In this document: piece by piece, positions 1-64,000 of the stretch
Position numbering within the stretch: position 1 is the stretch's first letter
Layout of the letters: each line of letters starts with the position of its first letter
DNA from: Paracoccus sp. MBLB3053
Lineage (GTDB): Bacteria; Pseudomonadota; Alphaproteobacteria; Rhodobacterales; Rhodobacteraceae
Reading direction: 5' to 3'
Length of the DNA: 64,000 nucleotides
Assembly (NCBI RefSeq): GCF_031822435.1
Contig: NZ_JAVQLW010000001.1
Location: 2,613,501 to 2,677,500, forward strand
The notes under the pieces: model-generated
Database searches by the model: none
The model's input: the letters and a program-made list of their open reading frames with translations, nothing else
Told to the model about the DNA's origin: nothing
Translations under genes and position numbers: made by a program

Positions 1-12
1 ATGTTATTACAT
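1..12. promoter_or_regulatory. Zur-like palindrome at window edge
   Basis: The first twelve bases, ATGTTATTACAT, match the AT-rich dyad ATGTTATAACAT typical of proteobacterial Zur (and some Fur-family) operators at 11 of 12 positions. The site is cut off by the window edge, so flanking dyad bases cannot be checked. Its presence about 170-210 bases from two further such motifs suggests a Zur-controlled intergenic region, perhaps with a divergent gene to the left. Assignment is by motif resemblance only. Confidence 0.4.
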
Positions 13-170
13 ACGTCTTCTAGGGATCAGTAAGGCGGGACGCAAGCCGCATTCGCACCACCAAGCGCCGCATCCATGGGAAAACTCGGAAAACAAGTTG
101 CGACGCGGTTCTGACCGGCGCCTGCCCGATGAGCACGGCATATAGCGCTTTGGCCGAGTTCGTCGAAATG

Positions 171-222
171 CGTAATGTTATAATGTCACTTGCCGCCAAT
201 TGATAGTTATGGAATAACATCA
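171..222. promoter_or_regulatory. Pair of Zur-like operators before the zinc block
   Basis: Two AT-rich motifs stand out in GC-rich DNA. At 173-186 lies TAATGTTATAATGT, which contains the ATGTTAT half-site and also a direct repeat of TAATGT. At 206-218 lies GTTAT-GGA-ATAAC, a perfect 5+5 inverted repeat inside a looser dyad (TGAT...ATCA, 201-222). Zur operators are known as ATGTTATANTATAACAT-like palindromes. Since the downstream genes include the zinc chaperone aztD and a ZevAB-like pair, these are probable Zur sites controlling the rightward operon. No -10/-35 pair could be assigned confidently. Confidence 0.45.
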
Positions 223-243
223 CGCGCACAGCCCGACGAGTGA

Positions 244-417
244 GTGATGGTCCCGAAAGCCGCAACGATCCCCCCAGAGATCTGCCACCCGCTCAGGAAC
301 GCGGCGGCCTCAGGGGCCCTGGCGGCCGTCGTCCTTCCCGAGGCCTCGCCGGACGATGGCCCCGCGATGCTGCGCGGCAATGCACTGGCGATCGGGGCGG
401 CTTTCGCAGCCCACTGA
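244..417 (+). CDS. Short ORF of unknown function between Zur-like sites and aztD
   Basis: A 57-codon frame opens directly after an in-frame TGA, starting GTG (244) or ATG (247), and stops 25 bases before the aztD start. It contains a proline/alanine-rich middle and ends in an alanine-rich tail; there is one Cys-His pair near residue 15. There is no clear Shine-Dalgarno sequence and no recognised family. It could be a small peptide of the zinc regulon, the decayed 3' end of a transporter gene, or not coding at all. Its only support is position: it begins about 22 bases after the inverted repeat at 206-218. Confidence 0.25.
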   Translation: MMVPKAATIPPEICHPLRNAAASGALAAVVLPEASPDDGPAMLRGNALAIGAAFAAH

Positions 418-441
418 AACCACAAACAAGGAGACCACCGG

Positions 442-1674
442 ATGTTCAGGCAATTCGCGGCAAGCGGCGTGATGGCGCTGCTGCTGAGCGGCGCGGCTTA
501 CGCCGAAAGCCATGATCACGATCATGAAGGCGGGGATGTCACGATCTACCGCGTCTTCGTGGGCGATCACGACAAGGGCCAGGTCACCGCCTTTGATCTT
601 GACGAACCCGAACATCGCTGGACTTTCCAGACCAAAGGGCAGGTCAAGATCTATTCCGTGGCGGATGGCGGCGCCGTCGCCGCGGTGCAATCCGATGATG
701 ACACCGTGACGTTCATCGCCAGCGGCGTCTCGCTCCATGCCCATGGCGATCACTCCGATATCGAAACTGCCGACCCGACTGCGATCGCCGAGACGCTGAC
801 CGGCCCGCGACCCTTTCATCTCGTCGAGCACGGCGGGAAGGTCGCGATCAATTTCGACAAGGGTGGCTATGCCCAGATCATCGACGCCCATGAACTTTCC
901 GAGGGTGCGTTGAAGTTGGCACGACTTCCGCAGGCACGCGCGCATCACGGCTTTGCCGCCCGGCTGGGTGAAAACTGGGTTTCGACCGTCGCCTCGGACC
1001 AGCCGGTCCCCGAAGGCGAATCCGTACCGCGCCTGGGCCTGCAGGCCTTTGACGCCGAGGGGCAGCCGCTTGGCGATCTTGCCACCTGCACAGCAATTCA
1101 TGGCGAGGCCTTTTCGGGCGTCTATCTTGCCGCCGGCTGCAAGGAAGGCGTGCTGATCGCCACAGCAGGTTCGGGCGGCGTGGTTTTCGAGATGCTGGAA
1201 TATCCCGCCGATCTGCCAAAGGGCGAAACCACCGGCACGCTGCTTGGCTCAAGGGGCATCCAGGTCTTCCTGGGCAATTACGGTGCCAAGGGTCTTGTTG
1301 TGGTCGATCCGGTGGACGAGCCGCATTTCACCTATGTCGAGTTGCCCTTCCGCCGCGTCGATTTCGCGCTTGATCCGGTAAGGCCCTCGGACGCCTTCGT
1401 TCTGACCGAGGACGGACAGTTGCACCGCATCAACATCCTTGAGGCCCGGATCGAGGCCAGCGCCAAGGTCACGGAACCCTACAGCATGGACGGACATTGG
1501 AACGATCCGCGTCCGCGCATCGCCATGGCTGGCGCTGAGGTCGTCGTGACCGATCCGAATGCCGGTCTCCTGCGCCGGATATCAACGGCGGATCTGACCG
1601 AAACGGGCACCATCGAGATCGGCGGAAAACCCTATAACCTTGCCGTCGTCGGCGGCAGCGGCGTCGCCCACTGA
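442..1674 (+). CDS. aztD: AztD-type periplasmic zinc metallochaperone
   Basis: 410 residues. A signal peptide (residues 1-21, ending AAYA) is followed at once by a metal-binding HxHxH cluster (His24, 26, 28) and a second His group at 99, 101 and 104. The rest is repetitive beta-strand sequence consistent with a beta-propeller, with two cysteines in one blade. In Paracoccus denitrificans AztD stores periplasmic zinc and hands it to the binding protein AztC of the AztABC importer. Here the visible downstream partner is instead a peptide/nickel/opine-class importer. The ATG at 442 has AAGGAG eight bases upstream. Zur-like motifs lie further upstream. Identification rests on N-terminal His motif, length and context. 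Confidence 0.85.
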   Translation: MFRQFAASGVMALLLSGAAYAESHDHDHEGGDVTIYRVFVGDHDKGQVTAFDLDEPEHRWTFQTKGQVKIYSVADGGAVAAVQSDDDTVTFIASGVSLHAHGDHSDIETADPTAIAETLTGPRPFHLVEHGGKVAINFDKGGYAQIIDAHELSEGALKLARLPQARAHHGFAARLGENWVSTVASDQPVPEGESVPRLGLQAFDAEGQPLGDLATCTAIHGEAFSGVYLAAGCKEGVLIATAGSGGVVFEMLEYPADLPKGETTGTLLGSRGIQVFLGNYGAKGLVVVDPVDEPHFTYVELPFRRVDFALDPVRPSDAFVLTEDGQLHRINILEARIEASAKVTEPYSMDGHWNDPRPRIAMAGAEVVVTDPNAGLLRRISTADLTETGTIEIGGKPYNLAVVGGSGVAH

Positions 1675-1737
1675 CATCCGCGCAATGTCAGCCCGCCGGC
1701 ATTCCCATCCCCCTTCCCTATCCCATGAGACAGAAAC

Positions 1738-3243
1738 ATGCTCTCCAGACTACTCGCCTCTGCGGCGCTGACCGCTGCCCTGACGAGCCCCGCCCTTGCC
1801 CATGACGGAACGGTCGACGTCATCGCCCCTTTCGAGATCAAGGGGACGGATCCGGCGACCTCGGGCAATGTGTTCATCAAGATGGACCTTGCCGAAACGC
1901 TGGTGAATGCCGATGCCCAGGGCAGGCTTGTGCCCGGCCTCGCCACCGAATGGAGCCCATCCGAGGACGGGCTGGAATGGCGCTTCCTGCTGCGCGAGGG
2001 CGTGAAATTCCATGACGGCACCCCCCTCGATGCCGAGGCCGCCGCCAAGGCGCTGACCATTGCCAGCGGCAAGCCGGGCCTTCTGGAAACCGCCCCGATC
2101 ACCGAGATCGCCGCGGATGGCGAACGAACACTTGTCGTGCGCCTTTCCGAACCCTTCGCGCCGCTGCCCGCCTTCCTGTCGGAATACCGCTCGCTGATCC
2201 TTGCGCCCGCGGCATATGATGCGGCGGGCAAAGTCACGGCGCTCATCGGCACCGGCGCCTATCGCCTCACCAAACTGGCCGCGCCCCTGCGCCTTGATGC
2301 CGTGGCCTTTGCCGATTACTGGGGCGGCACGCCCGCCATCGAGAAGGCGAGCTATCAGGCGGTCGGCCGGGCCGAGACCCGCGCCCTGATGGCCGAAAGC
2401 GGCGATGCGGATTATGTCTTCAACCTCGATCCCGCCTCGCTTGCGCGGCTGAAAGGGGTCGACAGCCTTGATGTGCTGTCGGTGCCGACGCCGCGCGCCC
2501 TGCTGATCAAGGTCAATGCCGGCCATCCCGCATTGAAGGAACCCGAGGCCCGCCGTGCCCTGTCGATGGCTATCGACCGCGAGGGCCTGGCGCATGCGAT
2601 CCTGCGCTATCCAGCCGGGGCCGACCAGATGCTGCCACCCTCACTGGCCGAATGGCATTCAAAGACCGTAGCTCCACTCATCCATGACCCCGAAGGAGCC
2701 AGGAAGATCCTTGCGGATCTGGGCTGGACGCCCGGCACGGATGGCGTCCTGACCCGCGATGGCAACCGGTTCAGCCTGACCCTGCTCACCTATCCCGACC
2801 GCCCTGAACTGCCGCTGAGCGCCGCCGTTCTGCAGCAGATGTTTGCCGAGATCGGTGTCGAGGTCACGATCGACTCGACCAATTCATCGGAAGTGCCGGT
2901 GCGCCATGCAGATGGTTCGCTGGACATCGCCCTGTTTGCCCGCAACTTCGCGCTGGTTCCCGACCCGATCGGGACCTTCCTGACCGACTATGCCCCGGTC
3001 GGCGACTGGGGTGCGATGAACTGGGACAACCCCGAATTTTCCGGTATCATCAGGGATCTGGCGCATGGCAAGGGCGGCCAGGCCGAGCGCGATCGCGCCA
3101 TCGGCATCATCCAGACCGAGCTGCCCGTCATCCCCGTCGCCTGGTATCAGCAAACCGCCGCCATATCGAAGCACATCACCGGAGCGGTGCTTGACCCTTA
3201 TGAGCGCAGCATCGGCCTGAAAGACATGCGGTGGGCCGAATGA
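1738..3243 (+). CDS. ABC importer substrate-binding protein, SBP_bac_5 (peptide/nickel/opine) family
   Basis: 501 residues with a cleavable signal peptide (about 1-21, ALA before HDGT). The mature protein has the family-5 architecture: the early segment on LAETL and final target with EDGLEWRF and KFHDGTPL, and the late RRALSMAIDREGL segment, as in NikA, DppA and CntA. It should deliver a ligand to the two permeases whose genes overlap its 3' end. The gene follows aztD by 63 bases in the same direction and lies beneath Zur-like sites, so the ligand may be zinc or a zinc-metallophore complex rather than a peptide. That is inference: the specificity of this family cannot be read from sequence alone. 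Confidence 0.85.
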   Translation: MLSRLLASAALTAALTSPALAHDGTVDVIAPFEIKGTDPATSGNVFIKMDLAETLVNADAQGRLVPGLATEWSPSEDGLEWRFLLREGVKFHDGTPLDAEAAAKALTIASGKPGLLETAPITEIAADGERTLVVRLSEPFAPLPAFLSEYRSLILAPAAYDAAGKVTALIGTGAYRLTKLAAPLRLDAVAFADYWGGTPAIEKASYQAVGRAETRALMAESGDADYVFNLDPASLARLKGVDSLDVLSVPTPRALLIKVNAGHPALKEPEARRALSMAIDREGLAHAILRYPAGADQMLPPSLAEWHSKTVAPLIHDPEGARKILADLGWTPGTDGVLTRDGNRFSLTLLTYPDRPELPLSAAVLQQMFAEIGVEVTIDSTNSSEVPVRHADGSLDIALFARNFALVPDPIGTFLTDYAPVGDWGAMNWDNPEFSGIIRDLAHGKGGQAERDRAIGIIQTELPVIPVAWYQQTAAISKHITGAVLDPYERSIGLKDMRWAE

Positions 3244-4175
3244 CGAAGGCACTTGGCTATCGCGTCCTGCAGGCGCTGATGGTGGCGCTGATCGTGGGCC
3301 TGCTGACCTTCCTGATGATGGAAGCCCTGCCCGGTGACATGGCCTTCCGTATCGCCGCCCATCGCTACGGCTATGACGCGGTCAACGCCGCTGCCGCCGA
3401 GGCGGTGCGAAGCGAACTGAACCTCGACCGGCCCGCCATCGCAGCCTTCGGTCGGTGGTTCGTCGACCTCTTGCGGCTCGATTTCGGCACCTCGGTCATC
3501 TCGGGCGCACCCGTCATCGAGGAAATCCGCCACCAGCTTGGCGCCAGCCTGCAACTTGCCGGCATTGCGCTGATGCTGTCACTGCTGATCGGGCCGCCGC
3601 TGGGGCTGCTCGCGGGGCTACGCGCGGGGGGCTGGCTGGATCGCGGTCTGCTGATCGTCTCGACCGCGCTTCGATCCGTCCCGCAATTCCTGATGGGATT
3701 GATCCTGATCGTGCTCGTCTCGATTCACCTCGGCTGGCTGCCCGCGGCCGGCTATGGCAAGGCCTCGCATTTCATCCTGCCTGCGCTGACGCTGGCGCTT
3801 GGCCTTGCCGCCGCATCGGCACGGATCACGCGCGATGCCATGGCGGGGGTCACGGCAAGCCCATTCTACGCCTTTGGGCGCTGGAAGGGGCTATCCGAGC
3901 CTCAGATGCTTCGCCGTCACGGCCTGCGTCATATCGGCGTCGCGCTTGTCACCTTCCTTGGCCTGCAATTCGCCATGCTGGTCGAAGGCGTCGTGGTGAT
4001 CGAGGCGATCTTTGGCTGGCCCGGCATCGGCCATGCGCTGGTTCATGCGATCTTCGGTCGTGACGTGCCCATGGTGCAGGGCACGGCACTGCTTCTGGGG
4101 CTGGGCTTCGTCGCCCTGAACGCGCTGGTCGATCTGGCTGCGCATTGGATCGACCCGAGGGAGAGCCGGGCATGA
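3240..4175 (+). CDS. ABC importer permease, DppB/NikB type
   Basis: 311 residues with six predicted membrane segments and the BPD_transp_1 cytoplasmic loop (around FGRWKGLSEPQMLRRHGLR) that docks to the ATPase. The N-terminal TM helix and the conserved ending GIGHALVHAIFGRDVPMVQG are typical of the B-type permease of peptide/nickel importers. A GTG at 3231 would also be in frame. The ATG at 3240 is preferred because it overlaps the binding-protein stop as ATGA, a common translational coupling arrangement repeated at the next two junctions. Confidence 0.9.
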   Translation: MTKALGYRVLQALMVALIVGLLTFLMMEALPGDMAFRIAAHRYGYDAVNAAAAEAVRSELNLDRPAIAAFGRWFVDLLRLDFGTSVISGAPVIEEIRHQLGASLQLAGIALMLSLLIGPPLGLLAGLRAGGWLDRGLLIVSTALRSVPQFLMGLILIVLVSIHLGWLPAAGYGKASHFILPALTLALGLAAASARITRDAMAGVTASPFYAFGRWKGLSEPQMLRRHGLRHIGVALVTFLGLQFAMLVEGVVVIEAIFGWPGIGHALVHAIFGRDVPMVQGTALLLGLGFVALNALVDLAAHWIDPRESRA

Positions 4176-4996
4176 GCACCGTCACGACCGATATCCCGAT
4201 TGTCGCGCATCGCGGCTGGACCGTGACGCAATGGGCGGGCGCAGTTATCGTGGCGGCGATGCTCGGCTTCGCGATCCTCGCGCCGATGGTATTCCCCGCC
4301 GACCCGCTGAAGCAGAACCTGCGCCACATCCTCGGCGGGCCGGATGCCACAGCACCATTTGGCTATGACCATCTCGGGCGTTCGCTGATGGCCCGGCTGG
4401 CGTCGGCGCTGCGGCTTTCGCTGAGCATTGCAGCTGCGGCGGTCGTGAGTTCGGCGGCCCTGGGCGTTTCGGTCGGCGTGCTCGCGGCATGGCACGGCGG
4501 CTGGGTGGACCGGACCCTTAGCCTGATCGCCGACAGTTTCCTGGCGCTGCCCGGGCTCTTGATGGTGCTGATCATCCTTGCCATCGTGCCCAGCACGCCG
4601 ATTGCCTTCTGGATCGGGCTGAGCTTGATCCTGTGGATCGAGTATTTCCGGCTCAGCCGCGCCGTCGCCAGGCGACTGCTGGTCGCGCCAGGGGTGCAGG
4701 CCTCGCGACTGCTGGGCTTCGGGCCGGTTTACATCTTCCGGCGCCATCTCTGGCCCGAGCTCGCGCCGATGCTCTTGACCGTTGCGTCCTTTGGTGCGGC
4801 AACCGCCATCATGACCATTGCCGCGCTTGGCTTTGTCAGCGTCGGCATGCGCGCGCCAACGCCGGAACTCGGTCTGATGATGGTCGAGATCCTGCCCTAT
4901 TACCGCGAAGCACCCATGGCCCTTATGACCCCCGTGCTTGCCACTTTCCTGACCCTTCTGGGGCTGAACCTGATCGCCGGAGGTCGCCGCGCATGA
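4172..4996 (+). CDS. ABC importer permease, DppC/NikC type
   Basis: 274 residues, C-type partner of the preceding permease. It has a long first helix, then the segment on FGYDHLGRSLMARL characteristic of DppC/NikC proteins, further TM helices and a docking loop near RLLGFGPVYIFRRHLWPEL. The ATG at 4172 overlaps the previous stop (ATGA); a TTG at 4145 is in frame but less likely. It should form the heterodimeric membrane channel with the B-type permease. The family imports peptides, nickel complexes or opine metallophores. Confidence 0.9.
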   Translation: MSTVTTDIPIVAHRGWTVTQWAGAVIVAAMLGFAILAPMVFPADPLKQNLRHILGGPDATAPFGYDHLGRSLMARLASALRLSLSIAAAAVVSSAALGVSVGVLAAWHGGWVDRTLSLIADSFLALPGLLMVLIILAIVPSTPIAFWIGLSLILWIEYFRLSRAVARRLLVAPGVQASRLLGFGPVYIFRRHLWPELAPMLLTVASFGAATAIMTIAALGFVSVGMRAPTPELGLMMVEILPYYREAPMALMTPVLATFLTLLGLNLIAGGRRA

Positions 4997-6459
4997 GCAT
5001 TCTGCTGAAAGCCGAAAACGTGAGCGTGCATGCCGGGGCCACTTGTCTGGTCGAGCCGGTCTCGCTGGCGCTGCAGGCGGGCCGGCCCTTCACCATTCTG
5101 GGTGAAACCGGTTCGGGCAAGAGCCTGCTTGCGCAGGCCCTGATCGGCACCCTGCCGCAGGGGCTGCGGGCCAAGGGCAGGGTCGGCATCGAAGGGCACG
5201 ATCTGGATCTGTCCCAACCGGGCCTTCATCGGCCGCTTTGGGGCCGGGTGTTGGGCATCCTGCCGCAAGAGCCCTGGCTCTCGCTCGACCCGCTGATGCG
5301 GGCGCATGCCCAGGTCGCCGAAGGCCATGCCCTGGTCGGCGGCAAATCCTGGGCCGAGGCGCGCAGGGCGGCGGATCGCGATCTGGCGGAACTTGGGCTG
5401 TCGGATGCGGGCCGGCGCCGTGCCGACCAACTTTCCGGCGGAATGGCGCAACGGCTGGCATTCGCCGCCGCACGCACCGGTGGCGCCCGCATCACGATCG
5501 CGGATGAGCCGACCAAGGGCCTTGACGTGGCCCGGCGCGACGAGGTGATCGCGCTTTTGCTGCGCGAGGTGCGGGACGGCGGCGGGCTTCTGACCATCAC
5601 CCATGATCTAGAACTGGCCCGGCGGATGGGAGGCGATCTGGCCGTGGTGCTGAAGGGCCGCGTCATTGAACAGGGACCGGCAGCCGAAGTCCTGGGAAAT
5701 CCACAGCACGACTATACCCGCCGCCTGATCGCAGCCGATCCTTCGGCCTGGCCCGACGGGAAGCGCCGCCCGGCGAGCGGAGCTGCCGTCCTGACGGGCA
5801 AGGGGCTTGGCGTCTCGCGTGACGGCAGGCGGCTTTTCGAAGGGCTGGACCTGAGCCTGCATCCTGGTGAGATTGTCGGCATCTCGGGCCCCAGTGGCTG
5901 CGGAAAGTCGACGCTTGGGGATCTGCTCCTGGGACTGGCGCGACCCGATGCCGGCGTCGTCACCCGCGCAAAGGGAATTGCCCCTGCCCGTTTCCAGAAG
6001 CTGTATCAGGACCCGCCAAGCGCATTTCCGCGCCACGTCGCCCTGGGCCGGGCTCTGGAGGATCTGGTCGGGCTTCATCGCCTGGACGGCAGCCGCATCC
6101 CGCCGCTGCTTGACCGGTTGCAGCTCTCCCCGGTTCTGCTGACGCGTCGACCGACCGACGTGTCGGGGGGAGAATTGCAGCGGCTCGCGCTGCTGAGGGT
6201 GCTGCTGCTTGATCCGGTATTTCTTTTCGCCGATGAGCCGACCTCGCGGCTGGATCTGATCACGCAGGCCGAGGTGACATGGCTTCTGGCCGAAATCGCG
6301 CGGGAGACAGGGATGGCCCTTCTGATCGTCAGCCACGACACCGACCTGATCCGCAAGACCGCCGACCGCACGGTGTTTCTGGGCGGGGAGGAACGAAACC
6401 TCTCGGGGCAAGGCGTGGCGCTGGCGGGCGAATTGGGAAAAGTGACCGAGATGGCGTAG
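4993..6459 (+). CDS. Fused double ATPase of the peptide/nickel/opine ABC importer
   Basis: 488 residues carrying two complete ABC domains in one chain. Domain 1 has Walker A GETGSGKS (37-44), signature LSGGM (147-151) and Walker B ending ADEP (170-173). Domain 2 has Walker A GPSGCGKS (299-306), signature VSGGE (390-394) and Walker B ending ADEP. Related systems often use separate D and F ATPases, so this is a natural fusion giving one polypeptide with both halves. The real start is the ATG at 4993, overlapping the permease stop as ATGA; a longer upstream frame is spurious. It would energise the importer encoded at 1738-4996. Confidence 0.9.
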   Translation: MSILLKAENVSVHAGATCLVEPVSLALQAGRPFTILGETGSGKSLLAQALIGTLPQGLRAKGRVGIEGHDLDLSQPGLHRPLWGRVLGILPQEPWLSLDPLMRAHAQVAEGHALVGGKSWAEARRAADRDLAELGLSDAGRRRADQLSGGMAQRLAFAAARTGGARITIADEPTKGLDVARRDEVIALLLREVRDGGGLLTITHDLELARRMGGDLAVVLKGRVIEQGPAAEVLGNPQHDYTRRLIAADPSAWPDGKRRPASGAAVLTGKGLGVSRDGRRLFEGLDLSLHPGEIVGISGPSGCGKSTLGDLLLGLARPDAGVVTRAKGIAPARFQKLYQDPPSAFPRHVALGRALEDLVGLHRLDGSRIPPLLDRLQLSPVLLTRRPTDVSGGELQRLALLRVLLLDPVFLFADEPTSRLDLITQAEVTWLLAEIARETGMALLIVSHDTDLIRKTADRTVFLGGEERNLSGQGVALAGELGKVTEMA

Positions 6460-6569
6460 CGTTTTCCGCCTTCGCTCTCGGAAATCCTCACCGAGTCGTA
6501 TATTGACCCCATCGCGCCCAGGAGCAATGCCGGCACAACCGCAAGGACGGGCAGTCAGGATCGGGAATT

Positions 6570-7280
6570 ATGCATCTAAGCGGAAAGTCTCACGGGCGCG
6601 GCCTGAACCGCCGGTCCATTTCACCTGTCGCCGCGCTTGCTGCGGCGGTATTTCTGTCTGCCGCGGGCTCGGCCGCGGCACATCCCCATGTCTTTATCGA
6701 CGCGGATGCGGCGTTGATATTTGACAGGTCGGGCAGGCCGGAGGCGGTGCGTGTCACCTGGACCTATGACGAATTCTACAGCCTGATGATGATCGAGGAT
6801 GCCGAGCTGGATCGCGATGGGGACGGAACGCCCGATCCTGACCGGCTCAGGGCCTTTGCCGGCCAGGATGTCGACTGGGCCGCAGGCTTTCCGGGCCATA
6901 TCCTTCTGGAGCGTGACGGCAAGCCGGTCGAGCTTGCCCCGCCCCGCGCGCATCAGGCCCATTATGTTGATGGCAGGATCGTGACCTCGCATGTCCGGCC
7001 GCTGAAGAACCCGGCTGCGCTGACGGCACAAGACGCGCTCTGGCTGCGCATCTACGATCCGGAATATTTCGTGGCCTATGATACGCCGCGCAGCCCCACC
7101 ATCGAGGGTCGGCAGGATTGCAAGGTGACGCGCCGCCCACCCGATACCAGCGGACAGAGCGAGCTGCTCGCCGCGCTACAGAACCTTGATATGGAGGCCG
7201 ATTCGATCTCCATCATGAACATGCCCGATGTTGGCATCACCTTTGCCGAAGGCTTCGAGATCAAGTGCGGCGAGCGCTGA
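6570..7280 (+). CDS. DUF1007 periplasmic protein, ZevA-like
   Basis: 236 residues. A signal peptide ends about residue 37 (SAAA) and the mature protein starts HPHVFIDAD, the hallmark of DUF1007 (COG3683) proteins. An Asp-rich stretch DRDGDGTPDPD near residue 80 resembles a calcium-loop-like motif. In Haemophilus the DUF1007/NicO pair ZevA-ZevB supports zinc acquisition. Here too the gene overlaps the NicO gene that follows by 16 bases. The 110-base gap after the ABC ATPase has no evident terminator, so it may be in the same transcript. Function in zinc uptake is inferred from homologous pairs and context. Confidence 0.75.
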   Translation: MHLSGKSHGRGLNRRSISPVAALAAAVFLSAAGSAAAHPHVFIDADAALIFDRSGRPEAVRVTWTYDEFYSLMMIEDAELDRDGDGTPDPDRLRAFAGQDVDWAAGFPGHILLERDGKPVELAPPRAHQAHYVDGRIVTSHVRPLKNPAALTAQDALWLRIYDPEYFVAYDTPRSPTIEGRQDCKVTRRPPDTSGQSELLAALQNLDMEADSISIMNMPDVGITFAEGFEIKCGER

Positions 7281-8200
7281 TCCTCGCCTCGGGGCTTCTC
7301 GCGGTTCTGCTGCTCGTGATGGTCTGGCAGCATCACGCGCAGATCGTCGCCTGGGCCACGGCCATGCAGCGCGATGCGCAGAATGGCCTTGCCCGTAGCC
7401 TGCAGGCCCTGAAAGCCGGCAATCCCGGCGCCCTGGCCAAGCTCATGGGCCTTTGCCTGGCCTATGGATTCTTTCATGCCGTCGGTCCCGGCCATGGCAA
7501 GTTCCTTGTCGGGGCCTATAGCACCTCGCGTTCGGTCCCGATCGGGCGACTGGTCTTTGCGACCGTTGCATCGTCGCTGGGACAGGCGGTCACGGCGGTG
7601 GCGCTGGTTCTTGCCGGTATCAGCCTGTTTGCGTTGTCCCGCCAACAGCTGACAACGCTGGCCGAGACGACGCTGACGCAACTGAGCCTGATTTCGATCA
7701 TGCTGATCGGGGTCTGGATCGTGCTGCGCGGGGCTGCGCGGGGCACGGGTCTTGTCGCCGCCAAGCTAGCCGCAAGTCGCCACGAACCGCCGATGACGAA
7801 CCCTGGGCATCACCACCACGACCACGCCCATCTCCGATGCCCCAGCTGCGGCCATGCCCATGCGCCCTCTGCCGACGACATTGCCATGGCCTCCGGCTGG
7901 CGAGAGCTTGCATCAATGATCCTGGCAATCGCCATTCGCCCCTGCAGCGGCGCGATCCTGCTGCTGGTGCTGACCTGGCAGATGAACATCCTTGGCGCCG
8001 GTATCGCAGGTGCCTTCGCCATGGCGACGGGCACGGCCTGCCTGACCCTTCTGGTCGCCGTCATGGGCAGTTCGCTGCGCAAGGGCGCGATGGAGGGGTT
8101 TGCCCAATCCCCGGCCCTGCGGGCGGTGGGCGCCTCGCTCGAGATTGCGGCCGGCCTGGCAGTCCTCATTCTGGCGGCCGAGGGGCTCGGGCTCGTCTGA
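7265..8200 (+). CDS. NicO-family metal permease, ZevB-like
   Basis: 311 residues, six or more predicted membrane helices. The family signature HAVGPGHGK is at residues 71-79, and a cytoplasmic or periplasmic loop is very metal-rich: four consecutive His at 182-185, further His at 187, then CPSCGHAH at 192-199. NicO/RcnA-like proteins move nickel or cobalt, while ZevB homologues next to DUF1007 proteins are linked to zinc. The GTG start at 7265 overlaps the 3' end of the ZevA-like gene, implying translational coupling. Direction of transport cannot be read from the sequence. Confidence 0.8.
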   Translation: MRRALILASGLLAVLLLVMVWQHHAQIVAWATAMQRDAQNGLARSLQALKAGNPGALAKLMGLCLAYGFFHAVGPGHGKFLVGAYSTSRSVPIGRLVFATVASSLGQAVTAVALVLAGISLFALSRQQLTTLAETTLTQLSLISIMLIGVWIVLRGAARGTGLVAAKLAASRHEPPMTNPGHHHHDHAHLRCPSCGHAHAPSADDIAMASGWRELASMILAIAIRPCSGAILLLVLTWQMNILGAGIAGAFAMATGTACLTLLVAVMGSSLRKGAMEGFAQSPALRAVGASLEIAAGLAVLILAAEGLGLV

Positions 8201-8528
8201 CACACGACCGAGTTGCCCCCCGGGCATCCATGGCGCACGCGCAAATTGGCCCCGGCCCCAGCATCGCCATGACACCTGGCCTGGTCGGGAATTGTTCCGA
8301 TCTGTCCCCGAGCTTTCGACTGCCAAAACCAAGTCCGATAGCATCGGTCAAAAGGATCTACCCTCGCCAACACGTGGCCTGGGCCGAGTTGCATCCCGCA
8401 AGGCGAAGTTCGAAGAAATCAATCGCGCGGCAATGATCGACCGGGGGCGGATTGGCGCATTTGTGCCATCCAGATGCGACCGGGATGCTTGATCGCGTGC
8501 GACCCGCGAACTGCTGGGCGCTTCGCAT
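8201..8528. other. Gap without recognisable gene
   Basis: About 330 bases between the NicO gene and the tRNA-Val terminator. A short open continuation is present on the plus strand to about 8492 but has no start signal or recognisable domain. No terminator with a clear T-run was found after the NicO gene. I see nothing supportable here. Confidence 0.5.
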
Positions 8529-8560
8529 GAAAACGCCCCGCTACCTGCAAGGCGCGGGGC
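8529..8560 (-). terminator. Intrinsic terminator of tRNA-Val
   Basis: A 7-bp stem GCCCCGC/GCGGGGC (8535-8541 with 8554-8560) is followed, in the minus direction, by a short T-run (AAAA at 8530-8533 on the plus strand). It lies 15 bases beyond the 3' end of the tRNA. Confidence 0.75.
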
Positions 8561-8574
8561 TTATTCGAGAATTC

Positions 8575-8649
8575 TGGTGGGCGATAACGGATTTGAACCG
8601 CTGACATCTTCGATGTGAACGAAGCGCTCTACCGCTGAGCTAATCGCCC
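8575..8649 (-). tRNA. tRNA-Val (anticodon CAC)
   Basis: Read on the minus strand this folds as a standard 75-base tRNA including an encoded CCA end. Acceptor stem GGGCGAT pairs with ATCGCCC, the anticodon stem CTTCG/CGAAG encloses the loop TTCACAT with anticodon CAC, and the T-loop is TTCAAAT. CAC reads the valine codon GTG. Confidence 0.95.
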
Positions 8650-8710
8650 GGTCCGCGCTAGATAGCGGCATGGCAGAGGGTCCGCAAGAGGTGCATGAGA
8701 AAATTTTCAT

Positions 8711-9061
8711 TCACTCATCCGCGCCTTGGGCATCGTCCTCATTGCCACTTTCCGCAGCCTTCCTGCGTCGGAGCCGAAGGACGATCACCTCTGAACCCGA
8801 TGCATCGGTTTGCCGGTTGATCCTTGCACGTCCCAAGGGCGGAAGCGCCAGCGTCTTTCCCGCCGCGATCGCATCACCCAGTTCGGCCAGCGTGGCTTCG
8901 ACAACCGGCTTGATCTCGGTATTGCGCAACCCGGTTCTCTGGGCAATCTGCGCCAGGAATTGCCGCTTTTGAAGGACATGGGCGTTACCGGGGTCCGAAC
9001 TGGTCGGTTCCTCAGTCGACGGATCGTGTTTCGAACGTCTCTCCTGTTTCCTGCTGACCAT
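8711..9061 (-). CDS. HU/IHF-family DNA-binding protein
   Basis: 116 residues. The C-terminal two thirds follow the HU fold: helical segment around NTEIKPVVEATLAELGDAIAAG then the beta-arm entry KTLALPPLGRARINRQ. The N-terminal 35 residues are charged and probably disordered. The ATG at 9061 is chosen because AGGAGGTG precedes it by a few bases; a GTG further upstream is less likely. It lies directly downstream of lon in the same direction, the common lon-hup order. It probably acts as a nucleoid architecture protein, though it is longer than the usual 90-residue HU. Confidence 0.8.
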   Translation of the reverse strand: MVSRKQERRSKHDPSTEEPTSSDPGNAHVLQKRQFLAQIAQRTGLRNTEIKPVVEATLAELGDAIAAGKTLALPPLGRARINRQTDASGSEVIVLRLRRRKAAESGNEDDAQGADE

Positions 9062-9139
9062 GACACCTCCTGCAAAGGAAAAATGCAGCACTCGTTACAA
9101 CGAAAAAACCGCGCGGAGCGTGCCCCGCGCGGTCCCTGT

Positions 9140-11557
9140 TCAGTGGGCTATGGCCGTTCCCCCGCCGCCCTTCTCGCGTGCGGCGGCAAGTCGCCCGGCC
9201 TCGGCGGCCTCCTCGGCCGCCTCGTCCCATTCGACGGCTTCCGGCATGCGCAGCAATGCCTGCTTCAGCACCTCGCGCACATGACTGACCGGTATGATGG
9301 TCAGCCCTTCCTTCACATTGGCCGGGATCTCGGCGAGGTCCTTTTCGTTGTCGGCCGGGATGAGCACCGTCTTGATGCCGCCCCGCAGGGCCGCCAGCAG
9401 CTTTTCCTTGAGACCGCCAATGGCGAGCACATTCCCGCGCAACGTCACCTCACCCGTCATCGCGACATCCTTGCGCACCGGGATCTGGGTCAGAACCGAG
9501 ACGATCGAGGTGACCATGGCGATCCCCGCAGACGGACCATCCTTGGGCGTCGCACCCTCGGGAACGTGGACGTGAATATCCACGGTCTCGAACTTCGGCG
9601 GCTTCACTCCGATTTCCGGGCTGATCGAGCGCACGAAGGACGATGCGGCATCGATCGATTCCTTCATGACATCGCCCAGCTTCCCGGTCGTCTTCATGCG
9701 GCCCTTGCCCGGCAGCTTCAACGCCTCGATCTGCAGCAGATCCCCGCCAACCTGGGTCCATGCCAGACCGGTCACGACACCGATCTGGTCATCCTTTTCT
9801 GCCAGGCCGTAGCGGTGGCGGCGCACGCCCAGATATTCCTCGGCCTTTTCGGGCGTGATCTCGACCGATTTGACGGTCCCCTTCAGGATCTCGGTCACCG
9901 CCTTGCGGGCTAGCTTGGCAATTTCGCGCTCCAGCGAACGGACGCCCGCTTCACGGGTGTAATAGCGGATCACATGGGTCAGCGCCTCGTCAGTGACCGA
10001 GAATTCGCCCTTGCGAAGCCCGTTCGCGCTGATCTGCTTGGACAGGAGATGCTGACGCGCGATCTCGCGTTTCTCGTCCTCGGTATAGCCCGAAAGCGGG
10101 ATGATCTCCATCCGGTCCAGCAGCGGACCGGGCATGTTGTAGCTGTTCGCGGTGGTCACGAACATCACATTCGACAGGTCGTATTCCACTTCCAGATAAT
10201 GGTCCACGAAGGTCGCGTTCTGTTCGGGATCAAGCACCTCGAGCATCGCCGAGGCGGGATCACCCCGAAAATCCTGGCCCATCTTGTCGATTTCATCGAG
10301 CAAAATCAGCGGATTCGTGGTCTTGGCCTTTTTCAGCGCCTGGATGATCTTGCCCGGCATCGAACCGATATAGGTCCGACGGTGGCCGCGGATCTCGGAT
10401 TCGTCGCGCACGCCGCCAAGGCTGATGCGGATGAATTCGCGACCCGTTGCTTTGGCCACCGAACGGCCAAGCGAGGTCTTGCCGACGCCCGGAGGACCGA
10501 CGAGGCACAGGATCGGGCCTTTCAGCTTGGCCGAGCGGTTCTGCACGGCCAGGTATTCGACGATGCGTTCCTTGACCTTCTCGAGCCCGTAGTGATCTGC
10601 ATCAAGCACCTGCTCGGCCTTGCCCAGATCCTTGCGGATGCGCGACTTGACTCCCCAGGGAAGGGCAAGCAGCCAGTCAAGATAGTTGCGGCTGACCGTG
10701 GCCTCGGCCGACATCGGCGACATCGACTTCAGCTTCTTGAGCTCGGCATCGGCCTTTTCACGGGCTTCCTTGCTGAACTTGGTATTCTCGATCTTCTCTT
10801 CCAGCTCGGTCAGCTCGTTCGAGCCATCCTCGCCATCGCCCAATTCCTTCTGAATGGCCTTCATCTGCTCATTCAGGTAATATTCGCGCTGGGTCTTCTC
10901 CATCTGGGTCTTGACGCGCGACTTAATCTTCTTTTCGACCTGCAGAACCGACATCTCGCCCTGCATCAGGCCATAGACCTTCTCAAGGCGTTCGGCGGTG
11001 TTCAGCGTTTCCAGCAGATCCTGCTTCTTGTCGAGCGCGATGCCCAGATGCCCGCTGACCAGATCGGCAAGGCGCGCAGGCTCGCGCGCTTCGGCAACGG
11101 CCGAAACGACTTCTTCGGGGATATTCTTGCGCACCTTCACATAGCGCTCGAACTCCTCGGCAACCGCGCGGGTCAGAGCGACGCGGGTTTCCTCATCGCC
11201 GTCGATTTCGGCCAAGGCTTCGCTGCTCGCCTCGAAATAATCGGCGTTGCTGACGAAATCGACGATCCGCACCCTTTCCCGGCCCTCGACGAGAACCTTG
11301 ACGGTGCCATCGGGCAACTTGAGCAGTTGCAAAACATTGGCAAGCACGCCGGTGCGGAAGATCCCTTCCGGCGCAGGTTCGTCCACGGCGGCATCCTTCT
11401 GCGCGGCAAGCAGAATCGGGCGATCCTGCTCCATCACGGCTTCCAGCGCCCGCACGGACTTTTCGCGACCCACAAAGAGCGGCACGATCATGTGGGGGAA
11501 CACCACAATGTCCCGCAGCGGCAGGACCGGATGGGTGATCTGGGCGAATTCGTTCAT
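9140..11557 (-). CDS. lon: ATP-dependent Lon protease
   Basis: 805 residues, the usual length. Order: N-terminal LON substrate domain (about 1-210), coiled-coil region, AAA+ module with Walker A GPPGVGKT (354-361) and Walker B LLLDEIDK near 420, and the C-terminal protease domain with the Ser-Lys dyad, Ser677 in DGPSAG and Lys720 in GGLKEK. It degrades misfolded and regulatory proteins in the cytoplasm. The start at 11557 is supported by AAAGGA just upstream and by the conserved beginning [14 protein letters not shown] heat-shock-like promoter lies upstream, and the HU gene follows. Confidence 0.98.
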
Positions 11558-11624
11558 GGGATCAGTCCTTTCTAGCCAAGAGGCGTGGCCCCGGAATAGG
11601 CAGCACATGTCTCCTGCTTTCGGA

Positions 11625-11655
11625 CAAGATAGGAAGGCTGGACGGCAGGTTCAAT
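11625..11655 (-). promoter_or_regulatory. Candidate heat-shock (RpoH) promoter of lon
   Basis: On the minus strand ATTGAAC is followed after about 16 bases by CCTATCTTG. This resembles the alphaproteobacterial RpoH consensus (CTTGAC, 17 bases, CyTATmT). It would place transcription start about 60 bases before the lon ATG. Lon is a classic heat-shock gene, which fits. The match is by eye. Confidence 0.45.
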
Positions 11656-11705
11656 GGTTCATTCGTTCTCCAAATGTTCCAGAATGTACCGAATTGCACG
11701 GGAAA

Positions 11706-11730
11706 GGGCCCCCGACATGTGCGGGGGCCC
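11706..11730. terminator. Strong hairpin after csbD-like gene
   Basis: A 9-bp GC stem (GGGCCCCCG pairing with CGGGGGCCC) lies 33 bases beyond the stop of the CsbD-like gene. In the minus direction it is followed by TTTCCC, a weak T-run, so it probably terminates or stabilises the csbD transcript ahead of lon. Confidence 0.5.
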
Positions 11731-11762
11731 TTCCTCAGGTTCATCGAATGAGGCTGAAGACT

Positions 11763-11963
11763 TCAGACTCTCTCGCGGAAGAAGTCGTCAAGCTCGCGGT
11801 CGGCCTCCTCCTTGGTCCAGCCATATTTTTCCTGCAGCTTGCCGGAAAGCTGGTCCTTGTGGCCGGCAATCTCGGTCAGTTCATCATCCGTCAAATCGCC
11901 CCATTTCTCCTTCACGGAGCCCTTGAGCTGATTCCATTTGCCTTCGACGATATCCCAGTTCAT
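11763..11963 (-). CDS. CsbD-family stress protein
   Basis: 66 residues, the full length of the CsbD family: starts MNWDIVEGKWNQLKG, then KWGDLTDDEL and a GKLQEKYGWTKEEAD segment. These are small hydrophilic proteins induced by general stress in many bacteria; the biochemical role is unknown. The ATG at 11963 has an AAGGAAA sequence upstream. It is transcribed toward lon but separated from it by a hairpin and the lon promoter, so it is probably monocistronic. Confidence 0.9.
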   Translation of the reverse strand: MNWDIVEGKWNQLKGSVKEKWGDLTDDELTEIAGHKDQLSGKLQEKYGWTKEEADRELDDFFRERV

Positions 11964-12223
11964 GGCGCTTTCCTTTCCGTTGTGGATTGCTTTGCGCTTG
12001 CGGAGAGATAACCTTCGAGCCGTGACCGAGTTGCCGCCACTCACGGGGAAGTGACGGATATGCGGTCCCCCTTCGCCAGTCGCCCCCTGCAGACGACGCA
12101 CGCCTTCTGGCGGGGCGCGATGGCACCGTCATCGGGGCCCATGGCGCCTCAGGTGCGACACGGCGCAAAGGCCCCTTGCGCCCGCCGCGCGATCTGCGAT
12201 AAAGCGCCGACAGGCAATGGTTT

Positions 12224-12307
12224 GCCCGAGTGGCGGAATGGTAGACGCAGCGGATTCAAAATCCGCCGCCGCAAGGCATGTCGGTTCGAGTCCGACCTCG
12301 GGTACCA
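12224..12307 (+). tRNA. tRNA-Leu (anticodon CAA)
   Basis: An 84-base class II tRNA with a long variable arm. Acceptor stem GCCCGAG pairs with CTCGGGT (one G-T), the anticodon stem GCGGA/TCCGC encloses TTCAAAA with anticodon CAA, the T-loop is TTCGAGT, and CCA is encoded. It reads the leucine codon TTG. A decayed insertion element begins about 140 bases downstream. Confidence 0.95.
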
Positions 12308-12453
12308 ATTGGCCTTGACGGATTGATCTAGACGCATCTCCGTCCGATTTTCCCAAGGAAATCAACCGTAGCCAATTCACCACGGCTCGACATCGGTCCT
12401 GTTCGATTTCGATCTGCTGAGTTAGGCTTTCGATGCCTTTGGAGGATACATGA

Positions 12454-12690
12454 ATGCCGCAAAGGAAGCAAAAGCCCAAGGAAATCGTCACGAAGCGTCG
12501 GCAGGTCGATGTGTTGGTATCGCAGGGCCGGTCGGTCGCCGAAGCGGTCCGCTCGATCGGTGTGACCAACTCACCTATTCCCGTTGGCGCAAGGCAGTTT
12601 CGGACCTGACACTTGAGAAACTGATCTTGAAGGGTGAGCGCCGGTGCGCCATCGGTCCAAGCCCAATGGCGAGCGAACGCATCGCATACC
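12454..12690 (+). pseudogene. IS3-family OrfA remnant (frameshifted)
   Basis: From the ATG at 12454 the frame reads an OrfA-like helix-turn-helix N-terminus (RRQVDVLVSQGRSVAEAVRSIGVT), then a one-base shift near 12572 moves the continuation (TYSRWRKAVSDLTLEKLILK) to another frame. The original frame stops at 12607-12609. The sequence after the LILK segment no longer matches. An intact OrfA is about 90-100 residues. Confidence 0.8.
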
Positions 12691-12742
12691 GGGATCTTGA
12701 CCAGCACCGGTCGACGCAACGCAAGGTGCCCTCGGGCGCGCC

Positions 12743-13269
12743 GACGAAGAGGCCCTGACCGCCGACATCATCGCGCTTGCCCGCGAATATGGCCGCTATG
12801 GCTATCGGCGCGTCGCTGTGCTGTCTGGGGAGCCGGGCCGTGAACGTGAAGCGGGTCGAGCGGAAGGTCAATTCGATCGATGTCATCGGCGTGCTCACCG
12901 ACCAGTTCATGCCTCACGCGGCGCGCCTGCCCATATCAGGTCAGACAACGGCCCCGAGTTCATTGCCGTCGCGGTCCGGGACTGGATCGTCGCGGTCGGC
13001 GCCAAGACCGCCTACATCGGACTGGGTTCACCCTGGGATGGAAGAGGATCAGAAAACAGTCTTGGGGGACTGTGTTCCCGACGAGGGGCTATTGCGAAAG
13101 CTTCAACGCCAGGTTCCGCGACGAGCTGCTCGATGGCGAGATCTTCTATACCCTCGCCGAGGCATCGGTTGTCATCGATATCTTCCTGTCCGTCATCCCC
13201 ACGAGCGAACCCTTCGACCTCGGCCGTCGCGGGTTCGTCGGGGATCTGGATCAGCAGACTGGCCGGTAG
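12743..13269 (+). pseudogene. IS3-family OrfB (integrase) remnant
   Basis: Pieces appear in three frames: LTADIIALAREYGRYGYRR (12752 on), RVNVKRVERKVNSIDVIGVL, HIRSDNGPEF with the second catalytic Asp, then GYCESFNARFRDEL and GEIFYTL. The part between RVER and VNSIDVI, which in intact elements holds the first catalytic Asp, is missing. The glutamate region is disrupted between GSPW and GYCESFN. The DDE active site is therefore lost. Confidence 0.8.
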
Positions 13270-13829
13270 TCCCTCGCCCTTCCCGGCCAGGCCCGGATTG
13301 CTTCGTCTATGCCCTCGACAAACCGACCATCCTGATGCTTCCAGATCCGCCTAGGCGATAGCATCGACAGTATTGCCCGCCTCAGACGACGGATGGGCAG
13401 GGTAGCCATGGGCGAGCTGACCCGGTGCCCAGCGCCGAGCGGATAACTGTTCCTTGGTGTCTATGCGCTTGCGGGATGAAGCAGCTATCCATGCGGCTTC
13501 TATCTGCTCGGGATGCCACATGGCCTGGCGATGGGTTCTGCCTCGTCCGGGTGCTCCCATCTTCAAGAGATCTTTGCCTACTCTAGCGAATAGACTGACG
13601 AGGGCCCTGCCCTCCGCAAGCTTTGCCGACGGATCGGCTTGACGTGTGCGGCTCCCATATCCCCGGCCTGACGCGGCATCGATCTCTCAACCGTTCGATC
13701 CGACTGAACCAGCCGTCCTGAGAGCGCGGCCGTAAGCGCCGCGACAATGTCCGTGCGGTTTCACCTGCGCCACGCAGAAGACGACAAGCTTGGGCACGAG
13801 AGGGAAAGGCTTCGGACGGTCGGACCGGC
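13270..13829. other. Gene-free stretch between IS remnant and lipA
   Basis: About 560 bases. Short frames occur on both strands (for example 13351-13566 minus) but none has a good start or a domain I can name. Base composition is lower in GC than the neighbours in places. It looks like decayed DNA left with the insertion element. The 3' end of lipA begins at 13830. Confidence 0.5.
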
Positions 13830-14786
13830 TCAGGCGCGGCCCAACTTCTTCAGGCGCGCATCGCGCAGTCGCGCGAAATCGTCGCCCGCGTGATACGATG
13901 AGCGCGTCAAAGGCGTGGCTGAAACCATCAGGAAGCCCTTGCCATAGGCCGCCTTCTCATAGCCGGCGAATTCTTCGGGGGTGACAAAACGATCCACGCG
14001 GTGATGCTTCGGCGTCGGTTGCAGATATTGGCCGATGGTCATGAAGTCGATATCTGCAGCGCGCATGTCGTCCATGACCTGCAGCACGGATTGCCGATCC
14101 TCGCCCAGACCGACCATGATGCCCGATTTCGTAAACATGCCGGGATCGAGTTCCTTGACCTTCTGGAGCAGGCGCAGCGAATGGAAATAGCGCGCGCCCG
14201 GTCGCACCGTAGTATAGAGATGCGGCACCGTCTCGAGGTTGTGGTTGAAGACGTCGGGACGCGCTTCCACCACGGTTTCAAGCGCACCGGGCGTCGATTT
14301 CAGGAAGTCGGGCGTCAGGACCTCGATCGTCGATGCGGGTGAACGATGACGAATCGCGCGAATCGTCTGCGCGAAATGTTCTGCCCCGCCGTCGTCGAGA
14401 TCATCACGATCGACCGAAGTGATCACGACATGCTTCAGCCCGAGCTTCTGCACGGCATGTGCAACGCGGCCGGGCTCGAAGACATCAAGCGCGTTCGGCT
14501 TGCCGGTTGCGACATTGCAGAAGGTGCAGCCGCGCGTACAGATCTCGCCCATGATCATCATGGTGGCGTGACCCTGACTCCAGCACTCGCCCACATTCGG
14601 ACAGCCTGCCTCTTCGCAGACGGTCGACAACTTGTTGTCGCGCATGATGTCGCGGGTCTGCTTGTAGCCTTCCGACGTCGGGGCCTTCACACGAATCCAG
14701 GATGGTTTTTTTGGCTGATCCTGATCCGGCCGATGGGCCTTTTCGGGGTGTCGCTGGTCGGGCATCCGAAGATCGCGCAAGGTCAT
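13830..14786 (-). CDS. lipA: Lipoyl synthase
   Basis: 318 residues, a radical-SAM enzyme that inserts two sulfurs into octanoyl groups on lipoyl-dependent enzymes. Both iron-sulfur binding patterns are present: the auxiliary cluster [12 protein letters not shown] (C-x4-C-x5-C) and the radical-SAM motif CTRGCTFC (C-x3-C-x2-C). The C-terminal [10 protein letters not shown] serine ligand motif is also seen. The ATG at 14786 has GAAAGGAC upstream and gives the usual alphaproteobacterial N-terminus rich in His and Lys; an upstream extension of 30 codons is unlikely. Confidence 0.97.
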
Positions 14787-14903
14787 GTCCTTTCGGTCGC
14801 GGTTGAAGTGGAAATAGACCTTTGGCCGCGCATTGGCAACGCCACCTGAAAAATGAGGAACGCGATGCAAGCGCACCGCGCCCCCGATGCTTCATGGGCC
14901 AGG

Positions 14904-15641
14904 TCAGCCCTTGCGACGAAGCCTTGCATTGCGGGCCCACATGTTCAGCCCTTCGACCAGAGCCGAGAACGCCATGGCCGCATAGATGTAGCCTTTCGGA
15001 ACATGAACGCCGAAGCCCTCGGCGATCAGCGTGGTGCCGATCAGCAGCAGGAACGACAAAGCCAGCATGACGATCGTCGGGTTCCGCTCGATGAAGTTCG
15101 CAAGCGGATTCGCCGCGACAAGCATGACCGTGACCGCCGCGACAACTGCAACGACCATGATCTCGACATGAGGCGTCATGCCGACGGCCGTGATGATGCT
15201 GTCGATCGAAAATACCAGATCGAGGATCAGGATCTGCCCGATCACGCCGGCAAACGTGCTGGTCGCGGCGCCCACCATCGTATCCTCGTGATCCGCCGGA
15301 TCGACATGGTGGTGGATCTCCTTGGTGGCCTTCCAGACAAGGAACAGACCGCCGGCAATGAGGATGAGATCCTTCCAGGACAGTTCATTGCCAAGGATCG
15401 TCACGACCGGCTCGGTCAGGCGCACGATCCAGGCCACCGTCGCAAGCAGGCCGAGCCGCATGATGAGCGCCAGACCGATACCGATGCGGCGCGCCCTTTC
15501 CCGGCTCTCGACAGGCAACCTGTTCGTCAGGATCGAGATGAAGATGAGGTTGTCGATGCCCAGCACGACCTCCATCACCACCAATGTGGCGAGGGCGACC
15601 CAGACGGCCGGGTCCTGAAGCAGGGCGAAAAAGGTTTCCAT
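14904..15641 (-). CDS. TerC-family integral membrane protein
   Basis: 245 residues with about seven membrane helices. It has the acidic family motifs inside helices: [14 protein letters not shown] near residue 26 and [14 protein letters not shown] in the middle, plus a His-rich loop [13 protein letters not shown]. TerC/YoaE-type proteins are associated with tellurite resistance and with metal (manganese) loading of exported proteins; the exact ion here is unknown. It lies upstream of lipA in the same direction with a 117-base gap. Confidence 0.9.
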
Positions 15642-15730
15642 TATGGTTCCCGAATGAATTGGTCCGGGACCCTAGTTGTGTATCGCCCTGCCTTCTGACA
15701 AGCACTCGGGTTGTGAAAGATATTGGGAGG

Positions 15731-16960
15731 TTAACCGATCAAGGGCGCGCCCGAGCCATAGGTCTCGCGGTAATGGATATCGAGCCGCATCAGAGCAAGA
15801 CGAAGCACGATTTTCCCCGAACGCGCCGACCAACCCAACCTGCGTTCGGTCATCTCGATGCCTTCGAGAAAGCAACAGACGCGCAGGCACATGTCGCCCA
15901 GCCCGGGCCCCAATTCGCGCAGGGCGGCGGCAACGCGGTCCCGTGCCCCCTCCGAGCCGCCGCAATAGCCCGGACCGCTGCGGCTGACATCAATGCCCGC
16001 AGTCAGGAACCGGTCCCAGTTTTGCGCAAGCCGAGGCCCCATCTGGGCCAGTTCGAAATCCTCGCGCAGCCTCTCGCCTGCAGCGACGAGTTCCGGGGCA
16101 AGGAAAGGTCTGCCATCGGCCTCGCGGCGACGCGCGAGCATCATGAGCGGGCTTTCAGCCAGGTTCACGCGGGCTCGCTTGCGCTGCCCGTCTTCGGGGT
16201 CGACGATCTCTGCCTCGCCCCATTCCCGGGGACCGTTCGCATGATCGAAAGCAACCCCCTCCTCGGCGCATCCATCCGGTCGGTCGAGCACGGGGGCCGC
16301 CACCACGAAATCCTCTCCCTGAGGCACGCCACTGCCTTTCCGGCCGGCGATCATGGCGCGCAAGGCTTCACGCCCCGCCATAGAGATGACATAGCGCGCA
16401 AGCCTGCCCTGCCCCGACAACTGGACCCAGGATCGCACAGCCATGTGTTCGGCAAGCTGTCGGTCAAGGATCGCGGTCCTGATATCATCCCGGATGACGA
16501 TGGCCTTTTCCATGCCGTCACCCACGACGAGCTGTGCGCCCGGCTCTGCCAGCCGGCGAAGGATACGGGCGATCTGCTTCATTCCGATCGGACCAGGCGC
16601 AGAGGCGGCCGGCTGCTTGTCAGCCCTGGATTGCGACGATGCGGCGACCCGCTCGACAGCGCTGTCCACCAGGGGATCGTCGCGCCTTGCCTCAAAACGT
16701 CGAATGCGGCGCATGACGGTTGAGGCATGACAGCCAAGCTCCCGAGCCAGCGAACGAATGGTCTCTCCGCCTTCGACATGGCGAAGGTAAAGTGCCACGT
16801 CCGGGTCCTCGCCGGTGTCACCATGGGGCGTGGGAGGCGACGCGGGGGGAACGCCCGGCCTTTGCCGCTCAGGCAGTTGACTTCCCTTGATCCCCGGAAA
16901 GCTGCCCTCCAGCCCGGCCGGTACAGCACCCAGTGAGAAATCGCCCGCCTGAATTGTCAT
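15731..16960 (-). CDS. DUF6456 protein with helix-turn-helix
   Basis: 409 residues. A helix-turn-helix lies about residues 60-95 (ETIRSLARELGCHASTVMRRIRRFE), resembling the DNA-binding part of transcription regulators, and the conserved C-terminal DUF6456 domain covers about 250-400. It is probably a DNA-binding regulator restricted to Rhodobacterales and relatives, with unknown targets. The start at 16960 has AAGGA six bases upstream; an ATG two codons earlier is too close to it. It diverges from the DUF6477 gene at 17173, a pairing that suggests shared regulation. Confidence 0.8.
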   Translation of the reverse strand: MTIQAGDFSLGAVPAGLEGSFPGIKGSQLPERQRPGVPPASPPTPHGDTGEDPDVALYLRHVEGGETIRSLARELGCHASTVMRRIRRFEARRDDPLVDSAVERVAASSQSRADKQPAASAPGPIGMKQIARILRRLAEPGAQLVVGDGMEKAIVIRDDIRTAILDRQLAEHMAVRSWVQLSGQGRLARYVISMAGREALRAMIAGRKGSGVPQGEDFVVAAPVLDRPDGCAEEGVAFDHANGPREWGEAEIVDPEDGQRKRARVNLAESPLMMLARRREADGRPFLAPELVAAGERLREDFELAQMGPRLAQNWDRFLTAGIDVSRSGPGYCGGSEGARDRVAAALRELGPGLGDMCLRVCCFLEGIEMTERRLGWSARSGKIVLRLALMRLDIHYRETYGSGAPLIG

Positions 16961-17172
16961 GATCATTCCTTCGCGTCCTGAGGGCGACTGAATGGATCGC
17001 CCATAAGTTGTCTGATTTGCCCTGATCTGGATCCATGGGCTGTCGGAATGAGGCGATAATTCCTAACAATCCCTAAAGAATTCTTGCCAAGCCGAACGCA
17101 GGATCGGCCTGACGCGCAACACACGTATAAGTTGTAAAATGCTTCAATCAGAAACAGCATCGGAGCAAGATC

Positions 17173-17517
17173 GTGACCATGCATGCCAATATCGTTCAGT
17201 TCCAGGCTCGCGTTCCAGCCGCAGAACTGCGTCGCCCGCGCCTGTTGGTCCAGGCCGCCCGCGCGGGCCAGTCGGGATATAGCCGCAAGCGCGATCTGCG
17301 GCGTATCCTGAAATCCGATGAGCTACCGGCACCTGGAGCGGCGCTTTGCGCGCTCAAGGATCAGGAAGAAAGGCTCGATCTCGCAAGACGGGAAGCAAAG
17401 GCAGATTATGACCTTTCGCGCCATATCCTGCTGCTGATTGCGATCATTGCCGAACAGCGGCTCCTGGCCGCCCGAGAGTTCATTTGTTCCGGAAAAGCGA
17501 TCCCAGCACGCCCCTGA
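17173..17517 (+). CDS. DUF6477 small protein
   Basis: 114 residues, hydrophilic and largely helical, with basic N-terminal half (RRPRLLVQAARAGQ, YSRKRDLRRIL) and an acidic/basic heptad-like centre (LKDQEERLDLARREAKADYDLSRH). No enzymatic motif is visible. The family is found in Rhodobacteraceae, commonly near DUF6456 genes. The GTG at 17173 has GGAG seven bases upstream, whereas the ATG two codons later is 13 bases away. The 3' end overlaps the convergent HerA-like gene by 38 bases. Confidence 0.75.
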   Translation: MTMHANIVQFQARVPAAELRRPRLLVQAARAGQSGYSRKRDLRRILKSDELPAPGAALCALKDQEERLDLARREAKADYDLSRHILLLIAIIAEQRLLAAREFICSGKAIPARP

Positions 17518-19069
17518 CCAGCGCCTGACCGGTGCGCGTGCCCAGTTGACGCGCAAGGCTTTTGCCGAAGGCCGAGGCGATGGTGTCGCGGTTCGAGCTG
17601 CGCGAGCCGCCTCGCGAGGCCGACCGACCCGACGCGGCTGAATCGCCCGGAAGCTGGATCGATGGATCGTAACGGCGGCCACGCTTGTGCTCGGGCTCCA
17701 TTTCCCACAAACCCCCATCCGCTTCCGTGGACGCGGCCTGCCGGGCTGCCGCCTCGGCGCGCTCTGCCAGCAGCTCCGCAGCGGATTCCCGGTCCAGCCG
17801 TTCGCCATACTTCGCGGCCATGGGCGAAAGCTTCATGATTTCCGCGCGTTCGTCATCCGTGATCGGGCCCAGTTGCGACAAGGGTGGACGGATCAGCGTC
17901 CGTTGCACGATCCCAGGAACGCCCTTTTCCTCGAGAAGCGATGTGACCGCCTCTCCCGTGCCGACGGACTGAATTGCCTCTGCAGTGTCGAAATCCGGGT
18001 TCGCGCGGTAGTTTTCGGCAGCAAGTCGCAACGCCTTCTGATCCTTTGCTGTAAAGGCACGCAGGGCGTGCTGAACCCGATTGCCCAGCTGACCCAGAAC
18101 GGCCTCTGGCAGATCCGCCGGATTCTGGCTGATGAACCAAAGGCTCACCCCCTTCGATCGGATCAGCCGCGCGACCTGTTCGATCTTGTCCACCAGCGCA
18201 TCGGGAGCATCGTCAAAGAGCAGATGCGCCTCGTCGAAAAAGAACGCCATCTTCGGCTTGTCGGGGTCGCCTACTTCTGGGAGCTGCTCGAACAGCTCCG
18301 ACATCAGCCAGAGAAGGAAGGTCGAATAAAGCCGAGGTGCATTCATGAGCTTCTCGGCCGACATGATGTTCACGACGCCTTTCCCCGAGGGGTCGAGCCG
18401 CATCATGTCCGCAAGATCAAGTGCCGGCTCGCCGAACAGCAACGCCCCTCCCTCGTTTTCCAGAACCAGCAGTGCACGCTGGATCGCGCCCACCGAAGCG
18501 GTCGAGACATTGCCGTATTTCAGGCTCAGCTCCTTGGCGTTCTGCCCGACCCAGACCAGCATGGCCTGAAGATCTTCAAGATCGAGAAGCGCCATGCCTT
18601 CTTCGTCAGCCACGCGGAAAGCAATGTTGAGCACGCCTTCCTGTGCGGCCGTCAGGCTCATCAGCCGCGAAAGCAGAAGCGGGCCCATTTCGGCCGGGGT
18701 CGTCCGGACAGGATGGCCCCTTTCCCCCCAGACATCCCAGAAGGTAACGGGGAATGAATCGTATTCCAGGGTCATCCCGATTTGCTGGGCACGCTTTTCA
18801 AACGCGTCATGCAGCGGCAGGTCGGACCTTCCGGACCGGCATATGCCAGCCAGGTCGCCCTTTATGTCTGCCATGAAAACCGGAATACCCGCCCGGGAAA
18901 AAGACTCGGCGAGAGTCTGTAATGTCACGGTCTTCCCGGTTCCTGTGGCGCCCGCGATCAACCCGTGGCGATTGGCGTATTTCAGCAGAAGTCCTTGTGG
19001 CGTGGCGTAATTTTCGCCTCCGCCCCCCAGCATGATCGTGCCAGCCTCCAGATCGACGATATCGGGCAT
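17480..19069 (-). CDS. HerA/YjgR-like ATPase (DUF853)
   Basis: 529 residues. Walker A GATGTGKT lies near residue 38 and Walker B FFFDEAHLLF in the middle, followed by the arginine-containing sensor region LIRSKGVSLWFISQNP, all typical of the DUF853 branch of HerA/FtsK-like motor ATPases. The C-terminal 90 residues are low-complexity, rich in Ser and Arg, ending in a hydrophobic tail. The role is uncharacterised; relatives are proposed DNA or protein translocases. ATG at 19069 has GAGGGGAAATC upstream. Its 3' end overlaps DUF6477 convergently. Confidence 0.9.
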   Translation of the reverse strand: MPDIVDLEAGTIMLGGGGENYATPQGLLLKYANRHGLIAGATGTGKTVTLQTLAESFSRAGIPVFMADIKGDLAGICRSGRSDLPLHDAFEKRAQQIGMTLEYDSFPVTFWDVWGERGHPVRTTPAEMGPLLLSRLMSLTAAQEGVLNIAFRVADEEGMALLDLEDLQAMLVWVGQNAKELSLKYGNVSTASVGAIQRALLVLENEGGALLFGEPALDLADMMRLDPSGKGVVNIMSAEKLMNAPRLYSTFLLWLMSELFEQLPEVGDPDKPKMAFFFDEAHLLFDDAPDALVDKIEQVARLIRSKGVSLWFISQNPADLPEAVLGQLGNRVQHALRAFTAKDQKALRLAAENYRANPDFDTAEAIQSVGTGEAVTSLLEEKGVPGIVQRTLIRPPLSQLGPITDDERAEIMKLSPMAAKYGERLDRESAAELLAERAEAAARQAASTEADGGLWEMEPEHKRGRRYDPSIQLPGDSAASGRSASRGGSRSSNRDTIASAFGKSLARQLGTRTGQALVRGVLGSLFRNK

Positions 19070-19139
19070 GATTTCCCCTCGAATAGGCAAAAAACTGCAA
19101 GGCAATTCAAAAGGAGCATACAAGCGAAACTTTTTTGTG

Positions 19140-19234
19140 CCACTGTGGTTATGCTGGGAAGCCGGGATAACATCCCGTTCCCGGCTTTTCCTCCCTGTTG
19201 GACTGCCGCGCCTTCGGGCGCGGTTCTTTTTTTT
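19140..19234 (+). ncRNA. Candidate small RNA with two hairpins
   Basis: In the gap upstream of the HerA-like gene, on the plus strand, two stem-loops stand in a row: GCCGGGA/TCCCGGC (19161-19185) followed by TTTT, and a perfect intrinsic terminator at 19205-19234. Between them is a single-stranded CCTCCC run, a Shine-Dalgarno-complementary motif like that known in Rhodobacteraceae CCUCCUCCC-type small RNAs. There is no good ORF ending at this terminator and no upstream plus-strand gene within range except the convergent DUF6477 gene over 1.6 kb away. The 5' end and promoter are unknown. Confidence 0.45.
19205..19234 (+). terminator. Strong intrinsic terminator in gap
   Basis: Stem CCGCGCC/GGCGCGG (19206-19212 with 19217-19223) with a TTCG tetraloop, then TTC and eight T residues. 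It is a textbook rho-independent terminator on the plus strand with no annotated gene in front, supporting a short untranslated transcript. Confidence 0.85.
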
Positions 19235-19587
19235 GTCTTGTTACAATGCCTTGCCCGATCCGCACTTTTGTGAATGCAACTTTAAGTGGTATTTTGCTTC
19301 TCCAACAACATGCCGATTAGGACAGTTGACGACCGAGTCAGGGGGCTCTAGCTTTCGGCGCAATGAAGACCGGCCAGTCCGGCAGGGAAGGGAAACCCGG
19401 AAACCCGGGGTGCTTTGGGCGCCTCGGGTTTCTCTTCGCCTCACTTCCAAATCTCTGGCGGATGAACGCGCCCCTTTGACGGCGGCGGTCAAACGCAAAG
19501 TTGAGCCCTTGCCTGGCAATCTCTCCTGACAAGCCCCCTGACGGCATGCTAGGACCGGCGCGACAACTTGGACCAAAGGAAGACACG
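19235..19587. other. Upstream region of the IalB-like gene
   Basis: About 350 bases without a convincing gene. The first 80 bases are AT-richer than the surroundings and could hold a promoter, but I could not assign elements. A GC hairpin (around 19398-19430, arms AACCCG and CGGGTT) ends in TTCTCTT. The ATG of the following gene is at 19588. Confidence 0.4.
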
Positions 19588-20283
19588 ATGGCCAACAGGA
19601 CGTCCGCGGCTCTGCTCGCAGCCACTTTCGCCTTTGCCGGCATGACCGGTGGCGCTATGGCCCAAACCGCCGATGCAACCCCACCTGCCGAGACGCCCGC
19701 TGCCGAGGCTCCCGCTGCCGAGGCCGCAACGGCAGAAGCTCCGGCTGCGCCTGCCGCTGCCGCGGGAACCGAAGCGCCTGCCGCAACCGCAGAATCCGGC
19801 ATTGGCCAGCCCTATGCCAAGTCGACCCATGGCGATTGGACGCTGCGCTGCATGAAGACCCAGGATGGCAAAGATCCCTGCGAGCTTTATCAGCTTCTCA
19901 AGGACCAGAACGGCACGGCCGTTGCCGAAACCTCGATCCTGCCGATGAACGAACAGGTCAGCGCGATCGTGACCTTCGTCGCGCCGCTTGAGACCGATCT
20001 TCAAGCCGGGCTTTCGCTGCAGATCGATTCGGGCAAGACCGCGCGCTACCCGTTCATGGTCTGCGCGCAGGTCGGTTGTCTGTCGCGCATCGGCCTGACC
20101 GACGCCGATCTGGCTCCGATGAAAAAGGGCAATGTCGCGACCGTGACCCTTTTGCCCTTCGGCGCTCCGAAGGAACAACTGGTCAAGCTTTCGCTGTCGC
20201 TCAAGGGCTTTACCGCGGGCATGGATGCCCTTGTTGCAGCCAACAAGGATCTGCCCCAAGCCGCGGCAACCGCTCAGCCCTGA
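19588..20283 (+). CDS. Invasion-associated locus B (IalB) family protein
   Basis: 231 residues. Signal peptide about 1-22 (GGAMA-QTAD), then a low-complexity linker of about 45 residues made of Ala, Pro, Glu and Thr repeats, then the IalB domain starting YAKSTHGDWTLRCMK with paired cysteines (CMKTQDGKDPC and MVCAQVGC). These are periplasmic proteins; the family name comes from a Bartonella invasion protein, but in free-living bacteria the role is unknown. ATG at 19588 has AAAGGA upstream; an earlier in-frame start would disrupt the signal peptide. Confidence 0.85.
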   Translation: MANRTSAALLAATFAFAGMTGGAMAQTADATPPAETPAAEAPAAEAATAEAPAAPAAAAGTEAPAATAESGIGQPYAKSTHGDWTLRCMKTQDGKDPCELYQLLKDQNGTAVAETSILPMNEQVSAIVTFVAPLETDLQAGLSLQIDSGKTARYPFMVCAQVGCLSRIGLTDADLAPMKKGNVATVTLLPFGAPKEQLVKLSLSLKGFTAGMDALVAANKDLPQAAATAQP

Positions 20284-20334
20284 TGAAATCAGAAGGGGCG
20301 CCCGCAAGCGCCCCGCATCTGACAAGAACAGATC

Positions 20335-20371
20335 AAGGACGAGCCGGGATGACCGGCTCGTCCTTTTTTTT
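20335..20371 (+). terminator. Intrinsic terminator of the IalB-like gene
   Basis: An 11-bp stem (GGACGAGCCGG pairing with CCGGCTCGTCC) with loop GATGA is followed by eight T residues. It lies 52 bases after the stop and just before the convergent degP-like gene. Confidence 0.9.
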
Positions 20372-20374
20372 CCG

Positions 20375-21913
20375 TCATGTGACGGGAAGTGCCACGAAAC
20401 GAGGCTCTCCGGCACGGCGCACCATCAGCAGGACCGACTTGCGGCCCGCTTCCCGCGCCTCCTTGATCCGCGATTCAAGATCTTCCCGCGAACCCACCGG
20501 CCGCTGTCCCGCTTCTGTAATGACATCGCCCGGAGCAAGACCTTTTTCGGCGGCCGATCCGTCGGGATCAACCGACTGCACCACCAGACCGGTCGCGTCG
20601 GATGCAAGACCCAGTTCGCCGGCGATCTCGGGGCTCATTGGCAGGAGTGTCATCCCCATCACCTCGGACGCATTCTGCTTGGTCTCGTCCGGACCGGCCG
20701 CCGAGGCGTTACCCTCTGCCACTTCCCGGCGTCCCAGCGTGATCTTCATTTCGACCGGCTTGCCGTCGCGCTGCACCACGACATCCACTGCCTCACCCAC
20801 CGGGGCATCGGCGACGCGGCGCACGAGATCGCGAGGGTCCTTCACCTCGCCCCCTGCAAAGGACGTGATCACATCACCGGCTTTCATCCCCGCATCGGCG
20901 GCAGGTCCCACGGGCACATCCGTGACCATCGCCCCCTTGGCATCCGCAAGGCCAAGCGAATCGGCGATATCCTCGGTGACTGGCTGGATCTTGACGCCAA
21001 GCCAACCGCGCCGGGTTTCGCCGAATTCTTCGAGCTGCATCACGACCTTGCTCACGACGTTCGACGCCATCGAGAAACCGATGCCGATCGAGCCGCCATT
21101 CGGCGACAGGATCGCGGTATTCACGCCAATGACCTCGCCGTCCATGTTGAACAGCGGCCCGCCCGAGTTGCCGCGGTTGATCGCAGCATCTGTCTGGATG
21201 AAATCATCATAAGTGCCGGAAAGCGCGCGGTTGCGGGCCGAAACGATCCCGGTCGAGGCCGAGAAACCCTGACCAAGCGGGTTCCCCAGCGCCAGGACCC
21301 AATCCCCGACACGGGCACGGTCGCTATCGCCGAACTTGACGAAAGGAAGCGCATCGGGACTGTCCACCTTCAGGACCGCGACATCGGTCTTGTCGTCATG
21401 GCCGACCACCTTCGCAGGCAGCGTCTCGCCCGAGTAGAATTCGATCTCGATCTCATCCGCACCTTCGATGACGTGGTTGTTCGTCACGATGAGGCCATCT
21501 GCCGAAACGACAAAGCCCGACCCCAGCGCGTTCGAGCGACGCTCGCGATTTCCGGGCTGCCCATCCGGTCCCTGAGGGAAGCCCGGGAAGCCGAATTCGC
21601 GGAACAGGTCGCTGAACGGGCTGCCTTCGGGCAGTTGCGGGCCACCGGCCAATGGCGAGGACACTGTCGAGGATGTCGTGATGTTCACGACCGCCGGGCT
21701 GACCTGCTCGACAAGGTCGGCAAAGCTTTCGGGCATGACCTGCGCCTTGCGGGCCGGACTTTCGGGCGCAACCAGCGGCTCGTTTTCATTCGCGGCTTTC
21801 TGGACCGACTCGGCCGAGGGTGCGGTCGACTGTTGAGAAAAGGCAGGTGAAACCGCCATCAACAGGGCAAGGCCGGTGGCAGAAACTAGATGACGCGTTG
21901 AGATGTTTTTCAT
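20375..21913 (-). CDS. Do/DegP-family periplasmic serine protease
   Basis: 512 residues. Signal peptide about 1-26 (PAFS-QQS), then a trypsin-like domain with the full triad: His in TNNHVIEG, Asp in DKTDVAVLKV, Ser in GNSGGPLF. Two PDZ domains follow (about 290-385 with DVPVGPAADAGMKAGDVI, and 420-510 with SVDPDGSAAEKGLAPGDVI). It should degrade or refold damaged envelope proteins. ATG at 21913 has GAAGGAGA upstream. It converges on the IalB-like gene, with a terminator between them. Confidence 0.95.
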   Translation of the reverse strand: MKNISTRHLVSATGLALLMAVSPAFSQQSTAPSAESVQKAANENEPLVAPESPARKAQVMPESFADLVEQVSPAVVNITTSSTVSSPLAGGPQLPEGSPFSDLFREFGFPGFPQGPDGQPGNRERRSNALGSGFVVSADGLIVTNNHVIEGADEIEIEFYSGETLPAKVVGHDDKTDVAVLKVDSPDALPFVKFGDSDRARVGDWVLALGNPLGQGFSASTGIVSARNRALSGTYDDFIQTDAAINRGNSGGPLFNMDGEVIGVNTAILSPNGGSIGIGFSMASNVVSKVVMQLEEFGETRRGWLGVKIQPVTEDIADSLGLADAKGAMVTDVPVGPAADAGMKAGDVITSFAGGEVKDPRDLVRRVADAPVGEAVDVVVQRDGKPVEMKITLGRREVAEGNASAAGPDETKQNASEVMGMTLLPMSPEIAGELGLASDATGLVVQSVDPDGSAAEKGLAPGDVITEAGQRPVGSREDLESRIKEAREAGRKSVLLMVRRAGEPRFVALPVT

Positions 21914-22585
21914 CGGGTTGTCTCCTTCGGTACCATGCGGCCTTTGGTCGCCTTGGCAATATGCTCATCTTCAAAGGGATTTTCACCTCCCTTGCAAATG
22001 AACCACGCTCTCAAAGAATGAACTGATCGTGACTTGCCCGGCTTTTCAAGGCAATCCCGACATCCAGGCGATGAAACCGAACAACGATCACGACGATGCC
22101 ACCTGGATCAGGCTGCAGTATCGAGGACGTCGCAAAATGCGCTGCCGCGCCGCACAGAGCGCACGGTCTGCGATGCGGACCGATCGTTCCGTGCGGCGCG
22201 GCGAAGGGGTCCGGTTCCTTTCGGGTCCCTCCTGATGCTGCCCGATGTCGGGTTTGGACATTCAGATGTCCATCCACGCGCCGCTCCGGGTCGTTTCGCC
22301 CGATTGTGAGCGCCGCGCTCCGGGCCCGAACCAAGGTTCGGGATTTCCCCCGCCCGACGGCTTCTCGCCCTCCCCTCGAAGGGACGAACTTTCCACTTGA
22401 AGCAAGGCCGCTCCACACAAGTGGCCAAGTTTCAGCCTGCCTTCCAGACCACTGCCGGCGCTAGATCTAGTAGGTATCAAAGCTTATGCCACAAATTGCC
22501 CAGCGAAGCGACAAGTTTCAACGGAAATAATTCCGCGCCGCACAATCTTCGGGATTGACAGAACGGCAGGCCGGGCGCCTCCCGC
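21914..22585. other. Long intergenic region with several inverted repeats
   Basis: About 670 bases between degP and the cyclo-ligase gene with no convincing ORF. Notable dyads are GGACAT/ATGTCC (22257-22272), CCCGAACC/GGTTCGGG with a 2-base loop (about 22326-22343), and a long imperfect hairpin whose arms are CCACTTG and CAAGTGG with outer AACTT/AAGTT (about 22390-22432). Position beside a 5-formyl-THF cyclo-ligase gene recalls 6S RNA loci in other proteobacteria, but orientation and sequence do not settle this. The degP promoter should lie in the first 120 bases. Confidence 0.35.
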
Positions 22586-23119
22586 TCAGCTCGTGGAGAA
22601 CCTGATGATTTCCCGATCGGTCACGATCATGTCCAGGCGCTGGTCGGTCACTTCCGCCGGAATTTCGTGAAGCTCCTGCACGGCAAAGGCCAGGCCGATT
22701 GCCGTGACCGACCCCACGTCTCTCAGCAGGTGCAAGGTCCGGTCATAGAAACCGCCGCCATAGCCCAGGCGATGCCCGGCGCGATCGAAGCCCGCCAGCG
22801 GAACGATGAGCACCTCGGGACTGACGACGGGCGCATCGCTCGGCGGATGGCTCGTTCCGAACGAGCCCGATTCCAGGCGCCCGTCAAAAAGCCGGAACGT
22901 CAGGGGGCGCGCCGGTCCGGTGACGACGGGAAGGCAGATCGGCCCATCATGCAGGGCCATTGCCGGGCGTGGATCGGCCTCTCCTCGCATCGGCCAGTAG
23001 CCCGACAGGATCTTGCCGCCGAACGGGGCCAAGGCTGCCGACAGGTTGCGCGTCATCGCATCGACGTCGCCGCCATTGCCCCGCGCCGCCAGCGCGTTTC
23101 GCCGCAATTCGCCCTTCAC
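22586..23119 (-). CDS. 5-formyltetrahydrofolate cyclo-ligase
   Basis: 177 residues. It contains the N-terminal RRNALAARG substrate/ATP segment and the C-terminal family motif GYGGGFYDRTL, followed by AIGLAFAVQ. The enzyme converts 5-formyl-THF to 5,10-methenyl-THF using ATP. The GTG start at 23119 overlaps the mgtE stop as GTGA, so the two are translationally coupled. The family (YgfA/MTHFS) is often linked to 6S RNA genes, see the neighbouring intergenic region. Confidence 0.92.
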   Translation of the reverse strand: MKGELRRNALAARGNGGDVDAMTRNLSAALAPFGGKILSGYWPMRGEADPRPAMALHDGPICLPVVTGPARPLTFRLFDGRLESGSFGTSHPPSDAPVVSPEVLIVPLAGFDRAGHRLGYGGGFYDRTLHLLRDVGSVTAIGLAFAVQELHEIPAEVTDQRLDMIVTDREIIRFSTS

Positions 23120-24501
23120 AGCAGCACCAGTGTTGCCAACCCGAGGAAGGTAAAGAAGCCGACGACATCCGTCACCGTCGTCACGAAGGTGCCCGAGGCC
23201 AGCGCCGGATCGGCCCCGACCTTGTCAAGCCCCAGCGGGACAAGGATGCCCCCCAGCGCCGCGACGAAAAGATTCACGATCATCGCCATGCCGATCACCA
23301 GGCTCAGCCTGATGTCGTGGAACCAAAGAAAGGTCACGCCGCCCATCGCGAGGCCGAAGATAACGCCGTTTACCAGCCCGACGGACATTTCGCGGCGAAC
23401 GATCCGCACGGTGTTCGCGCGGGTCAGGCTTTTCGTGGCCAGGCCGCGCACGGCCACCGTCAGTGTCTGGGTGCCTGCGTTCCCCCCCATCGAGGCCACG
23501 ATGGGCATCAGGACGGCCAGCGCCACGAGTCGGGCGATCGTCTCCTCGAACAGGGCAATGACAGATGCGGCAATCAGCGATGTGACGATATTGGCGGCCA
23601 GCCACGGAACACGCTGCCGTGTCGTCTCGACGATCGTATCCGATATCGAGCTGTCATCACCGACCCCGGCAAGACGCAAGATGTCTTCCTCGTGTTCCTC
23701 ATCCAGCACCGACATGGCATCATCGATGGTGATGACACCGACCAGCCGGTCGTGTTCGTCCACGACGGGCGCCGAGATCAGGTGGTACTTGTTGAAGACA
23801 TGGGCAACGTCGCCTTCGTCCTGCCGCACGGATATGGTGCGAAAACTGTCCTCGACAATCTCGCGGAGCGGGACATTCCGGCGCGAGGACAGAAGCTTGC
23901 CCAGCGTCACATAGCCGGCGGGGTGCCTGCGCGGATCCACGAGAACGACATGGTAGAACTGATCGGGAAGCCAGTCCTCCTGCCGCAGGAAATCGATCGT
24001 TTCCCCAACGGTCCAGTGCTCGGGCGCGGTGACGACCTCGGATTGCATGAGACGCCCGGCCGAATATTCCGGATAGGTCAGCGACTGTTCGATGGCAACC
24101 CGATCGGATTCGTCGAGCGCGGCAAGGATGGCCTGCTGCTCGGGCGCCTCCATGTCCTCGATCAGATCGACGACATCGTCGCTGTCCATCTCGCGGACGG
24201 CTTCGGCCAGAACCTCGCGGGGCAGTTGTTCGATGACCTCTTCACGGATCGATTCATCGATCTCGGTCAGGATGTCGCCATCAATTTCACCGGAATAGAG
24301 ATCGATGAAACTGCGCCGGCGCGGTGCCGTGAGCTGCTCGATGAGATCGGCGATATCGGCCGCGTGCATCGGCTCCATCAGCGCATCGAGCGCCGGACCA
24401 TCGCCTTCGTCGATGGCCTTGTTGATCGAATCAAGGTCCCGCTGGCTTAGCTGAAATTCATCCTCGGGGGCGTCAATCTGGGCTTCACGCTGCTCGGTCA
24501 C
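23116..24501 (-). CDS. mgtE: MgtE-family magnesium transporter
   Basis: 461 residues in the MgtE order: N-terminal helical sensor domain (about 30-140), two CBS domains (about 145-270, e.g. TAPEHWTVGETIDFLRQ and SAPVVDEHDRLVGVITIDDA), a plug helix, and five C-terminal membrane helices including the pore segment PIVASMGGNAGTQTLTV. It is a magnesium channel gated by cytosolic Mg. The GTG at 24501 is chosen over an upstream ATG because a perfect AGGAGG sits six bases before it. The cyclo-ligase gene follows with a 4-base overlap. Confidence 0.95.
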   Translation of the reverse strand: MTEQREAQIDAPEDEFQLSQRDLDSINKAIDEGDGPALDALMEPMHAADIADLIEQLTAPRRRSFIDLYSGEIDGDILTEIDESIREEVIEQLPREVLAEAVREMDSDDVVDLIEDMEAPEQQAILAALDESDRVAIEQSLTYPEYSAGRLMQSEVVTAPEHWTVGETIDFLRQEDWLPDQFYHVVLVDPRRHPAGYVTLGKLLSSRRNVPLREIVEDSFRTISVRQDEGDVAHVFNKYHLISAPVVDEHDRLVGVITIDDAMSVLDEEHEEDILRLAGVGDDSSISDTIVETTRQRVPWLAANIVTSLIAASVIALFEETIARLVALAVLMPIVASMGGNAGTQTLTVAVRGLATKSLTRANTVRIVRREMSVGLVNGVIFGLAMGGVTFLWFHDIRLSLVIGMAMIVNLFVAALGGILVPLGLDKVGADPALASGTFVTTVTDVVGFFTFLGLATLVLL

Positions 24502-24581
24502 GGATGCCTCCTGTGGATCGGTCTTCTTGAGTTTGCCGCACCTTAGTCGCGGAGCCACCCGGCCTCAATCGCTGTCAGGCC

Positions 24582-25415
24582 TCATGCCAGCAGTTCCAGC
24601 GCCTCGGCATGCAGTTCGGGTGAGCCTGCCGCTATGATGCGGCCGCCATGATGGGCCGGCCCACCTGTCCAGTCGGTGACAATGCCGCCCGCTGCCTGAA
24701 CGACCGCAATGGGCGCCGCAACGTCGTAGGCTTGCAGCCCGGCCTCGATCACGAGATCGACATGCCCCGCCGCCAGCAAGGCATAGGCATAACAGTCGAG
24801 ACCGTAACGCGTCAGCCGGGCGCGAGCGGCCACCCGCTGGAAGGCAGCCTGTTCGTCGGGCGTTCCAACCTCGGGATAGGTGCTCATGAGCGTGGCCTGC
24901 GACAGCGACACCCCGACACGCGAACGCAAGGGCCAGTTCTGGTTCCGCCCGGTCAGCGCGGCGCGGCCCAGCCCCCCTTCAAACCGTTCATCAAGATGCG
25001 GCTGATCCACGATCCCATAGATCGGCCCGTCCGCTCCGACCACACCGATAAGCACGCCCCAACTGGGCGCCCCGGCCATGAAGGCGCGCGTGCCGTCGAT
25101 CGGGTCCAGCACCCAGGTCAGGCCGGAACTGCCGGGCGAACTGCCGAATTCCTCGCCGAGGATCGCATCATGAGGCCGTTCCGCAGCCAGGATGGCGCGC
25201 ATCGCGCGTTCGCTCGAACGGTCGGCCTCGGTCACCGGATCGAAACCATGTCCCGCCTTGTTATCAGGATGAAGTTCCGGGCTGCGGAAAAGCCGCAGTG
25301 TCTCGATCCTGGCCGCATCCGCAAGCCTGTGCGCGGTCGCGATGAGACTGGATGACATTTCATCTGACAGGCCCGCAGACCCGTCGAAAAGCGGCTTTTC
25401 CCTGTCCTGCGGCAT
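24582..25415 (-). CDS. Inositol monophosphatase family enzyme, HisN-like
   Basis: 277 residues. The metal-binding motifs of the family are present: DPVTEADRSSE, GEEFG, WVLDPIDGTRAF and the late AYDVAAPIAVVQAAGG. In Rhodobacterales members of this size are often annotated as histidinol-phosphatase (HisN), but myo-inositol or fructose phosphates are also possible substrates. ATG at 25415 has GGGAG seven bases upstream; a second ATG at residue 20 is possible. It lies 80 bases upstream of mgtE in the same direction. Confidence 0.88.
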   Translation of the reverse strand: MPQDREKPLFDGSAGLSDEMSSSLIATAHRLADAARIETLRLFRSPELHPDNKAGHGFDPVTEADRSSERAMRAILAAERPHDAILGEEFGSSPGSSGLTWVLDPIDGTRAFMAGAPSWGVLIGVVGADGPIYGIVDQPHLDERFEGGLGRAALTGRNQNWPLRSRVGVSLSQATLMSTYPEVGTPDEQAAFQRVAARARLTRYGLDCYAYALLAAGHVDLVIEAGLQAYDVAAPIAVVQAAGGIVTDWTGGPAHHGGRIIAAGSPELHAEALELLA

Positions 25416-25491
25416 GCTGGCTCCCTGACGTCACGCGTCACGCATACCGCTGCCCGATCGAAAGAAAAAGCCGTGTCAGAGATTCCGCGGA

Positions 25492-25851
25492 TCAGGCGGC
25501 GTCTGAAAGCACCCGAGCAAGCTCGAAAATCTGGCGACGCTGCGCTTCGGGCATCGCGTAATAGGCACGCACCAATTGAAGCGCTTCCTTGTCCGCAAGG
25601 ATGTCCCCTTCAACGCTGTCATGAAGCTGCGTATCTTCAATGCCTTCGAAGAAGAAGCTCACAGGAACATCAACCGCGCGGGCGATGTCCCACAGCCGCG
25701 ACGCCGAAACCCGGTTCATGCCGGTTTCGTATTTCTGGATCTGCTGGAACTTGATGCCCACTTTTTCGGCCAATTGCTGTTGGGTCATCCCGATCATCCA
25801 TCGACGGTGACGGATACGCTTGCCAACATGGACATCAACATTGTGCTTCAT
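25492..25851 (-). CDS. XRE-family transcriptional regulator
   Basis: 119 residues. The helix-turn-helix covers about residues 12-66 (KRIRHRRWMIGMTQQQLAEKVGI, then FQQIQKYETGMNRVSASRLWDIARAV), the usual Cro/C1 layout; the C-terminal 50 residues are helical and acidic, ending LVRAYYAMPEAQRRQIFELARVL. Such proteins are widespread single regulators in Rhodobacterales. Targets are not evident. The start at 25851 lies in an AT-rich promoter region. No toxin-like partner is adjacent. Confidence 0.9.
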   Translation of the reverse strand: MKHNVDVHVGKRIRHRRWMIGMTQQQLAEKVGIKFQQIQKYETGMNRVSASRLWDIARAVDVPVSFFFEGIEDTQLHDSVEGDILADKEALQLVRAYYAMPEAQRRQIFELARVLSDAA

Positions 25852-26286
25852 TGTAACACCCCACTCAATCTATACGAGAACTACACCATCTTACCGCAAT
25901 TTTCGAGCACCAAAGAGCGACCCTGTCCAAAAGTGCAATCGGCCAGGAACTGGAATGGCAGCTAGCACATTTTTGCGGCGGAATGCCGTAGCTTGCAGGA
26001 AATATGACAGGCGTTCTCAAGACTGAATACTGGAAAATGATAGGGTTGTCCTAAAAGGCAAGTCCGCCGCCTATGGGCGAGTGACGCTTAACGTCCATGG
26101 ACAAGCGTTTCCCGGGCGGGGCAGGCAGGACCCTTTCGCACGACGCGCGGGATGGTTTCCGGGCAATCCCGCCCGAAACGAGGCGTTCTCAACCTATCTT
26201 GCATTGAAAATACTGACAAGAATGCCAATATTCCTGCAGAAGGTGCGCCGGCGGGCCGCACCGCGTTTTTCGACCGGGGAGTACCC
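25852..26286. other. Divergent intergenic region between XRE gene and BI-1 gene
   Basis: 435 bases. The first 200 are AT-rich and probably hold the XRE promoter. The second half contains inverted repeats leading up to the BI-1 family gene, the most obvious at 26242-26270. No gene was found. Confidence 0.5.
26242..26270 (+). promoter_or_regulatory. Terminator-like hairpin in leader of BI-1 gene (possible ybhL RNA motif region)
   Basis: Stem GGTGCG/CGCACC (26242-26247 with 26257-26262) is followed by GCG and five T residues, ending 16 bases before the BI-1/YbhL start codon. A terminator-like structure directly in front of a gene suggests attenuation. A structured RNA called the ybhL motif is known upstream of ybhL-type genes in alphaproteobacteria, so the leader (about 26130-26286) may contain it. 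I cannot align the motif by eye. Confidence 0.4.
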
Positions 26287-27060
26287 ATGCAAGACTACAA
26301 TACGATCCGCACGGCCGGGACCGCGACGCGCTCGGCTGCCGTGGATGAAGGGCTTCGCGCCTATATGAACAAGGTCTACGGCATCATGGCCGTGGGCATG
26401 CTGGTCACAGCTGGTGCCGCTTGGGGCATGGCCGGTCTGGCCCTGTCCGATGTGCAGACCCCCTATGCCTTGGGGAATGGGCAATACCTGACCGAATTCG
26501 GCAAGACCCTCTATCTTTCGCCGCTGAAATGGGTGGTGATGTTTGCGCCGCTGCTTATGGTCTTCGGCTTCGGCGCTGCTCTGAACCGCATGTCGGTGCA
26601 GGGTGCGACCACGATGTTCTACGCTTTCGCGGCGATGATGGGCATCTCGATCAGCTGGATCTTTGCCGCCTACACGTCCTTCTCGATCGTGCAGACCTTC
26701 CTCGTGACGGCAATCGCCTTCGCTGGCCTGTCGCTCTACGGTTACACGACGAAACGCAACCTGACCGGGATGGGCACCTTCCTGATGATGGGTCTGATCG
26801 GGCTGATCGTGGCTTCGATCGTGAACATCTTCCTGAAGTCGGGTGCCATGCAGTTCGCGATCTCGGCGATCGGCGTTCTGATCTTTGCCGGTCTGACCGC
26901 CTATGACACGCAGAATATCAAGAACACCTATCTGCAACTGGCCAATTCGGACCGCGACTTTCTCGGCAAGGCCGCGATCATGGGGGCGCTGCAGCTCTAT
27001 CTGGACTTCCTGAACCTGTTCATGTTCCTGCTGCAATTCATGGGCAACCGCGACAACTAA
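26287..27060 (+). CDS. Bax inhibitor-1/YccA (YbhL) family membrane protein
   Basis: 257 residues with about seven membrane helices. Characteristic features are the start of the first helix at FAYMNKVYGIMAVG-like sequence (here AYMNKVYGIMAVGML), the internal SISWIFAAYTSFSIVQTF, and the late AYDTQNIKNTYLQ loop with the acidic pair found in BI-1 pH-sensing channels, ending ALQLYLDFLNLFMFLLQFMG. Bacterial members leak calcium or protons; physiological role is uncertain. ATG at 26287 follows GGGGAG; longer frames upstream are not supported. Confidence 0.93.
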   Translation: MQDYNTIRTAGTATRSAAVDEGLRAYMNKVYGIMAVGMLVTAGAAWGMAGLALSDVQTPYALGNGQYLTEFGKTLYLSPLKWVVMFAPLLMVFGFGAALNRMSVQGATTMFYAFAAMMGISISWIFAAYTSFSIVQTFLVTAIAFAGLSLYGYTTKRNLTGMGTFLMMGLIGLIVASIVNIFLKSGAMQFAISAIGVLIFAGLTAYDTQNIKNTYLQLANSDRDFLGKAAIMGALQLYLDFLNLFMFLLQFMGNRDN

Positions 27061-27085
27061 GCGCGACCAGAGAACACCATGACAA

Positions 27086-27111
27086 GGGCCGGGCAAAACG
27101 CCCGGCCTTTT
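27086..27111 (+). terminator. Intrinsic terminator after BI-1 gene
   Basis: An 8-bp stem GGCCGGGC/GCCCGGCC with loop AAAAC is followed by TTTT, 26 bases after the stop codon. Confidence 0.85.
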
Positions 27112-27492
27112 GCCATCCGGGGGCTGAGGCGCCGGATCGAATGCGAACCGTCACACCATGACCTCGACCTGAAACGAGGCAACGGAAATTGCCGGACGAA
27201 TGCAATCACGCAATCCGCCCGGCAGAGATTAATGCAAATCAAAACAAAAGGATAACAACTGGTAGTATCATGGCTACTGACAAGATCCTTTTCGCATGTT
27301 TCGTGCTTCCATCCTAGTTGTCCATTTGGTCAGGATCGCTCGATCTGGTCGACGAACCGATTTTCCCGAGACCTTGATGGGGTCGCCCCGGCGCGAAGGC
27401 CACATCGCGACATGATTGCTCTCAGAGGTGGTTTTCCTGTCTGCATTTGCCCGCTACTGTGCGCGCTCGCAGCAGTCGGGAGTTCGTAGCGC
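27112..27492. other. Gap upstream of the 27493 gene
   Basis: About 380 bases without a recognised gene. An AT-rich patch (about 27228-27300) probably contains a promoter. A 15-codon frame from the ATG at 27270 follows an AAAAGGA sequence and could be a leader peptide, but this is weak. Confidence 0.35.
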
Positions 27493-28368
27493 ATGCAGGT
27501 TGTCTTTCATTGCGGGGTTCATGGAACGGACCTCTACCGCATGGTCAAGACATTGATGCAGAATCAGGAATGGTTGCTTCGCAACGGGATCGAGCCGGTC
27601 ACCCCGAACAAGCATCGCGACGTGTTCTCGGAGGCCATCTCTGCGCTCAATGGAGGCGAGGCCACCGCCGAGATGGAGCAGCTGATGCTGGATGCCATAC
27701 TCGAGTCCGATCACCCGGAACGGGTGATATTCAGCACGCCGACTTTCCTCGGAAAGGCGGAACGGGCCGTCTCATCCGATGGCCTCTACGCCGCCGCTGG
27801 TGAAAAGATGGCGGCACTGGCCAATCTTTTCCCTTCGGCCGAGATCGAGTTCTTCATGGCTCTGAAGAACCCCGCGACCTTGCTGCCCTTTGTCTTCGGT
27901 CAGGACAACACCCGTGCCTATGGCGAGGTGATGGCGGGTGTCGCTCCGCAGGAACTCCGCTGGGCGCCGACCATCCGCGCCATCCAGGCCGCCCTGCCGG
28001 GCCACCGGCTGGTGCTATGGTGCCACGAAGACACCTCGCTGATCTGGCCCGAGGTTGTTCGCCGCATCGCGACCATGCCGACGGACGTTCCGCTGAAGGC
28101 TGGCCTGCAGGTGCTGGGCGACATTCTGCGCCCCGAGGGGATCGACCTGATCCGCACCGAAATGGGCAAGCAGGAAAGGCTGACGATCGAGTCCCGACGC
28201 GAGATATTTGCCGCGGCCCTCGCGCGTCATGCCCTTCCATCCGAGATGGAGGTCGAGGTCAAGCTGCCCGGCTGGACGCAGGATCTGGTCGATCTCATCA
28301 CCGATCTCTATGACGAAGACGTCGCCGAGATCGCGGCCCTGCCCGGCATAGAATTCATCACGCCGTAA
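27493..28368 (+). CDS. Conserved protein of unknown function
   Basis: 291 residues, soluble, no signal peptide or membrane helices. It starts MQVVFHCGVHGTDLYRMVKTL, a beta-strand then HCGxHxT pattern recalling the P-loop-like start of sulfotransferase/kinase folds but without a true Walker A. A segment on HRLVLWCHEDTSLIWPEVVRR is notable for Cys, His and Trp. I do not recognise the family. The gene stands alone between two terminators, so it is monocistronic. Codon use looks like that of its neighbours. Confidence 0.75.
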   Translation: MQVVFHCGVHGTDLYRMVKTLMQNQEWLLRNGIEPVTPNKHRDVFSEAISALNGGEATAEMEQLMLDAILESDHPERVIFSTPTFLGKAERAVSSDGLYAAAGEKMAALANLFPSAEIEFFMALKNPATLLPFVFGQDNTRAYGEVMAGVAPQELRWAPTIRAIQAALPGHRLVLWCHEDTSLIWPEVVRRIATMPTDVPLKAGLQVLGDILRPEGIDLIRTEMGKQERLTIESRREIFAAALARHALPSEMEVEVKLPGWTQDLVDLITDLYDEDVAEIAALPGIEFITP

Positions 28369-28372
28369 TGAG

Positions 28373-28397
28373 AAAAGGGGCCAGCAGGCCCCTTTTT
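28373..28397. terminator. Bidirectional intrinsic terminator
   Basis: Stem GGGGCC/GGCCCC with loop AGCA, flanked by AAAA on the left and TTTTT on the right. It can end both the rightward gene at 27493 and the leftward DUF2312 gene. Confidence 0.85.
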
Positions 28398-28399
28398 CG

Positions 28400-28651
28400 T
28401 CACATCATGCCAAGTGCGGCCTTGTACATCTCGAGGATCGCCTCCTCTTCGGCGATGTCGTCCTTGTCGCGCTTGCGCAGCGCGATCACCTTGCGCATCA
28501 CCTTCGTATCGTAGCCACGCGCCTTGGCTTCAGCCATCAGTTCCTTCTGGCGCTCGGCCACATCCTTCTTTTCGGCCTCGAGTTGTTCGAACTGCTCGAT
28601 GAACTGGCGCAGCTCCCCGGCTGCAATGCCATAGGCGTTGTCGTCCTGCAT
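28400..28651 (-). CDS. DUF2312 (UPF0335) protein
   Basis: 83 residues, entirely helical and highly charged, with the family core LRQFIEQFEQLEAEKKDVAE and YDTKVMRKVIALRKRD. DUF2312 proteins are small alphaproteobacterial proteins of unknown function, resembling GapR, a nucleoid-associated DNA-binding protein of Caulobacter that binds AT-rich overtwisted DNA. ATG at 28651 has AAGGAG eight bases upstream. It probably acts on DNA; that is inferred from the family. Confidence 0.9.
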   Translation of the reverse strand: MQDDNAYGIAAGELRQFIEQFEQLEAEKKDVAERQKELMAEAKARGYDTKVMRKVIALRKRDKDDIAEEEAILEMYKAALGMM

Positions 28652-28746
28652 GGTCGGCTCCTTTGTCGTCGCGAGCGGTCTAGGCCGTCTTGCAGCCTTG
28701 TGCAATCGCCGCTAGTCCCCGGCGAGGCAATGGACGGAGAAGGCCA

Positions 28747-28971
28747 ATGACGATCTGGGACGGGCTGATCTGGGGCGGCACGGCGCTGACGGTGGTCGGG
28801 CTCGCGGCGCTGTGCTGGTGCATCGTGACCGCAGCTCGCGCCAAGCGGCAGAACGATGACGAGGCCATGCGGCTCGTCATGCGCAAGGTCGTGGCCGTCA
28901 ACATGGCGGCTCTTGCGGCATCGGTCTTCGGATTGATGTTCGTGATCCTCGGCATCATGCTGGGCAATTAG
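28747..28971 (+). CDS. Small two-helix membrane protein
   Basis: 74 residues with two hydrophobic segments (about 5-30, [20 protein letters not shown], and 52-72) separated by a basic loop [14 protein letters not shown]. No family was recognised with certainty. ATG at 28747 follows GGAGAAGG. Its stop is one base before the dtd start, so both are likely cotranscribed. It may be an inner-membrane protein of unknown function. Confidence 0.7.
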
Positions 28972-28972
28972 A

Positions 28973-29422
28973 ATGCGCGCCCTGATCCAGCGCGTGAGCG
29001 AAGCCGAGGTCAAGGTCGATGGCAAAAGCATCGGGCGCATCGATGCCGGGCTCCTGATCCTGGTCTGCGCCATGCAGGGCGACCCGGATGACGCTCCGGA
29101 AAAGCTCGCCGCGCGCGTGGCCAAGCTACGCATCTTCCGCGACGATGCGGGCAAGATGAACCGATCGGTCAGCGATATCGGCGGGGCGGCCCTTGTCGTC
29201 AGCCAGTTCACGCTGGCGGCGGACACCCGCACCGGCAACCGGCCCGGTTTTTCATCCGCAGAGGCCCCCGATCGGGGCGAGGCCCTGTATCTTCGCTTCG
29301 CGGAAGCCCTGCGCAATCTGGACCTTCAGGTCGAAACCGGAAGCTTCGGCGCGGACATGAAAGTTTCTCTGGTCAATGACGGGCCGGTGACGATCTGGAT
29401 GGATTCCACCGACCGCGCTTGA
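28973..29422 (+). CDS. dtd: D-aminoacyl-tRNA deacylase
   Basis: 149 residues, the normal length of Dtd. It has the conserved start [17 protein letters not shown], the active-site segment SQFTLAADT (SQxTLxA) and the C-terminal [11 protein letters not shown] with the Gly-cisPro motif that excludes L-amino acids. It hydrolyses D-amino acids mischarged onto tRNA (and Gly from tRNA-Ala). It follows the small membrane protein gene by one base. Confidence 0.97.
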
Positions 29423-29647
29423 CTTTTCTGCCATTTCACCCCATTTGCGTCGCGTTGCCGCCTGCTGCCGCGTGAGCAGCCGACGCCTTTGCGTCAGGTC
29501 GGCACAAGCTTTCAGTTTCCCATTCACGCGGGGAGGCTTGCGGGTTCCGTATCGCGCCCGCTCCTCGCAACCGCCGCACGCCCGCTGAACGGGCACGCGG
29601 CCCCGTGCCATGCGCGCCGATACGCGGGCCGCTGGCTGAAAGACGAC

Positions 29648-31084
29648 ATGACTCAAGAAAACAACCGCCCGAACCGTTCGGGCAAGCCTCGTTTCAACTC
29701 GGACAAACCGCGTGGCGAGCAGACGAGCAAGCCGCGCTTCCGCGGCGGCAATGCCAAACCCACGACCAGCCACCGCCGCCACCGCGAAGAGCCGGAAGAG
29801 AAGTTCATCCGCCGCGCGATCCCCGATATCGACACGCCCTTCACCCGCATGGGGATCGACGCGCGCGTGGCGATCAACCTGCCGCCGATGGGCATCGAGG
29901 CCCCCTCGCCCATTCAGGAGAAATCCATCCCCGGCATCGTCGAAGGCCGTGACCTCTTGGGCCTCGCCCAGACCGGCACCGGCAAGACGGCGGCCTTCGG
30001 CCTGCCGATGCTGACGCGCCTTCTGAACATCGGCCGCAAGCCCGAGCCCAAGACCTGCCGCGCGCTGATCCTTGCGCCGACGCGTGAGCTTGCGACCCAG
30101 ATCGCCGAGAACATCGACCTTTACGCCGCCGGCACGGCGATCCGGCAATTCCGCGTCGTTGGCGGCGCTTCGATCAACGTCCAGACCATGCGCATGGAGC
30201 GCGGCGTCGACGTGCTGATCGCGACCCCGGGCCGCCTGATCGACCTGATCGAGCGCGGCGCGGTCGACCTGTCGCAGACCAAGTATTTGGTCCTCGACGA
30301 GGCTGACCAGATGCTGGATATCGGCTTCATCCACGCGCTGCGCCGCATCGCCAAGATGCTGCCGCGCGAGCGTCAGACGCTGCTGTTCTCGGCCACCATG
30401 CCGAAGCTGATGGAAGAACTGGCCGAAAGCTACCTGACCGATCCGCTGAAGGTCGCCGTGAACCCGCCGGGCCAGGCCGCCGCCAAGATCGAACAGGGCG
30501 TGCATTTCGTGAACCAGGGCGAGAAAGCGACGCTGCTTGCCGAATATCTTGCCAAGCACCGCGACGAACTCGCGATCGTCTTCGGCCGCACCAAGCACGG
30601 TTCCGAGAAGCTCTCGAAGCTCTTGGAAAAATGGGGCTACAGGGTCGCCGCGATCCACGGCAACAAGTCGCAGGGCCAGCGAGAGCGCGCCCTGTCGAGC
30701 TTCCGCGCCGGTGAAACCAAGGTCCTGGTCGCGACCGACGTGGCCGCCCGCGGCATCGACATCCCGGAAGTCGCGCATGTCTACAATTACGACCTGCCGA
30801 ACGTTCCGGACCAGTATGTCCACCGCATCGGCCGCACCGCCCGCGCCGGTCGTGACGGCCGCGCCATCGCCTTCTGCGCCCCTGCCGAGATCGGCGAGCT
30901 GCGCGCCATCGAAAAGGCCATGAAGGCCACGATCCCGGTCGTCGGCGGCGAAGTGCCCTTCGAGGCCAGCAAGATCCGCGAGCGTGGCGGTCCTGCCGGT
31001 CGCCCGGGCAACTCTGCCCAGGGCGCGCGCAAGCGTCCGGCGCGCCGCCCCTCGCGTGCGCCCAAATCGGCACAGCGCGACTGA
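29648..31084 (+). CDS. DEAD-box RNA helicase, RhlE-like
   Basis: 478 residues. A basic low-complexity N-terminus (about 1-50, Arg/Asn/Pro-rich) precedes the helicase core: Q motif APSPIQEKSIP, motif I AQTGTGKT, Ia PTRELATQ, II DEAD, III SAT, V VATDVAARGID, VI HRIGRTARAGR. The C-terminal tail is again Arg/Pro-rich and probably RNA-binding. It unwinds structured RNA in ribosome assembly or decay. The ATG at 29648 is the first good start; upstream 50 codons of the open frame are not family-like. The 225-base leader is long, common for cold-regulated helicases. Confidence 0.93.
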   Translation: MTQENNRPNRSGKPRFNSDKPRGEQTSKPRFRGGNAKPTTSHRRHREEPEEKFIRRAIPDIDTPFTRMGIDARVAINLPPMGIEAPSPIQEKSIPGIVEGRDLLGLAQTGTGKTAAFGLPMLTRLLNIGRKPEPKTCRALILAPTRELATQIAENIDLYAAGTAIRQFRVVGGASINVQTMRMERGVDVLIATPGRLIDLIERGAVDLSQTKYLVLDEADQMLDIGFIHALRRIAKMLPRERQTLLFSATMPKLMEELAESYLTDPLKVAVNPPGQAAAKIEQGVHFVNQGEKATLLAEYLAKHRDELAIVFGRTKHGSEKLSKLLEKWGYRVAAIHGNKSQGQRERALSSFRAGETKVLVATDVAARGIDIPEVAHVYNYDLPNVPDQYVHRIGRTARAGRDGRAIAFCAPAEIGELRAIEKAMKATIPVVGGEVPFEASKIRERGGPAGRPGNSAQGARKRPARRPSRAPKSAQRD

Positions 31085-31157
31085 AGAATGCGTGAGCCGC
31101 CGCGTGATCCTCGCGCGGCGGCTTGCGAGACCTTTCCGGCCAAGGCTATCTGCCGCC

Positions 31158-31733
31158 ATGGCCAAGCTTTATTTCCATTACTCGACGATGAACGCGGGCA
31201 AGAGCACTCTCTTGTTGCAAGCGTCATACAATTACCGCGAACGCGGCATGAAGACGCTCTTGCTGACCGCCGCCTTCGATCACCGCGGGGGCGCCGGCGT
31301 GATCGCCAGCCGCATCGGCATTTCCGAGCCCGCCACCGGTTTTTCCCCCGCCACCGACCTCTTCGCGCTGATCCGCGATCAGGGCCGCGACTGCGCCTGC
31401 ATCTTCGTCGATGAGGCGCAGTTCCTGACCGAAGAACAGGTCTGGCAGCTTGCCCGTGTCACCGATGACCTTGGGCAGCCCGTCATGTGTTACGGTCTGC
31501 GCGTCGATTTCCGCGGCCAGCTTTTCCCCGGCTCGGCCGCGCTGCTGGCCTGGGCCGACGACCTGCGCGAGGTCCGCACCATCTGCCATTGCGGGCGCAA
31601 GGCCACCATGGTCGTGCGCCAGGACGACCAGGGCCGCGTGCTGCGCGAAGGCGCACAGGTCCAGATTGGCGGCAATGAAACCTATGTCTCGCTCTGCCGC
31701 CGTCACTGGCGCATGGAAATGGGAGAAATCTGA
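31158..31733 (+). CDS. tdk: Thymidine kinase
   Basis: 191 residues, type II (bacterial) thymidine kinase. P-loop STMNAGKST near residue 12, Walker B IFVDEAQFL, the lid region with CHCGRKA and C-terminal CRRHW, whose cysteines bind structural zinc, and the substrate-binding GNETYVSLC. It phosphorylates thymidine for salvage. The start at 31158 gives the standard MAKLYFHYS. Its stop overlaps the start of the next gene by one base (TGATG). Confidence 0.96.
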   Translation: MAKLYFHYSTMNAGKSTLLLQASYNYRERGMKTLLLTAAFDHRGGAGVIASRIGISEPATGFSPATDLFALIRDQGRDCACIFVDEAQFLTEEQVWQLARVTDDLGQPVMCYGLRVDFRGQLFPGSAALLAWADDLREVRTICHCGRKATMVVRQDDQGRVLREGAQVQIGGNETYVSLCRRHWRMEMGEI

Positions 31734-32923
31734 TGATTGCCGGAAATACCAATCGCGCCTATGGCTGGGTCGCGCGCCTATTTCATTGGAGCGTGGCCGC
31801 CCTGATCCTTGGCGCGATCGGACTGGGCCTATACTCGAACAGCCTGCCGACCGGGACCGAGGCGCAGCTTCAATCGGTCTTCGCAGCCTTCTCATGGCAC
31901 AAGACTGTTGGCGTCACGGTGCTGACCCTTGCCGTCCTGCGCATCGTCTGGACCCTGACACAGCCCAAGCCCCGCCCGCTGCATCCGACCCGCAGGCTAG
32001 AGCTTTTCCTGGCCGAGGCGGTGCATTGGGCCTTGTGGATCGGCATGGTCATCATGCCCGTGACCGGCTGGATCATCCACTCGGCGGCCCCGGGGGGCTT
32101 CTCGCGCATCCTGTGGCCCTTTGGCCAGCATCTGCCCCTCATCCCCGAGAATGCCGATCTGGCCAAGGCGCTGGGGCACTTCCATGAAACCGGATGGTGG
32201 GTACTGGCGGGGCTGATCGTCTTGCATGTCGCCGGAGCGCTGAAACATGCGCTGATCGACCGCGACGGCACTTTGTCGCGCATGGCAGGCCCTGCCCACC
32301 GTGCGCCCGAGCCGCCCGCCTCCCAAGCATCGCCCCTTTCGCATCTCCTGCCCATTCTGGCCGCGCTCGCGATCTGGGCGGGCACGGCACTGATCCCCGC
32401 CGAGCAGACCGAAGAACCCGTCGCCACCGCGGCGCAGCCCGCCTCGGGCTGGGCGGTCCAGCAAGGCACGCTGGGGATCGAGGTGGCGCAGGGCGGCGCG
32501 CCGATTTCCGGGCAATTCGGCTCGTGGCAGGCGGCGATCGACTATGATCCGACCGCCAAGACCGGCCATGTCGCGGTCAGCATCGACATCGCCTCGCTGA
32601 CGCTGGGCGCGGTCAGCGACAATGCCAAGGGGCCGGATTTCCTGAACGCCCCCGCCTTTCCGACCGCCAAGTTCGCAGGCGACATCCTGCCCCCCGCAAC
32701 CGAGGGCATACCCCATATCGCACGCGGCAGCCTGACCATTGCGGGCCAGACCGTTCCGGCGGAACTGCCCTTCTCGCTGGAGATTTCCGGCAGCGTGGCC
32801 AAGGCCCAAGGCGAGATGACGGTGGACCGCCGCGATTTCGGCATAGGCGCGGGCTACGGCGATGAAAGCACGGTGGGCTTCCCGGTCACGATCCGCTTCG
32901 ATCTAACCGCCACGCAGCAATGA
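31733..32923 (+). CDS. Cytochrome b561 fused to YceI-like domain
   Basis: 396 residues in two parts. Residues about 1-185 form a four-helix b561-type membrane cytochrome with likely haem-ligand histidines (FHWS, WHKTVG, HWALW, HETGWW, LHVAGALKHAL). After a short linker and a further hydrophobic segment (about 208-226), residues 245-396 resemble the YceI lipocalin-like fold (AIDYDPTAKTGHVAVSIDIASL, NAPAFPTAKFAG, VDRRDFGIGAG), which binds isoprenoids. A quinone/isoprenoid redox role is plausible. ATG overlaps the tdk stop. Separate b561 and YceI genes are often adjacent; here they are one ORF. Confidence 0.85.
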   Translation: MIAGNTNRAYGWVARLFHWSVAALILGAIGLGLYSNSLPTGTEAQLQSVFAAFSWHKTVGVTVLTLAVLRIVWTLTQPKPRPLHPTRRLELFLAEAVHWALWIGMVIMPVTGWIIHSAAPGGFSRILWPFGQHLPLIPENADLAKALGHFHETGWWVLAGLIVLHVAGALKHALIDRDGTLSRMAGPAHRAPEPPASQASPLSHLLPILAALAIWAGTALIPAEQTEEPVATAAQPASGWAVQQGTLGIEVAQGGAPISGQFGSWQAAIDYDPTAKTGHVAVSIDIASLTLGAVSDNAKGPDFLNAPAFPTAKFAGDILPPATEGIPHIARGSLTIAGQTVPAELPFSLEISGSVAKAQGEMTVDRRDFGIGAGYGDESTVGFPVTIRFDLTATQQ

Positions 32924-32952
32924 AAAAGGGCCGCCCGATGGGGCGGCCCTTT
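32924..32952. terminator. Convergent terminator between b561-YceI and ndk
   Basis: Stem GGGCCGCCC/GGGCGGCCC with loop GATG, preceded by five A residues and followed by TTT. It can serve both the rightward gene and ndk on the other strand. Confidence 0.8.
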
Positions 32953-32976
32953 CCATTTCCGGGGAACGAGACGGGA

Positions 32977-33399
32977 TTAGCCGACCAGTTCGAGACCCGA
33001 GAAGAAGAAGGCGATCTCACGGGCAGCTGCTTCCGGGCTGTCCGAACCGTGGACCGAGTTCTCGCCGACCGACAGGGCGAATTCCTTGCGGATGGTGCCT
33101 TCGTCGGCATTCGCCGGGTTGGTGGCGCCCATGACTTCGCGGTTCTTCAGGATGGCGCCTTCGCCTTCCAGAACTTGCACGACGACCGGCTCGGACACCA
33201 TGAACTCGGTCAGTTCGCCGAAGAAGGGACGCTCTTTGTGCTCGGCATAGAACTGGCCGGCTTGGGCCAGGGTCAGCTGGATGCGCTTTTGCGCGACGAT
33301 GCGCAGGCCCGCATCCTCGAACTTGGCGTTGATCTTGCCAGTCAGGTTGCGCTTGGTGGCGTCGGGTTTGATGATCGAAAGCGTGCGTTCGGTCGCCAT
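32977..33399 (-). CDS. ndk: Nucleoside diphosphate kinase
   Basis: 140 residues, standard length. It starts [20 protein letters not shown], has the Kpn-loop region and the active-site histidine in [12 protein letters not shown], with the conserved ending [12 protein letters not shown]. The enzyme equilibrates nucleoside di- and triphosphates. Start at 33399 is chosen although a very long in-frame extension exists upstream on this strand: that extension is the mirror image of the ABC-F gene, not coding. RBS AAGGAC lies upstream. Confidence 0.98.
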
Positions 33400-33525
33400 G
33401 TCAGATGTCCTTGTGAAAATGCGGGCCGGATTGCCCTGAAATCCGCGCCCGGTTAGCACGCGCGGCCTGCGATGAAAAGCGGGCGCGGCATTGACGCCCG
33501 CCCCGCCTTGCTCCATGCCGTGCGA

Positions 33526-35373
33526 ATGCTGCGCATTGATGACATCAACTATTCCATCGCTGGTCGACCGCTGTTCGAGCAGGCCACGGCCACGATTCCC
33601 TATGGCCACAAGGTCGGGCTTGTCGGACCCAACGGCACCGGCAAGACAACGCTCTTCAAGCTGATCCGGGGCGAGCTTTCGCTGGATGCGGGCACGATCA
33701 CCCTGCCCCCCCGCGCCCGCATCGGCGGCGTCGCACAAGAGGCGCCGGGCACTGCAACCAGCGTCCTCGACACGGTGCTCGCCGCCGATACCGAACGCGC
33801 CGGGCTGATGGCCGAGGCCGAGCATGCCAGCGACCCGGCTCGCATCGCCGAGATCCAGACCCGGCTCGCCGATATCGACGCCTGGTCCGCCGAGGCCCGC
33901 GCCGCGACCATCCTGAAGGGCCTCGGTTTCTCGACCGAGGACCAGCTGCGCCCGACCAGCGACTATTCCGGTGGCTGGCGGATGCGCGTGGCGCTGGCGG
34001 GGGTGCTTTTCTCGCAGCCCGACCTGCTGCTGCTCGACGAGCCGACCAACTACCTCGACCTCGAAGGCGCGCTGTGGCTCGAAAGCTACCTGCAGCGCTA
34101 TCCCCATACCGTCATCGTCATCAGCCATGACCGCGACCTTTTGAACCGCGCCGTCGGGCATATCCTGCATCTCGAGGAACGCCGGCTGACGCTCTATACC
34201 GGCGGCTACGACACCTTCGCGCGCACCCGCGCCGAGAAACGCGCCCTGCAGGCCGCCGAGGCCAAGAAGCAGGAGGCCCGCCGCGCCCATCTGCAAAGCT
34301 TCGTCGACCGCTTTCGCGCCAAGGCCAGCAAGGCCGTGCAGGCGCAGGCCCGGATCAAGATGCTGGCCAAGATGGAGCCGATCACCGCCCCCGAAGAGGC
34401 GAAGTTCCACCGTTTCACCTTCCCGCAGCCGGACCAGCTGTCGCCGCCCATCGTCTCGATGGACGGGCTGTCGGTCGGCTATGACGGCCGCGCGGTGCTG
34501 AAACGGCTGAGCCTGCGCATCGACCAGGACGACCGCATCGCGTTGCTGGGCCGCAACGGCCAGGGCAAGTCGACGCTTTCGAAGCTGCTCGCCGAACGCC
34601 TCGAGGCGATGGAGGGCAGGATCGCGCGCTCGAACAAGCTGCGCATCGGCTATTTCGCCCAGCACCAGGTCGACGAGCTGGAACTGGGCGACACACCGCT
34701 CGACCATGTCCGCCGCTTGCGCCCGGACGAGGCCCCGGCGAAGCTGCGCGCGCGCCTTGCCGGTTTCGGCCTGATGGAGGCCCAGGCCGAGACCAGGGTC
34801 GGCCAGTTGTCGGGCGGCCAGAAGGCGCGGCTGTCGCTGCTGCTCGCGACCATCGACGCGCCGCATCTGCTGATCCTCGACGAGCCGACCAACCACCTCG
34901 ACATCGAAAGCCGCGAGGCCCTGACCGAGGCGCTGAACGACTATACCGGCGCGGTCGTGCTGGTCAGCCATGACATGCACCTCCTGAGCCTCGTCGCCGA
35001 CCGGCTCTGGCTGGTCGATCAGGGGGGCGTGACGCCCTGGCAGGGCGATCTCGACGATTACCGCAAGATGCTGCTGCAAGGCGAGGAAAAGGCCGAGGCA
35101 AAACCCGAGGCCAAGCCGAAGCCGCAGCGCCCGTCGCGCGACAAGATCCTGGAACTGCGCGCCGAGGCCCGAAAGGCCGAGGAACGGGTCGAGAAGCTGA
35201 CCGCGATGCTCGAAAAGCTCGACGCGATCATGGCCGACCCCACGACCTATGACGACACATTGAAAGCCGAAGCCTTCGGGCGCAAGCATGCCGAGGCCAG
35301 CGAAGCCATGATGCGGGCCGAAAGCCTGTGGATGGAGGCGCTGGAGCGGCTCGACCAGGCCGAGCGAACATGA
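33526..35373 (+). CDS. ABC-F family ATPase
   Basis: 615 residues, two ABC domains without membrane segments. Domain 1: Walker [10 protein letters not shown], signature YSGGW, Walker [13 protein letters not shown]; an arginine/lysine-rich interdomain linker (about 245-300); domain 2: [26 protein letters not shown]; then an acidic/proline linker and a C-terminal coiled coil (about 545-612). ABC-F proteins bind the ribosomal E-site and regulate translation; this architecture is near YheS/Uup. Start at ATG 33526 gives [16 protein letters not shown]; an upstream 18-codon extension is unlikely. Confidence 0.93.
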
Positions 35374-35473
35374 ATGCCACAGTCTGGAAATATCGCCTGG
35401 CTCCTGCTGTTCACGGGTTGAGCCGAGGATAAAGTTTCGTCAATAGCTTGCGACAACTAGCTCCCCGGATTCG

Positions 35474-36223
35474 ATGATGCGCTACCTGTTCGCGATTGCC
35501 CTGCTTGCCTGCTCGTCCCTTGCCGCACCTGCCAGTGCGCAATGGATCAACAATATCAGTGAGGCGTCGTTCGACGTCGGCGCGGGCGTCACCTACGGGC
35601 CGGGCTATTTCGGTGATGACGATGCCGAACTGGGACCCTGGGGCACCATGCGCAACCTGACCCTTGGCACCGACACCGGCGAGGAGAAGCAGGGCTTCGC
35701 GCTGATTCCATCCTTCGGCTATATCGGTTCGCGCAAGGCCACCGACCATGAAGAACTGCGCGGGCTCGACGATATCGACTGGACCGGCGAAATCGGGCTG
35801 CGCGTCAACTATGTCTCGGGTCCGTCACTGAGCTATGCCGCCATGCGCCTTGGCGTCGGCGGGCATGACGGTCTGGTCGGCGAAATCGGCACGAAGTACC
35901 GTTTTATCGTGAACGACAAGCTGACGCTCTGGACCACGGCCGAACTGCAACTGGGCGATGACGAATTCACCGACACCTATTTCGGGGTGAGCGAAGACGA
36001 ATCCGCCTCGAGCAGCTTCCGCGCCTATGACCCGTCGGGTGGCATCTATGCCGCGAATATCGCCCTGGAGGCACGCTACAGCCTGACGCCAAAGACCTCG
36101 ATTCTGGGCAAGATCACCTATGGGCGTCTGCTCAACGATGCGGGCAACAGCCCCATCGTGCAGGAACGCAACCAGCCCGAGATCAATCTGGGAATCGCAA
36201 GGCGGCTGAACTTCCGCTTTTGA
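35474..36223 (+). CDS. MipA/OmpV family outer membrane protein
   Basis: 249 residues. Signal peptide about 1-23 (ASAQ-WIN). The mature part has alternating hydrophobic beta strands (SFDVGAGVTYGPGYFG, RYSLTPKTSILGKITYGRLL) and ends with ARRLNFRF, a C-terminal Phe typical of outer-membrane barrels. MipA scaffolds murein enzymes in E. coli; other members are porin-like. The ATGATG start at 35474 is either of two codons. It stands alone, 100 bases after the ABC-F gene. Confidence 0.88.
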   Translation: MMRYLFAIALLACSSLAAPASAQWINNISEASFDVGAGVTYGPGYFGDDDAELGPWGTMRNLTLGTDTGEEKQGFALIPSFGYIGSRKATDHEELRGLDDIDWTGEIGLRVNYVSGPSLSYAAMRLGVGGHDGLVGEIGTKYRFIVNDKLTLWTTAELQLGDDEFTDTYFGVSEDESASSSFRAYDPSGGIYAANIALEARYSLTPKTSILGKITYGRLLNDAGNSPIVQERNQPEINLGIARRLNFRF

Positions 36224-36299
36224 TCATAGCGGCCATGCGCACTGGACCCCGCCTGTCCAGAGTCCTATATAATCACCAACGATTGATAGGACGTACCGC

Positions 36300-36659
36300 A
36301 TGACGACCGAAACGCTTCAAGAAGGCGATCCCCTGATCTCCCCTTCGACGACCGATCATCCGCTTTACGACTCTGTCGTCGAGGCCTGCAGGTCGGTCTA
36401 TGACCCGGAAATCCCGGTCAATATCTTCGACCTCGGGCTGATCTATACAATCGACATCAATGACGAGAATGCCGTGCGCATCGTCATGACGCTGACTGCC
36501 CCCGGCTGCCCTGTCGCAGGTGAGATGCCCGGCTGGGTCGCCGATGCCGTCGAGCCGCTGCCCGGCGTGAAGCAGGTGGATGTCGAGATGACCTTCCAGC
36601 CGCAATGGGGCATGGACATGATGTCCGACGAAGCCCGCCTGGAGCTTGGCTTCATTTGA
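36300..36659 (+). CDS. SufT-like (MIP18/DUF59) iron-sulfur assembly protein
   Basis: 119 residues. DUF59 core: [20 protein letters not shown] and [11 protein letters not shown], then [21 protein letters not shown] with the conserved Cys, and [19 protein letters not shown]. Such proteins support Fe-S maturation, usually within suf operons. Here no suf genes are near, so it may act alone. The ATG at 36300 is close to a short TATATAAT-like stretch at about 36267-36274, possibly its promoter -10 region. The following acetyltransferase gene overlaps by four bases. Confidence 0.88.
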
Positions 36660-37204
36660 GCGCGCTCGACGATATGCTGGCTGGCCGCCCCTATGAGCCC
36701 GGGGATGGAGAGTTGGTTTCCCTGCGCAAGACCGCGCAGGGCCTGATGCGCGACTACAATCAGACCATCGTGGGCGACAAGACGCGGGCCCGCACGCTCA
36801 GCCAGTTGCTGGGAACCTGGAACGGAGCGGTGATCCGGGTGCCATTCTCGGTCGATTATGGCAAGCACATCCATTTCGGACCCGATTGCTTCGTCAATTA
36901 CGGCTGCGTGTTCCTCGACGTCTGTGAAATCCGAATCGGTGCACGCTGCCAGATCGGACCGCAGGTCCAGTTGCTGACCCCCGATCACCCCCGCGACCGC
37001 GAGAGCCGATCAAAAGGCATCGAATATGGCCGGCCGATCACCATCGGCGATGACGTCTGGATCGGGGGCGGTGCGATCATCCTTCCCGGTGTCACGATCG
37101 GTGATGGTGCCGTCATCGGCGCGGGCGCGGTCGTCACGCGCGACGTCCCTCCTGACGCCATCATGGCAGGAAACCCTGCCCGCCCGGTCAATTCGAAACC
37201 CTAG
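36656..37204 (+). CDS. Sugar O-acetyltransferase (Maa/NodL type)
   Basis: 182 residues with a left-handed beta-helix acetyltransferase fold: N-terminal maltose-acetyltransferase segment [18 protein letters not shown], hexapeptide repeats, catalytic-region [10 protein letters not shown] (His), the [21 protein letters not shown] repeat stretch and the end [15 protein letters not shown]. It acetylates sugars using acetyl-CoA; substrate unknown. The TTG at 36656 overlaps the SufT-like stop (TTGA); an ATG six codons later is an alternative start. Confidence 0.87.
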
Positions 37205-37210
37205 AAATCC

Positions 37211-37237
37211 GCGCGCCCAGATCCGATCTGGGCGCGC
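37211..37237. terminator. Perfect palindrome between convergent genes
   Basis: A 12-bp inverted repeat (GCGCGCCCAGAT with ATCTGGGCGCGC, loop CCG) lies 7 bases after the acetyltransferase stop and just before hemF on the other strand. T-runs are weak (AATTT), so termination efficiency is uncertain. Confidence 0.6.
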
Positions 37238-37246
37238 AATTTCCGA

Positions 37247-38107
37247 TCAGGCCCACTTTGCAAGCGGCGGCAGGCTCATCAGCACCGCTTCCGGGTCATG
37301 GCCGGTCGCCAATCCGAATTTCGTTCCCCGATCATAGACCAGATTGTATTCGGCATAGAGACCGCGATGCAGCAACTGCGCATCCCGGTCCGCCGCATCC
37401 CAGGCTTGATCCATGCGCCGCTCGGCCAAGGGCAGGAAGGCGGGCAGGAACGCCTCGCCCACGGCCTTGGTAAAGGCGAAATCCGCATTCCAATCGCCGG
37501 TATTGAGGTCGTCGTAGAAAATGCCCCCGACGCCCCTTGCCCGACCGCGATGCGGGACAAAGAAATATTCATCCGCCCAGGCCTTGAACCGATCGTAGTA
37601 ATCCGCGCCATGGACGGCGCAAGTGTCGCGCAGGGTGTCGTGAAAATGTGTCGTGTCTTCAGGGTATTCAAGGCAAGGGTTCAGGTCGGTTCCGCCGCCG
37701 AACCACCATGCACCCGGCGTCCAGAACATGCGCGTGTTCATGTGAACCGCCGGCGCATGCGGGTTCTGCATATGCGCCACCAGGCTGATGCCCGAGGCCC
37801 AGAACCGCGGGTCCTCGTCAATGCCCGGCACGCCCCGAGCCGCCATGGCCGCCCGTGCCGGCGCTGAAAGGTCACCATGCACGGCCGACCAGTTCACCCC
37901 GACCTTTTCGAAGACGCGCCCGCCCCGCATCACAGACATGATCCCGCCACCGCCGCCTTCGGCGCGCCGGGTTTCGCGGACTTCGAAGCGCCCGGCAGGA
38001 ACTTCTGCCGCCCCGCGATGCTCCAGCGCCTCGAAGGCCGCAACGATCCGATCCCGCAACTCCCGGAACCAGGAGGCAGCCATGTCACGTTCATCCTGCA
38101 TTTGCAT
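37247..38107 (-). CDS. hemF: Oxygen-dependent coproporphyrinogen-III oxidase
   Basis: 286 residues from the ATG at 38107. It has the family motifs VHMNTRMFWT, WWFGGGTDLNP (with Asp) and the C-terminal YAEYNLVYDRGTKFGL. It decarboxylates coproporphyrinogen III with oxygen to make protoporphyrinogen IX. AAGGA precedes the ATG at 38107 by nine bases; an ATG six codons upstream lacks a ribosome site. The oxygen-independent counterpart hemN is in the same window beside fnrP, so both aerobic and anaerobic haem routes are present. Confidence 0.96.
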   Translation of the reverse strand: MQMQDERDMAASWFRELRDRIVAAFEALEHRGAAEVPAGRFEVRETRRAEGGGGGIMSVMRGGRVFEKVGVNWSAVHGDLSAPARAAMAARGVPGIDEDPRFWASGISLVAHMQNPHAPAVHMNTRMFWTPGAWWFGGGTDLNPCLEYPEDTTHFHDTLRDTCAVHGADYYDRFKAWADEYFFVPHRGRARGVGGIFYDDLNTGDWNADFAFTKAVGEAFLPAFLPLAERRMDQAWDAADRDAQLLHRGLYAEYNLVYDRGTKFGLATGHDPEAVLMSLPPLAKWA

Positions 38108-38188
38108 CGGCGTGTGTCCTTGCATTCTTGAATTGCCGAAGTTCGGGTCCGGTCCTATCCTTCGGGCGAACAACTAGAGGTCCTGCCC

Positions 38189-38602
38189 ATGTGCCGCAAC
38201 ATCCTGTTTGGCCTGCTGCCTCTTCTGCTCCTTACGGCATGCGGCACACCGCAAGAGCGCTGCATCAGCCGCAACACCAGCGAATATCGGGCGGTTTCGC
38301 GCCTGCTTGCCGAGGTCGAGGGCAATCTTGCCCGCGGATATGCCTGGGAGGAGCGCCAGGTCATCCGGACCGAGTGGGACGATTGCCCGGTCGTTGCCTA
38401 TGATCGCGACGGAAATCGCCGGATCTTCTATCGGTCCTGCCTGCGCAATGTCAGCGACGTGGAACGCTACCGCGTTCCCATTGATCCGGTCGTGGAAACG
38501 CGCAAGCGTGACAACCTTGCCGAGCGCAAGAAAGCCCTTTCGAGCTATGCGGCCCGCGCGGTCGATGCTTGCAAGGCGGCCTATCCCGAGACCAAGGGTT
38601 AA
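38189..38602 (+). CDS. Putative lipoprotein of unknown function
   Basis: 137 residues. It starts with a lipoprotein signal peptide ending in a lipobox LTAC (Cys18), and the mature part contains five more cysteines, a conserved-looking ARGYAWEERQVIRTEWDDCP, and a basic C-terminus. No family was recognised beyond being a small envelope lipoprotein. It diverges from hemF and its last four bases overlap the stop of the SDR gene on the other strand. Confidence 0.75.
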   Translation: MCRNILFGLLPLLLLTACGTPQERCISRNTSEYRAVSRLLAEVEGNLARGYAWEERQVIRTEWDDCPVVAYDRDGNRRIFYRSCLRNVSDVERYRVPIDPVVETRKRDNLAERKKALSSYAARAVDACKAAYPETKG

Positions 38603-39411
38603 AACACCCCGGGCCCGAGCGGATCGCCAAGGCTGCGCCCGCCGTCGACACGAAGGATCTGGCCGGTGATGAAGGCCGAGCCTTCGCTTGCCAGGAACTG
38701 AACCGTCGCACCCAGTTCATCCGCGCCGGCGATTCGTCCCAACGGGGTCGCAGCGACCAGTTTCTCGCGCAGCGCCGGATCTTCCCGCAGCGTGAGCTGC
38801 AACTGGTTCGACATGATCGAGCCGAAAGCGACCCCGTTCACCCGAATCCGCTTTGGGGCCAGCGCCATCGCCAGCGATCTTGTGGCCTGCGCCTGTGCCG
38901 CGCTGGCGATCGAATAGGCCAGCATCTGGGGTTGCGGCCGGTCGGCTGCCAGCGAGGTCAGGTTGATGATCGCGCCGTTTTGCAGCGCTCCGTTGCCCTC
39001 GTCCTCGCCGGTCTGCTGGACCATGCGTTTCGCGACCATCTGCGACAGCTTCAGCCCCGAAGTCATGTTCTCGCGCATCATGTCGCCCAGAAGCTCATCA
39101 CTGACGCTGAGCGGATCGCAGGCCTGAACAGCGCGATGGGCGTTGACCAGAACATCGATCCTGTCGAACGCGTCGATCGTCGCCGAGACGAGGTTTGCCA
39201 GGGTCAGCTTTTGTCCCAGATCGCCCGCGAAGACGCGGATCGGACCGTCGCCCTGACCCTCGGCGCCCAGCTCGGCATCCAGCGCTGCCTCGTCGCTGTC
39301 GGCGAACATCACATTCGCGCCGCCTTCCACGAAATGTCTTGCGATCGCCAGCCCGATGCCGCGTGCGGCACCGGTCACGATCACGCTTTTGCCTTGGACA
39401 GAAAAATTCAT
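38599..39411 (-). CDS. SDR-family protein lacking the catalytic lysine
   Basis: 270 residues. Rossmann start VIVTGAARGIGLAIA has the cofactor-binding TGxxxGIG, and the fold continues through RIDVLVNAHRAV (NAG altered to NAH), GAIINLTSLA with Ser153, and the active-site strand with Tyr166. The usual YxxxK reads YSIAS here, so the lysine (position 170) is a serine. Length and C-terminal FITGQILRVDGG are otherwise typical. It may bind NAD(P) but act non-enzymatically or on an unusual substrate. It overlaps the RsmC-like gene by four bases (ATGA). Confidence 0.88.
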   Translation of the reverse strand: MNFSVQGKSVIVTGAARGIGLAIARHFVEGGANVMFADSDEAALDAELGAEGQGDGPIRVFAGDLGQKLTLANLVSATIDAFDRIDVLVNAHRAVQACDPLSVSDELLGDMMRENMTSGLKLSQMVAKRMVQQTGEDEGNGALQNGAIINLTSLAADRPQPQMLAYSIASAAQAQATRSLAMALAPKRIRVNGVAFGSIMSNQLQLTLREDPALREKLVAATPLGRIAGADELGATVQFLASEGSAFITGQILRVDGGRSLGDPLGPGVF

Positions 39412-40427
39412 CTGCGGCGGCCCTTCGCCAGAGTTTTGCGGGCACCGGGACGCTGTGCGCCGGTGGCCGTCAGGATCTTGAACCGGGTGTCGCCACCGAT
39501 CTCGGCGACATCCGCGAAGCATTCGCGCAGCGTCTCTTCGTAGGGAAGATGACGATTGGCAACCATCCAGAGCCGGCCCGCCCCGGTCAGAAGCCCGGCG
39601 GCAGTCCTGATGAACCCTGCCCCAAGCTTTGGATCGCCGGCGCGTCCCTGATGGAAGGGCGGGTTCATGACCACCCCATTGACCGGCTCGGGCAGGCGGA
39701 ATTCGCGCGCATCGGCCCAATGGAAGCGGGCGCGCGGGTCGGTCACATTGCGGCGCGCGCAATCCAGTGCCACAGCATCCGCTTCGACCATGTGCAGGAG
39801 CTCGACGCTGGAATGCCCGAGAATCTGGGCCGAAAGCCAGCCCCATCCGGCGCCAAGGTCGACGACTCGGGTGGGCAGCTTGTCCGGCAGCGCCTCGGCG
39901 AGGGCCATGGAGGCAGGATCGGGCGCATCCGCGGAAAAGACACCCGGCCGCGTCACGAAGCCCGTTGCGGCCTCGTGATCCCGCGCTGGCCAATCGGCCG
40001 GAAGCCAGCCCGCTTCGGGAAGCGTCACACGGAATATCTTGCCATGCGCGCGCGACTGGATCTCATCGAGAGGGGCCATGCCCCTGAGCTCCTTGAGAAC
40101 CGAGTCGACGCCATCGGTCTTCTGTCCATCGATCCAGAGCGATGCGCCCGGAGCAAGATGGGCACTTGCCTCTGCGATGCGCGCGCGGGCTTCCGCACGC
40201 GAGCGTGGAAGGAAGACGATCGCGCTGTCAAAATCACCCTGCGCCTCGGTCACGGGCTCGAAGCCCTGCGCCCTGAGCGCCGCGACATCGGGGTAAAGGC
40301 GCTGCACGATCTGCGTGCGTGCGGGATCAAAGAAGTTCAAATCGCTCGAGGCGCCTGCGCCAATCAGCAACATGCGCCCTGCGGGCGGCGTATCGCCGAA
40401 CACGAACTCCAGCCGGGAACTAGCCAC
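39408..40427 (-). CDS. Class I methyltransferase, RsmC-like
   Basis: 339 residues in two halves: an N-terminal non-catalytic methyltransferase-like half (about 1-155) and a C-terminal catalytic half with motif I VVDLGAGWGWLSAQIL and the N6/N2-guanine motif NPPFHQG. This arrangement matches RsmC (16S rRNA guanine 1207 N2-methyltransferase) and RlmG. The GTG start at 40427 lies three bases after the clpS stop. Basic C-terminal tail (GARKTLAKGRRR) suits RNA binding. RsmC is the better guess. Confidence 0.82.
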   Translation of the reverse strand: MASSRLEFVFGDTPPAGRMLLIGAGASSDLNFFDPARTQIVQRLYPDVAALRAQGFEPVTEAQGDFDSAIVFLPRSRAEARARIAEASAHLAPGASLWIDGQKTDGVDSVLKELRGMAPLDEIQSRAHGKIFRVTLPEAGWLPADWPARDHEAATGFVTRPGVFSADAPDPASMALAEALPDKLPTRVVDLGAGWGWLSAQILGHSSVELLHMVEADAVALDCARRNVTDPRARFHWADAREFRLPEPVNGVVMNPPFHQGRAGDPKLGAGFIRTAAGLLTGAGRLWMVANRHLPYEETLRECFADVAEIGGDTRFKILTATGAQRPGARKTLAKGRRR

Positions 40428-40430
40428 GTA

Positions 40431-40748
40431 TTACTCTTTTTCCATGGTGCATTGCAGCGGGTGCTGCTGACGGCGGGCAAGCTCCATCACTTGCGCCACC
40501 TTGGTTTCCGCGATCTCGTGAGAGAATACGCCAACGACGGCCACCCCCTTGCGATGGACGGTCAGCATGATCTCGATCGCCTGGGCATGGGTCATGTTGA
40601 ACAGCCGTTCGAGCACGTGAACGACGAATTCCATTGGGGTGAAATCGTCATTCAGCAGCAACACCTTGTATAACGGCGGCCGCTGCGTGCGCGGCTTGGT
40701 CTTCACCGCAAGATCTACATCCTCGCGGTTGTCCGGACGATTGGTCAT
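40431..40748 (-). CDS. clpS: ATP-dependent Clp protease adaptor ClpS
   Basis: 105 residues. Disordered N-terminus of about 25 residues, then the N-degron-binding domain: [20 protein letters not shown] with the DD pair, [20 protein letters not shown] and the C-terminal [18 protein letters not shown]. ClpS delivers N-degron substrates to ClpAP. The start at 40748 is the ATG before TNRPDNRED; upstream frame is not family-like. It is divergent from the carboxypeptidase gene. Confidence 0.96.
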
Positions 40749-40985
40749 AAGCGGATCTGTCTCGTCGCCTGCAATTGGGTGGGATGGGTCAAACCTCGAA
40801 TATATAAGTTTTCGCCCCCAATGTAAGCCCCCCGCCGGTCCGCAGACCGGGACAAGCGGTGAGCGGGCATAGCGGAAAACCCCTAAACTTGTGGTTTTCG
40901 AAACCACCTTTGCGTGATATTGTCCATATCTTAACGAAGGCCCCGCAAGGTGAACGGGACCTCTGAGGCAGAAGAGACCGGGACA

Positions 40986-42590
40986 GTGAGCAGATTCAGC
41001 ACGAAAGTCCGTCTTGGACTAATGATCTTTTTCGCGTGGGCCATTCCGATGGCGGCTGCCGCAGCTCCTTTTGCGGCATTTGTCATGGATGCACGCACGG
41101 GCAAGGAAATCTATTCGCAGAACGCCGATACGCGGCTGCATCCTGCCTCCCTGACCAAGATGATGACGCTTTACATGGCCTTCACGGCCATCGAACGAGG
41201 TCAGGTCAGGCTCGACTCGAAATTCACGGTGTCCAGCCACGCCGCGGCCCAGCCGCCCTCGAAGCTGGGGTTGAAACCGGGGCAAAAGATCGAACTGCGC
41301 TACCTGATCCGGGCCGCGGCCGTGAAATCGGCGAACGATGCCGCAACCGCGATCGGCGAGGGGCTGGCCGGGTCCGAACCCAAGTTCGCCGCCCAGATGA
41401 CCGCGATGGCGAAAGCCCTGGGAATGCGGAACACCAACTTCCGCAACGCGAACGGCCTGACGAGCGAGGGGCATTATTCCAGCGCCCGCGACATGACGCT
41501 GCTGGGGCGGCGGTTGTTCTATGATTTCCCGCAATATTATTCGATCTTCTCTCGCCGATCGGCCGATGCCGGCATCGCGACCGTATCAAGCACGAACAAG
41601 CGCTTTCTTGACGCCTACGAGGGCGCCGACGGGATCAAGACGGGCTATACCCGGGCTGCCGGTTTCAACCTGACCGCCTCGGCAAAACGCGGGTCCAAAC
41701 GGATCATTGCCACGGTTCTGGGTGGCAACTCGACGGCGCATCGCAACCAGGTCATGGCCCAGCTTCTGGATGCGGGCTTCGGCAAGGCACCGACGAAGGT
41801 GCGCGAAGTCCGTCCCGCTGCGCCCGAAATGCTGATGGTCGAGAAGAAGGTCGTCCGCCGGGTTCAGGTTGCACGGGTCGAGCCGCAACCGGTCGCGACG
41901 GCGCAATTGTCGTCATCCGACAGGCCGGTTGCGCGGGCCTCCACCGTCAATCTCGTGACGCCCGCCGCGATTTCGGCTGCGGTCGCCCGTGCCCAGAGCG
42001 CGGCGCGGGACCAGGTATCGGACAGCTCGCGGCCAAGCCGCAGGCCCCAGGCCGTCGCGACCGCCTCGACCAAGGGCAGCGACGACCTCGTTTCGACTTC
42101 GCCGCGGCCGACCAGCCGTCCCGAAGGCGACATTACAGGCGATGTCGAGGGCGGGATTTCCGCGGCGCGCCCGATCGCGGCCCCGCGCGGCGAGGACTCG
42201 GCCTCAATCGCCAAACCCACGGCATCGCTCTTCCTGCTTGATCCGCTGCCCCAGCCGCAAGCGGCACCCGAAGGCGGTATCATCCTGTCGTCACGCGAAA
42301 CCTCTGACGACGCGCGCGGCGAGGTGACCGAGTTCGTCAGCCGCGACGATTCGGGCGATCGCGGATATGGCGTATCACTGGGCCTTTACCGCTCGATGGC
42401 CGAAGCCGAGCGGCTTCTGCTGCGCACCGCCCTTAAGGAAAGCGTGTCGCTTGCGACCGCCGAAAGCCGCGTCGATACCAGCAAACGCGGATATGAGGCG
42501 GTCTTCTCGGGCATGTCCAAGGACATGGCCGAGCTGGCCTGCGGCAGGCTGGTCGCCCGTCAACAGGCCTGCACCGTCCTGACACCATGA
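40986..42590 (+). CDS. D-alanyl-D-alanine carboxypeptidase with C-terminal SPOR domain
   Basis: 534 residues from the GTG at 40986, which gives a compact signal peptide (cleavage about residue 25-27). The penicillin-binding domain has all three motifs: SLTK (Ser55-Lys58), SAN (115-117) and KTG near 219. A low-complexity Pro/Ser/Ala/Arg linker (about 290-440) leads to a C-terminal SPOR-like segment ([25 protein letters not shown]) that binds denuded peptidoglycan. It trims peptidoglycan pentapeptides, probably at the septum. An upstream GTG (40950) is less likely. Confidence 0.92.
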
Positions 42591-42613
42591 TCGACGGAAC
42601 CAGATGAAACGCT

Positions 42614-42641
42614 AACCGCGCCCTGATGGGCGCGGTTTTTC
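42614..42641 (+). terminator. Intrinsic terminator after carboxypeptidase gene
   Basis: A 10-bp stem AACCGCGCCC/GGGCGCGGTT with loop TGAT is followed by a T-run (TTTTTC), 23 bases after the stop. Confidence 0.88.
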
Positions 42642-42667
42642 TTTGCAGCCAGCAGATCATGCCGATC

Positions 42668-42826
42668 TCAGGGCTTGGGATGCTCATCCCAGTCGCCGCT
42701 CAGGATACGCTCGGCATCGCCCTTGGGGTCTTCATACTGACGCCCTTTCAGCGCCCAGACGAACGCCCCGAGCCCAAGCGCACCAAGCCCCAGCGAAACC
42801 GGTATCAGCACAGCCAATATTTCCAT
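42668..42826 (-). CDS. ccoS: cbb3-type oxidase assembly protein CcoS
   Basis: 52 residues: MEILAVLIPVSLGLGALGLG forms one membrane helix, then FVWALKGRQYEDPKGDAERI and a short charged tail ending DWDEHPKP, the CcoS pattern. It is required for cofactor insertion into the cbb3 oxidase. It is the last gene of the ccoGHIS cluster, 14 bases downstream of ccoI in the same direction. It converges on the carboxypeptidase gene. Confidence 0.93.
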   Translation of the reverse strand: MEILAVLIPVSLGLGALGLGAFVWALKGRQYEDPKGDAERILSGDWDEHPKP

Positions 42827-42840
42827 CCGCAGCCTCTCTT

Positions 42841-45033
42841 CTATCGCAGCCGCAGCGCGTTCAGCGTGACGCTGATCGAACTCAGCGACATTGCAAGCGC
42901 CGCCATGAGCGGTGTCGCGAAACCCGCGATCGCAATCGGCACCGCCACGATATTGTAGAGAATCGAGATCGCGAAGTTCTCCGTGATCCGTCGCCGCGCC
43001 GCCCTCGCAAGATCCAGGGCATCCGAAACCGGGCCGAAATCCGAACCCAACATGACCATGTCAGAAGCAACCCGCGCCGCATCAAGCGCGCTTGCGGGCG
43101 ACAGCGAGACATGGGCCGCGCTAAGCGCAGCCGTATCGTTCAGGCCATCGCCAACCATGAGCACCCTATGCCCCTGCCCCGAAAGATCGGAGATGACCTG
43201 GGACTTTTCGGTCGGCGTCATTCCGGCATGCCATTCGGATATCCCGAGCCTGCGCGCAAGGTCACGCACAACCGGTTCGGCATCGCCCGACAGAAGAAGC
43301 ACCCGCCGTCCCGAGGCGAGGATCTGGGCCACGGCTTGCTCGACACCCGGTCTGGGTCGGTCGGAAAACTCGATCCGGCTCGGGTCCGAATGTCCCGATT
43401 GCAACCAGGTCGCCGACAGGGTGGCTTCGCCATGCGACGCCCCAAGCCATTCTGCGCGCCCAAGCCTGACGACTTGTGCCCCGTTCATGGCAGTCATCCC
43501 CTGGCCCGGGATTTCACGCAGATCCTGCAATTCGGCAGGCCTCACACCCGCTGCGGCAAGGGCCTGAGCGAGCGCCTGCGCCAGGGGATGAGACGAGGCC
43601 CGCGCAAGTCCTAGCGCGATCGGCCGGTCACGCTCTGCTATGCAATCCAGATCGACAAGCTGCGGCACACCCAGCGTCAATGTCCCGGTCTTGTCGAAGG
43701 CAACCACGTCGACCTCGGCCAAACGTTCAAGCGCGGTGCCGTCCTTGATGAGCAACCCGCGGCGAAAAAGGCGACCGGAAGCCGTGGTCACGACGGCCGG
43801 CACCGCCAGCCCCAAGGCACAGGGGCAGGTTATGATCAGCACCGCGGCGGCGATGTTGACCGCAAGACGGATATCCCCGCTGGCCCAATACCAGCCGCAA
43901 AAGCTGATGAGCGCCATCAGGTGCACCATGGGCGAATAGAGACGCGATGCCCGTTCGGCAAGAGATGTGTATTTGCCCCGTGCCGTCTCGGCGGCCGAGA
44001 CAAGTGCGGTCAGACGGGCAAGCGAACTGTCGCGACCGGCCGCCGTCACCCGAAGCAGAAGCGGGCCAGTCAGGTTCACTTCGCCCGTCGAAAGGGCAAG
44101 CCCCGGCTGTGCAGCGACCGGCAGGGACTCGCCCGTCAGCAGAGAGCGGTCGATTTCGCTCATCCCTTCGACCACTTCGCCATCGGCAGGAACGCGGGCG
44201 CCGGGCCGGACCCGGACGAGATCGCCGGGGCAAAGATCGCTGACCGCGACCGGCTCTTCTCCGCTTTCGGTCACGCGGAACGCCCTTGGCACCTCCAGGG
44301 CCGTGAGTTCCTCGGCGGCCGAGCGGGCCGCGGCGCGGGTCCGATAGTCGAGATAGCGGCCGACGAGCAGGAAAAAGCACAGCATCACCGCGGCGTCGAA
44401 ATAGGCGTGATGGCCGGAGTGCAATGTTTCGTAGACGGAAATGGCACTGGCCAGGATCAGCGCCAGAGAGATCGGAACATCCATCCCCAACCTGCCCGCT
44501 CGAAGCGCCCGCGCGGCGCTTGAGAAAAAGGGCTGGCCCGCAAAGGCGATGGTCGGCAGCGCGATCGCCCCGGAAATGAAGTGGAAAAGGTCCCGCGTCG
44601 CATCCTCGGCCCCCGACCAGACGGCGACCGACAGGATCATGATGTTCATCATCGCGAAACCCGACACCCCGATCCGCATCAGGATGTCGCGGCCCTGCCG
44701 ATCGGCTGCGGACGCGCTCAGTGCCGCCGGGTCGAGTTCATGTGCCTCATAGCCTGTCGCCTCGACGACCGGGATGAGTTCATCGGCGGTCAGCCCCGGC
44801 GCGTCGACATTCACCCGTCGCAACGTCAGGTTCACGCGGGCTTCCCTTACACCGGCATGGCCCATCAGCGCGCGTTCGACATCCGAAATGCAGGTCGCGC
44901 AATGGATGGTCGGCAAGGAAAGGATGATGTCGGCGGGGGCTGGCTTGCTTCCGGCCACTCGCTGTGCCAGCGGCACCGCATCGCAGGCGGGACAGGCCGA
45001 CAGCCGTGCGTCGTGAAGCGTGGCATCGCTCAT
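42841..45033 (-). CDS. ccoI: Copper-translocating P-type ATPase CcoI/FixI
   Basis: 730 residues. N-terminal heavy-metal domain with TIHCATC (Cys45, Cys48), preceded by another CPAC pair (14, 17); then membrane helices, TGES, the CPC ion-binding motif in ITCPCALG, phosphorylation site DKTGT, and GDGLNDT near the end. It exports copper for cbb3 oxidase assembly. Start at 45033 gives MSDATLHDARL; its start is one base after the ccoH stop. Operon order is ccoG-ccoH-ccoI-ccoS. Confidence 0.96.
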   Translation of the reverse strand: MSDATLHDARLSACPACDAVPLAQRVAGSKPAPADIILSLPTIHCATCISDVERALMGHAGVREARVNLTLRRVNVDAPGLTADELIPVVEATGYEAHELDPAALSASAADRQGRDILMRIGVSGFAMMNIMILSVAVWSGAEDATRDLFHFISGAIALPTIAFAGQPFFSSAARALRAGRLGMDVPISLALILASAISVYETLHSGHHAYFDAAVMLCFFLLVGRYLDYRTRAAARSAAEELTALEVPRAFRVTESGEEPVAVSDLCPGDLVRVRPGARVPADGEVVEGMSEIDRSLLTGESLPVAAQPGLALSTGEVNLTGPLLLRVTAAGRDSSLARLTALVSAAETARGKYTSLAERASRLYSPMVHLMALISFCGWYWASGDIRLAVNIAAAVLIITCPCALGLAVPAVVTTASGRLFRRGLLIKDGTALERLAEVDVVAFDKTGTLTLGVPQLVDLDCIAERDRPIALGLARASSHPLAQALAQALAAAGVRPAELQDLREIPGQGMTAMNGAQVVRLGRAEWLGASHGEATLSATWLQSGHSDPSRIEFSDRPRPGVEQAVAQILASGRRVLLLSGDAEPVVRDLARRLGISEWHAGMTPTEKSQVISDLSGQGHRVLMVGDGLNDTAALSAAHVSLSPASALDAARVASDMVMLGSDFGPVSDALDLARAARRRITENFAISILYNIVAVPIAIAGFATPLMAALAMSLSSISVTLNALRLR

Positions 45034-45034
45034 C

Positions 45035-45502
45035 TCACTTGACCCTGCTGCCGTGGTAATGGTCGATGCGCTGGCGGAATTCGGTCCCATCCCATGCGAT
45101 CGCCCGGATGTGGATGTTCCATAGCCCTGCGGGCAGATCCAGAGGCGCCACGTAAAGCCCTCCGCGATTGACGAGGTTCAAATGGCGGTCGTCGCGCACA
45201 TAGGTCGGGCGCCCGACCGTCACCTCCATGTCTCGGATGGGCGCGGGATTGCCCTGTGCATCGCGGATCGCCAGCACCATTTCCCTGCCGTCATAATCGG
45301 GCGTCACCGTCCAGCCCAGGGACTTCTGCGCAGTTCTTTCCTGATCGAACCGCTGCGAGGCGACGTAGCTGTTTGCCACCTCGAGTCCGGGAAAGGTGCC
45401 AACGGCCTTCACGGCCATAAGGACATTGACCGCGATGATGATGCCGAAAGCCGCGACGGTGATCGCCAGGACATGTCGGCCGGTCAGTTCGCGCGCCATC
45501 AT
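45035..45502 (-). CDS. ccoH: FixH/CcoH assembly protein
   Basis: 155 residues. One N-terminal membrane helix (about 10-32, HVLAITVAAFGIIIAVNVLM), then a periplasmic domain with the FixH motif ASQRFDQERTAQKSLGW and later GLYVAPLDLPAGLWNI. CcoH stabilises or matures cbb3 oxidase. Two adjacent ATG codons exist (45502 and 45499); the first overlaps the ccoG stop as ATGA. Confidence 0.93.
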   Translation of the reverse strand: MMARELTGRHVLAITVAAFGIIIAVNVLMAVKAVGTFPGLEVANSYVASQRFDQERTAQKSLGWTVTPDYDGREMVLAIRDAQGNPAPIRDMEVTVGRPTYVRDDRHLNLVNRGGLYVAPLDLPAGLWNIHIRAIAWDGTEFRQRIDHYHGSRVK

Positions 45503-46956
45503 TCGCTCCTTCCGTGAAAGACGGTGTCTATCTTCGACTTCACCCCGTCACTGGTATCCTCGACCCAAAGCCTGAGCTCGACCTGCCCGCCTTCGGCCAG
45601 TTCAGAGCCCGGCTCGGCGGTCACATAGACCCTTTGGCTATGGGTCGCATCGGCCGGAACCGGAACCGTGGTGCCATCGACCCCCTCGACCTCCAGCATA
45701 GCACCTTGCAGCACCATGCCATCGGCATCGGCGACCGAAATCGTGAATTCGTGTTCCGCGCCCTGCTTGTTGCGCAACCGCAGGATATAAGTGTTGCGGA
45801 TCGCTCCGTCGGCCATCGTGACATAAAGCGGGTTGCGCACCGGGGTCACGTTCAGGTCGAAGGGCGAGCGCATGAACAGCGCCACCAGAAGGGCGATCCC
45901 GATCCCCGACCAGAGCACGAAATACAACAGGGTGCGCGGACGCAGGATATGTTTCAGGATCGGCTTCGGCTTGCTGCCGGCACGTTCGGCCGTCTCGTCC
46001 TTCAGCGCCATGTAGTCGATAAGCCCGCGCGGCTTGCCGATCCTGGCCATCACGTCGTCACAGGCATCGATGCAAAGCGCGCAGGTGATGCATTCAAGTT
46101 GCTGTCCGTCGCGGATATCGATGCCCATGGGGCAGACGTTCACGCAGGCCATGCAGTCGATACAATCACCCTTGGCCCCGCCATCGGACCGGGTCGGCTC
46201 GTCGCGGCGGATCTTGCCGCGCGGTTCGCCGCGCCAGTCGCGATAGGCGACGGTAAGCGTGTCTTCGTCCATCATCGCGGCCTGGATGCGCGGCCAGGGA
46301 CAGGCATAGATGCAGATCTGTTCGCGCGCAAAGCCTCCGAAGATGAAGGTCGTCGCGGTCATCACCGCCATCGTGATATAGGCGACGGGATGGGCCTGCC
46401 CGGTGAACAGGTTTCGCAGCAAGCTCGGCGCATCGGTGAAGTAAAAGATCCACGCACCCCCGGTCATCAGCGCAATGACCAGCCAGATCGACCATTTGCT
46501 CAGCCTCAGCCGCAGCTTGCGGCCATCCCAGGGGGCATTCCACAGGCGCACGCGGGCATTGCGATCCCCCTCGACCCAGCGTTCGGTCAGGATGAAGAGA
46601 TCGGTCCAGACCGTCTGCGGGCAGGTATAGCCGCACCAGACACGCCCGAGGGCGGACGTGAAAAGAAACAGCCCCAAGCCCGCCATGACCAGAAGTCCCG
46701 CGACGAAATAGAACTCATGCGGCCAGATCTCGATCCAGAAGAAGAAGAAGCGCCGGTTCGCCAGATCGACCAGCACAGCCTGATCGGGCAGGTTTGGTCC
46801 CCGGTCCCAGCGAATCCAGGGGGTGATGTAATAGATCCCCAGCGTGACCGCCATGATGATCCATTTCAGATTGCGAAACCAGCCATGGACGCGCCGGGGA
46901 AAGATCGGCTCTCGGGCAGCGTAGAGGTTCGGCGGGTCGATGTCGGATTGCGACAT
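45499..46956 (-). CDS. ccoG: cbb3 oxidase accessory protein CcoG/FixG (RdxA)
   Basis: 485 residues. About five membrane helices in the N-terminal half, with the CGYTCPQTVWTD segment, then two 4Fe-4S sites (CIDCMACVNVCPMGI and CITCALCIDACDD), and a C-terminal periplasmic immunoglobulin-like domain (about 365-485). It is a copper(II) reductase for cbb3 assembly. Start 46956 follows AGGAGCC. A pair of hairpins separates it from ccoP, so ccoGHIS may be its own operon or a processed continuation. Confidence 0.96.
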   Translation of the reverse strand: MSQSDIDPPNLYAAREPIFPRRVHGWFRNLKWIIMAVTLGIYYITPWIRWDRGPNLPDQAVLVDLANRRFFFFWIEIWPHEFYFVAGLLVMAGLGLFLFTSALGRVWCGYTCPQTVWTDLFILTERWVEGDRNARVRLWNAPWDGRKLRLRLSKWSIWLVIALMTGGAWIFYFTDAPSLLRNLFTGQAHPVAYITMAVMTATTFIFGGFAREQICIYACPWPRIQAAMMDEDTLTVAYRDWRGEPRGKIRRDEPTRSDGGAKGDCIDCMACVNVCPMGIDIRDGQQLECITCALCIDACDDVMARIGKPRGLIDYMALKDETAERAGSKPKPILKHILRPRTLLYFVLWSGIGIALLVALFMRSPFDLNVTPVRNPLYVTMADGAIRNTYILRLRNKQGAEHEFTISVADADGMVLQGAMLEVEGVDGTTVPVPADATHSQRVYVTAEPGSELAEGGQVELRLWVEDTSDGVKSKIDTVFHGRSE

Positions 46957-47050
46957 GTCTGGCTCCTGTGGCGCGCGCGGGGGTGGTCCGGTTCCGATCA
47001 CGCGCCTTGGCCTGCGTCGGCGCGTTCGCCGCAGCGGCAGATTTGGTTGG

Positions 47051-47117
47051 GACACCGGCCCCAGAAAACGCGCCTATCCGATGGGGGCCGGTGTCGCCGC
47101 AGCCTTGTGCAGGCTGC
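47051..47117. terminator. Two hairpins between ccoP and ccoG
   Basis: A 12-bp perfect inverted repeat GACACCGGCCCC/GGGGCCGGTGTC (47051-47062 with 47084-47095) and a second, GCAGCCT/AGGCTGC (47099-47105 with 47111-47117), lie just after the ccoP stop in the minus direction. No clear T-run follows. They probably end or shield the ccoNOQP message, or modulate read-through to ccoGHIS. Confidence 0.55.
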
Positions 47118-47129
47118 GGATATGCTTCG

Positions 47130-48167
47130 CTACTCGCCGCCGCCAAGGCCGTGGACATAGGATGCGACAGCGCGGATATCGGCTTCGGAAAGACGTCCGG
47201 CCCATGCCGGCATTACCCCGAAAGGCCCATCATGCACGATGCGGGTCAAGGTCGCAGGGTCCGAGCCATAAAGCCAGACGGCGTCGGTCAGGTCGGGCGC
47301 CCCTTGCTCACGGTCGCCTTTGCCGTTCTCGCCGTGGCAGGCGGTGCAATTGTCGACATAGACGTCGGTCCCTGCCTCGGCCAGAGCGGCATCATGCGGC
47401 TTTCCGCCCAGTTCGAGGACATGGTGCACGACCTGGCGGATCTGGGTGTTGTCCAGCAGCCCGTCGGTTCCGAAACGCGGCATCTCGGAATAGCGGGTAT
47501 CGCCATCCTTCGGATCTCGGATGCCGTGCTGCACGGTGGTGTGGATGTCCTCAAGCGTGCCGCCCCAGAGCCAGTCATTGTCCAGAAGCGAGGGATAGCC
47601 CGAAGCCCCGCCCGCCCCCGAACCATGGCATTGCGCGCACCAGGTGCGGAAGATCGCCGCGCCGGCATTGGCCGTGTAGTTCGCAAGTTCGGGATCATCG
47701 GCGATCTGCTCTAGGGGCGTGTCGACCAGCTTGGCCTGGACCCCCGCATTGGCCTCGGCAAACCGACGGATATCGGATGCCACCTCGGCGCGATTGTTCG
47801 TGCCCAAAAGGCCCTGGGTTGCCTGGCTGACCAGGGGAATGGCTGGATAAAGGAACATGTAGCCCACGGCCCAGACGATGGTCGCGTAAAAGGTCCACAA
47901 CCACCAGCGCGGCAAGGGGTTGTCATATTCCTCGATGCCGTCCCAGCTGTGGCCCGTTGACGGCACCTCGACCACGCGACGCACGCCCTTGCTGTCGCGG
48001 ACGACACGGGTTCCCACGACGGGTTTGTGCAGGGGTTCGCCCTCGGGCCCCTCGGGCGGATGGGCAAGGATCTGCGCCTTGTTTTCCTCATCCGCTGCCA
48101 TGCGCTCAAGCTCGATGCGGTTGTCGGGGTTCTCGGGGCTCGTGTGCTCGTCCTTCTTGTCGGCCAT
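47130..48167 (-). CDS. ccoP: cbb3 oxidase dihaem subunit CcoP
   Basis: 345 residues. Soluble acidic N-terminus, membrane helix about 95-115 ([19 protein letters not shown]), then two c-type haem domains with CAQCH and CTACH and downstream Met ligands. It passes electrons from the cytochrome bc1 pool to CcoO. The ATG at 48167 overlaps the ccoQ stop (TGATG). Confidence 0.97.
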
Positions 48168-48355
48168 CACTCGACCTCCTCTTGACCCTCGCGAGCGGGG
48201 CTCTTCTCGTTTCGAAAGATGCTCTCGGCGGCGTCCCGATGCATCGGGCGCGATCCGGGCCGCCAGGCAAAGGCGATTGTTCCCACGAAGAACAGCACCA
48301 GCAGGATCAGGACCCAGCTGTCGGCCAGTTCACGCAGGAAGGAATAATGATCCAT
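48167..48355 (-). CDS. ccoQ: cbb3 oxidase subunit CcoQ
   Basis: 62 residues: short N-terminus, one membrane helix (about 13-31, [19 protein letters not shown]) and a charged tail, the CcoQ pattern. It stabilises the oxidase. It sits between ccoO and ccoP, 9 bases after ccoO. Confidence 0.93.
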
Positions 48356-48364
48356 CCCGCCCCC

Positions 48365-49090
48365 CTATCGATTGGCGTCCGGCTCGAAGGTCGAGAAATC
48401 GACCATCGTGCCCAGAACCTGAAGATAGGCGACCAGGGCATCCATTTCGGACACGCCGGGGCGGCGGTCGAAATTGCGCTGCTGCGCGCCGGGATAGCGT
48501 TCTTCCAGACCCGAGGCATCGGCGTCGGGATTGGCCTGGGCGCGGAAATCGCTGATCGCCGCCTCGACCATTTCTTCGCTATAGGGCACGCCAACGATCG
48601 CATCCGTCGCCAGCCGGTCCTTCATGTTCGAAGGGTCGATCATCCGGTCATGCAAAAAGCCATATGCGGGCATGATCGATTCCGGAACAACGGCCTGCGG
48701 GTTCGTCAGGTGGTCGATATGCCATTCGTCCGAATAGCGTCCGCCCACCCGCGCAAGATCGGGGCCGGTCCGCTTCGATCCCCATTGGAACGGGTGATCG
48801 TACATCGACTCGGCCGCAAGGCTGTAATGGCCATAGCGTTCGACCTCGTCACGCATCGGGCGGATCATCTGGCTGTGGCAGACATAGCAGCCTTCGCGGA
48901 TGTAGATGTCACGCCCTTTCAGTTCGAGCGGCGTATAGGGGCGCACGCCGGTCACCTTCTCGATGGTGTTCTGCAGGTAGAAGAGCGGCGCGATCTCGAC
49001 CAGGCCGCCGATTGTCACCACGACGAAGGAAAAGACCATCAGCAGCGTGGCGTTCTTTTCAAGGATCTTGTGTTTTTCAAGAATTGCCAT
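48365..49090 (-). CDS. ccoO: cbb3 oxidase monohaem subunit CcoO
   Basis: 241 residues. One N-terminal helix (about 13-32), the c-type haem motif [11 protein letters not shown] near residue 68, and [37 protein letters not shown] with the axial-Met-containing segment. It feeds electrons to CcoN. It follows ccoN by 9 bases. Confidence 0.97.
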
Positions 49091-49099
49091 GTTCGATCC

Positions 49100-50743
<1,644 letters not shown>

Positions 50744-50824
50744 TCAGGATGCCGAATCCCCCCGTTTTCTGGGCTTCGGCTGGCCTGACGGCTCTGAGGC
50801 TAATTCGGCACGGCTCACGGCACT

Positions 50825-50838
50825 TTGATCTGTGTCAA
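50825..50838. promoter_or_regulatory. FNR box in ccoN-usp divergent promoter
   Basis: TTGAT-CTGT-GTCAA matches the FNR/Anr consensus TTGAT-N4-ATCAA at nine of ten positions. It lies between the start codons of ccoN (minus) and the universal stress protein gene (plus), and could control both. FnrP, encoded nearby, is the likely binder. Confidence 0.85.
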
Positions 50839-50955
50839 CATTGACCCGCCTAAGCCGATGTAAAGTGAACTGAAAGGCGGAGCTTTTTTTCGAAAGCGGA
50901 AACGGCTCCGGAATGCCACGACGCCGCGTCAAGACGCTCAGGAAGGGGTGCGCCC

Positions 50956-51789
50956 ATGTCTTACAAAACAATCCTCACGGTGCTGACGAATGAGAACCAG
51001 CACAAACAGCTTGATTCAGCGATCGCCATGACACGCCGCGAGGACGCGCATCTGGACGTATTCTGCCTGGGCGTCGATCACACGCAAAGCGGCTATTACT
51101 ATGCTGGCGCATCTGCCTATGTCTTTCAGGAAACCATCGACAAGGCGATCGCCGCAGCAGACGCGCTAGAGCAACGCGTGCGCGAAAAGCTTCATGCCGA
51201 GGATGTCAGGTGGTCGGTCGATTCGGCGGTCGCCCAGATCGGCGGGCTTTCCACGCTTGTCGGCATGCGCGCGCGCTACTCGGATCTGGTGGTTCTGGCC
51301 CGACCCTATGGCGAAGGCGCATCGCCCGATGCCGAGGCCATCACCGAAGCAGCCCTTTTCGAAGGCTCATCCCCCGTCCTGATCGTGCCCGAGATGCTGA
51401 GCGAGCCTTTCGGCAAGAAGATCCTGATCGCGTGGAACCAATCGAGCGAGGCGCTCGCCGCTGTCCGTCGTGCGCTTCCGCTGCTGAAAGCCGCCGAGTC
51501 GGTCGAGATCACGGTGATCGACCCTTCGCCGCATGGCCCCGAACGCTCTGATCCCGGTGGCGCGCTGTGTCAGCTGCTGACCCGTCACGGCGTGAATGCC
51601 GAGATCGCCGTGCTTGCCCGAACGCTGCCCCAGGTCAGCGACATCATGATCAGGCGCGTCACGGAAATCGGTGCGGACATGGTCGTGATGGGGGCCTATG
51701 GCCATTCACGGTTCCGGCAGGCAATTCTTGGCGGTGCCACGCGCAACATGCTGGAAAAAGCACAGGTTCCGGTACTGATGGCCCGCTGA
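50956..51789 (+). CDS. Universal stress protein (tandem UspA), 277 residues
   Basis: 277 residues with two Usp folds, the second ending in the ATP-binding motif VMGAYGHSRFRQAILGGATRNML (G-x2-G-x9-GS/T). The first half is degenerate in that motif. The length matches the ORF277 reported between fnrP and the cco genes of Paracoccus denitrificans. It probably supports survival under low oxygen. It is transcribed from the ccoN-shared FNR-box region and converges on fnrP. Confidence 0.92.
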   Translation: MSYKTILTVLTNENQHKQLDSAIAMTRREDAHLDVFCLGVDHTQSGYYYAGASAYVFQETIDKAIAAADALEQRVREKLHAEDVRWSVDSAVAQIGGLSTLVGMRARYSDLVVLARPYGEGASPDAEAITEAALFEGSSPVLIVPEMLSEPFGKKILIAWNQSSEALAAVRRALPLLKAAESVEITVIDPSPHGPERSDPGGALCQLLTRHGVNAEIAVLARTLPQVSDIMIRRVTEIGADMVVMGAYGHSRFRQAILGGATRNMLEKAQVPVLMAR

Positions 51790-51795
51790 GCATTT

Positions 51796-52545
51796 TCAGA
51801 CGGGAAGGCCACCATCCGTGTCGTCCCCACTTTCGACAACCAGGTTCTCGAAAGATGGAATGTTGACGCGCCGCTTCCCCTCAAGCTCGATCAAGCCTTC
51901 GCGCTTGAGGGCGCCCATCTGACGGCTGACGGTTTCCAGTGTCAGGCCCAGGTAATCCGCCATGGCTTCGCGCGTCAGCGGCAGTTCGATGACGATCCGT
52001 CCACCGGGACGTTGACGGATCAATGCGGCCTCGCGACGGGCAAGGATCACCAGAAGCGAGGCAATTTTTTCGCGTGCCGATTTGCGGCCCAGCAAAAGCA
52101 GCCAGTCGCGCGCGCTGTCGAGTTCGTCCAGGGTCATCTCAAGCAGCCGGCTCGCAAGATGCGGCGTTTCGCGCAGCAGTTTCTCGAAAGGCTTGCGACG
52201 AAAACAGCACAGCAGGATGTCGCTGGTGGCGGTGACGGTATAGCTTGCCAGATCGCGCCCCGGCCGACCCAGGAAGTCACTGGGCAAGAGCAAACCGACC
52301 ATCTGTGTGCGGCCGTCCTCAAGCTGCTGGGTCAGCCCCGCCATCCCAGACACGACGGAGGCAACGAAATCCATGCGATCGCCCGCCCAGACAATCACCT
52401 GCCCCGCCTCGAAGCTGCGGTAATATTTCATCGTCTCGAGTTCGGCGAGTTCGTCACCATCGCAATGGGCGCAAACTGCACGGGTCCGTATGGGACAAAT
52501 GTCGCAAGCTTGCTGCGACGAAAGGAGTGCTACGTCGGCTGCCAT
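51796..52545 (-). CDS. fnrP: FNR-family oxygen sensor FnrP
   Basis: 249 residues. Four cysteines in FNR-type positions, Cys14, 17, 25 and Cys113, can bind a 4Fe-4S cluster that is lost in oxygen; a cyclic-nucleotide-like domain follows and the C-terminal helix-turn-helix has the recognition segment ETVSRQM that reads TTGAT. It activates cco, hemN and other low-oxygen genes. The ATG at 52545 has no Shine-Dalgarno sequence; an FNR box ends two bases upstream, suggesting autoregulation. It is divergent from hemN. Confidence 0.95.
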   Translation of the reverse strand: MAADVALLSSQQACDICPIRTRAVCAHCDGDELAELETMKYYRSFEAGQVIVWAGDRMDFVASVVSGMAGLTQQLEDGRTQMVGLLLPSDFLGRPGRDLASYTVTATSDILLCCFRRKPFEKLLRETPHLASRLLEMTLDELDSARDWLLLLGRKSAREKIASLLVILARREAALIRQRPGGRIVIELPLTREAMADYLGLTLETVSRQMGALKREGLIELEGKRRVNIPSFENLVVESGDDTDGGLPV

Positions 52546-52547
52546 TC

Positions 52548-52561
52548 TTGATCTGCGTCAA
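52548..52561. promoter_or_regulatory. FNR box between fnrP and hemN
   Basis: TTGAT-CTGC-GTCAA, nine of ten consensus positions, same half-sites as the box at 50825. It ends 36 bases before the hemN start codon and starts three bases before the fnrP start codon. For hemN it is probably an activation or, if near the start site, a repression site; for fnrP binding would occlude translation/initiation. Confidence 0.85.
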
Positions 52562-52596
52562 TGTCGTTAAGGAGAAGGTCGGGCAAGGATAGCCAC

Positions 52597-53952
52597 ATGG
52601 AACAACAATCGCAACTTGAGCGCCTCGGTTTGTTTGATGCGCGTGTCCCACGCTATACCAGCTATCCGACAGCGCCGCATTTCACGCCGGCCGTCGGCCC
52701 CCAGCAATTCCGCGAATGGATCGCCGCGATCCCATCAACTGCCACCATCTCGCTTTACATCCATGTCCCATTTTGTCGCAGGCTGTGCTGGTTCTGTGCC
52801 TGCCGCACGCAGGGCACGCAGTCCGAGGCCCCAGTGCGGGCCTATGCGGACACCCTGCTCGCCGAACTCGAGCTGCTGAAATCGACCTTGGCGCCGGGCG
52901 TGCGTCTGTCGCGCCTGCACTGGGGGGGAGGAACCCCCACCCTGATGCCCGCAGATGTCATCAGCCGCCTGGCCGGAACGGTGCTGTCTGCCTTTCCGCT
53001 GGCCGAGGGGGCCGAATTCTCGGTCGAGATCGACCCGAACGAAATCGACGATGCCCGCATGGATGCCCTGGCAGAAGCCGGCCTCAGCCGGGCGTCTATC
53101 GGTGTTCAGGATTTCGACCCCGAGATCCAGAAGGTCATCGGGCGCGATCAGAGCTTCGAAGTGACGAAGCGCGCGGTCGACATGATCCGCGACCGGGGCA
53201 TCGCGAGCCTGAATGCCGACATCCTTTACGGTCTGCCCTATCAGGACCCGTTGCGGATTGCGGAATCGGTGCAGAAGCTGCTGGCGCTTTCTCCTGACCG
53301 CGTCGCGCTTTACGGCTATGCCCATGTGCCCTGGATGGCCAAGCGGCAGGTGATGATCCCGTCGGAGACATTGCCCGAACCCCAGGATCGGCTGCGGCTT
53401 TTCGAAGTCGCGCGCGACCTGTTCCTGGCGGACGGCTATGCCGAGATTGGCATCGACCATTTCGCCCGTCCCGATGACGGGCTGGGACGCGCGCAGCGTG
53501 CCGGGCTGCTGCGTCGAAATTTCCAAGGCTACACGGATGATCAGGCGAACGTGCTGATCGGCCTGGGCGCATCGTCGATTTCGCGCTTTCCGGAAGGCTA
53601 TGCACAGAACGCACCAGCGACTGGCGCCCATGTCGCGTCGATCCGCGCGGGGCATTTTTCGACCAGCCGGGGCCACGCGTTTTCGGCCGAGGATATCTGG
53701 CGCGCTCGGATGATCGAATCCCTGATGTGCGATTTCGAAATCCGCGCTGAAGAATTCGTCTCGCGATACGGGCTCACCCCCGAGCGGCTCAGGGACATCC
53801 TTGCGCCGATCGCGGCACGATTCGGTGACATGGTCCGGATCGACGAAGCCGGACTGCGCATCCCGACCCATGCGCGACCTTTGACGCGCATGGTCGCGAG
53901 GATGCTCGATGCCTATGACATGGCAGCATCCGGTCATTCATCGGCCATCTGA
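52597..53952 (+). CDS. hemN: Oxygen-independent coproporphyrinogen-III oxidase
   Basis: 451 residues. Radical-SAM motif CRRLCWFC (C-x3-C-x2-C) near residue 60, followed by the third motif WGGGTPTLM and the HemN trait segments SIGVQDFDPEIQ and GLPYQDP. It makes protoporphyrinogen IX without oxygen. Start 52597 (ATG, before EQQSQLERLGLFDARVPRYTSYPT) is chosen; an ATG 12 codons earlier overlaps the FNR box and is not plausible. It is divergent from fnrP and controlled from the shared FNR box. Confidence 0.97.
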   Translation: MEQQSQLERLGLFDARVPRYTSYPTAPHFTPAVGPQQFREWIAAIPSTATISLYIHVPFCRRLCWFCACRTQGTQSEAPVRAYADTLLAELELLKSTLAPGVRLSRLHWGGGTPTLMPADVISRLAGTVLSAFPLAEGAEFSVEIDPNEIDDARMDALAEAGLSRASIGVQDFDPEIQKVIGRDQSFEVTKRAVDMIRDRGIASLNADILYGLPYQDPLRIAESVQKLLALSPDRVALYGYAHVPWMAKRQVMIPSETLPEPQDRLRLFEVARDLFLADGYAEIGIDHFARPDDGLGRAQRAGLLRRNFQGYTDDQANVLIGLGASSISRFPEGYAQNAPATGAHVASIRAGHFSTSRGHAFSAEDIWRARMIESLMCDFEIRAEEFVSRYGLTPERLRDILAPIAARFGDMVRIDEAGLRIPTHARPLTRMVARMLDAYDMAASGHSSAI

Positions 53953-53983
53953 CCTGCGCACAGATCGGGCACGGCATTGCGAG

Positions 53984-54011
53984 AGGGGCGGTGAAAGCTC
54001 CGCGCCCCTTT
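53984..54011. terminator. Weak hairpin between hemN and polA
   Basis: Stem AGGGGCG/CGCCCCT (53984-53990 with 54003-54009) with a 12-base loop and a short TTT. It lies between convergent genes and probably serves as a weak terminator for hemN. Confidence 0.45.
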
Positions 54012-54035
54012 CGGTTCGTCAATTCGGGCCTTGGC

Positions 54036-56849
54036 TCAATGTGCCTCGGCCCAGTTGGCGCCCTGCCCCGCATCGACGATCAGTGGGACATCAAGCTTGA
54101 TGGCCGGTTCCGCCGCCCCCTCCATGACCTCGCGGGCGATGCGGATCAGATCATCGACCGCCCCCTCTTCAGCCTCGAAGACAAGCTCGTCATGGACTTG
54201 CAGCAACATGCCGACCGGCAGATGCGCAATCGCGGCGGGCATGCGAGCCATGGCGCGACGAATGATGTCGGCCGCCGCCCCCTGGATCGGGGCGTTGATC
54301 GCGGCGCGCTTGGCGCCGCCTGCTGCCGGGCCGTTCTGGTTGATGCCGGGCGTGTTGATGCGCCGTCCGAACAAGGTGCGCACATGCCCGTCCTGCTTGG
54401 CCTCGGCAATGGTGCGGTCCATATAGGCGCGGATCTCGGGGAAGCGTTCGAAATAGGTGTCGATGAAGGCCTGTGCCTCGGCGCGGGGAATGCGCAGGTT
54501 GCGCGCAAGGCCAAAGCCCGAAATGCCGTAGATCACGCCGAAATTGATCGCCTTGGCACGGCGGCGGATCATCGGGTCCATGCCCTCGACCGGAACGCCG
54601 AACATCTGGCTCGCGGTCATGGCGTGGATGTCGATGCCATCGCGAAACGCCTGCTTCAGCGCCGGGATCTGCGCCACATGGGCCAGGATGCGCAATTCGA
54701 TCTGGCTGTAGTCGAGACTGACGATCCGCATTCCCGGACCGGCGATGAACGCCTCGCGGATGCGGCGGCCTTCGTCGGTCCGAACCGGGATGTTTTGCAG
54801 GTTCGGATCGGTCGAGGCCAGACGCCCGGTCTGCGCGCCGGCAATCGAATAGCTGGTATGGACCCGGCCGGTTTCGGGGTTCACATGCAGCGGCAGCGCA
54901 TCGGTATAGGTCGATTTAAGCTTCGAGATGCCCCGCCAGTCCAGCACGCGCGCGGGCAGATCGTGCCCCTCGGCGGCAAGATCTTCAAGGACTTCGGCGC
55001 TTGTCGAATAGGCGCCGGTCTTGCCCTGCTTGCCCCCTTGCAGCCCCATGCGATCAAACAGGATCTCGCCCAGTTGCTTGGGGCTGCCGACATTGAAGCT
55101 GCCCCCGGCCAAGGCATGGATTTCCTCCTCCAGCGCGGCCATCTTCTGGGCAAAGGCGCTGGACATGCGCTGCAGATGGCCGACATCGACACGAATGCCG
55201 GTCATTTCCATTTGGGCCAGCACATTGATCATCGGCCGTTCAAGCAGCTCGTAGGACGTAGCCACATGCTCGCGCGACAATTCGGGCCGGAAGCGATGCC
55301 ACAGCCGCCATGTCACCTCGGCATCTTCGGCCGCATATTCGGCCGCCTTGTCGATCGGCACCTGCGCAAAATTGATCTGCGACTTACCCGAACCGATCAG
55401 ATCCTTGATGGGCACGCATTTATGCCCAAGATAAAGTTCGGCAAGCTCGTCCATGCCGTGATTGTGCGATCCCGCGTTCAGCGAATAAGACATCAGCATG
55501 GTGTCTTCGACCGAGGCCATGCGGATGCCCAGCCGTGCAAGGATCTTGCAGTCATACTTGATGTTCTGCCCGATCTTCAGCGTCGCCTCATCTTCGAGCA
55601 CGGGCTTGAGCATCGCCAGCGCACGTTCGGCGGCCATCTGCCCTTCGGCCAGGGCGGGACCACCGAACAGGTCGCCCGAGATCCCCTCGCCGACATGGCC
55701 CAGCGGCAGATAGGCCGCCCGACCCGGTCCCGTGCAAAGCGAAACGCCGACCAGATCGGCGCGCATCTCGTCAAGCCCGGTCGTTTCCGTGTCGATGGCG
55801 ACGATACCCTTTTCGGAAATCTCGGCCAGCCATTCGGCAAGGCTCGCCTCGTCACGGATCACGACATAGCCGCTGCGGTCGATCGGGGGCAGTTCGGCTG
55901 CTGCCGGTGCGGCATCGCTGGCGGCGGCAGGCGCGTCGGTGATGACGGGGGCCGCAGTTCCGAAACGCTCGGCCACGCGATTTGTCAGGGTGCGGAATTC
56001 CATTCGCGTCAGGAATTCAAGCAGCGCCTCAGGGTCGGGCTCGCGCACCTCAAGCGTGTCCAGCCCGAAATCCAGCGGCGTGTCGCAATCCAGCTCGACC
56101 AGCCGTTTCGAGATGCGGATCTGCTCGGCATGGTCGATCAGGGTCTGACGTCGCTTGGGCTGCTTGATCTCGGATGCACGTTCAAGGAGGGACTCGAGAT
56201 CTCCATATTCCTGAATAAGTTGCGCGGCAGTCTTTATCCCGATTCCAGGTGCGCCGGGTACGTTGTCGACGGAATCGCCGGCCAGCGCCTGCACATCGAC
56301 GACGCGATCCGGTTTGACGCCGAACTTCTCGAAAACCTCGTCGGGACCGATCTGCTTGCCCTTGATCGGGTCCATCATCTCGACCCCGCCGCCCACGAGC
56401 TGCATCAGGTCCTTGTCGGAACTGATGATGGTCACGCGCCCGCCCGCATCACGCGCCTTGCACGACAGCGCGGCGATGATGTCATCGGCTTCGAAGCCCT
56501 CGGTTTCGATGCAGGAGATGTTGTAGGCGCGCGTCGCCTCGCGGGTCAGCGGGAATTGCGGGCGCAGGTCCTCGGGCGGCGGCGGGCGATTGGCCTTGTA
56601 AAGCGGATAGATGTCGTTGCGGAAGGTCTTTGACGAGTGATCGAAGATCACGGCGGCATGGGTCGGCTGGTCCGGGCCGGTCCCGTCCTGGATGTATTTC
56701 CAGAGCATGTTGCAAAAGCCCGCGACCGCACCGATGGGCAGCCCGTCCGAACGCCTCGTCAGAGGCGGCAACGCGTGATAGGCCCGGAAGATGAAGGCCG
56801 AGCCATCGATAAGATGCAGATGGTGGCCCTTGCCGAATGCTTCAGTCAT
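54036..56849 (-). CDS. polA: DNA polymerase I
   Basis: 937 residues. N-terminal 5'-3' exonuclease (about 1-290; LIDGSAFIFRAYHALPP start), 3'-5' proofreading domain with VAIDTETTGLDEMRADLVG, and the polymerase domain with DYSQIELR, the finger helix RRRAKAINFGVIYGISG and LQVHDELVFE. It fills gaps and removes RNA primers. Length and start (ATG 56849, with MTEAFGKGHHLHLIDGSAF) are normal. Convergent to hemN. Confidence 0.98.
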   Translation of the reverse strand: MTEAFGKGHHLHLIDGSAFIFRAYHALPPLTRRSDGLPIGAVAGFCNMLWKYIQDGTGPDQPTHAAVIFDHSSKTFRNDIYPLYKANRPPPPEDLRPQFPLTREATRAYNISCIETEGFEADDIIAALSCKARDAGGRVTIISSDKDLMQLVGGGVEMMDPIKGKQIGPDEVFEKFGVKPDRVVDVQALAGDSVDNVPGAPGIGIKTAAQLIQEYGDLESLLERASEIKQPKRRQTLIDHAEQIRISKRLVELDCDTPLDFGLDTLEVREPDPEALLEFLTRMEFRTLTNRVAERFGTAAPVITDAPAAASDAAPAAAELPPIDRSGYVVIRDEASLAEWLAEISEKGIVAIDTETTGLDEMRADLVGVSLCTGPGRAAYLPLGHVGEGISGDLFGGPALAEGQMAAERALAMLKPVLEDEATLKIGQNIKYDCKILARLGIRMASVEDTMLMSYSLNAGSHNHGMDELAELYLGHKCVPIKDLIGSGKSQINFAQVPIDKAAEYAAEDAEVTWRLWHRFRPELSREHVATSYELLERPMINVLAQMEMTGIRVDVGHLQRMSSAFAQKMAALEEEIHALAGGSFNVGSPKQLGEILFDRMGLQGGKQGKTGAYSTSAEVLEDLAAEGHDLPARVLDWRGISKLKSTYTDALPLHVNPETGRVHTSYSIAGAQTGRLASTDPNLQNIPVRTDEGRRIREAFIAGPGMRIVSLDYSQIELRILAHVAQIPALKQAFRDGIDIHAMTASQMFGVPVEGMDPMIRRRAKAINFGVIYGISGFGLARNLRIPRAEAQAFIDTYFERFPEIRAYMDRTIAEAKQDGHVRTLFGRRINTPGINQNGPAAGGAKRAAINAPIQGAAADIIRRAMARMPAAIAHLPVGMLLQVHDELVFEAEEGAVDDLIRIAREVMEGAAEPAIKLDVPLIVDAGQGANWAEAH

Positions 56850-56952
56850 TTATGCCCCCGTCGTGCAGAAATCAGTCGCCCCCTTCTGCCACGAAGGAAG
56901 CCGGGGGCCAAGACCGGCTCTGGCGGACGATCCGAACGCGCGGTCGCATGAC

Positions 56953-56978
56953 AAAACCCGGCCCTGCCGGACCGGGTT
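56953..56978 (-). terminator. Intrinsic terminator of the zinc-finger gene
   Basis: In the minus direction ACCCGG/CCGGGT closes a GC loop (56956-56961 with 56972-56977) and is followed by TTTT. It lies about 55 bases after the stop of the small zinc-finger gene and before polA. Confidence 0.65.
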
Positions 56979-57031
56979 CGCTTCGCGCTCAGACAGCGAG
57001 GCACCCCATTCGGGCGGCCCTTCAGCCCGTC

Positions 57032-57220
57032 TCAGTGATCGTCATGCGCATGGGCGCGGTCGATCTCGAAGCGCTTGTCGCAATAGCCGCATTCAACGAA
57101 GCCGGTATCATGGGGAATGGCAAGCCAAACCCGCGGATGGCCTGCACCGCGCGATTCATCCCCATCGCAAGCCACCTTCCATGAAGTGACAACCTGGATC
57201 TCGGGGGCCGGAAGGGTCAT
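57032..57220 (-). CDS. Zinc-finger CHCC protein (NDUFS6-like)
   Basis: 62 residues with the zf-CHCC pattern: one Cys in WKVACDGDE, a His in AGHPRVW, and the CGYC pair in [11 protein letters not shown], ending in a His/Asp-rich tail (RAHAHDDH). The same domain is in the mitochondrial complex I subunit NDUFS6 and in small alphaproteobacterial proteins near or associated with NADH dehydrogenase. No complex I genes are here. ATG 57220 follows AAGGA. A far longer upstream frame on this strand is antisense to the ABC ATPase gene. Confidence 0.88.
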
Positions 57221-57289
57221 GGCGATTCCTTGAGCTCTGACAACAAACGGAGTTAAACCGGCGCAGATCATAATGACTGGAACGACGCT

Positions 57290-58243
57290 ATGCCAGCCCC
57301 CCGGGACTTCAATACCGAAGCAAATGCGATCGAGATCAGAGGCCTGACCAAGACCTATGCCGCCTCTGGCTCTGCTCCGCCGAAACAGGCGCTGAAGGGG
57401 CTGGACCTTTCGATCCCTGCAGGATCGATCTTTGGCCTGCTCGGGCCGAACGGCGCGGGCAAGTCCACCACGATCAACATTCTGGCCGGGCTGGTGCGCA
57501 AGACGGCCGGCAAGGTTTCGATCTGGGGCTTCGACCAGGACGTGAACCCCCGCCAGTCGCGCGCAGCCATCGGGGTCATGCCACAGGAACTGAACATCGA
57601 CCCATTCCTGAGCCCGCGGGCCAGCCTCGAGGTGCAGGCGGGGCTTTACGGCGTGCCCAAGCGCGAACGCTGGACAGACGAGCTGCTCGAGCTGGTCGGG
57701 CTTTCGGACCAGGCGGAGAGCTATTCCCGTCACCTGTCGGGAGGCATGAAACGACGCTTGCTGCTGGCCAAGGCGCTGGTCCACCGGCCCCAGATTCTCG
57801 TGCTGGACGAGCCGACCGCAGGGGTCGACATCCAGTTGCGCGAAACGCTGTGGCGCAATGTCAGGCGGCTGAACGAACAGGGGATGACCATCATCCTCAC
57901 GACCCACTATCTCGAAGAGGCCGAAGAGATGTGCGACCGCATCGCCATCGTCGACCGTGGCAGCCTGATCCAGTGCGAAGAAACCCGCACGCTTGTCGGA
58001 CGCGCGGATTCAAAGACGCTGATTCTGGATACGGGCGATGCGCGCGCCATTCCCGAGCTTCCGACAAATGTCCGGGCCGAACGCCGCGCCGATGGCAGGC
58101 TTGCGATCAGCTATGCCCCGTCACGCACCACCGCCGATGCGCTGATCGACGCCATTCGCGGCGCGGGAATTCCCATTCGCGACATTGCGGCCGAAGTGCC
58201 GGACCTCGAGGACGTTTTCGTCCAGTTGACCTCGAGGTCCTGA
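57290..58243 (+). CDS. Orphan ABC transporter ATPase
   Basis: 317 residues, single ABC domain with Walker [10 protein letters not shown], signature LSGGMKRRL, Walker [12 protein letters not shown], and a C-terminal extension (about 240-317) as in CcmA/YadG-type export ATPases. No permease gene is adjacent: the next gene is on the other strand. The partner membrane subunit must be elsewhere. The start is the ATG at 57290, 69 bases from the divergent zinc-finger gene. Confidence 0.88.
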
Positions 58244-58254
58244 TCGGGGCCGGG

Positions 58255-58629
58255 TCAGGCCGGATCGACCATCCGGCCGATATTCCTTCCGCCAAGGATG
58301 TGCATGTGGAAATGCGGGACTTCCTGCACGCCATGCACACCGGCATTGGTGATGACGCGATAGCCCTGCCCGCTGTCCAGATCGACGCCCAGTTCGTGCG
58401 TCAGGCGCGCCATGGCGCGGGTGAAATCCAGGACCTCGGCGTCCGAAGCATTTGCCGCGAAATCGTCATAGCTGACATAGGCGCCCTTCGGGATCACCAG
58501 CACATGCACCGGGGCCTTGGGCGCGATGTCGCGAAAGGCCAGCGTATGTTCCGTTTCCAGAACGGTCTGGTTCGGGATCTCGCCCCGCAGGATGCGCGCG
58601 AAAATGTTTGTCTCGTCATAGGCAGGCAT
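58255..58629 (-). CDS. HIT-family hydrolase (HinT-like)
   Basis: 124 residues. HIT motif HFHMHILGG (HxHxH) near residue 107, with NIFARILRGEIP start and VLVIPKGAYVSY. HinT-type enzymes hydrolyse nucleoside phosphoramidates. ATG 58629 has GGGAGGGG upstream. It lies 13 bases beyond the glycosyltransferase gene on the same strand and is probably cotranscribed with it. Confidence 0.93.
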   Translation of the reverse strand: MPAYDETNIFARILRGEIPNQTVLETEHTLAFRDIAPKAPVHVLVIPKGAYVSYDDFAANASDAEVLDFTRAMARLTHELGVDLDSGQGYRVITNAGVHGVQEVPHFHMHILGGRNIGRMVDPA

Positions 58630-58642
58630 GTGCCCCTCCCTG

Positions 58643-60220
58643 TCATTCGGCGAAAAGAAACTGCGTGCTGGCCAGCTCACGCCCCATTTCTGGCATCACG
58701 TCGAGAAAGCGTGCGATCTGCACGGCATTGTCTTCGGCGCTGCGCCAGGGCGCTATCGAGTGGAAGCTGGTGAATTCTATATCGCGCAACCGTTCGGCCT
58801 CATGTTCAAGATCGGCTCGGACAGTCGGCAGCAGGCGCTCGATCACTTCCTCGGATGTCTCGGGACCGGCAAGGCCGACCCGTCCGATATGACCGCGCAG
58901 GTAATCGTCATCGAAATGCGAATCGATCAGAAGAACCCGCGTGTCGGTCTTGTCAGAGGCCAGGTCCTGGATCAGGTGCATGCCCGAAGGGTCAAGGCAG
59001 ATCACGAGGCGGTTCGCGTCAAACTGCTCGAAAAGAAGCCGCAGAAGCGCCTTGCGGTGGCGATGCCGCTTGCTGACCGTGTTCTCGACGCCGCCCAGAT
59101 CAGGCAGGCGCGCCTCGGCCTCGTTGAACAGGTAGTCGACGGCCGGAATATCGGTATGGGTTCGAATGGCCTCGGTCAGGCGCTTGGCGATATGCCATTT
59201 CTTGGACACGATCAGACGCAACGAATTTTCACGTCCAAGCGTGCCATCCGTTTCCCAGAATCGGGGCGCAAATCGCCGACCGACCCGCCCGCGACCGGTC
59301 AGAAAGCGAAAGAGGCCCGTGGCTTCGTTCGAAATCGGGAAATGCACGCCCTCGGCCGCCCATAGCGCCCCCAGGCGTTCGCGCAGGCGCAGGGCTTCGG
59401 GGCTGATCTTGCGGGCGAACAGGTAATTCTGGCCCATCAGCAGATCGTAGTGATCGTTGTAGAAGGTCACGGGCATGCCGTAATCGGTGAAGACCAGATA
59501 GGTCAGCGTCCGTGGACGCAATTCCTTGCGCGGCACGACATGGGGCACGACGGTCTGGAAGAAGGTCTCGTCGGGTATCCATGTCGTAGCGAAGAACCGC
59601 ATCACATCCGGACGGCTTGCGCAGAACTCAAGCACACGCTCGACCGTCTGGCGTCTCAGGCACCACCATTGGGAACCGATCCTCACCTGGATGTCGCTGG
59701 GGATCTGGCGGGTGATCTTGAAACGCTTCTGCAGCTCGTAGCTGGCATAGAACCGCTTGGGCTGGGTGCGTTCATTGAACCAGTGGCGATAGATCAGCCG
59801 TTCTTCCTTGAAGCCCGTCTTGATCCAGTCCGACTCGAAAAAGTCGAAATTTTCGATGTAGTCGCAATCCTCGGCATCGAGGAAGGCATGCGCGTATTCG
59901 GCCGATTTGATCGGCATGCAATCGCCCGAGAGCATGTAGAAATGCGTGGCCAACGGAAAGGATGCCACGGCGGCCCTGACCGCCTCGAGCGTGGCCCCGA
60001 CCAGCGACCATTCCCCCCAACCGCATTTCCAGCGCTTGGCCGCGAAAACCACCGAAGGGTTGTCGGCCAGTTCCGAACGGATCAGTTCAAAGTCACGCAG
60101 GTTGGCGCGGGCATCGAAATGGATGGAAACGTAGTCTCCCGAAGCGGTCAGGCGGTTGGCTTGGGCCACCACCCCCTTCGGGTCCTTGTGGCAGAGCAGA
60201 ATGAAGGCAATCCGCGCCAT
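58643..60220 (-). CDS. Beta-1,6-N-acetylglucosaminyltransferase-like protein with DUF5928
   Basis: 525 residues. The N-terminal half (about 1-280) follows the Branch/core-2 glycosyltransferase pattern: ARIAFILLCHKDPKGVVAQ, THFYMLSGDCMPIKS, YIENFDFFESDW, GSQWWCLRR and PDETFFQTV. The C-terminal part (about 300-525) matches the DUF5928 extension of Rhodobacteraceae and contains a nucleotide-binding-like VICLDPSGMH segment. It probably builds a surface polysaccharide. The divergent sulfotransferase gene at 60356 may modify the same polymer. Confidence 0.82.
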   Translation of the reverse strand: MARIAFILLCHKDPKGVVAQANRLTASGDYVSIHFDARANLRDFELIRSELADNPSVVFAAKRWKCGWGEWSLVGATLEAVRAAVASFPLATHFYMLSGDCMPIKSAEYAHAFLDAEDCDYIENFDFFESDWIKTGFKEERLIYRHWFNERTQPKRFYASYELQKRFKITRQIPSDIQVRIGSQWWCLRRQTVERVLEFCASRPDVMRFFATTWIPDETFFQTVVPHVVPRKELRPRTLTYLVFTDYGMPVTFYNDHYDLLMGQNYLFARKISPEALRLRERLGALWAAEGVHFPISNEATGLFRFLTGRGRVGRRFAPRFWETDGTLGRENSLRLIVSKKWHIAKRLTEAIRTHTDIPAVDYLFNEAEARLPDLGGVENTVSKRHRHRKALLRLLFEQFDANRLVICLDPSGMHLIQDLASDKTDTRVLLIDSHFDDDYLRGHIGRVGLAGPETSEEVIERLLPTVRADLEHEAERLRDIEFTSFHSIAPWRSAEDNAVQIARFLDVMPEMGRELASTQFLFAE

Positions 60221-60355
60221 TTATCTAATCAATCCATTCATGACAGCGGTCTTGTTCTACACGCGGTTGAAACTCTGTCAGCGATTTGCTTTCTGTGTCT
60301 AACGATTTTGGCAAGGTCGGCAACCCGACCCCAGCCTCCAACAAGGAATATCTCA

Positions 60356-61174
60356 ATGGGTTTTCCCGGAACTTGGATGACTGAAAGCGAAAGCATGGTC
60401 TATCGTGTCGTCCCGAAATGCGCCTGCTCATCAATCGGTCAGATCATGTTCTATTCCGATCATGGCCGCTATTTCGACGGCGACATTCACGATTCCACCG
60501 AAGGGCTGCACAAATGGAACCAGGATCAAAGCCAGAATCTGATTGAAAAGAACGTGAAGGCCCATCAATCCCTGACGTTCACCTGTGTTCGCAATCCCTA
60601 TACCCGCGTCCTTTCTTCGTTCTTCGACAAGATCGCGGGCATCCAGCGCAACGGCAAGCGGTACCGCGGCAGCCTGATCCCGCAACTGATGCAGCGCTAT
60701 GGCATCGACGTGGGAAGCCCCGAAAACGATTTCGAATTCGACCAGATCGCCAGCTTCCGCAGGTTCCTTTTGTTCGCGCGCGACACCATCCGCTGGCGCC
60801 GCCCGATGGAGCCTGACATCCACTGGTCATCCATGTCGGGCCACATCTCGACCTTCATCGTGAATGGCGGACGCTACGATCAGATCTTTTTCACCGAGAA
60901 GTTCAACGAAGGCATGCAGAAGGTGCTGAACGCCGCCTCGACGCGGGTCAAGGTGGATGTGAACGACGTGCCGAAATTCAACGAATCCGAAGGACACGGC
61001 CCCAAGCGGGCACACAAGGTCAGCGACTATTTCGACGACCTGTCGCGCCATCTTGTCTGGGAAGTCTACAAGAAGGACTTCCAGCTTTTCAAATACGACT
61101 TCGACAACCCGGACAACAAGTTCCCGAAATCCGAAGTCGACCTTGCCGAGGTTCACGCCAAGCTCGGTCGCTGA
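60356..61174 (+). CDS. Sulfotransferase family protein
   Basis: 272 residues. PAPS-binding 5' loop resembles VPKCACSSIG near residue 20 and the 3'-phosphate region TCVRNPYTRVLSSFFDK near 80, as in Sulfotransfer_2 (carbohydrate) sulfotransferases. It has no signal peptide. The Lys and Ser in KCACSS match catalytic positions. ATG at 60356 has AAGGA nine bases upstream. It stands divergent to the glycosyltransferase; together they could make a sulfated glycan. Confidence 0.82.
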   Translation: MGFPGTWMTESESMVYRVVPKCACSSIGQIMFYSDHGRYFDGDIHDSTEGLHKWNQDQSQNLIEKNVKAHQSLTFTCVRNPYTRVLSSFFDKIAGIQRNGKRYRGSLIPQLMQRYGIDVGSPENDFEFDQIASFRRFLLFARDTIRWRRPMEPDIHWSSMSGHISTFIVNGGRYDQIFFTEKFNEGMQKVLNAASTRVKVDVNDVPKFNESEGHGPKRAHKVSDYFDDLSRHLVWEVYKKDFQLFKYDFDNPDNKFPKSEVDLAEVHAKLGR

Positions 61175-61465
61175 CCCCGGGGGCATGCGGCAGGTCGCGA
61201 TCTGCCGCATTGTCCCCCTTGACCCTCGTCTCCGCCGCGGTTTTTCCTTCAAAGCAGAAAGTTTCCCCTTGCGGAACGGATCGAATACGCTATTTTGCCG
61301 CGTTCATTCGACCGGTGGGGGATAACCCGGACCGTGGCCCCCGAGCGCGAACACTCGTTTCGTGCCTTGCGGTCGACGCGTCATTGGCCTATGCCCCGCC
61401 CCAGACCCGATATCAGAATCCGGGGCCGCCGTGAGGCCGCCCCCCGAACCACTTGAGGTTGTGAC

Positions 61466-61672
61466 ATGGCCGTCCCTCAGAACCGAGTTACCCGCTCCCG
61501 CCGCAACATGCGTCGTTCGCATGACGCCCTGGTTGCCGGCAACCCGAACGAATGCTCGAACTGCGGCGAACTGAAGCGCCCGCACCACGTCTGCCCGTCC
61601 TGCGGCCACTATGGCGACCGTGAGGTCGTCGCTCAGGCCAACGAAGTCGACCTGGACGACGACGCGGCGTAA
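61466..61672 (+). CDS. rpmF: 50S ribosomal protein L32
   Basis: 68 residues, standard start [21 protein letters not shown] and a zinc ribbon of two Cys pairs (CSNC and CPSC), so this is the zinc-containing (C+) form. It begins the rpmF-plsX-fabH operon common in bacteria. A TTGCGG-16-TATTTT pair at 61269-61296 is a possible but distant promoter. The 290-base gap before it includes a GCGGCAG/CTGCCGC hairpin after the sulfotransferase gene. Confidence 0.98.
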
Positions 61673-61689
61673 GCGGACCGACCGAGGAC

Positions 61690-62805
61690 ATGACTTCGGC
61701 GGAGATCTCGACCGATACGCGCGCCCATGAATTCAAGGGCAGCGTGGTGATATCCGTTGATGCCATGGGCGGCGATCGCGGTCCTGCCGCGGTCGTGGCG
61801 GGCATCGCGCTCAGCGCCGACAAGAATCCGGACATCCGGTTCATCGTCCACGGTCCCCGGGCCGAACTCGAACGGCTGATCGCCAAGCGGCCCGGCCTTG
61901 CCGAGCGTTGCGACATTCGCGACGCGCCAGGCGTCGTGACGATGGAGGACAAGCCCAGCCAGGTGCTTCGCAAAGGCGAAGGCACCTCGATGTGGTCCAC
62001 CGTCGAATCGGTCCGCAAGGGCGAAGCGACCGTCGCAGTCTCCTGCGGCAATACCGGCGCGTTGATGGCACTGTCGATGCTGCGTCTGCGCAAGTTGCCG
62101 GGTGTCAACCGCCCTGCCATCGCCTGCCTCTGGCCCTCGCGGAATCCGCAGGGGTTCAACGTCATGCTCGACGTCGGCGCGGATATCCGGGCCGATGCGC
62201 AGGACCTGCTTACATATGCGCTGATGGGCGCATCCTATGCCCGAAACGGTCTTGGCCTCGCCCTTCCACGGGTGGGGCTTTTGAACGTGGGCACGGAAGA
62301 GCACAAGGGCCGCGCCGAACTCAAGCAGGCCCATGAGCTGATCGGCCTGAGCGCGGCAAGCGCCAATTTCGAATATGTGGGGTTTGTCGAGGGCGGAGAT
62401 CTGCCCTCTGCCCGTGTCGACGTGATCGTGACCGATGGATTCACGGGCAATGTCGCGCTCAAGACCGGCGAAGGCACGGCCAAGCTTGTCGGCGATTTCC
62501 TCAAGGAAGCTTTCGGCAACTCGGTGCTTTCCAAGTTCGCGGCACTTCTCGCCATGACCTCGCTCAAGCGGTTGCAAAAGCGGATCGATCCGCGTCGGGT
62601 GAACGGGGGCGTCTTCCTTGGCCTCAACGGAACCGTGGTGAAGTCACACGGTTCGGCCGATGAAACCGGCGTCTCGGCCGCAATCAAGCTGGCCTTCCAG
62701 CTTGCGCAATCCGGGTTTCACGATCGCCTCGCTGCGCGCATCGCCCAGTCGCTTACCCATGAAACGGCCGGCATTTCCGGCGCAGAAAGCAAGAGGACGT
62801 CCTGA
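61690..62805 (+). CDS. plsX: Phosphate acyltransferase PlsX
   Basis: 371 residues. Motif VISVDAMGGDRGPAAV near residue 20, SCGNTGALMALS in the middle and the end region NGGVFLGLNGTVVKSHGSAD. It converts acyl-ACP to acyl-phosphate for phospholipid synthesis. It starts 17 bases after rpmF and its stop overlaps fabH by one base (TGATG). Confidence 0.97.
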   Translation: MTSAEISTDTRAHEFKGSVVISVDAMGGDRGPAAVVAGIALSADKNPDIRFIVHGPRAELERLIAKRPGLAERCDIRDAPGVVTMEDKPSQVLRKGEGTSMWSTVESVRKGEATVAVSCGNTGALMALSMLRLRKLPGVNRPAIACLWPSRNPQGFNVMLDVGADIRADAQDLLTYALMGASYARNGLGLALPRVGLLNVGTEEHKGRAELKQAHELIGLSAASANFEYVGFVEGGDLPSARVDVIVTDGFTGNVALKTGEGTAKLVGDFLKEAFGNSVLSKFAALLAMTSLKRLQKRIDPRRVNGGVFLGLNGTVVKSHGSADETGVSAAIKLAFQLAQSGFHDRLAARIAQSLTHETAGISGAESKRTS

Positions 62806-63776
62806 TGCGGCGTGCGGTTGTCCGGGGCACGGGCCATTACCTGCCCGAACGTGTGGTTGAAAACAGCTGGTTCGAAGACAAGCTGGACACCAGCGACGAA
62901 TGGATTCGCACTCGCACCGGGATCGAACGCCGCCATTTCGCGGCAGAGGATCAACGGACCAGCGACCTGGGCATCGCCGCCGCGAAGGCTGCCTTGACGA
63001 ATGCGGGCATGACCGCCGACCAGATCGACGCGGTTATCGTGGCTACTTCGACGCCGGACTTCACCTTCCCTTCGGTCGCGACCATGGTGCAGGCGGGTCT
63101 GGGCATGAAGGGCGGTTTTGCCTTCGACGTCCAGGCTGTCTGCGCGGGCTTCGTCTTTGCCCTGGCCAATGCCGATGCGATGATCCGTTCGGGTCAGGCG
63201 GAACGCATCCTGGTGATCGGTGCGGAAACCTTCAGCCGCATCATGGACTGGACCGATCGCGGCACATGCGTGCTATTCGGCGACGGAGCCGGCGCAGTCG
63301 TGCTCGAAGCAGCCGAGGGCAACGGCGACCCCAAGGATCGGGGCATTCTCGCGACCGACCTCAACAGCGATGGCCAGTATCGCGACCTTCTCTATGTCGA
63401 TGGCGGTGTCGCATCGACTGGCACGGCGGGCCATTTGCGGATGCAGGGGAACCTTGTGTTCCGCCATGCTGTCGAGAAGCTGGCCGATACCGCGCATCGC
63501 ACGATCGAACGGGCCGGGCTGACCACCGGTCAGGTCGACTGGCTCGTGCCGCACCAGGCAAACCTGAGGATCATCGAGGCGACCGCGAAGCGGATGCAAT
63601 TGCCGATGGAGAAAGTCGTGCTGACGGTTGCCGATCACGGCAATACCTCGGCGGCCTCGATCCCGCTGGCACTTTCGGTCGCGGCGTCCGAAGGCAAATT
63701 CAAGCCCGGACAGGTCCTTGTCGCCGAAGCGATCGGCGGGGGCCTGGCATGGGGTTCGGTGGTGCTGCGCTGGTAA
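62805..63776 (+). CDS. fabH: 3-oxoacyl-ACP synthase III
   Basis: 323 residues. Catalytic triad present: Cys in QAVCAGFVFAL, His in VPHQANLRI and Asn in DHGNTSAASIPLAL. It starts fatty acid synthesis by condensing acetyl-CoA with malonyl-ACP. ATG overlaps the plsX stop. The gene directly abuts the convergent DksA-type gene (stop codons adjacent, no spacer). Confidence 0.98.
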   Translation: MRRAVVRGTGHYLPERVVENSWFEDKLDTSDEWIRTRTGIERRHFAAEDQRTSDLGIAAAKAALTNAGMTADQIDAVIVATSTPDFTFPSVATMVQAGLGMKGGFAFDVQAVCAGFVFALANADAMIRSGQAERILVIGAETFSRIMDWTDRGTCVLFGDGAGAVVLEAAEGNGDPKDRGILATDLNSDGQYRDLLYVDGGVASTGTAGHLRMQGNLVFRHAVEKLADTAHRTIERAGLTTGQVDWLVPHQANLRIIEATAKRMQLPMEKVVLTVADHGNTSAASIPLALSVAASEGKFKPGQVLVAEAIGGGLAWGSVVLRW

Positions 63777-64000
63777 TCAGCGCAGCTGCGAATCCTTCGA
63801 CCCCTTGCGGTTCATTCCGGCCTGCGGACGCCAGGCCTTGTCCTGTTTCGACTGACACTCAACGCAAAGCTGCACGCCGGGCACGGCCTCGCGGCGCGCC
63901 GGTGGGATTGGCTCGTCACATTCCACGCAAAATTCGGCGCTTTCACCGCTTTGGCGATGGGCATTCCGTTCGCGCATACGGGCAATCGCCTCTTGCGTAG
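63777..64000 (-). CDS. DksA/TraR-type zinc-finger protein (5' end outside window)
   Basis: At least 74 codons are in frame to the window edge. The C-terminal C4 zinc finger is complete (CVEC near and CVEC after PGVQL). Residues before the ATG at 63977 (TQEAIAR) fit the family's helical lead-in, so the real start is probably beyond position 64000 and the feature is partial. DksA/TraR small zinc-finger proteins may modulate RNA polymerase; this short type is uncharacterised. Confidence 0.75.
   Translation of the reverse strand, partial: TQEAIARMRERNAHRQSGESAEFCVECDEPIPPARREAVPGVQLCVECQSKQDKAWRPQAGMNRKGSKDSQLR

Follow-up and report, generated by a model that had tools for sequence, protein, structure and literature searches.

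The closest described counterpart of the locus analysed here is the pden1338-1344 region of Paracoccus denitrificans, in which seven genes form one operon comprising a COG0523 gene, two hypothetical genes and a cluster C ABC importer, with boxes 5' of pden1338 and pden1341 (PMC5387054). In 2017, that study placed the importer genes, pden1341-1344, in the Zur regulon by RNA-seq and EMSA: zinc depletion of the medium raised their expression 12.6- to 16-fold, and Zur bound the pden1341 promoter. The authors already raised the question of whether pden1341-1344 imports zinc; in their classification the solutes of cluster C transporters are varied, and the importer's binding protein belongs to cluster C whereas AztC belongs to cluster A-I (PMC5387054). 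The second relevant system of P. denitrificans is the AztABCD transporter, in which AztD is described as passing zinc to AztC with high specificity and not to ZnuA, and the AztD crystal structure gives the positions of zinc sites 1 and 2 (PMC6689063). An aztC znuA double mutant is described as zinc-deficient in zinc-limited medium with EDTA (PMC7731109); the description does not mention deletion of the importer genes, and on that account the importer does not replace both zinc systems in P. denitrificans. Within the literature searched, the term pden1341 occurred in PMC5387054 alone, and no other report of a Zur-linked family-5 importer of Paracoccus was found.

The window, meaning the whole 64,000-nucleotide stretch of Paracoccus DNA that was analysed, carries an importer of this kind in other surroundings (Table 1). 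Every gene named in the initial annotation was recovered by profile matches, all on the plus strand, in the order aztD, four-gene family-5 importer with a fused ATPase, DUF1007 gene and NicO gene, with Zur-like boxes at the head. A divergent arm, zigA-DUF1826-DUF6525, lies just beyond the window edge with its own Zur-like box; its ZigA GTPase (COG0523) scored 597.4 bits against an NF038288 cutoff of 600. The block had been described as a single rightward run, and the shared strand of aztD, importer, DUF1007 and NicO agrees with this. Because a gap of 110 bp, in which no Zur-like match of at least 10 bits was found, separates the ATPase gene from DUF1007, membership of DUF1007 in the importer operon is plausible.

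Table 1. Features of the block and its immediate flank; positions are those of the window unless prefixed L009.
Feature	Position	Strand	Evidence
zigA, divergent, beyond the window	L009:5760-6983	-	profile match
Zur-like palindrome, right part	1-15	.	18.0 bits, clipped by window edge
Same palindrome, complete, 15 bp	L009:6998-7012, starting 3 bases left of the window	.	22.3 bits
Two overlapping Zur-like matches	172-186, 175-189	.	19.2, 21.4 bits
Zur-like palindrome 5' of aztD	206-220	.	21.8 bits, best in window
aztD (periplasmic zinc metallochaperone)	442-1674	+	NF038015 and PDB 6ck1 matches
Family-5 solute-binding protein, orthologue of the pden1341 product	1738-3243	+	SBP_bac_5, 235.5 bits
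Importer permease B, overlapping the binding-protein gene	3240-4175	+	BPD_transp_1, 119.2 bits
Importer permease C, overlapping permease B	4172-4996	+	BPD_transp_1, 55.4 bits
Importer ATPase, two domains fused	4993-6459	+	ABC_tran in two stretches
DUF1007 protein, signal-like N-terminus	6570-7280	+	PF06226, 153.1 bits
NicO-family permease, His-rich loop, overlapping DUF1007	7265-8200	+	PF03824, 53.8 bits

Zur-like boxes were scored with a matrix built from the five MAST sites in Table 7 of PMC5387054. Beyond the first 223 bases, the sole window match of at least 14 bits lay at 20512-20526 (14.0 bits), and the mean over ten 64-kb sequences from a first-order Markov model was 0.5 such matches. 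The three palindromes reported by the initial annotation are thus real against this control (18.0-21.8 bits in the window), with one correction: since the complete first palindrome sits 14 bp upstream of the divergent zigA, it would serve mainly that arm. The boxes at 172-189 and 206-220 form one compact region 5' of aztD, and they supply the promoter box that characterises the Paracoccus Zur regulon. No box of at least 10 bits was found immediately 5' of the importer genes within the window, and importer expression seems to rely on the promoter of aztD. The predicted boxes at the head of the block support the proposed Zur control and its zinc context; combined with the published work on the orthologue, they make zinc- and Zur-dependent control of the block very probable.

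By sequence, the window importer is the orthologue of pden1341-1344, its binding protein being 74% identical to a P. denitrificans protein. Zinc- and Zur-dependent control of this importer is already known (PMC5387054), and a Zur-regulated family-5 importer is not in itself a new finding. What is new here is that, among the orthologues sampled, a predicted Zur-like box near the operon head is general, unlike in paralogues: a box of at least 16 bits, no more than about 400 bp from the operon head, was present at 28 of 30 scorable orthologous loci, and the same criterion was satisfied by 2 of 28 family-5 paralogues. By group, the counts were 15/16 in Paracoccus, 10/10 among named relatives (five loci with at least 43% identity and five further plasmid loci; 6 of 129 plasmid records were covered) and 3/4 in the class-wide sample, and the boxes are conserved across importer loci of Alpha- and Gammaproteobacteria. 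The two orthologues below threshold (G034, 13.8 bits; L189, 14.1 bits) count against our preferred reading. The 99th percentile of 600 random segments, drawn from the same loci including the orthologous ones, was 16.3 bits. Because the pden1341 site helped to train the matrix, G025 is not independent, and without it the census reads 27/29. Two loci (L191, L193) were excluded because a zigA match stood directly 5' and the operon head lay beyond the sequence covered, and L093 because it is the same plasmid stretch as L125; for G068 and L094 the score was taken at zigA, the first gene of the run, the binding-protein gene itself giving 7.6 and 1.2 bits. As the paralogue control we used those members of a set of 75 other loci that come from Alpha- and Gammaproteobacteria (28 loci), one of them with just 80 bp upstream; paralogues of the window's own genome (n = 8, best 10.0 bits) were left out, as their first 1500 bases had been taken regardless of strand.

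Two further genomes show informative arrangements. At the zigA, importer and azt operons of G025, the boxes are identical to those that Table 7 lists for pden1338, pden1341 and pden1595. In G090, two boxes separate the importer operon from a divergently oriented aztABCD, and a Zur-like gene is close by. Importer genes were found in at least 15 of 125 Paracoccus genomes and at least 7 of 385 class genomes when up to 12 and up to 4 candidates per genome, respectively, were scored, a rarity that counts against the preferred reading. The near-universal box in the sampled clade turns an apparent oddity of P. denitrificans into a general question, that of a zinc-related cargo for a peptide/nickel-type importer.

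The window AztD scored 376 bits against NF038015, below its cutoff of 400. Because, of the 24 Paracoccus genomes in which AztD was matched, 22 fall under that cutoff (among them the genome analysed here) and the best PDB match of the window protein is the crystallised P. denitrificans AztD (6ck1, 671.7 bits), the cutoff is strict for the genus. All seven zinc ligands of PdAztD are retained in the alignment, with His99, His102, Asp104, His124, His167, His218 and His408 corresponding to window His101, His104, Asp106, His126, His169, His220 and His410. AztC, which an AztABCD transporter requires, was not found in the whole genome at E 1e-70: the two PF01297 proteins scored 147.6 and 197.6 bits against the AztC model (cutoff 350), and two true AztC controls scored 361 and 366 bits. 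AztD without AztC occurred in 8 of the 24 AztD-bearing Paracoccus genomes; this recurrence is new here, and it shows that a picture in which AztD serves AztC only is incomplete.

Whether aztD belongs functionally with the importer is a separate matter. With up to 12 importer candidates scored per genome, aztD and the importer were no more than 10 kb apart in just 2 of the 24 Paracoccus genomes that have AztD; among 16 other family genomes, none showed this in the stretches covered. A direct hand-off from AztD to the importer, the proposed coupling of a zinc chaperone to another importer class, is weakly supported because of these counts. The same rarity favours the view that AztD, importer and DUF1007-NicO are independent modules sharing the Zur switch only, their adjacency being a lineage rearrangement without function, as do five genomes (G030, G038, G058, G075, G079) that have AztD without AztC and no importer among the candidates scored (up to 12 per genome). 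This view is a serious contender, though short of even odds: AztD was present in 8/15 importer genomes versus 16/110 others when up to 12 importer candidates per genome were scored (Fisher p 0.0016, relatedness not corrected for), and the window importer, with no box directly upstream, apparently needs the aztD promoter. It is compatible with a zinc-chelate cargo and does not exclude the preferred reading.

Structure prediction, a check proposed by the initial annotation, bore out a NikA/CntA-like binding protein: the model (pLDDT 92.8) folds like NikA, YliB/GsiB and CntA. This fold group takes in the metal-chelate binders NikA and CntA, which favours the preferred reading; because the same fold also binds peptides, opines, glutathione and sialic acid, it does not fix the cargo. 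Among named families, those of nickel type gave the highest scores for both permeases and the binding protein, all of them below the equivalog cutoffs (198.5 of 600 bits for NF045468 and 153.8 of 393 for TIGR02294 with the binding protein; 273 of 350 with permease B), and the binding protein reached 113.3 of 800 bits for CntA (NF047575). Conservation was read from an alignment of the query and 119 of its closest 120 among 1532 proteins (P0095 was dropped as a fusion), a close set within the clade. NikA Arg137 aligns with window Arg151, and Arg occupies this column in 114/120 sequences; His307 and His390 are present in 119/120 and His92 in 120/120. The column of NikA His416, essential for nickel uptake according to the title of PDB 3qim, holds mainly T, N, G and S in an uncertainly aligned loop, a point against the preferred reading. 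So is the result that no outer-membrane receptor was found in those block genes that the Pfam scan covered.

The initial annotation had suggested an opine-type metallophore and a search for its synthesis genes. No match to PF10100 (staphylopine-type/opine dehydrogenase) or PF03059 (nicotianamine synthase) was found genome-wide at E 1, with weak positive controls (1 and 4 of 14 control genomes), and with this result and the low CntA score, production of such a metallophore by this bacterium is not supported. A cargo of nickel or another metal, or of a peptide- or amino-acid-like nutrient that helps zinc-short cells, would suit the nickel-type family matches, the varied solutes of cluster C transporters (PMC5387054) and the unrescued P. 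denitrificans double mutant (PMC7731109). It is rather unlikely, given the sub-cutoff scores, the Zur-like boxes conserved over two proteobacterial classes and the several zinc genes among the neighbours.

That AztC was lost and AztD now gives zinc directly to the family-5 binding protein, which would import zinc itself, is improbable: the 63 bp between aztD and the binding-protein gene, the intact AztD ligands, the AztC not found in this genome and the conserved histidines of the binding protein speak for it, but AztD transfer is described as highly AztC-specific (PMC6689063), the two binding proteins belong to different clusters (PMC5387054), the family-5 protein has no clear metal-site motif, aztD-importer adjacency is rare, and the phenotype of the double mutant (PMC7731109) is unfavourable. 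The broader proposal that the alpha- and gammaproteobacterial family-5 clade is dedicated to zinc uptake, distinct from cluster A-I, and takes AztD as donor in AztC-less Paracoccus is less probable still.

The DUF1007 match is the single one in the whole genome, and DUF1007 lies close to aztD at 9 of 24 Paracoccus AztD loci. We take the DUF1007 protein to be ZevA-type and the NicO protein ZevB-type, ZevAB of Haemophilus influenzae being assigned to these families; the two window genes are adjacent, as ZevAB requires.

Our preferred reading, to which we give a probability of roughly 40%, is that the block is a Zur-repressed zinc-starvation island whose importer, working alongside AztD, scavenges chelated zinc of external origin. 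Under plentiful zinc, zinc-bound Zur would sit on the boxes of the zigA-aztD intergenic region, keeping both arms silent; under scarcity, both would be expressed. AztD would gather and buffer scarce periplasmic zinc, and the family-5 importer would act beside AztD, not fed by it, its binding protein capturing a small ligand with a carboxylate group, most probably zinc held by an environmental chelator, with uptake powered by the fused ATPase. DUF1007-NicO would probably add another membrane route for zinc in this genome, where AztC was not found. The zinc-chelate cargo itself is tentative. The intact AztD ligands, the conserved boxes, the arrangements in G025 and G090 and the zinc response of pden1341-1344 count in favour; the zinc deficiency of the P. 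denitrificans mutant and the metallophore genes not found count against.

Compared with NikA and CntA importers, the window importer shares the family-5 fold, the gene set and the aligned arginine, but it scores far under the family cutoffs, does not retain NikA His416 and has its ATPase domains fused in one gene, and metallophore synthesis genes were not found. Like AztABCD of P. denitrificans, the locus has Zur-like boxes and an AztD with all zinc ligands; unlike it, AztC was not found genome-wide, and a family-5 importer adjoins aztD instead. As in H. influenzae ZevAB, a DUF1007 and NicO pair lies close to zinc genes. The nearest relative is pden1338-1344, which has the same importer, the neighbours zigA, DUF1826 and DUF6525 and the same box type, whereas in the present genome the arm with zigA runs in the opposite direction, and the importer operon begins with aztD and is followed by DUF1007-NicO.

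The gene block proposed in the initial annotation was confirmed, with all genes reading rightward and closely spaced in the window, which starts at position 2613501 of contig 1 in a Paracoccus genome. On the opposite strand, left of the window, lie genes for a ZigA-type COG0523 GTPase, a DUF1826 protein and a DUF6525 protein, and to the right of the block come a tRNA-Val and a long minus-strand reading frame, which we take to be lon. Left of the zigA arm there is also a 1523-codon reading frame (L009:121-4692, in the stretch upstream of the window) that gave no match in a Pfam scan.

Genes of the aztD-importer block
Feature	Position	Strand	Remark
aztD	442-1674	+	head of closely spaced rightward run in window
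family-5 binding protein	1738-3243	+	window
importer permease	3240-4175	+	window
importer permease	4172-4996	+	window
fused two-domain ATPase of importer	4993-6459	+	window
DUF1007	6570-7280	+	window
NicO	7265-8200	+	window

Zur-like boxes were scored with a matrix built from five MAST sites of P. denitrificans, as given in PMC5387054. All four window matches of at least 18 bits fall inside the first 220 bases, and the boxes ahead of aztD form a compact region (172-189 and 206-220). Beyond base 223 the sole match of at least 14 bits is at 20512 (14.0 bits), against an average of 0.5 such matches per sequence in ten 64-kb Markov sequences. One box of 22.3 bits precedes zigA and is whole only in the stretch upstream of the window. 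Elsewhere in the genome, the znuA-zur gap holds the exact pden4140 box, and the Zur-like gene adjoining znuA and znuC scores 119.6 with the NCBI Zur model (cutoff 167). The zinc-regulon reading under Zur is upheld by sequence, and part of it is already published. A 56-codon frame (247-417) lies between the boxes and aztD, with no convincing match in the loci compared.

Of 125 Paracoccus genomes, 15 carry an importer orthologue; a class-wide sample of 385 genomes yielded 7 with one, ours among these 7, and the named relatives that have it range from Pelagibacterium to Pantoea. Of 32 distinct orthologous loci, 30 could be scored, a pass being at least 16 bits no further than about 400 bp from the operon head. 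A box was present at 28 of the 30: 15 of 16 Paracoccus loci (15 genomes), 10 of 10 in named relatives (lowest score 16.1) and 3 of 4 in the class sample, with G034 (13.8) and L189 (14.1) below threshold. Among controls, 2 of 28 family-5 paralogues reached it (L046, 16.3; L054, 19.7), and the 99th percentile in 600 random segments of 420 bases was 16.3 bits. Taken together, the census and its controls support zinc-responsive control as a property of the importer clade. The two passing paralogues, L054 from Leisingera and L046 from Ahrensia (27-28% identical, boxes no more than 400 bp ahead of the start of the match), perhaps represent a second zinc-linked family-5 group.

AztD was found in 24 of the 125 Paracoccus genomes, in 8 of 15 with the importer versus 16 of the 110 without it (Fisher test, p 0.0016, relatedness ignored). 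It lies within 10 kb of the importer in 2 of the 24, the window and G090, where the importer is divergent from aztABCD. Within the fetched stretches, several on short contigs, the importer was found near AztD in 0 of the 16 other AztD genomes of a family-wide sample (17 of 345 genomes with AztD). The putative coupling of AztD to the importer is thus a weakly supported possibility. DUF1007 is near aztD in 9 of the 24 genomes, accompanied by NicO except at L160, where NicO is unmatched, making this pair AztD's more regular companion; in 5 of the 9, DUF1007 and either aztA or aztD point away from each other, and a Zur-like box separates them.

AztC occurs in 16 of the 125 Paracoccus genomes, all with AztD. 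Eight further genomes carry AztD without AztC, one (G075) as a fragment only. In another, G058, aztD and NicO-DUF1007 point away from each other, and zigA adjoins them. G030 has a shortened aztA match directly 5' of full-length aztD (L166:8860-10693) and no aztB or aztC match at that locus: it is a snapshot of a transporter lost and a chaperone kept. Among the same 16 family-sample genomes, aztABC genes are nearby in 4, although L201, a short contig, shows no more than the end of aztC and in L209 the genes lie more than 3 kb off; a zigA-type gene (at least 69% identity) is nearby in 7. An earlier neighbourhood study associates a ZnuA-family gene with nearly half of AztD sequences and often places CobW genes beside AztD (PMC6689063).

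Several arrangements stand apart. Five Rhodobacteraceae-level relatives (L204, L206-L209) carry a divergent AztD relative (30-34% identity) flanked by zigA-type and DUF1826-type genes. G053 has two aztABC sets facing one another with a single aztD in between (L170). A 610-codon gene on a plasmid of Rhizobium sp. Q54 (L101:8983-10815) is annotated as ZinT and has three Zur-like boxes upstream; its first two thirds match AztD at 66%, making it an apparent AztD-ZinT fusion.

As to cargo, the proposed opine-type metallophore found no backing, as no synthesis genes for it were found in the genome. Loss of both aztC and znuA is described as leaving P. denitrificans zinc-deficient in EDTA-containing zinc-limited medium (PMC7731109); provided that the importer genes of this double mutant are intact, the importer cannot meet the zinc demand from free or EDTA-bound zinc under those conditions. 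This phenotype counts against a plain zinc importer and is consistent with a specific chelate, or with cargo other than zinc. The best explanation, which includes a zinc chelate as the importer's cargo, is tentative, with a probability of roughly 0.4.

The importer of the block is, as a predicted orthologue, already known from P. denitrificans. The window binding protein shares 74% identity with one from P. denitrificans that we infer to be Pden1341. In genome G025, which is P. denitrificans or a close relative, zigA, two small genes and the importer are accompanied by boxes identical to those of pden1338 and pden1341 in Table 7 of PMC5387054, and a box identical to that of pden1595 precedes its aztABCD. 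According to PMC5387054, zinc depletion of the medium induces pden1338-1344 by 8.6- to 16-fold, and the pden1341 promoter is bound by Zur; its authors leave the importer's specificity unassigned, suggest a metal-binding test, and regard a cluster C importer under Zur control as somewhat unusual.
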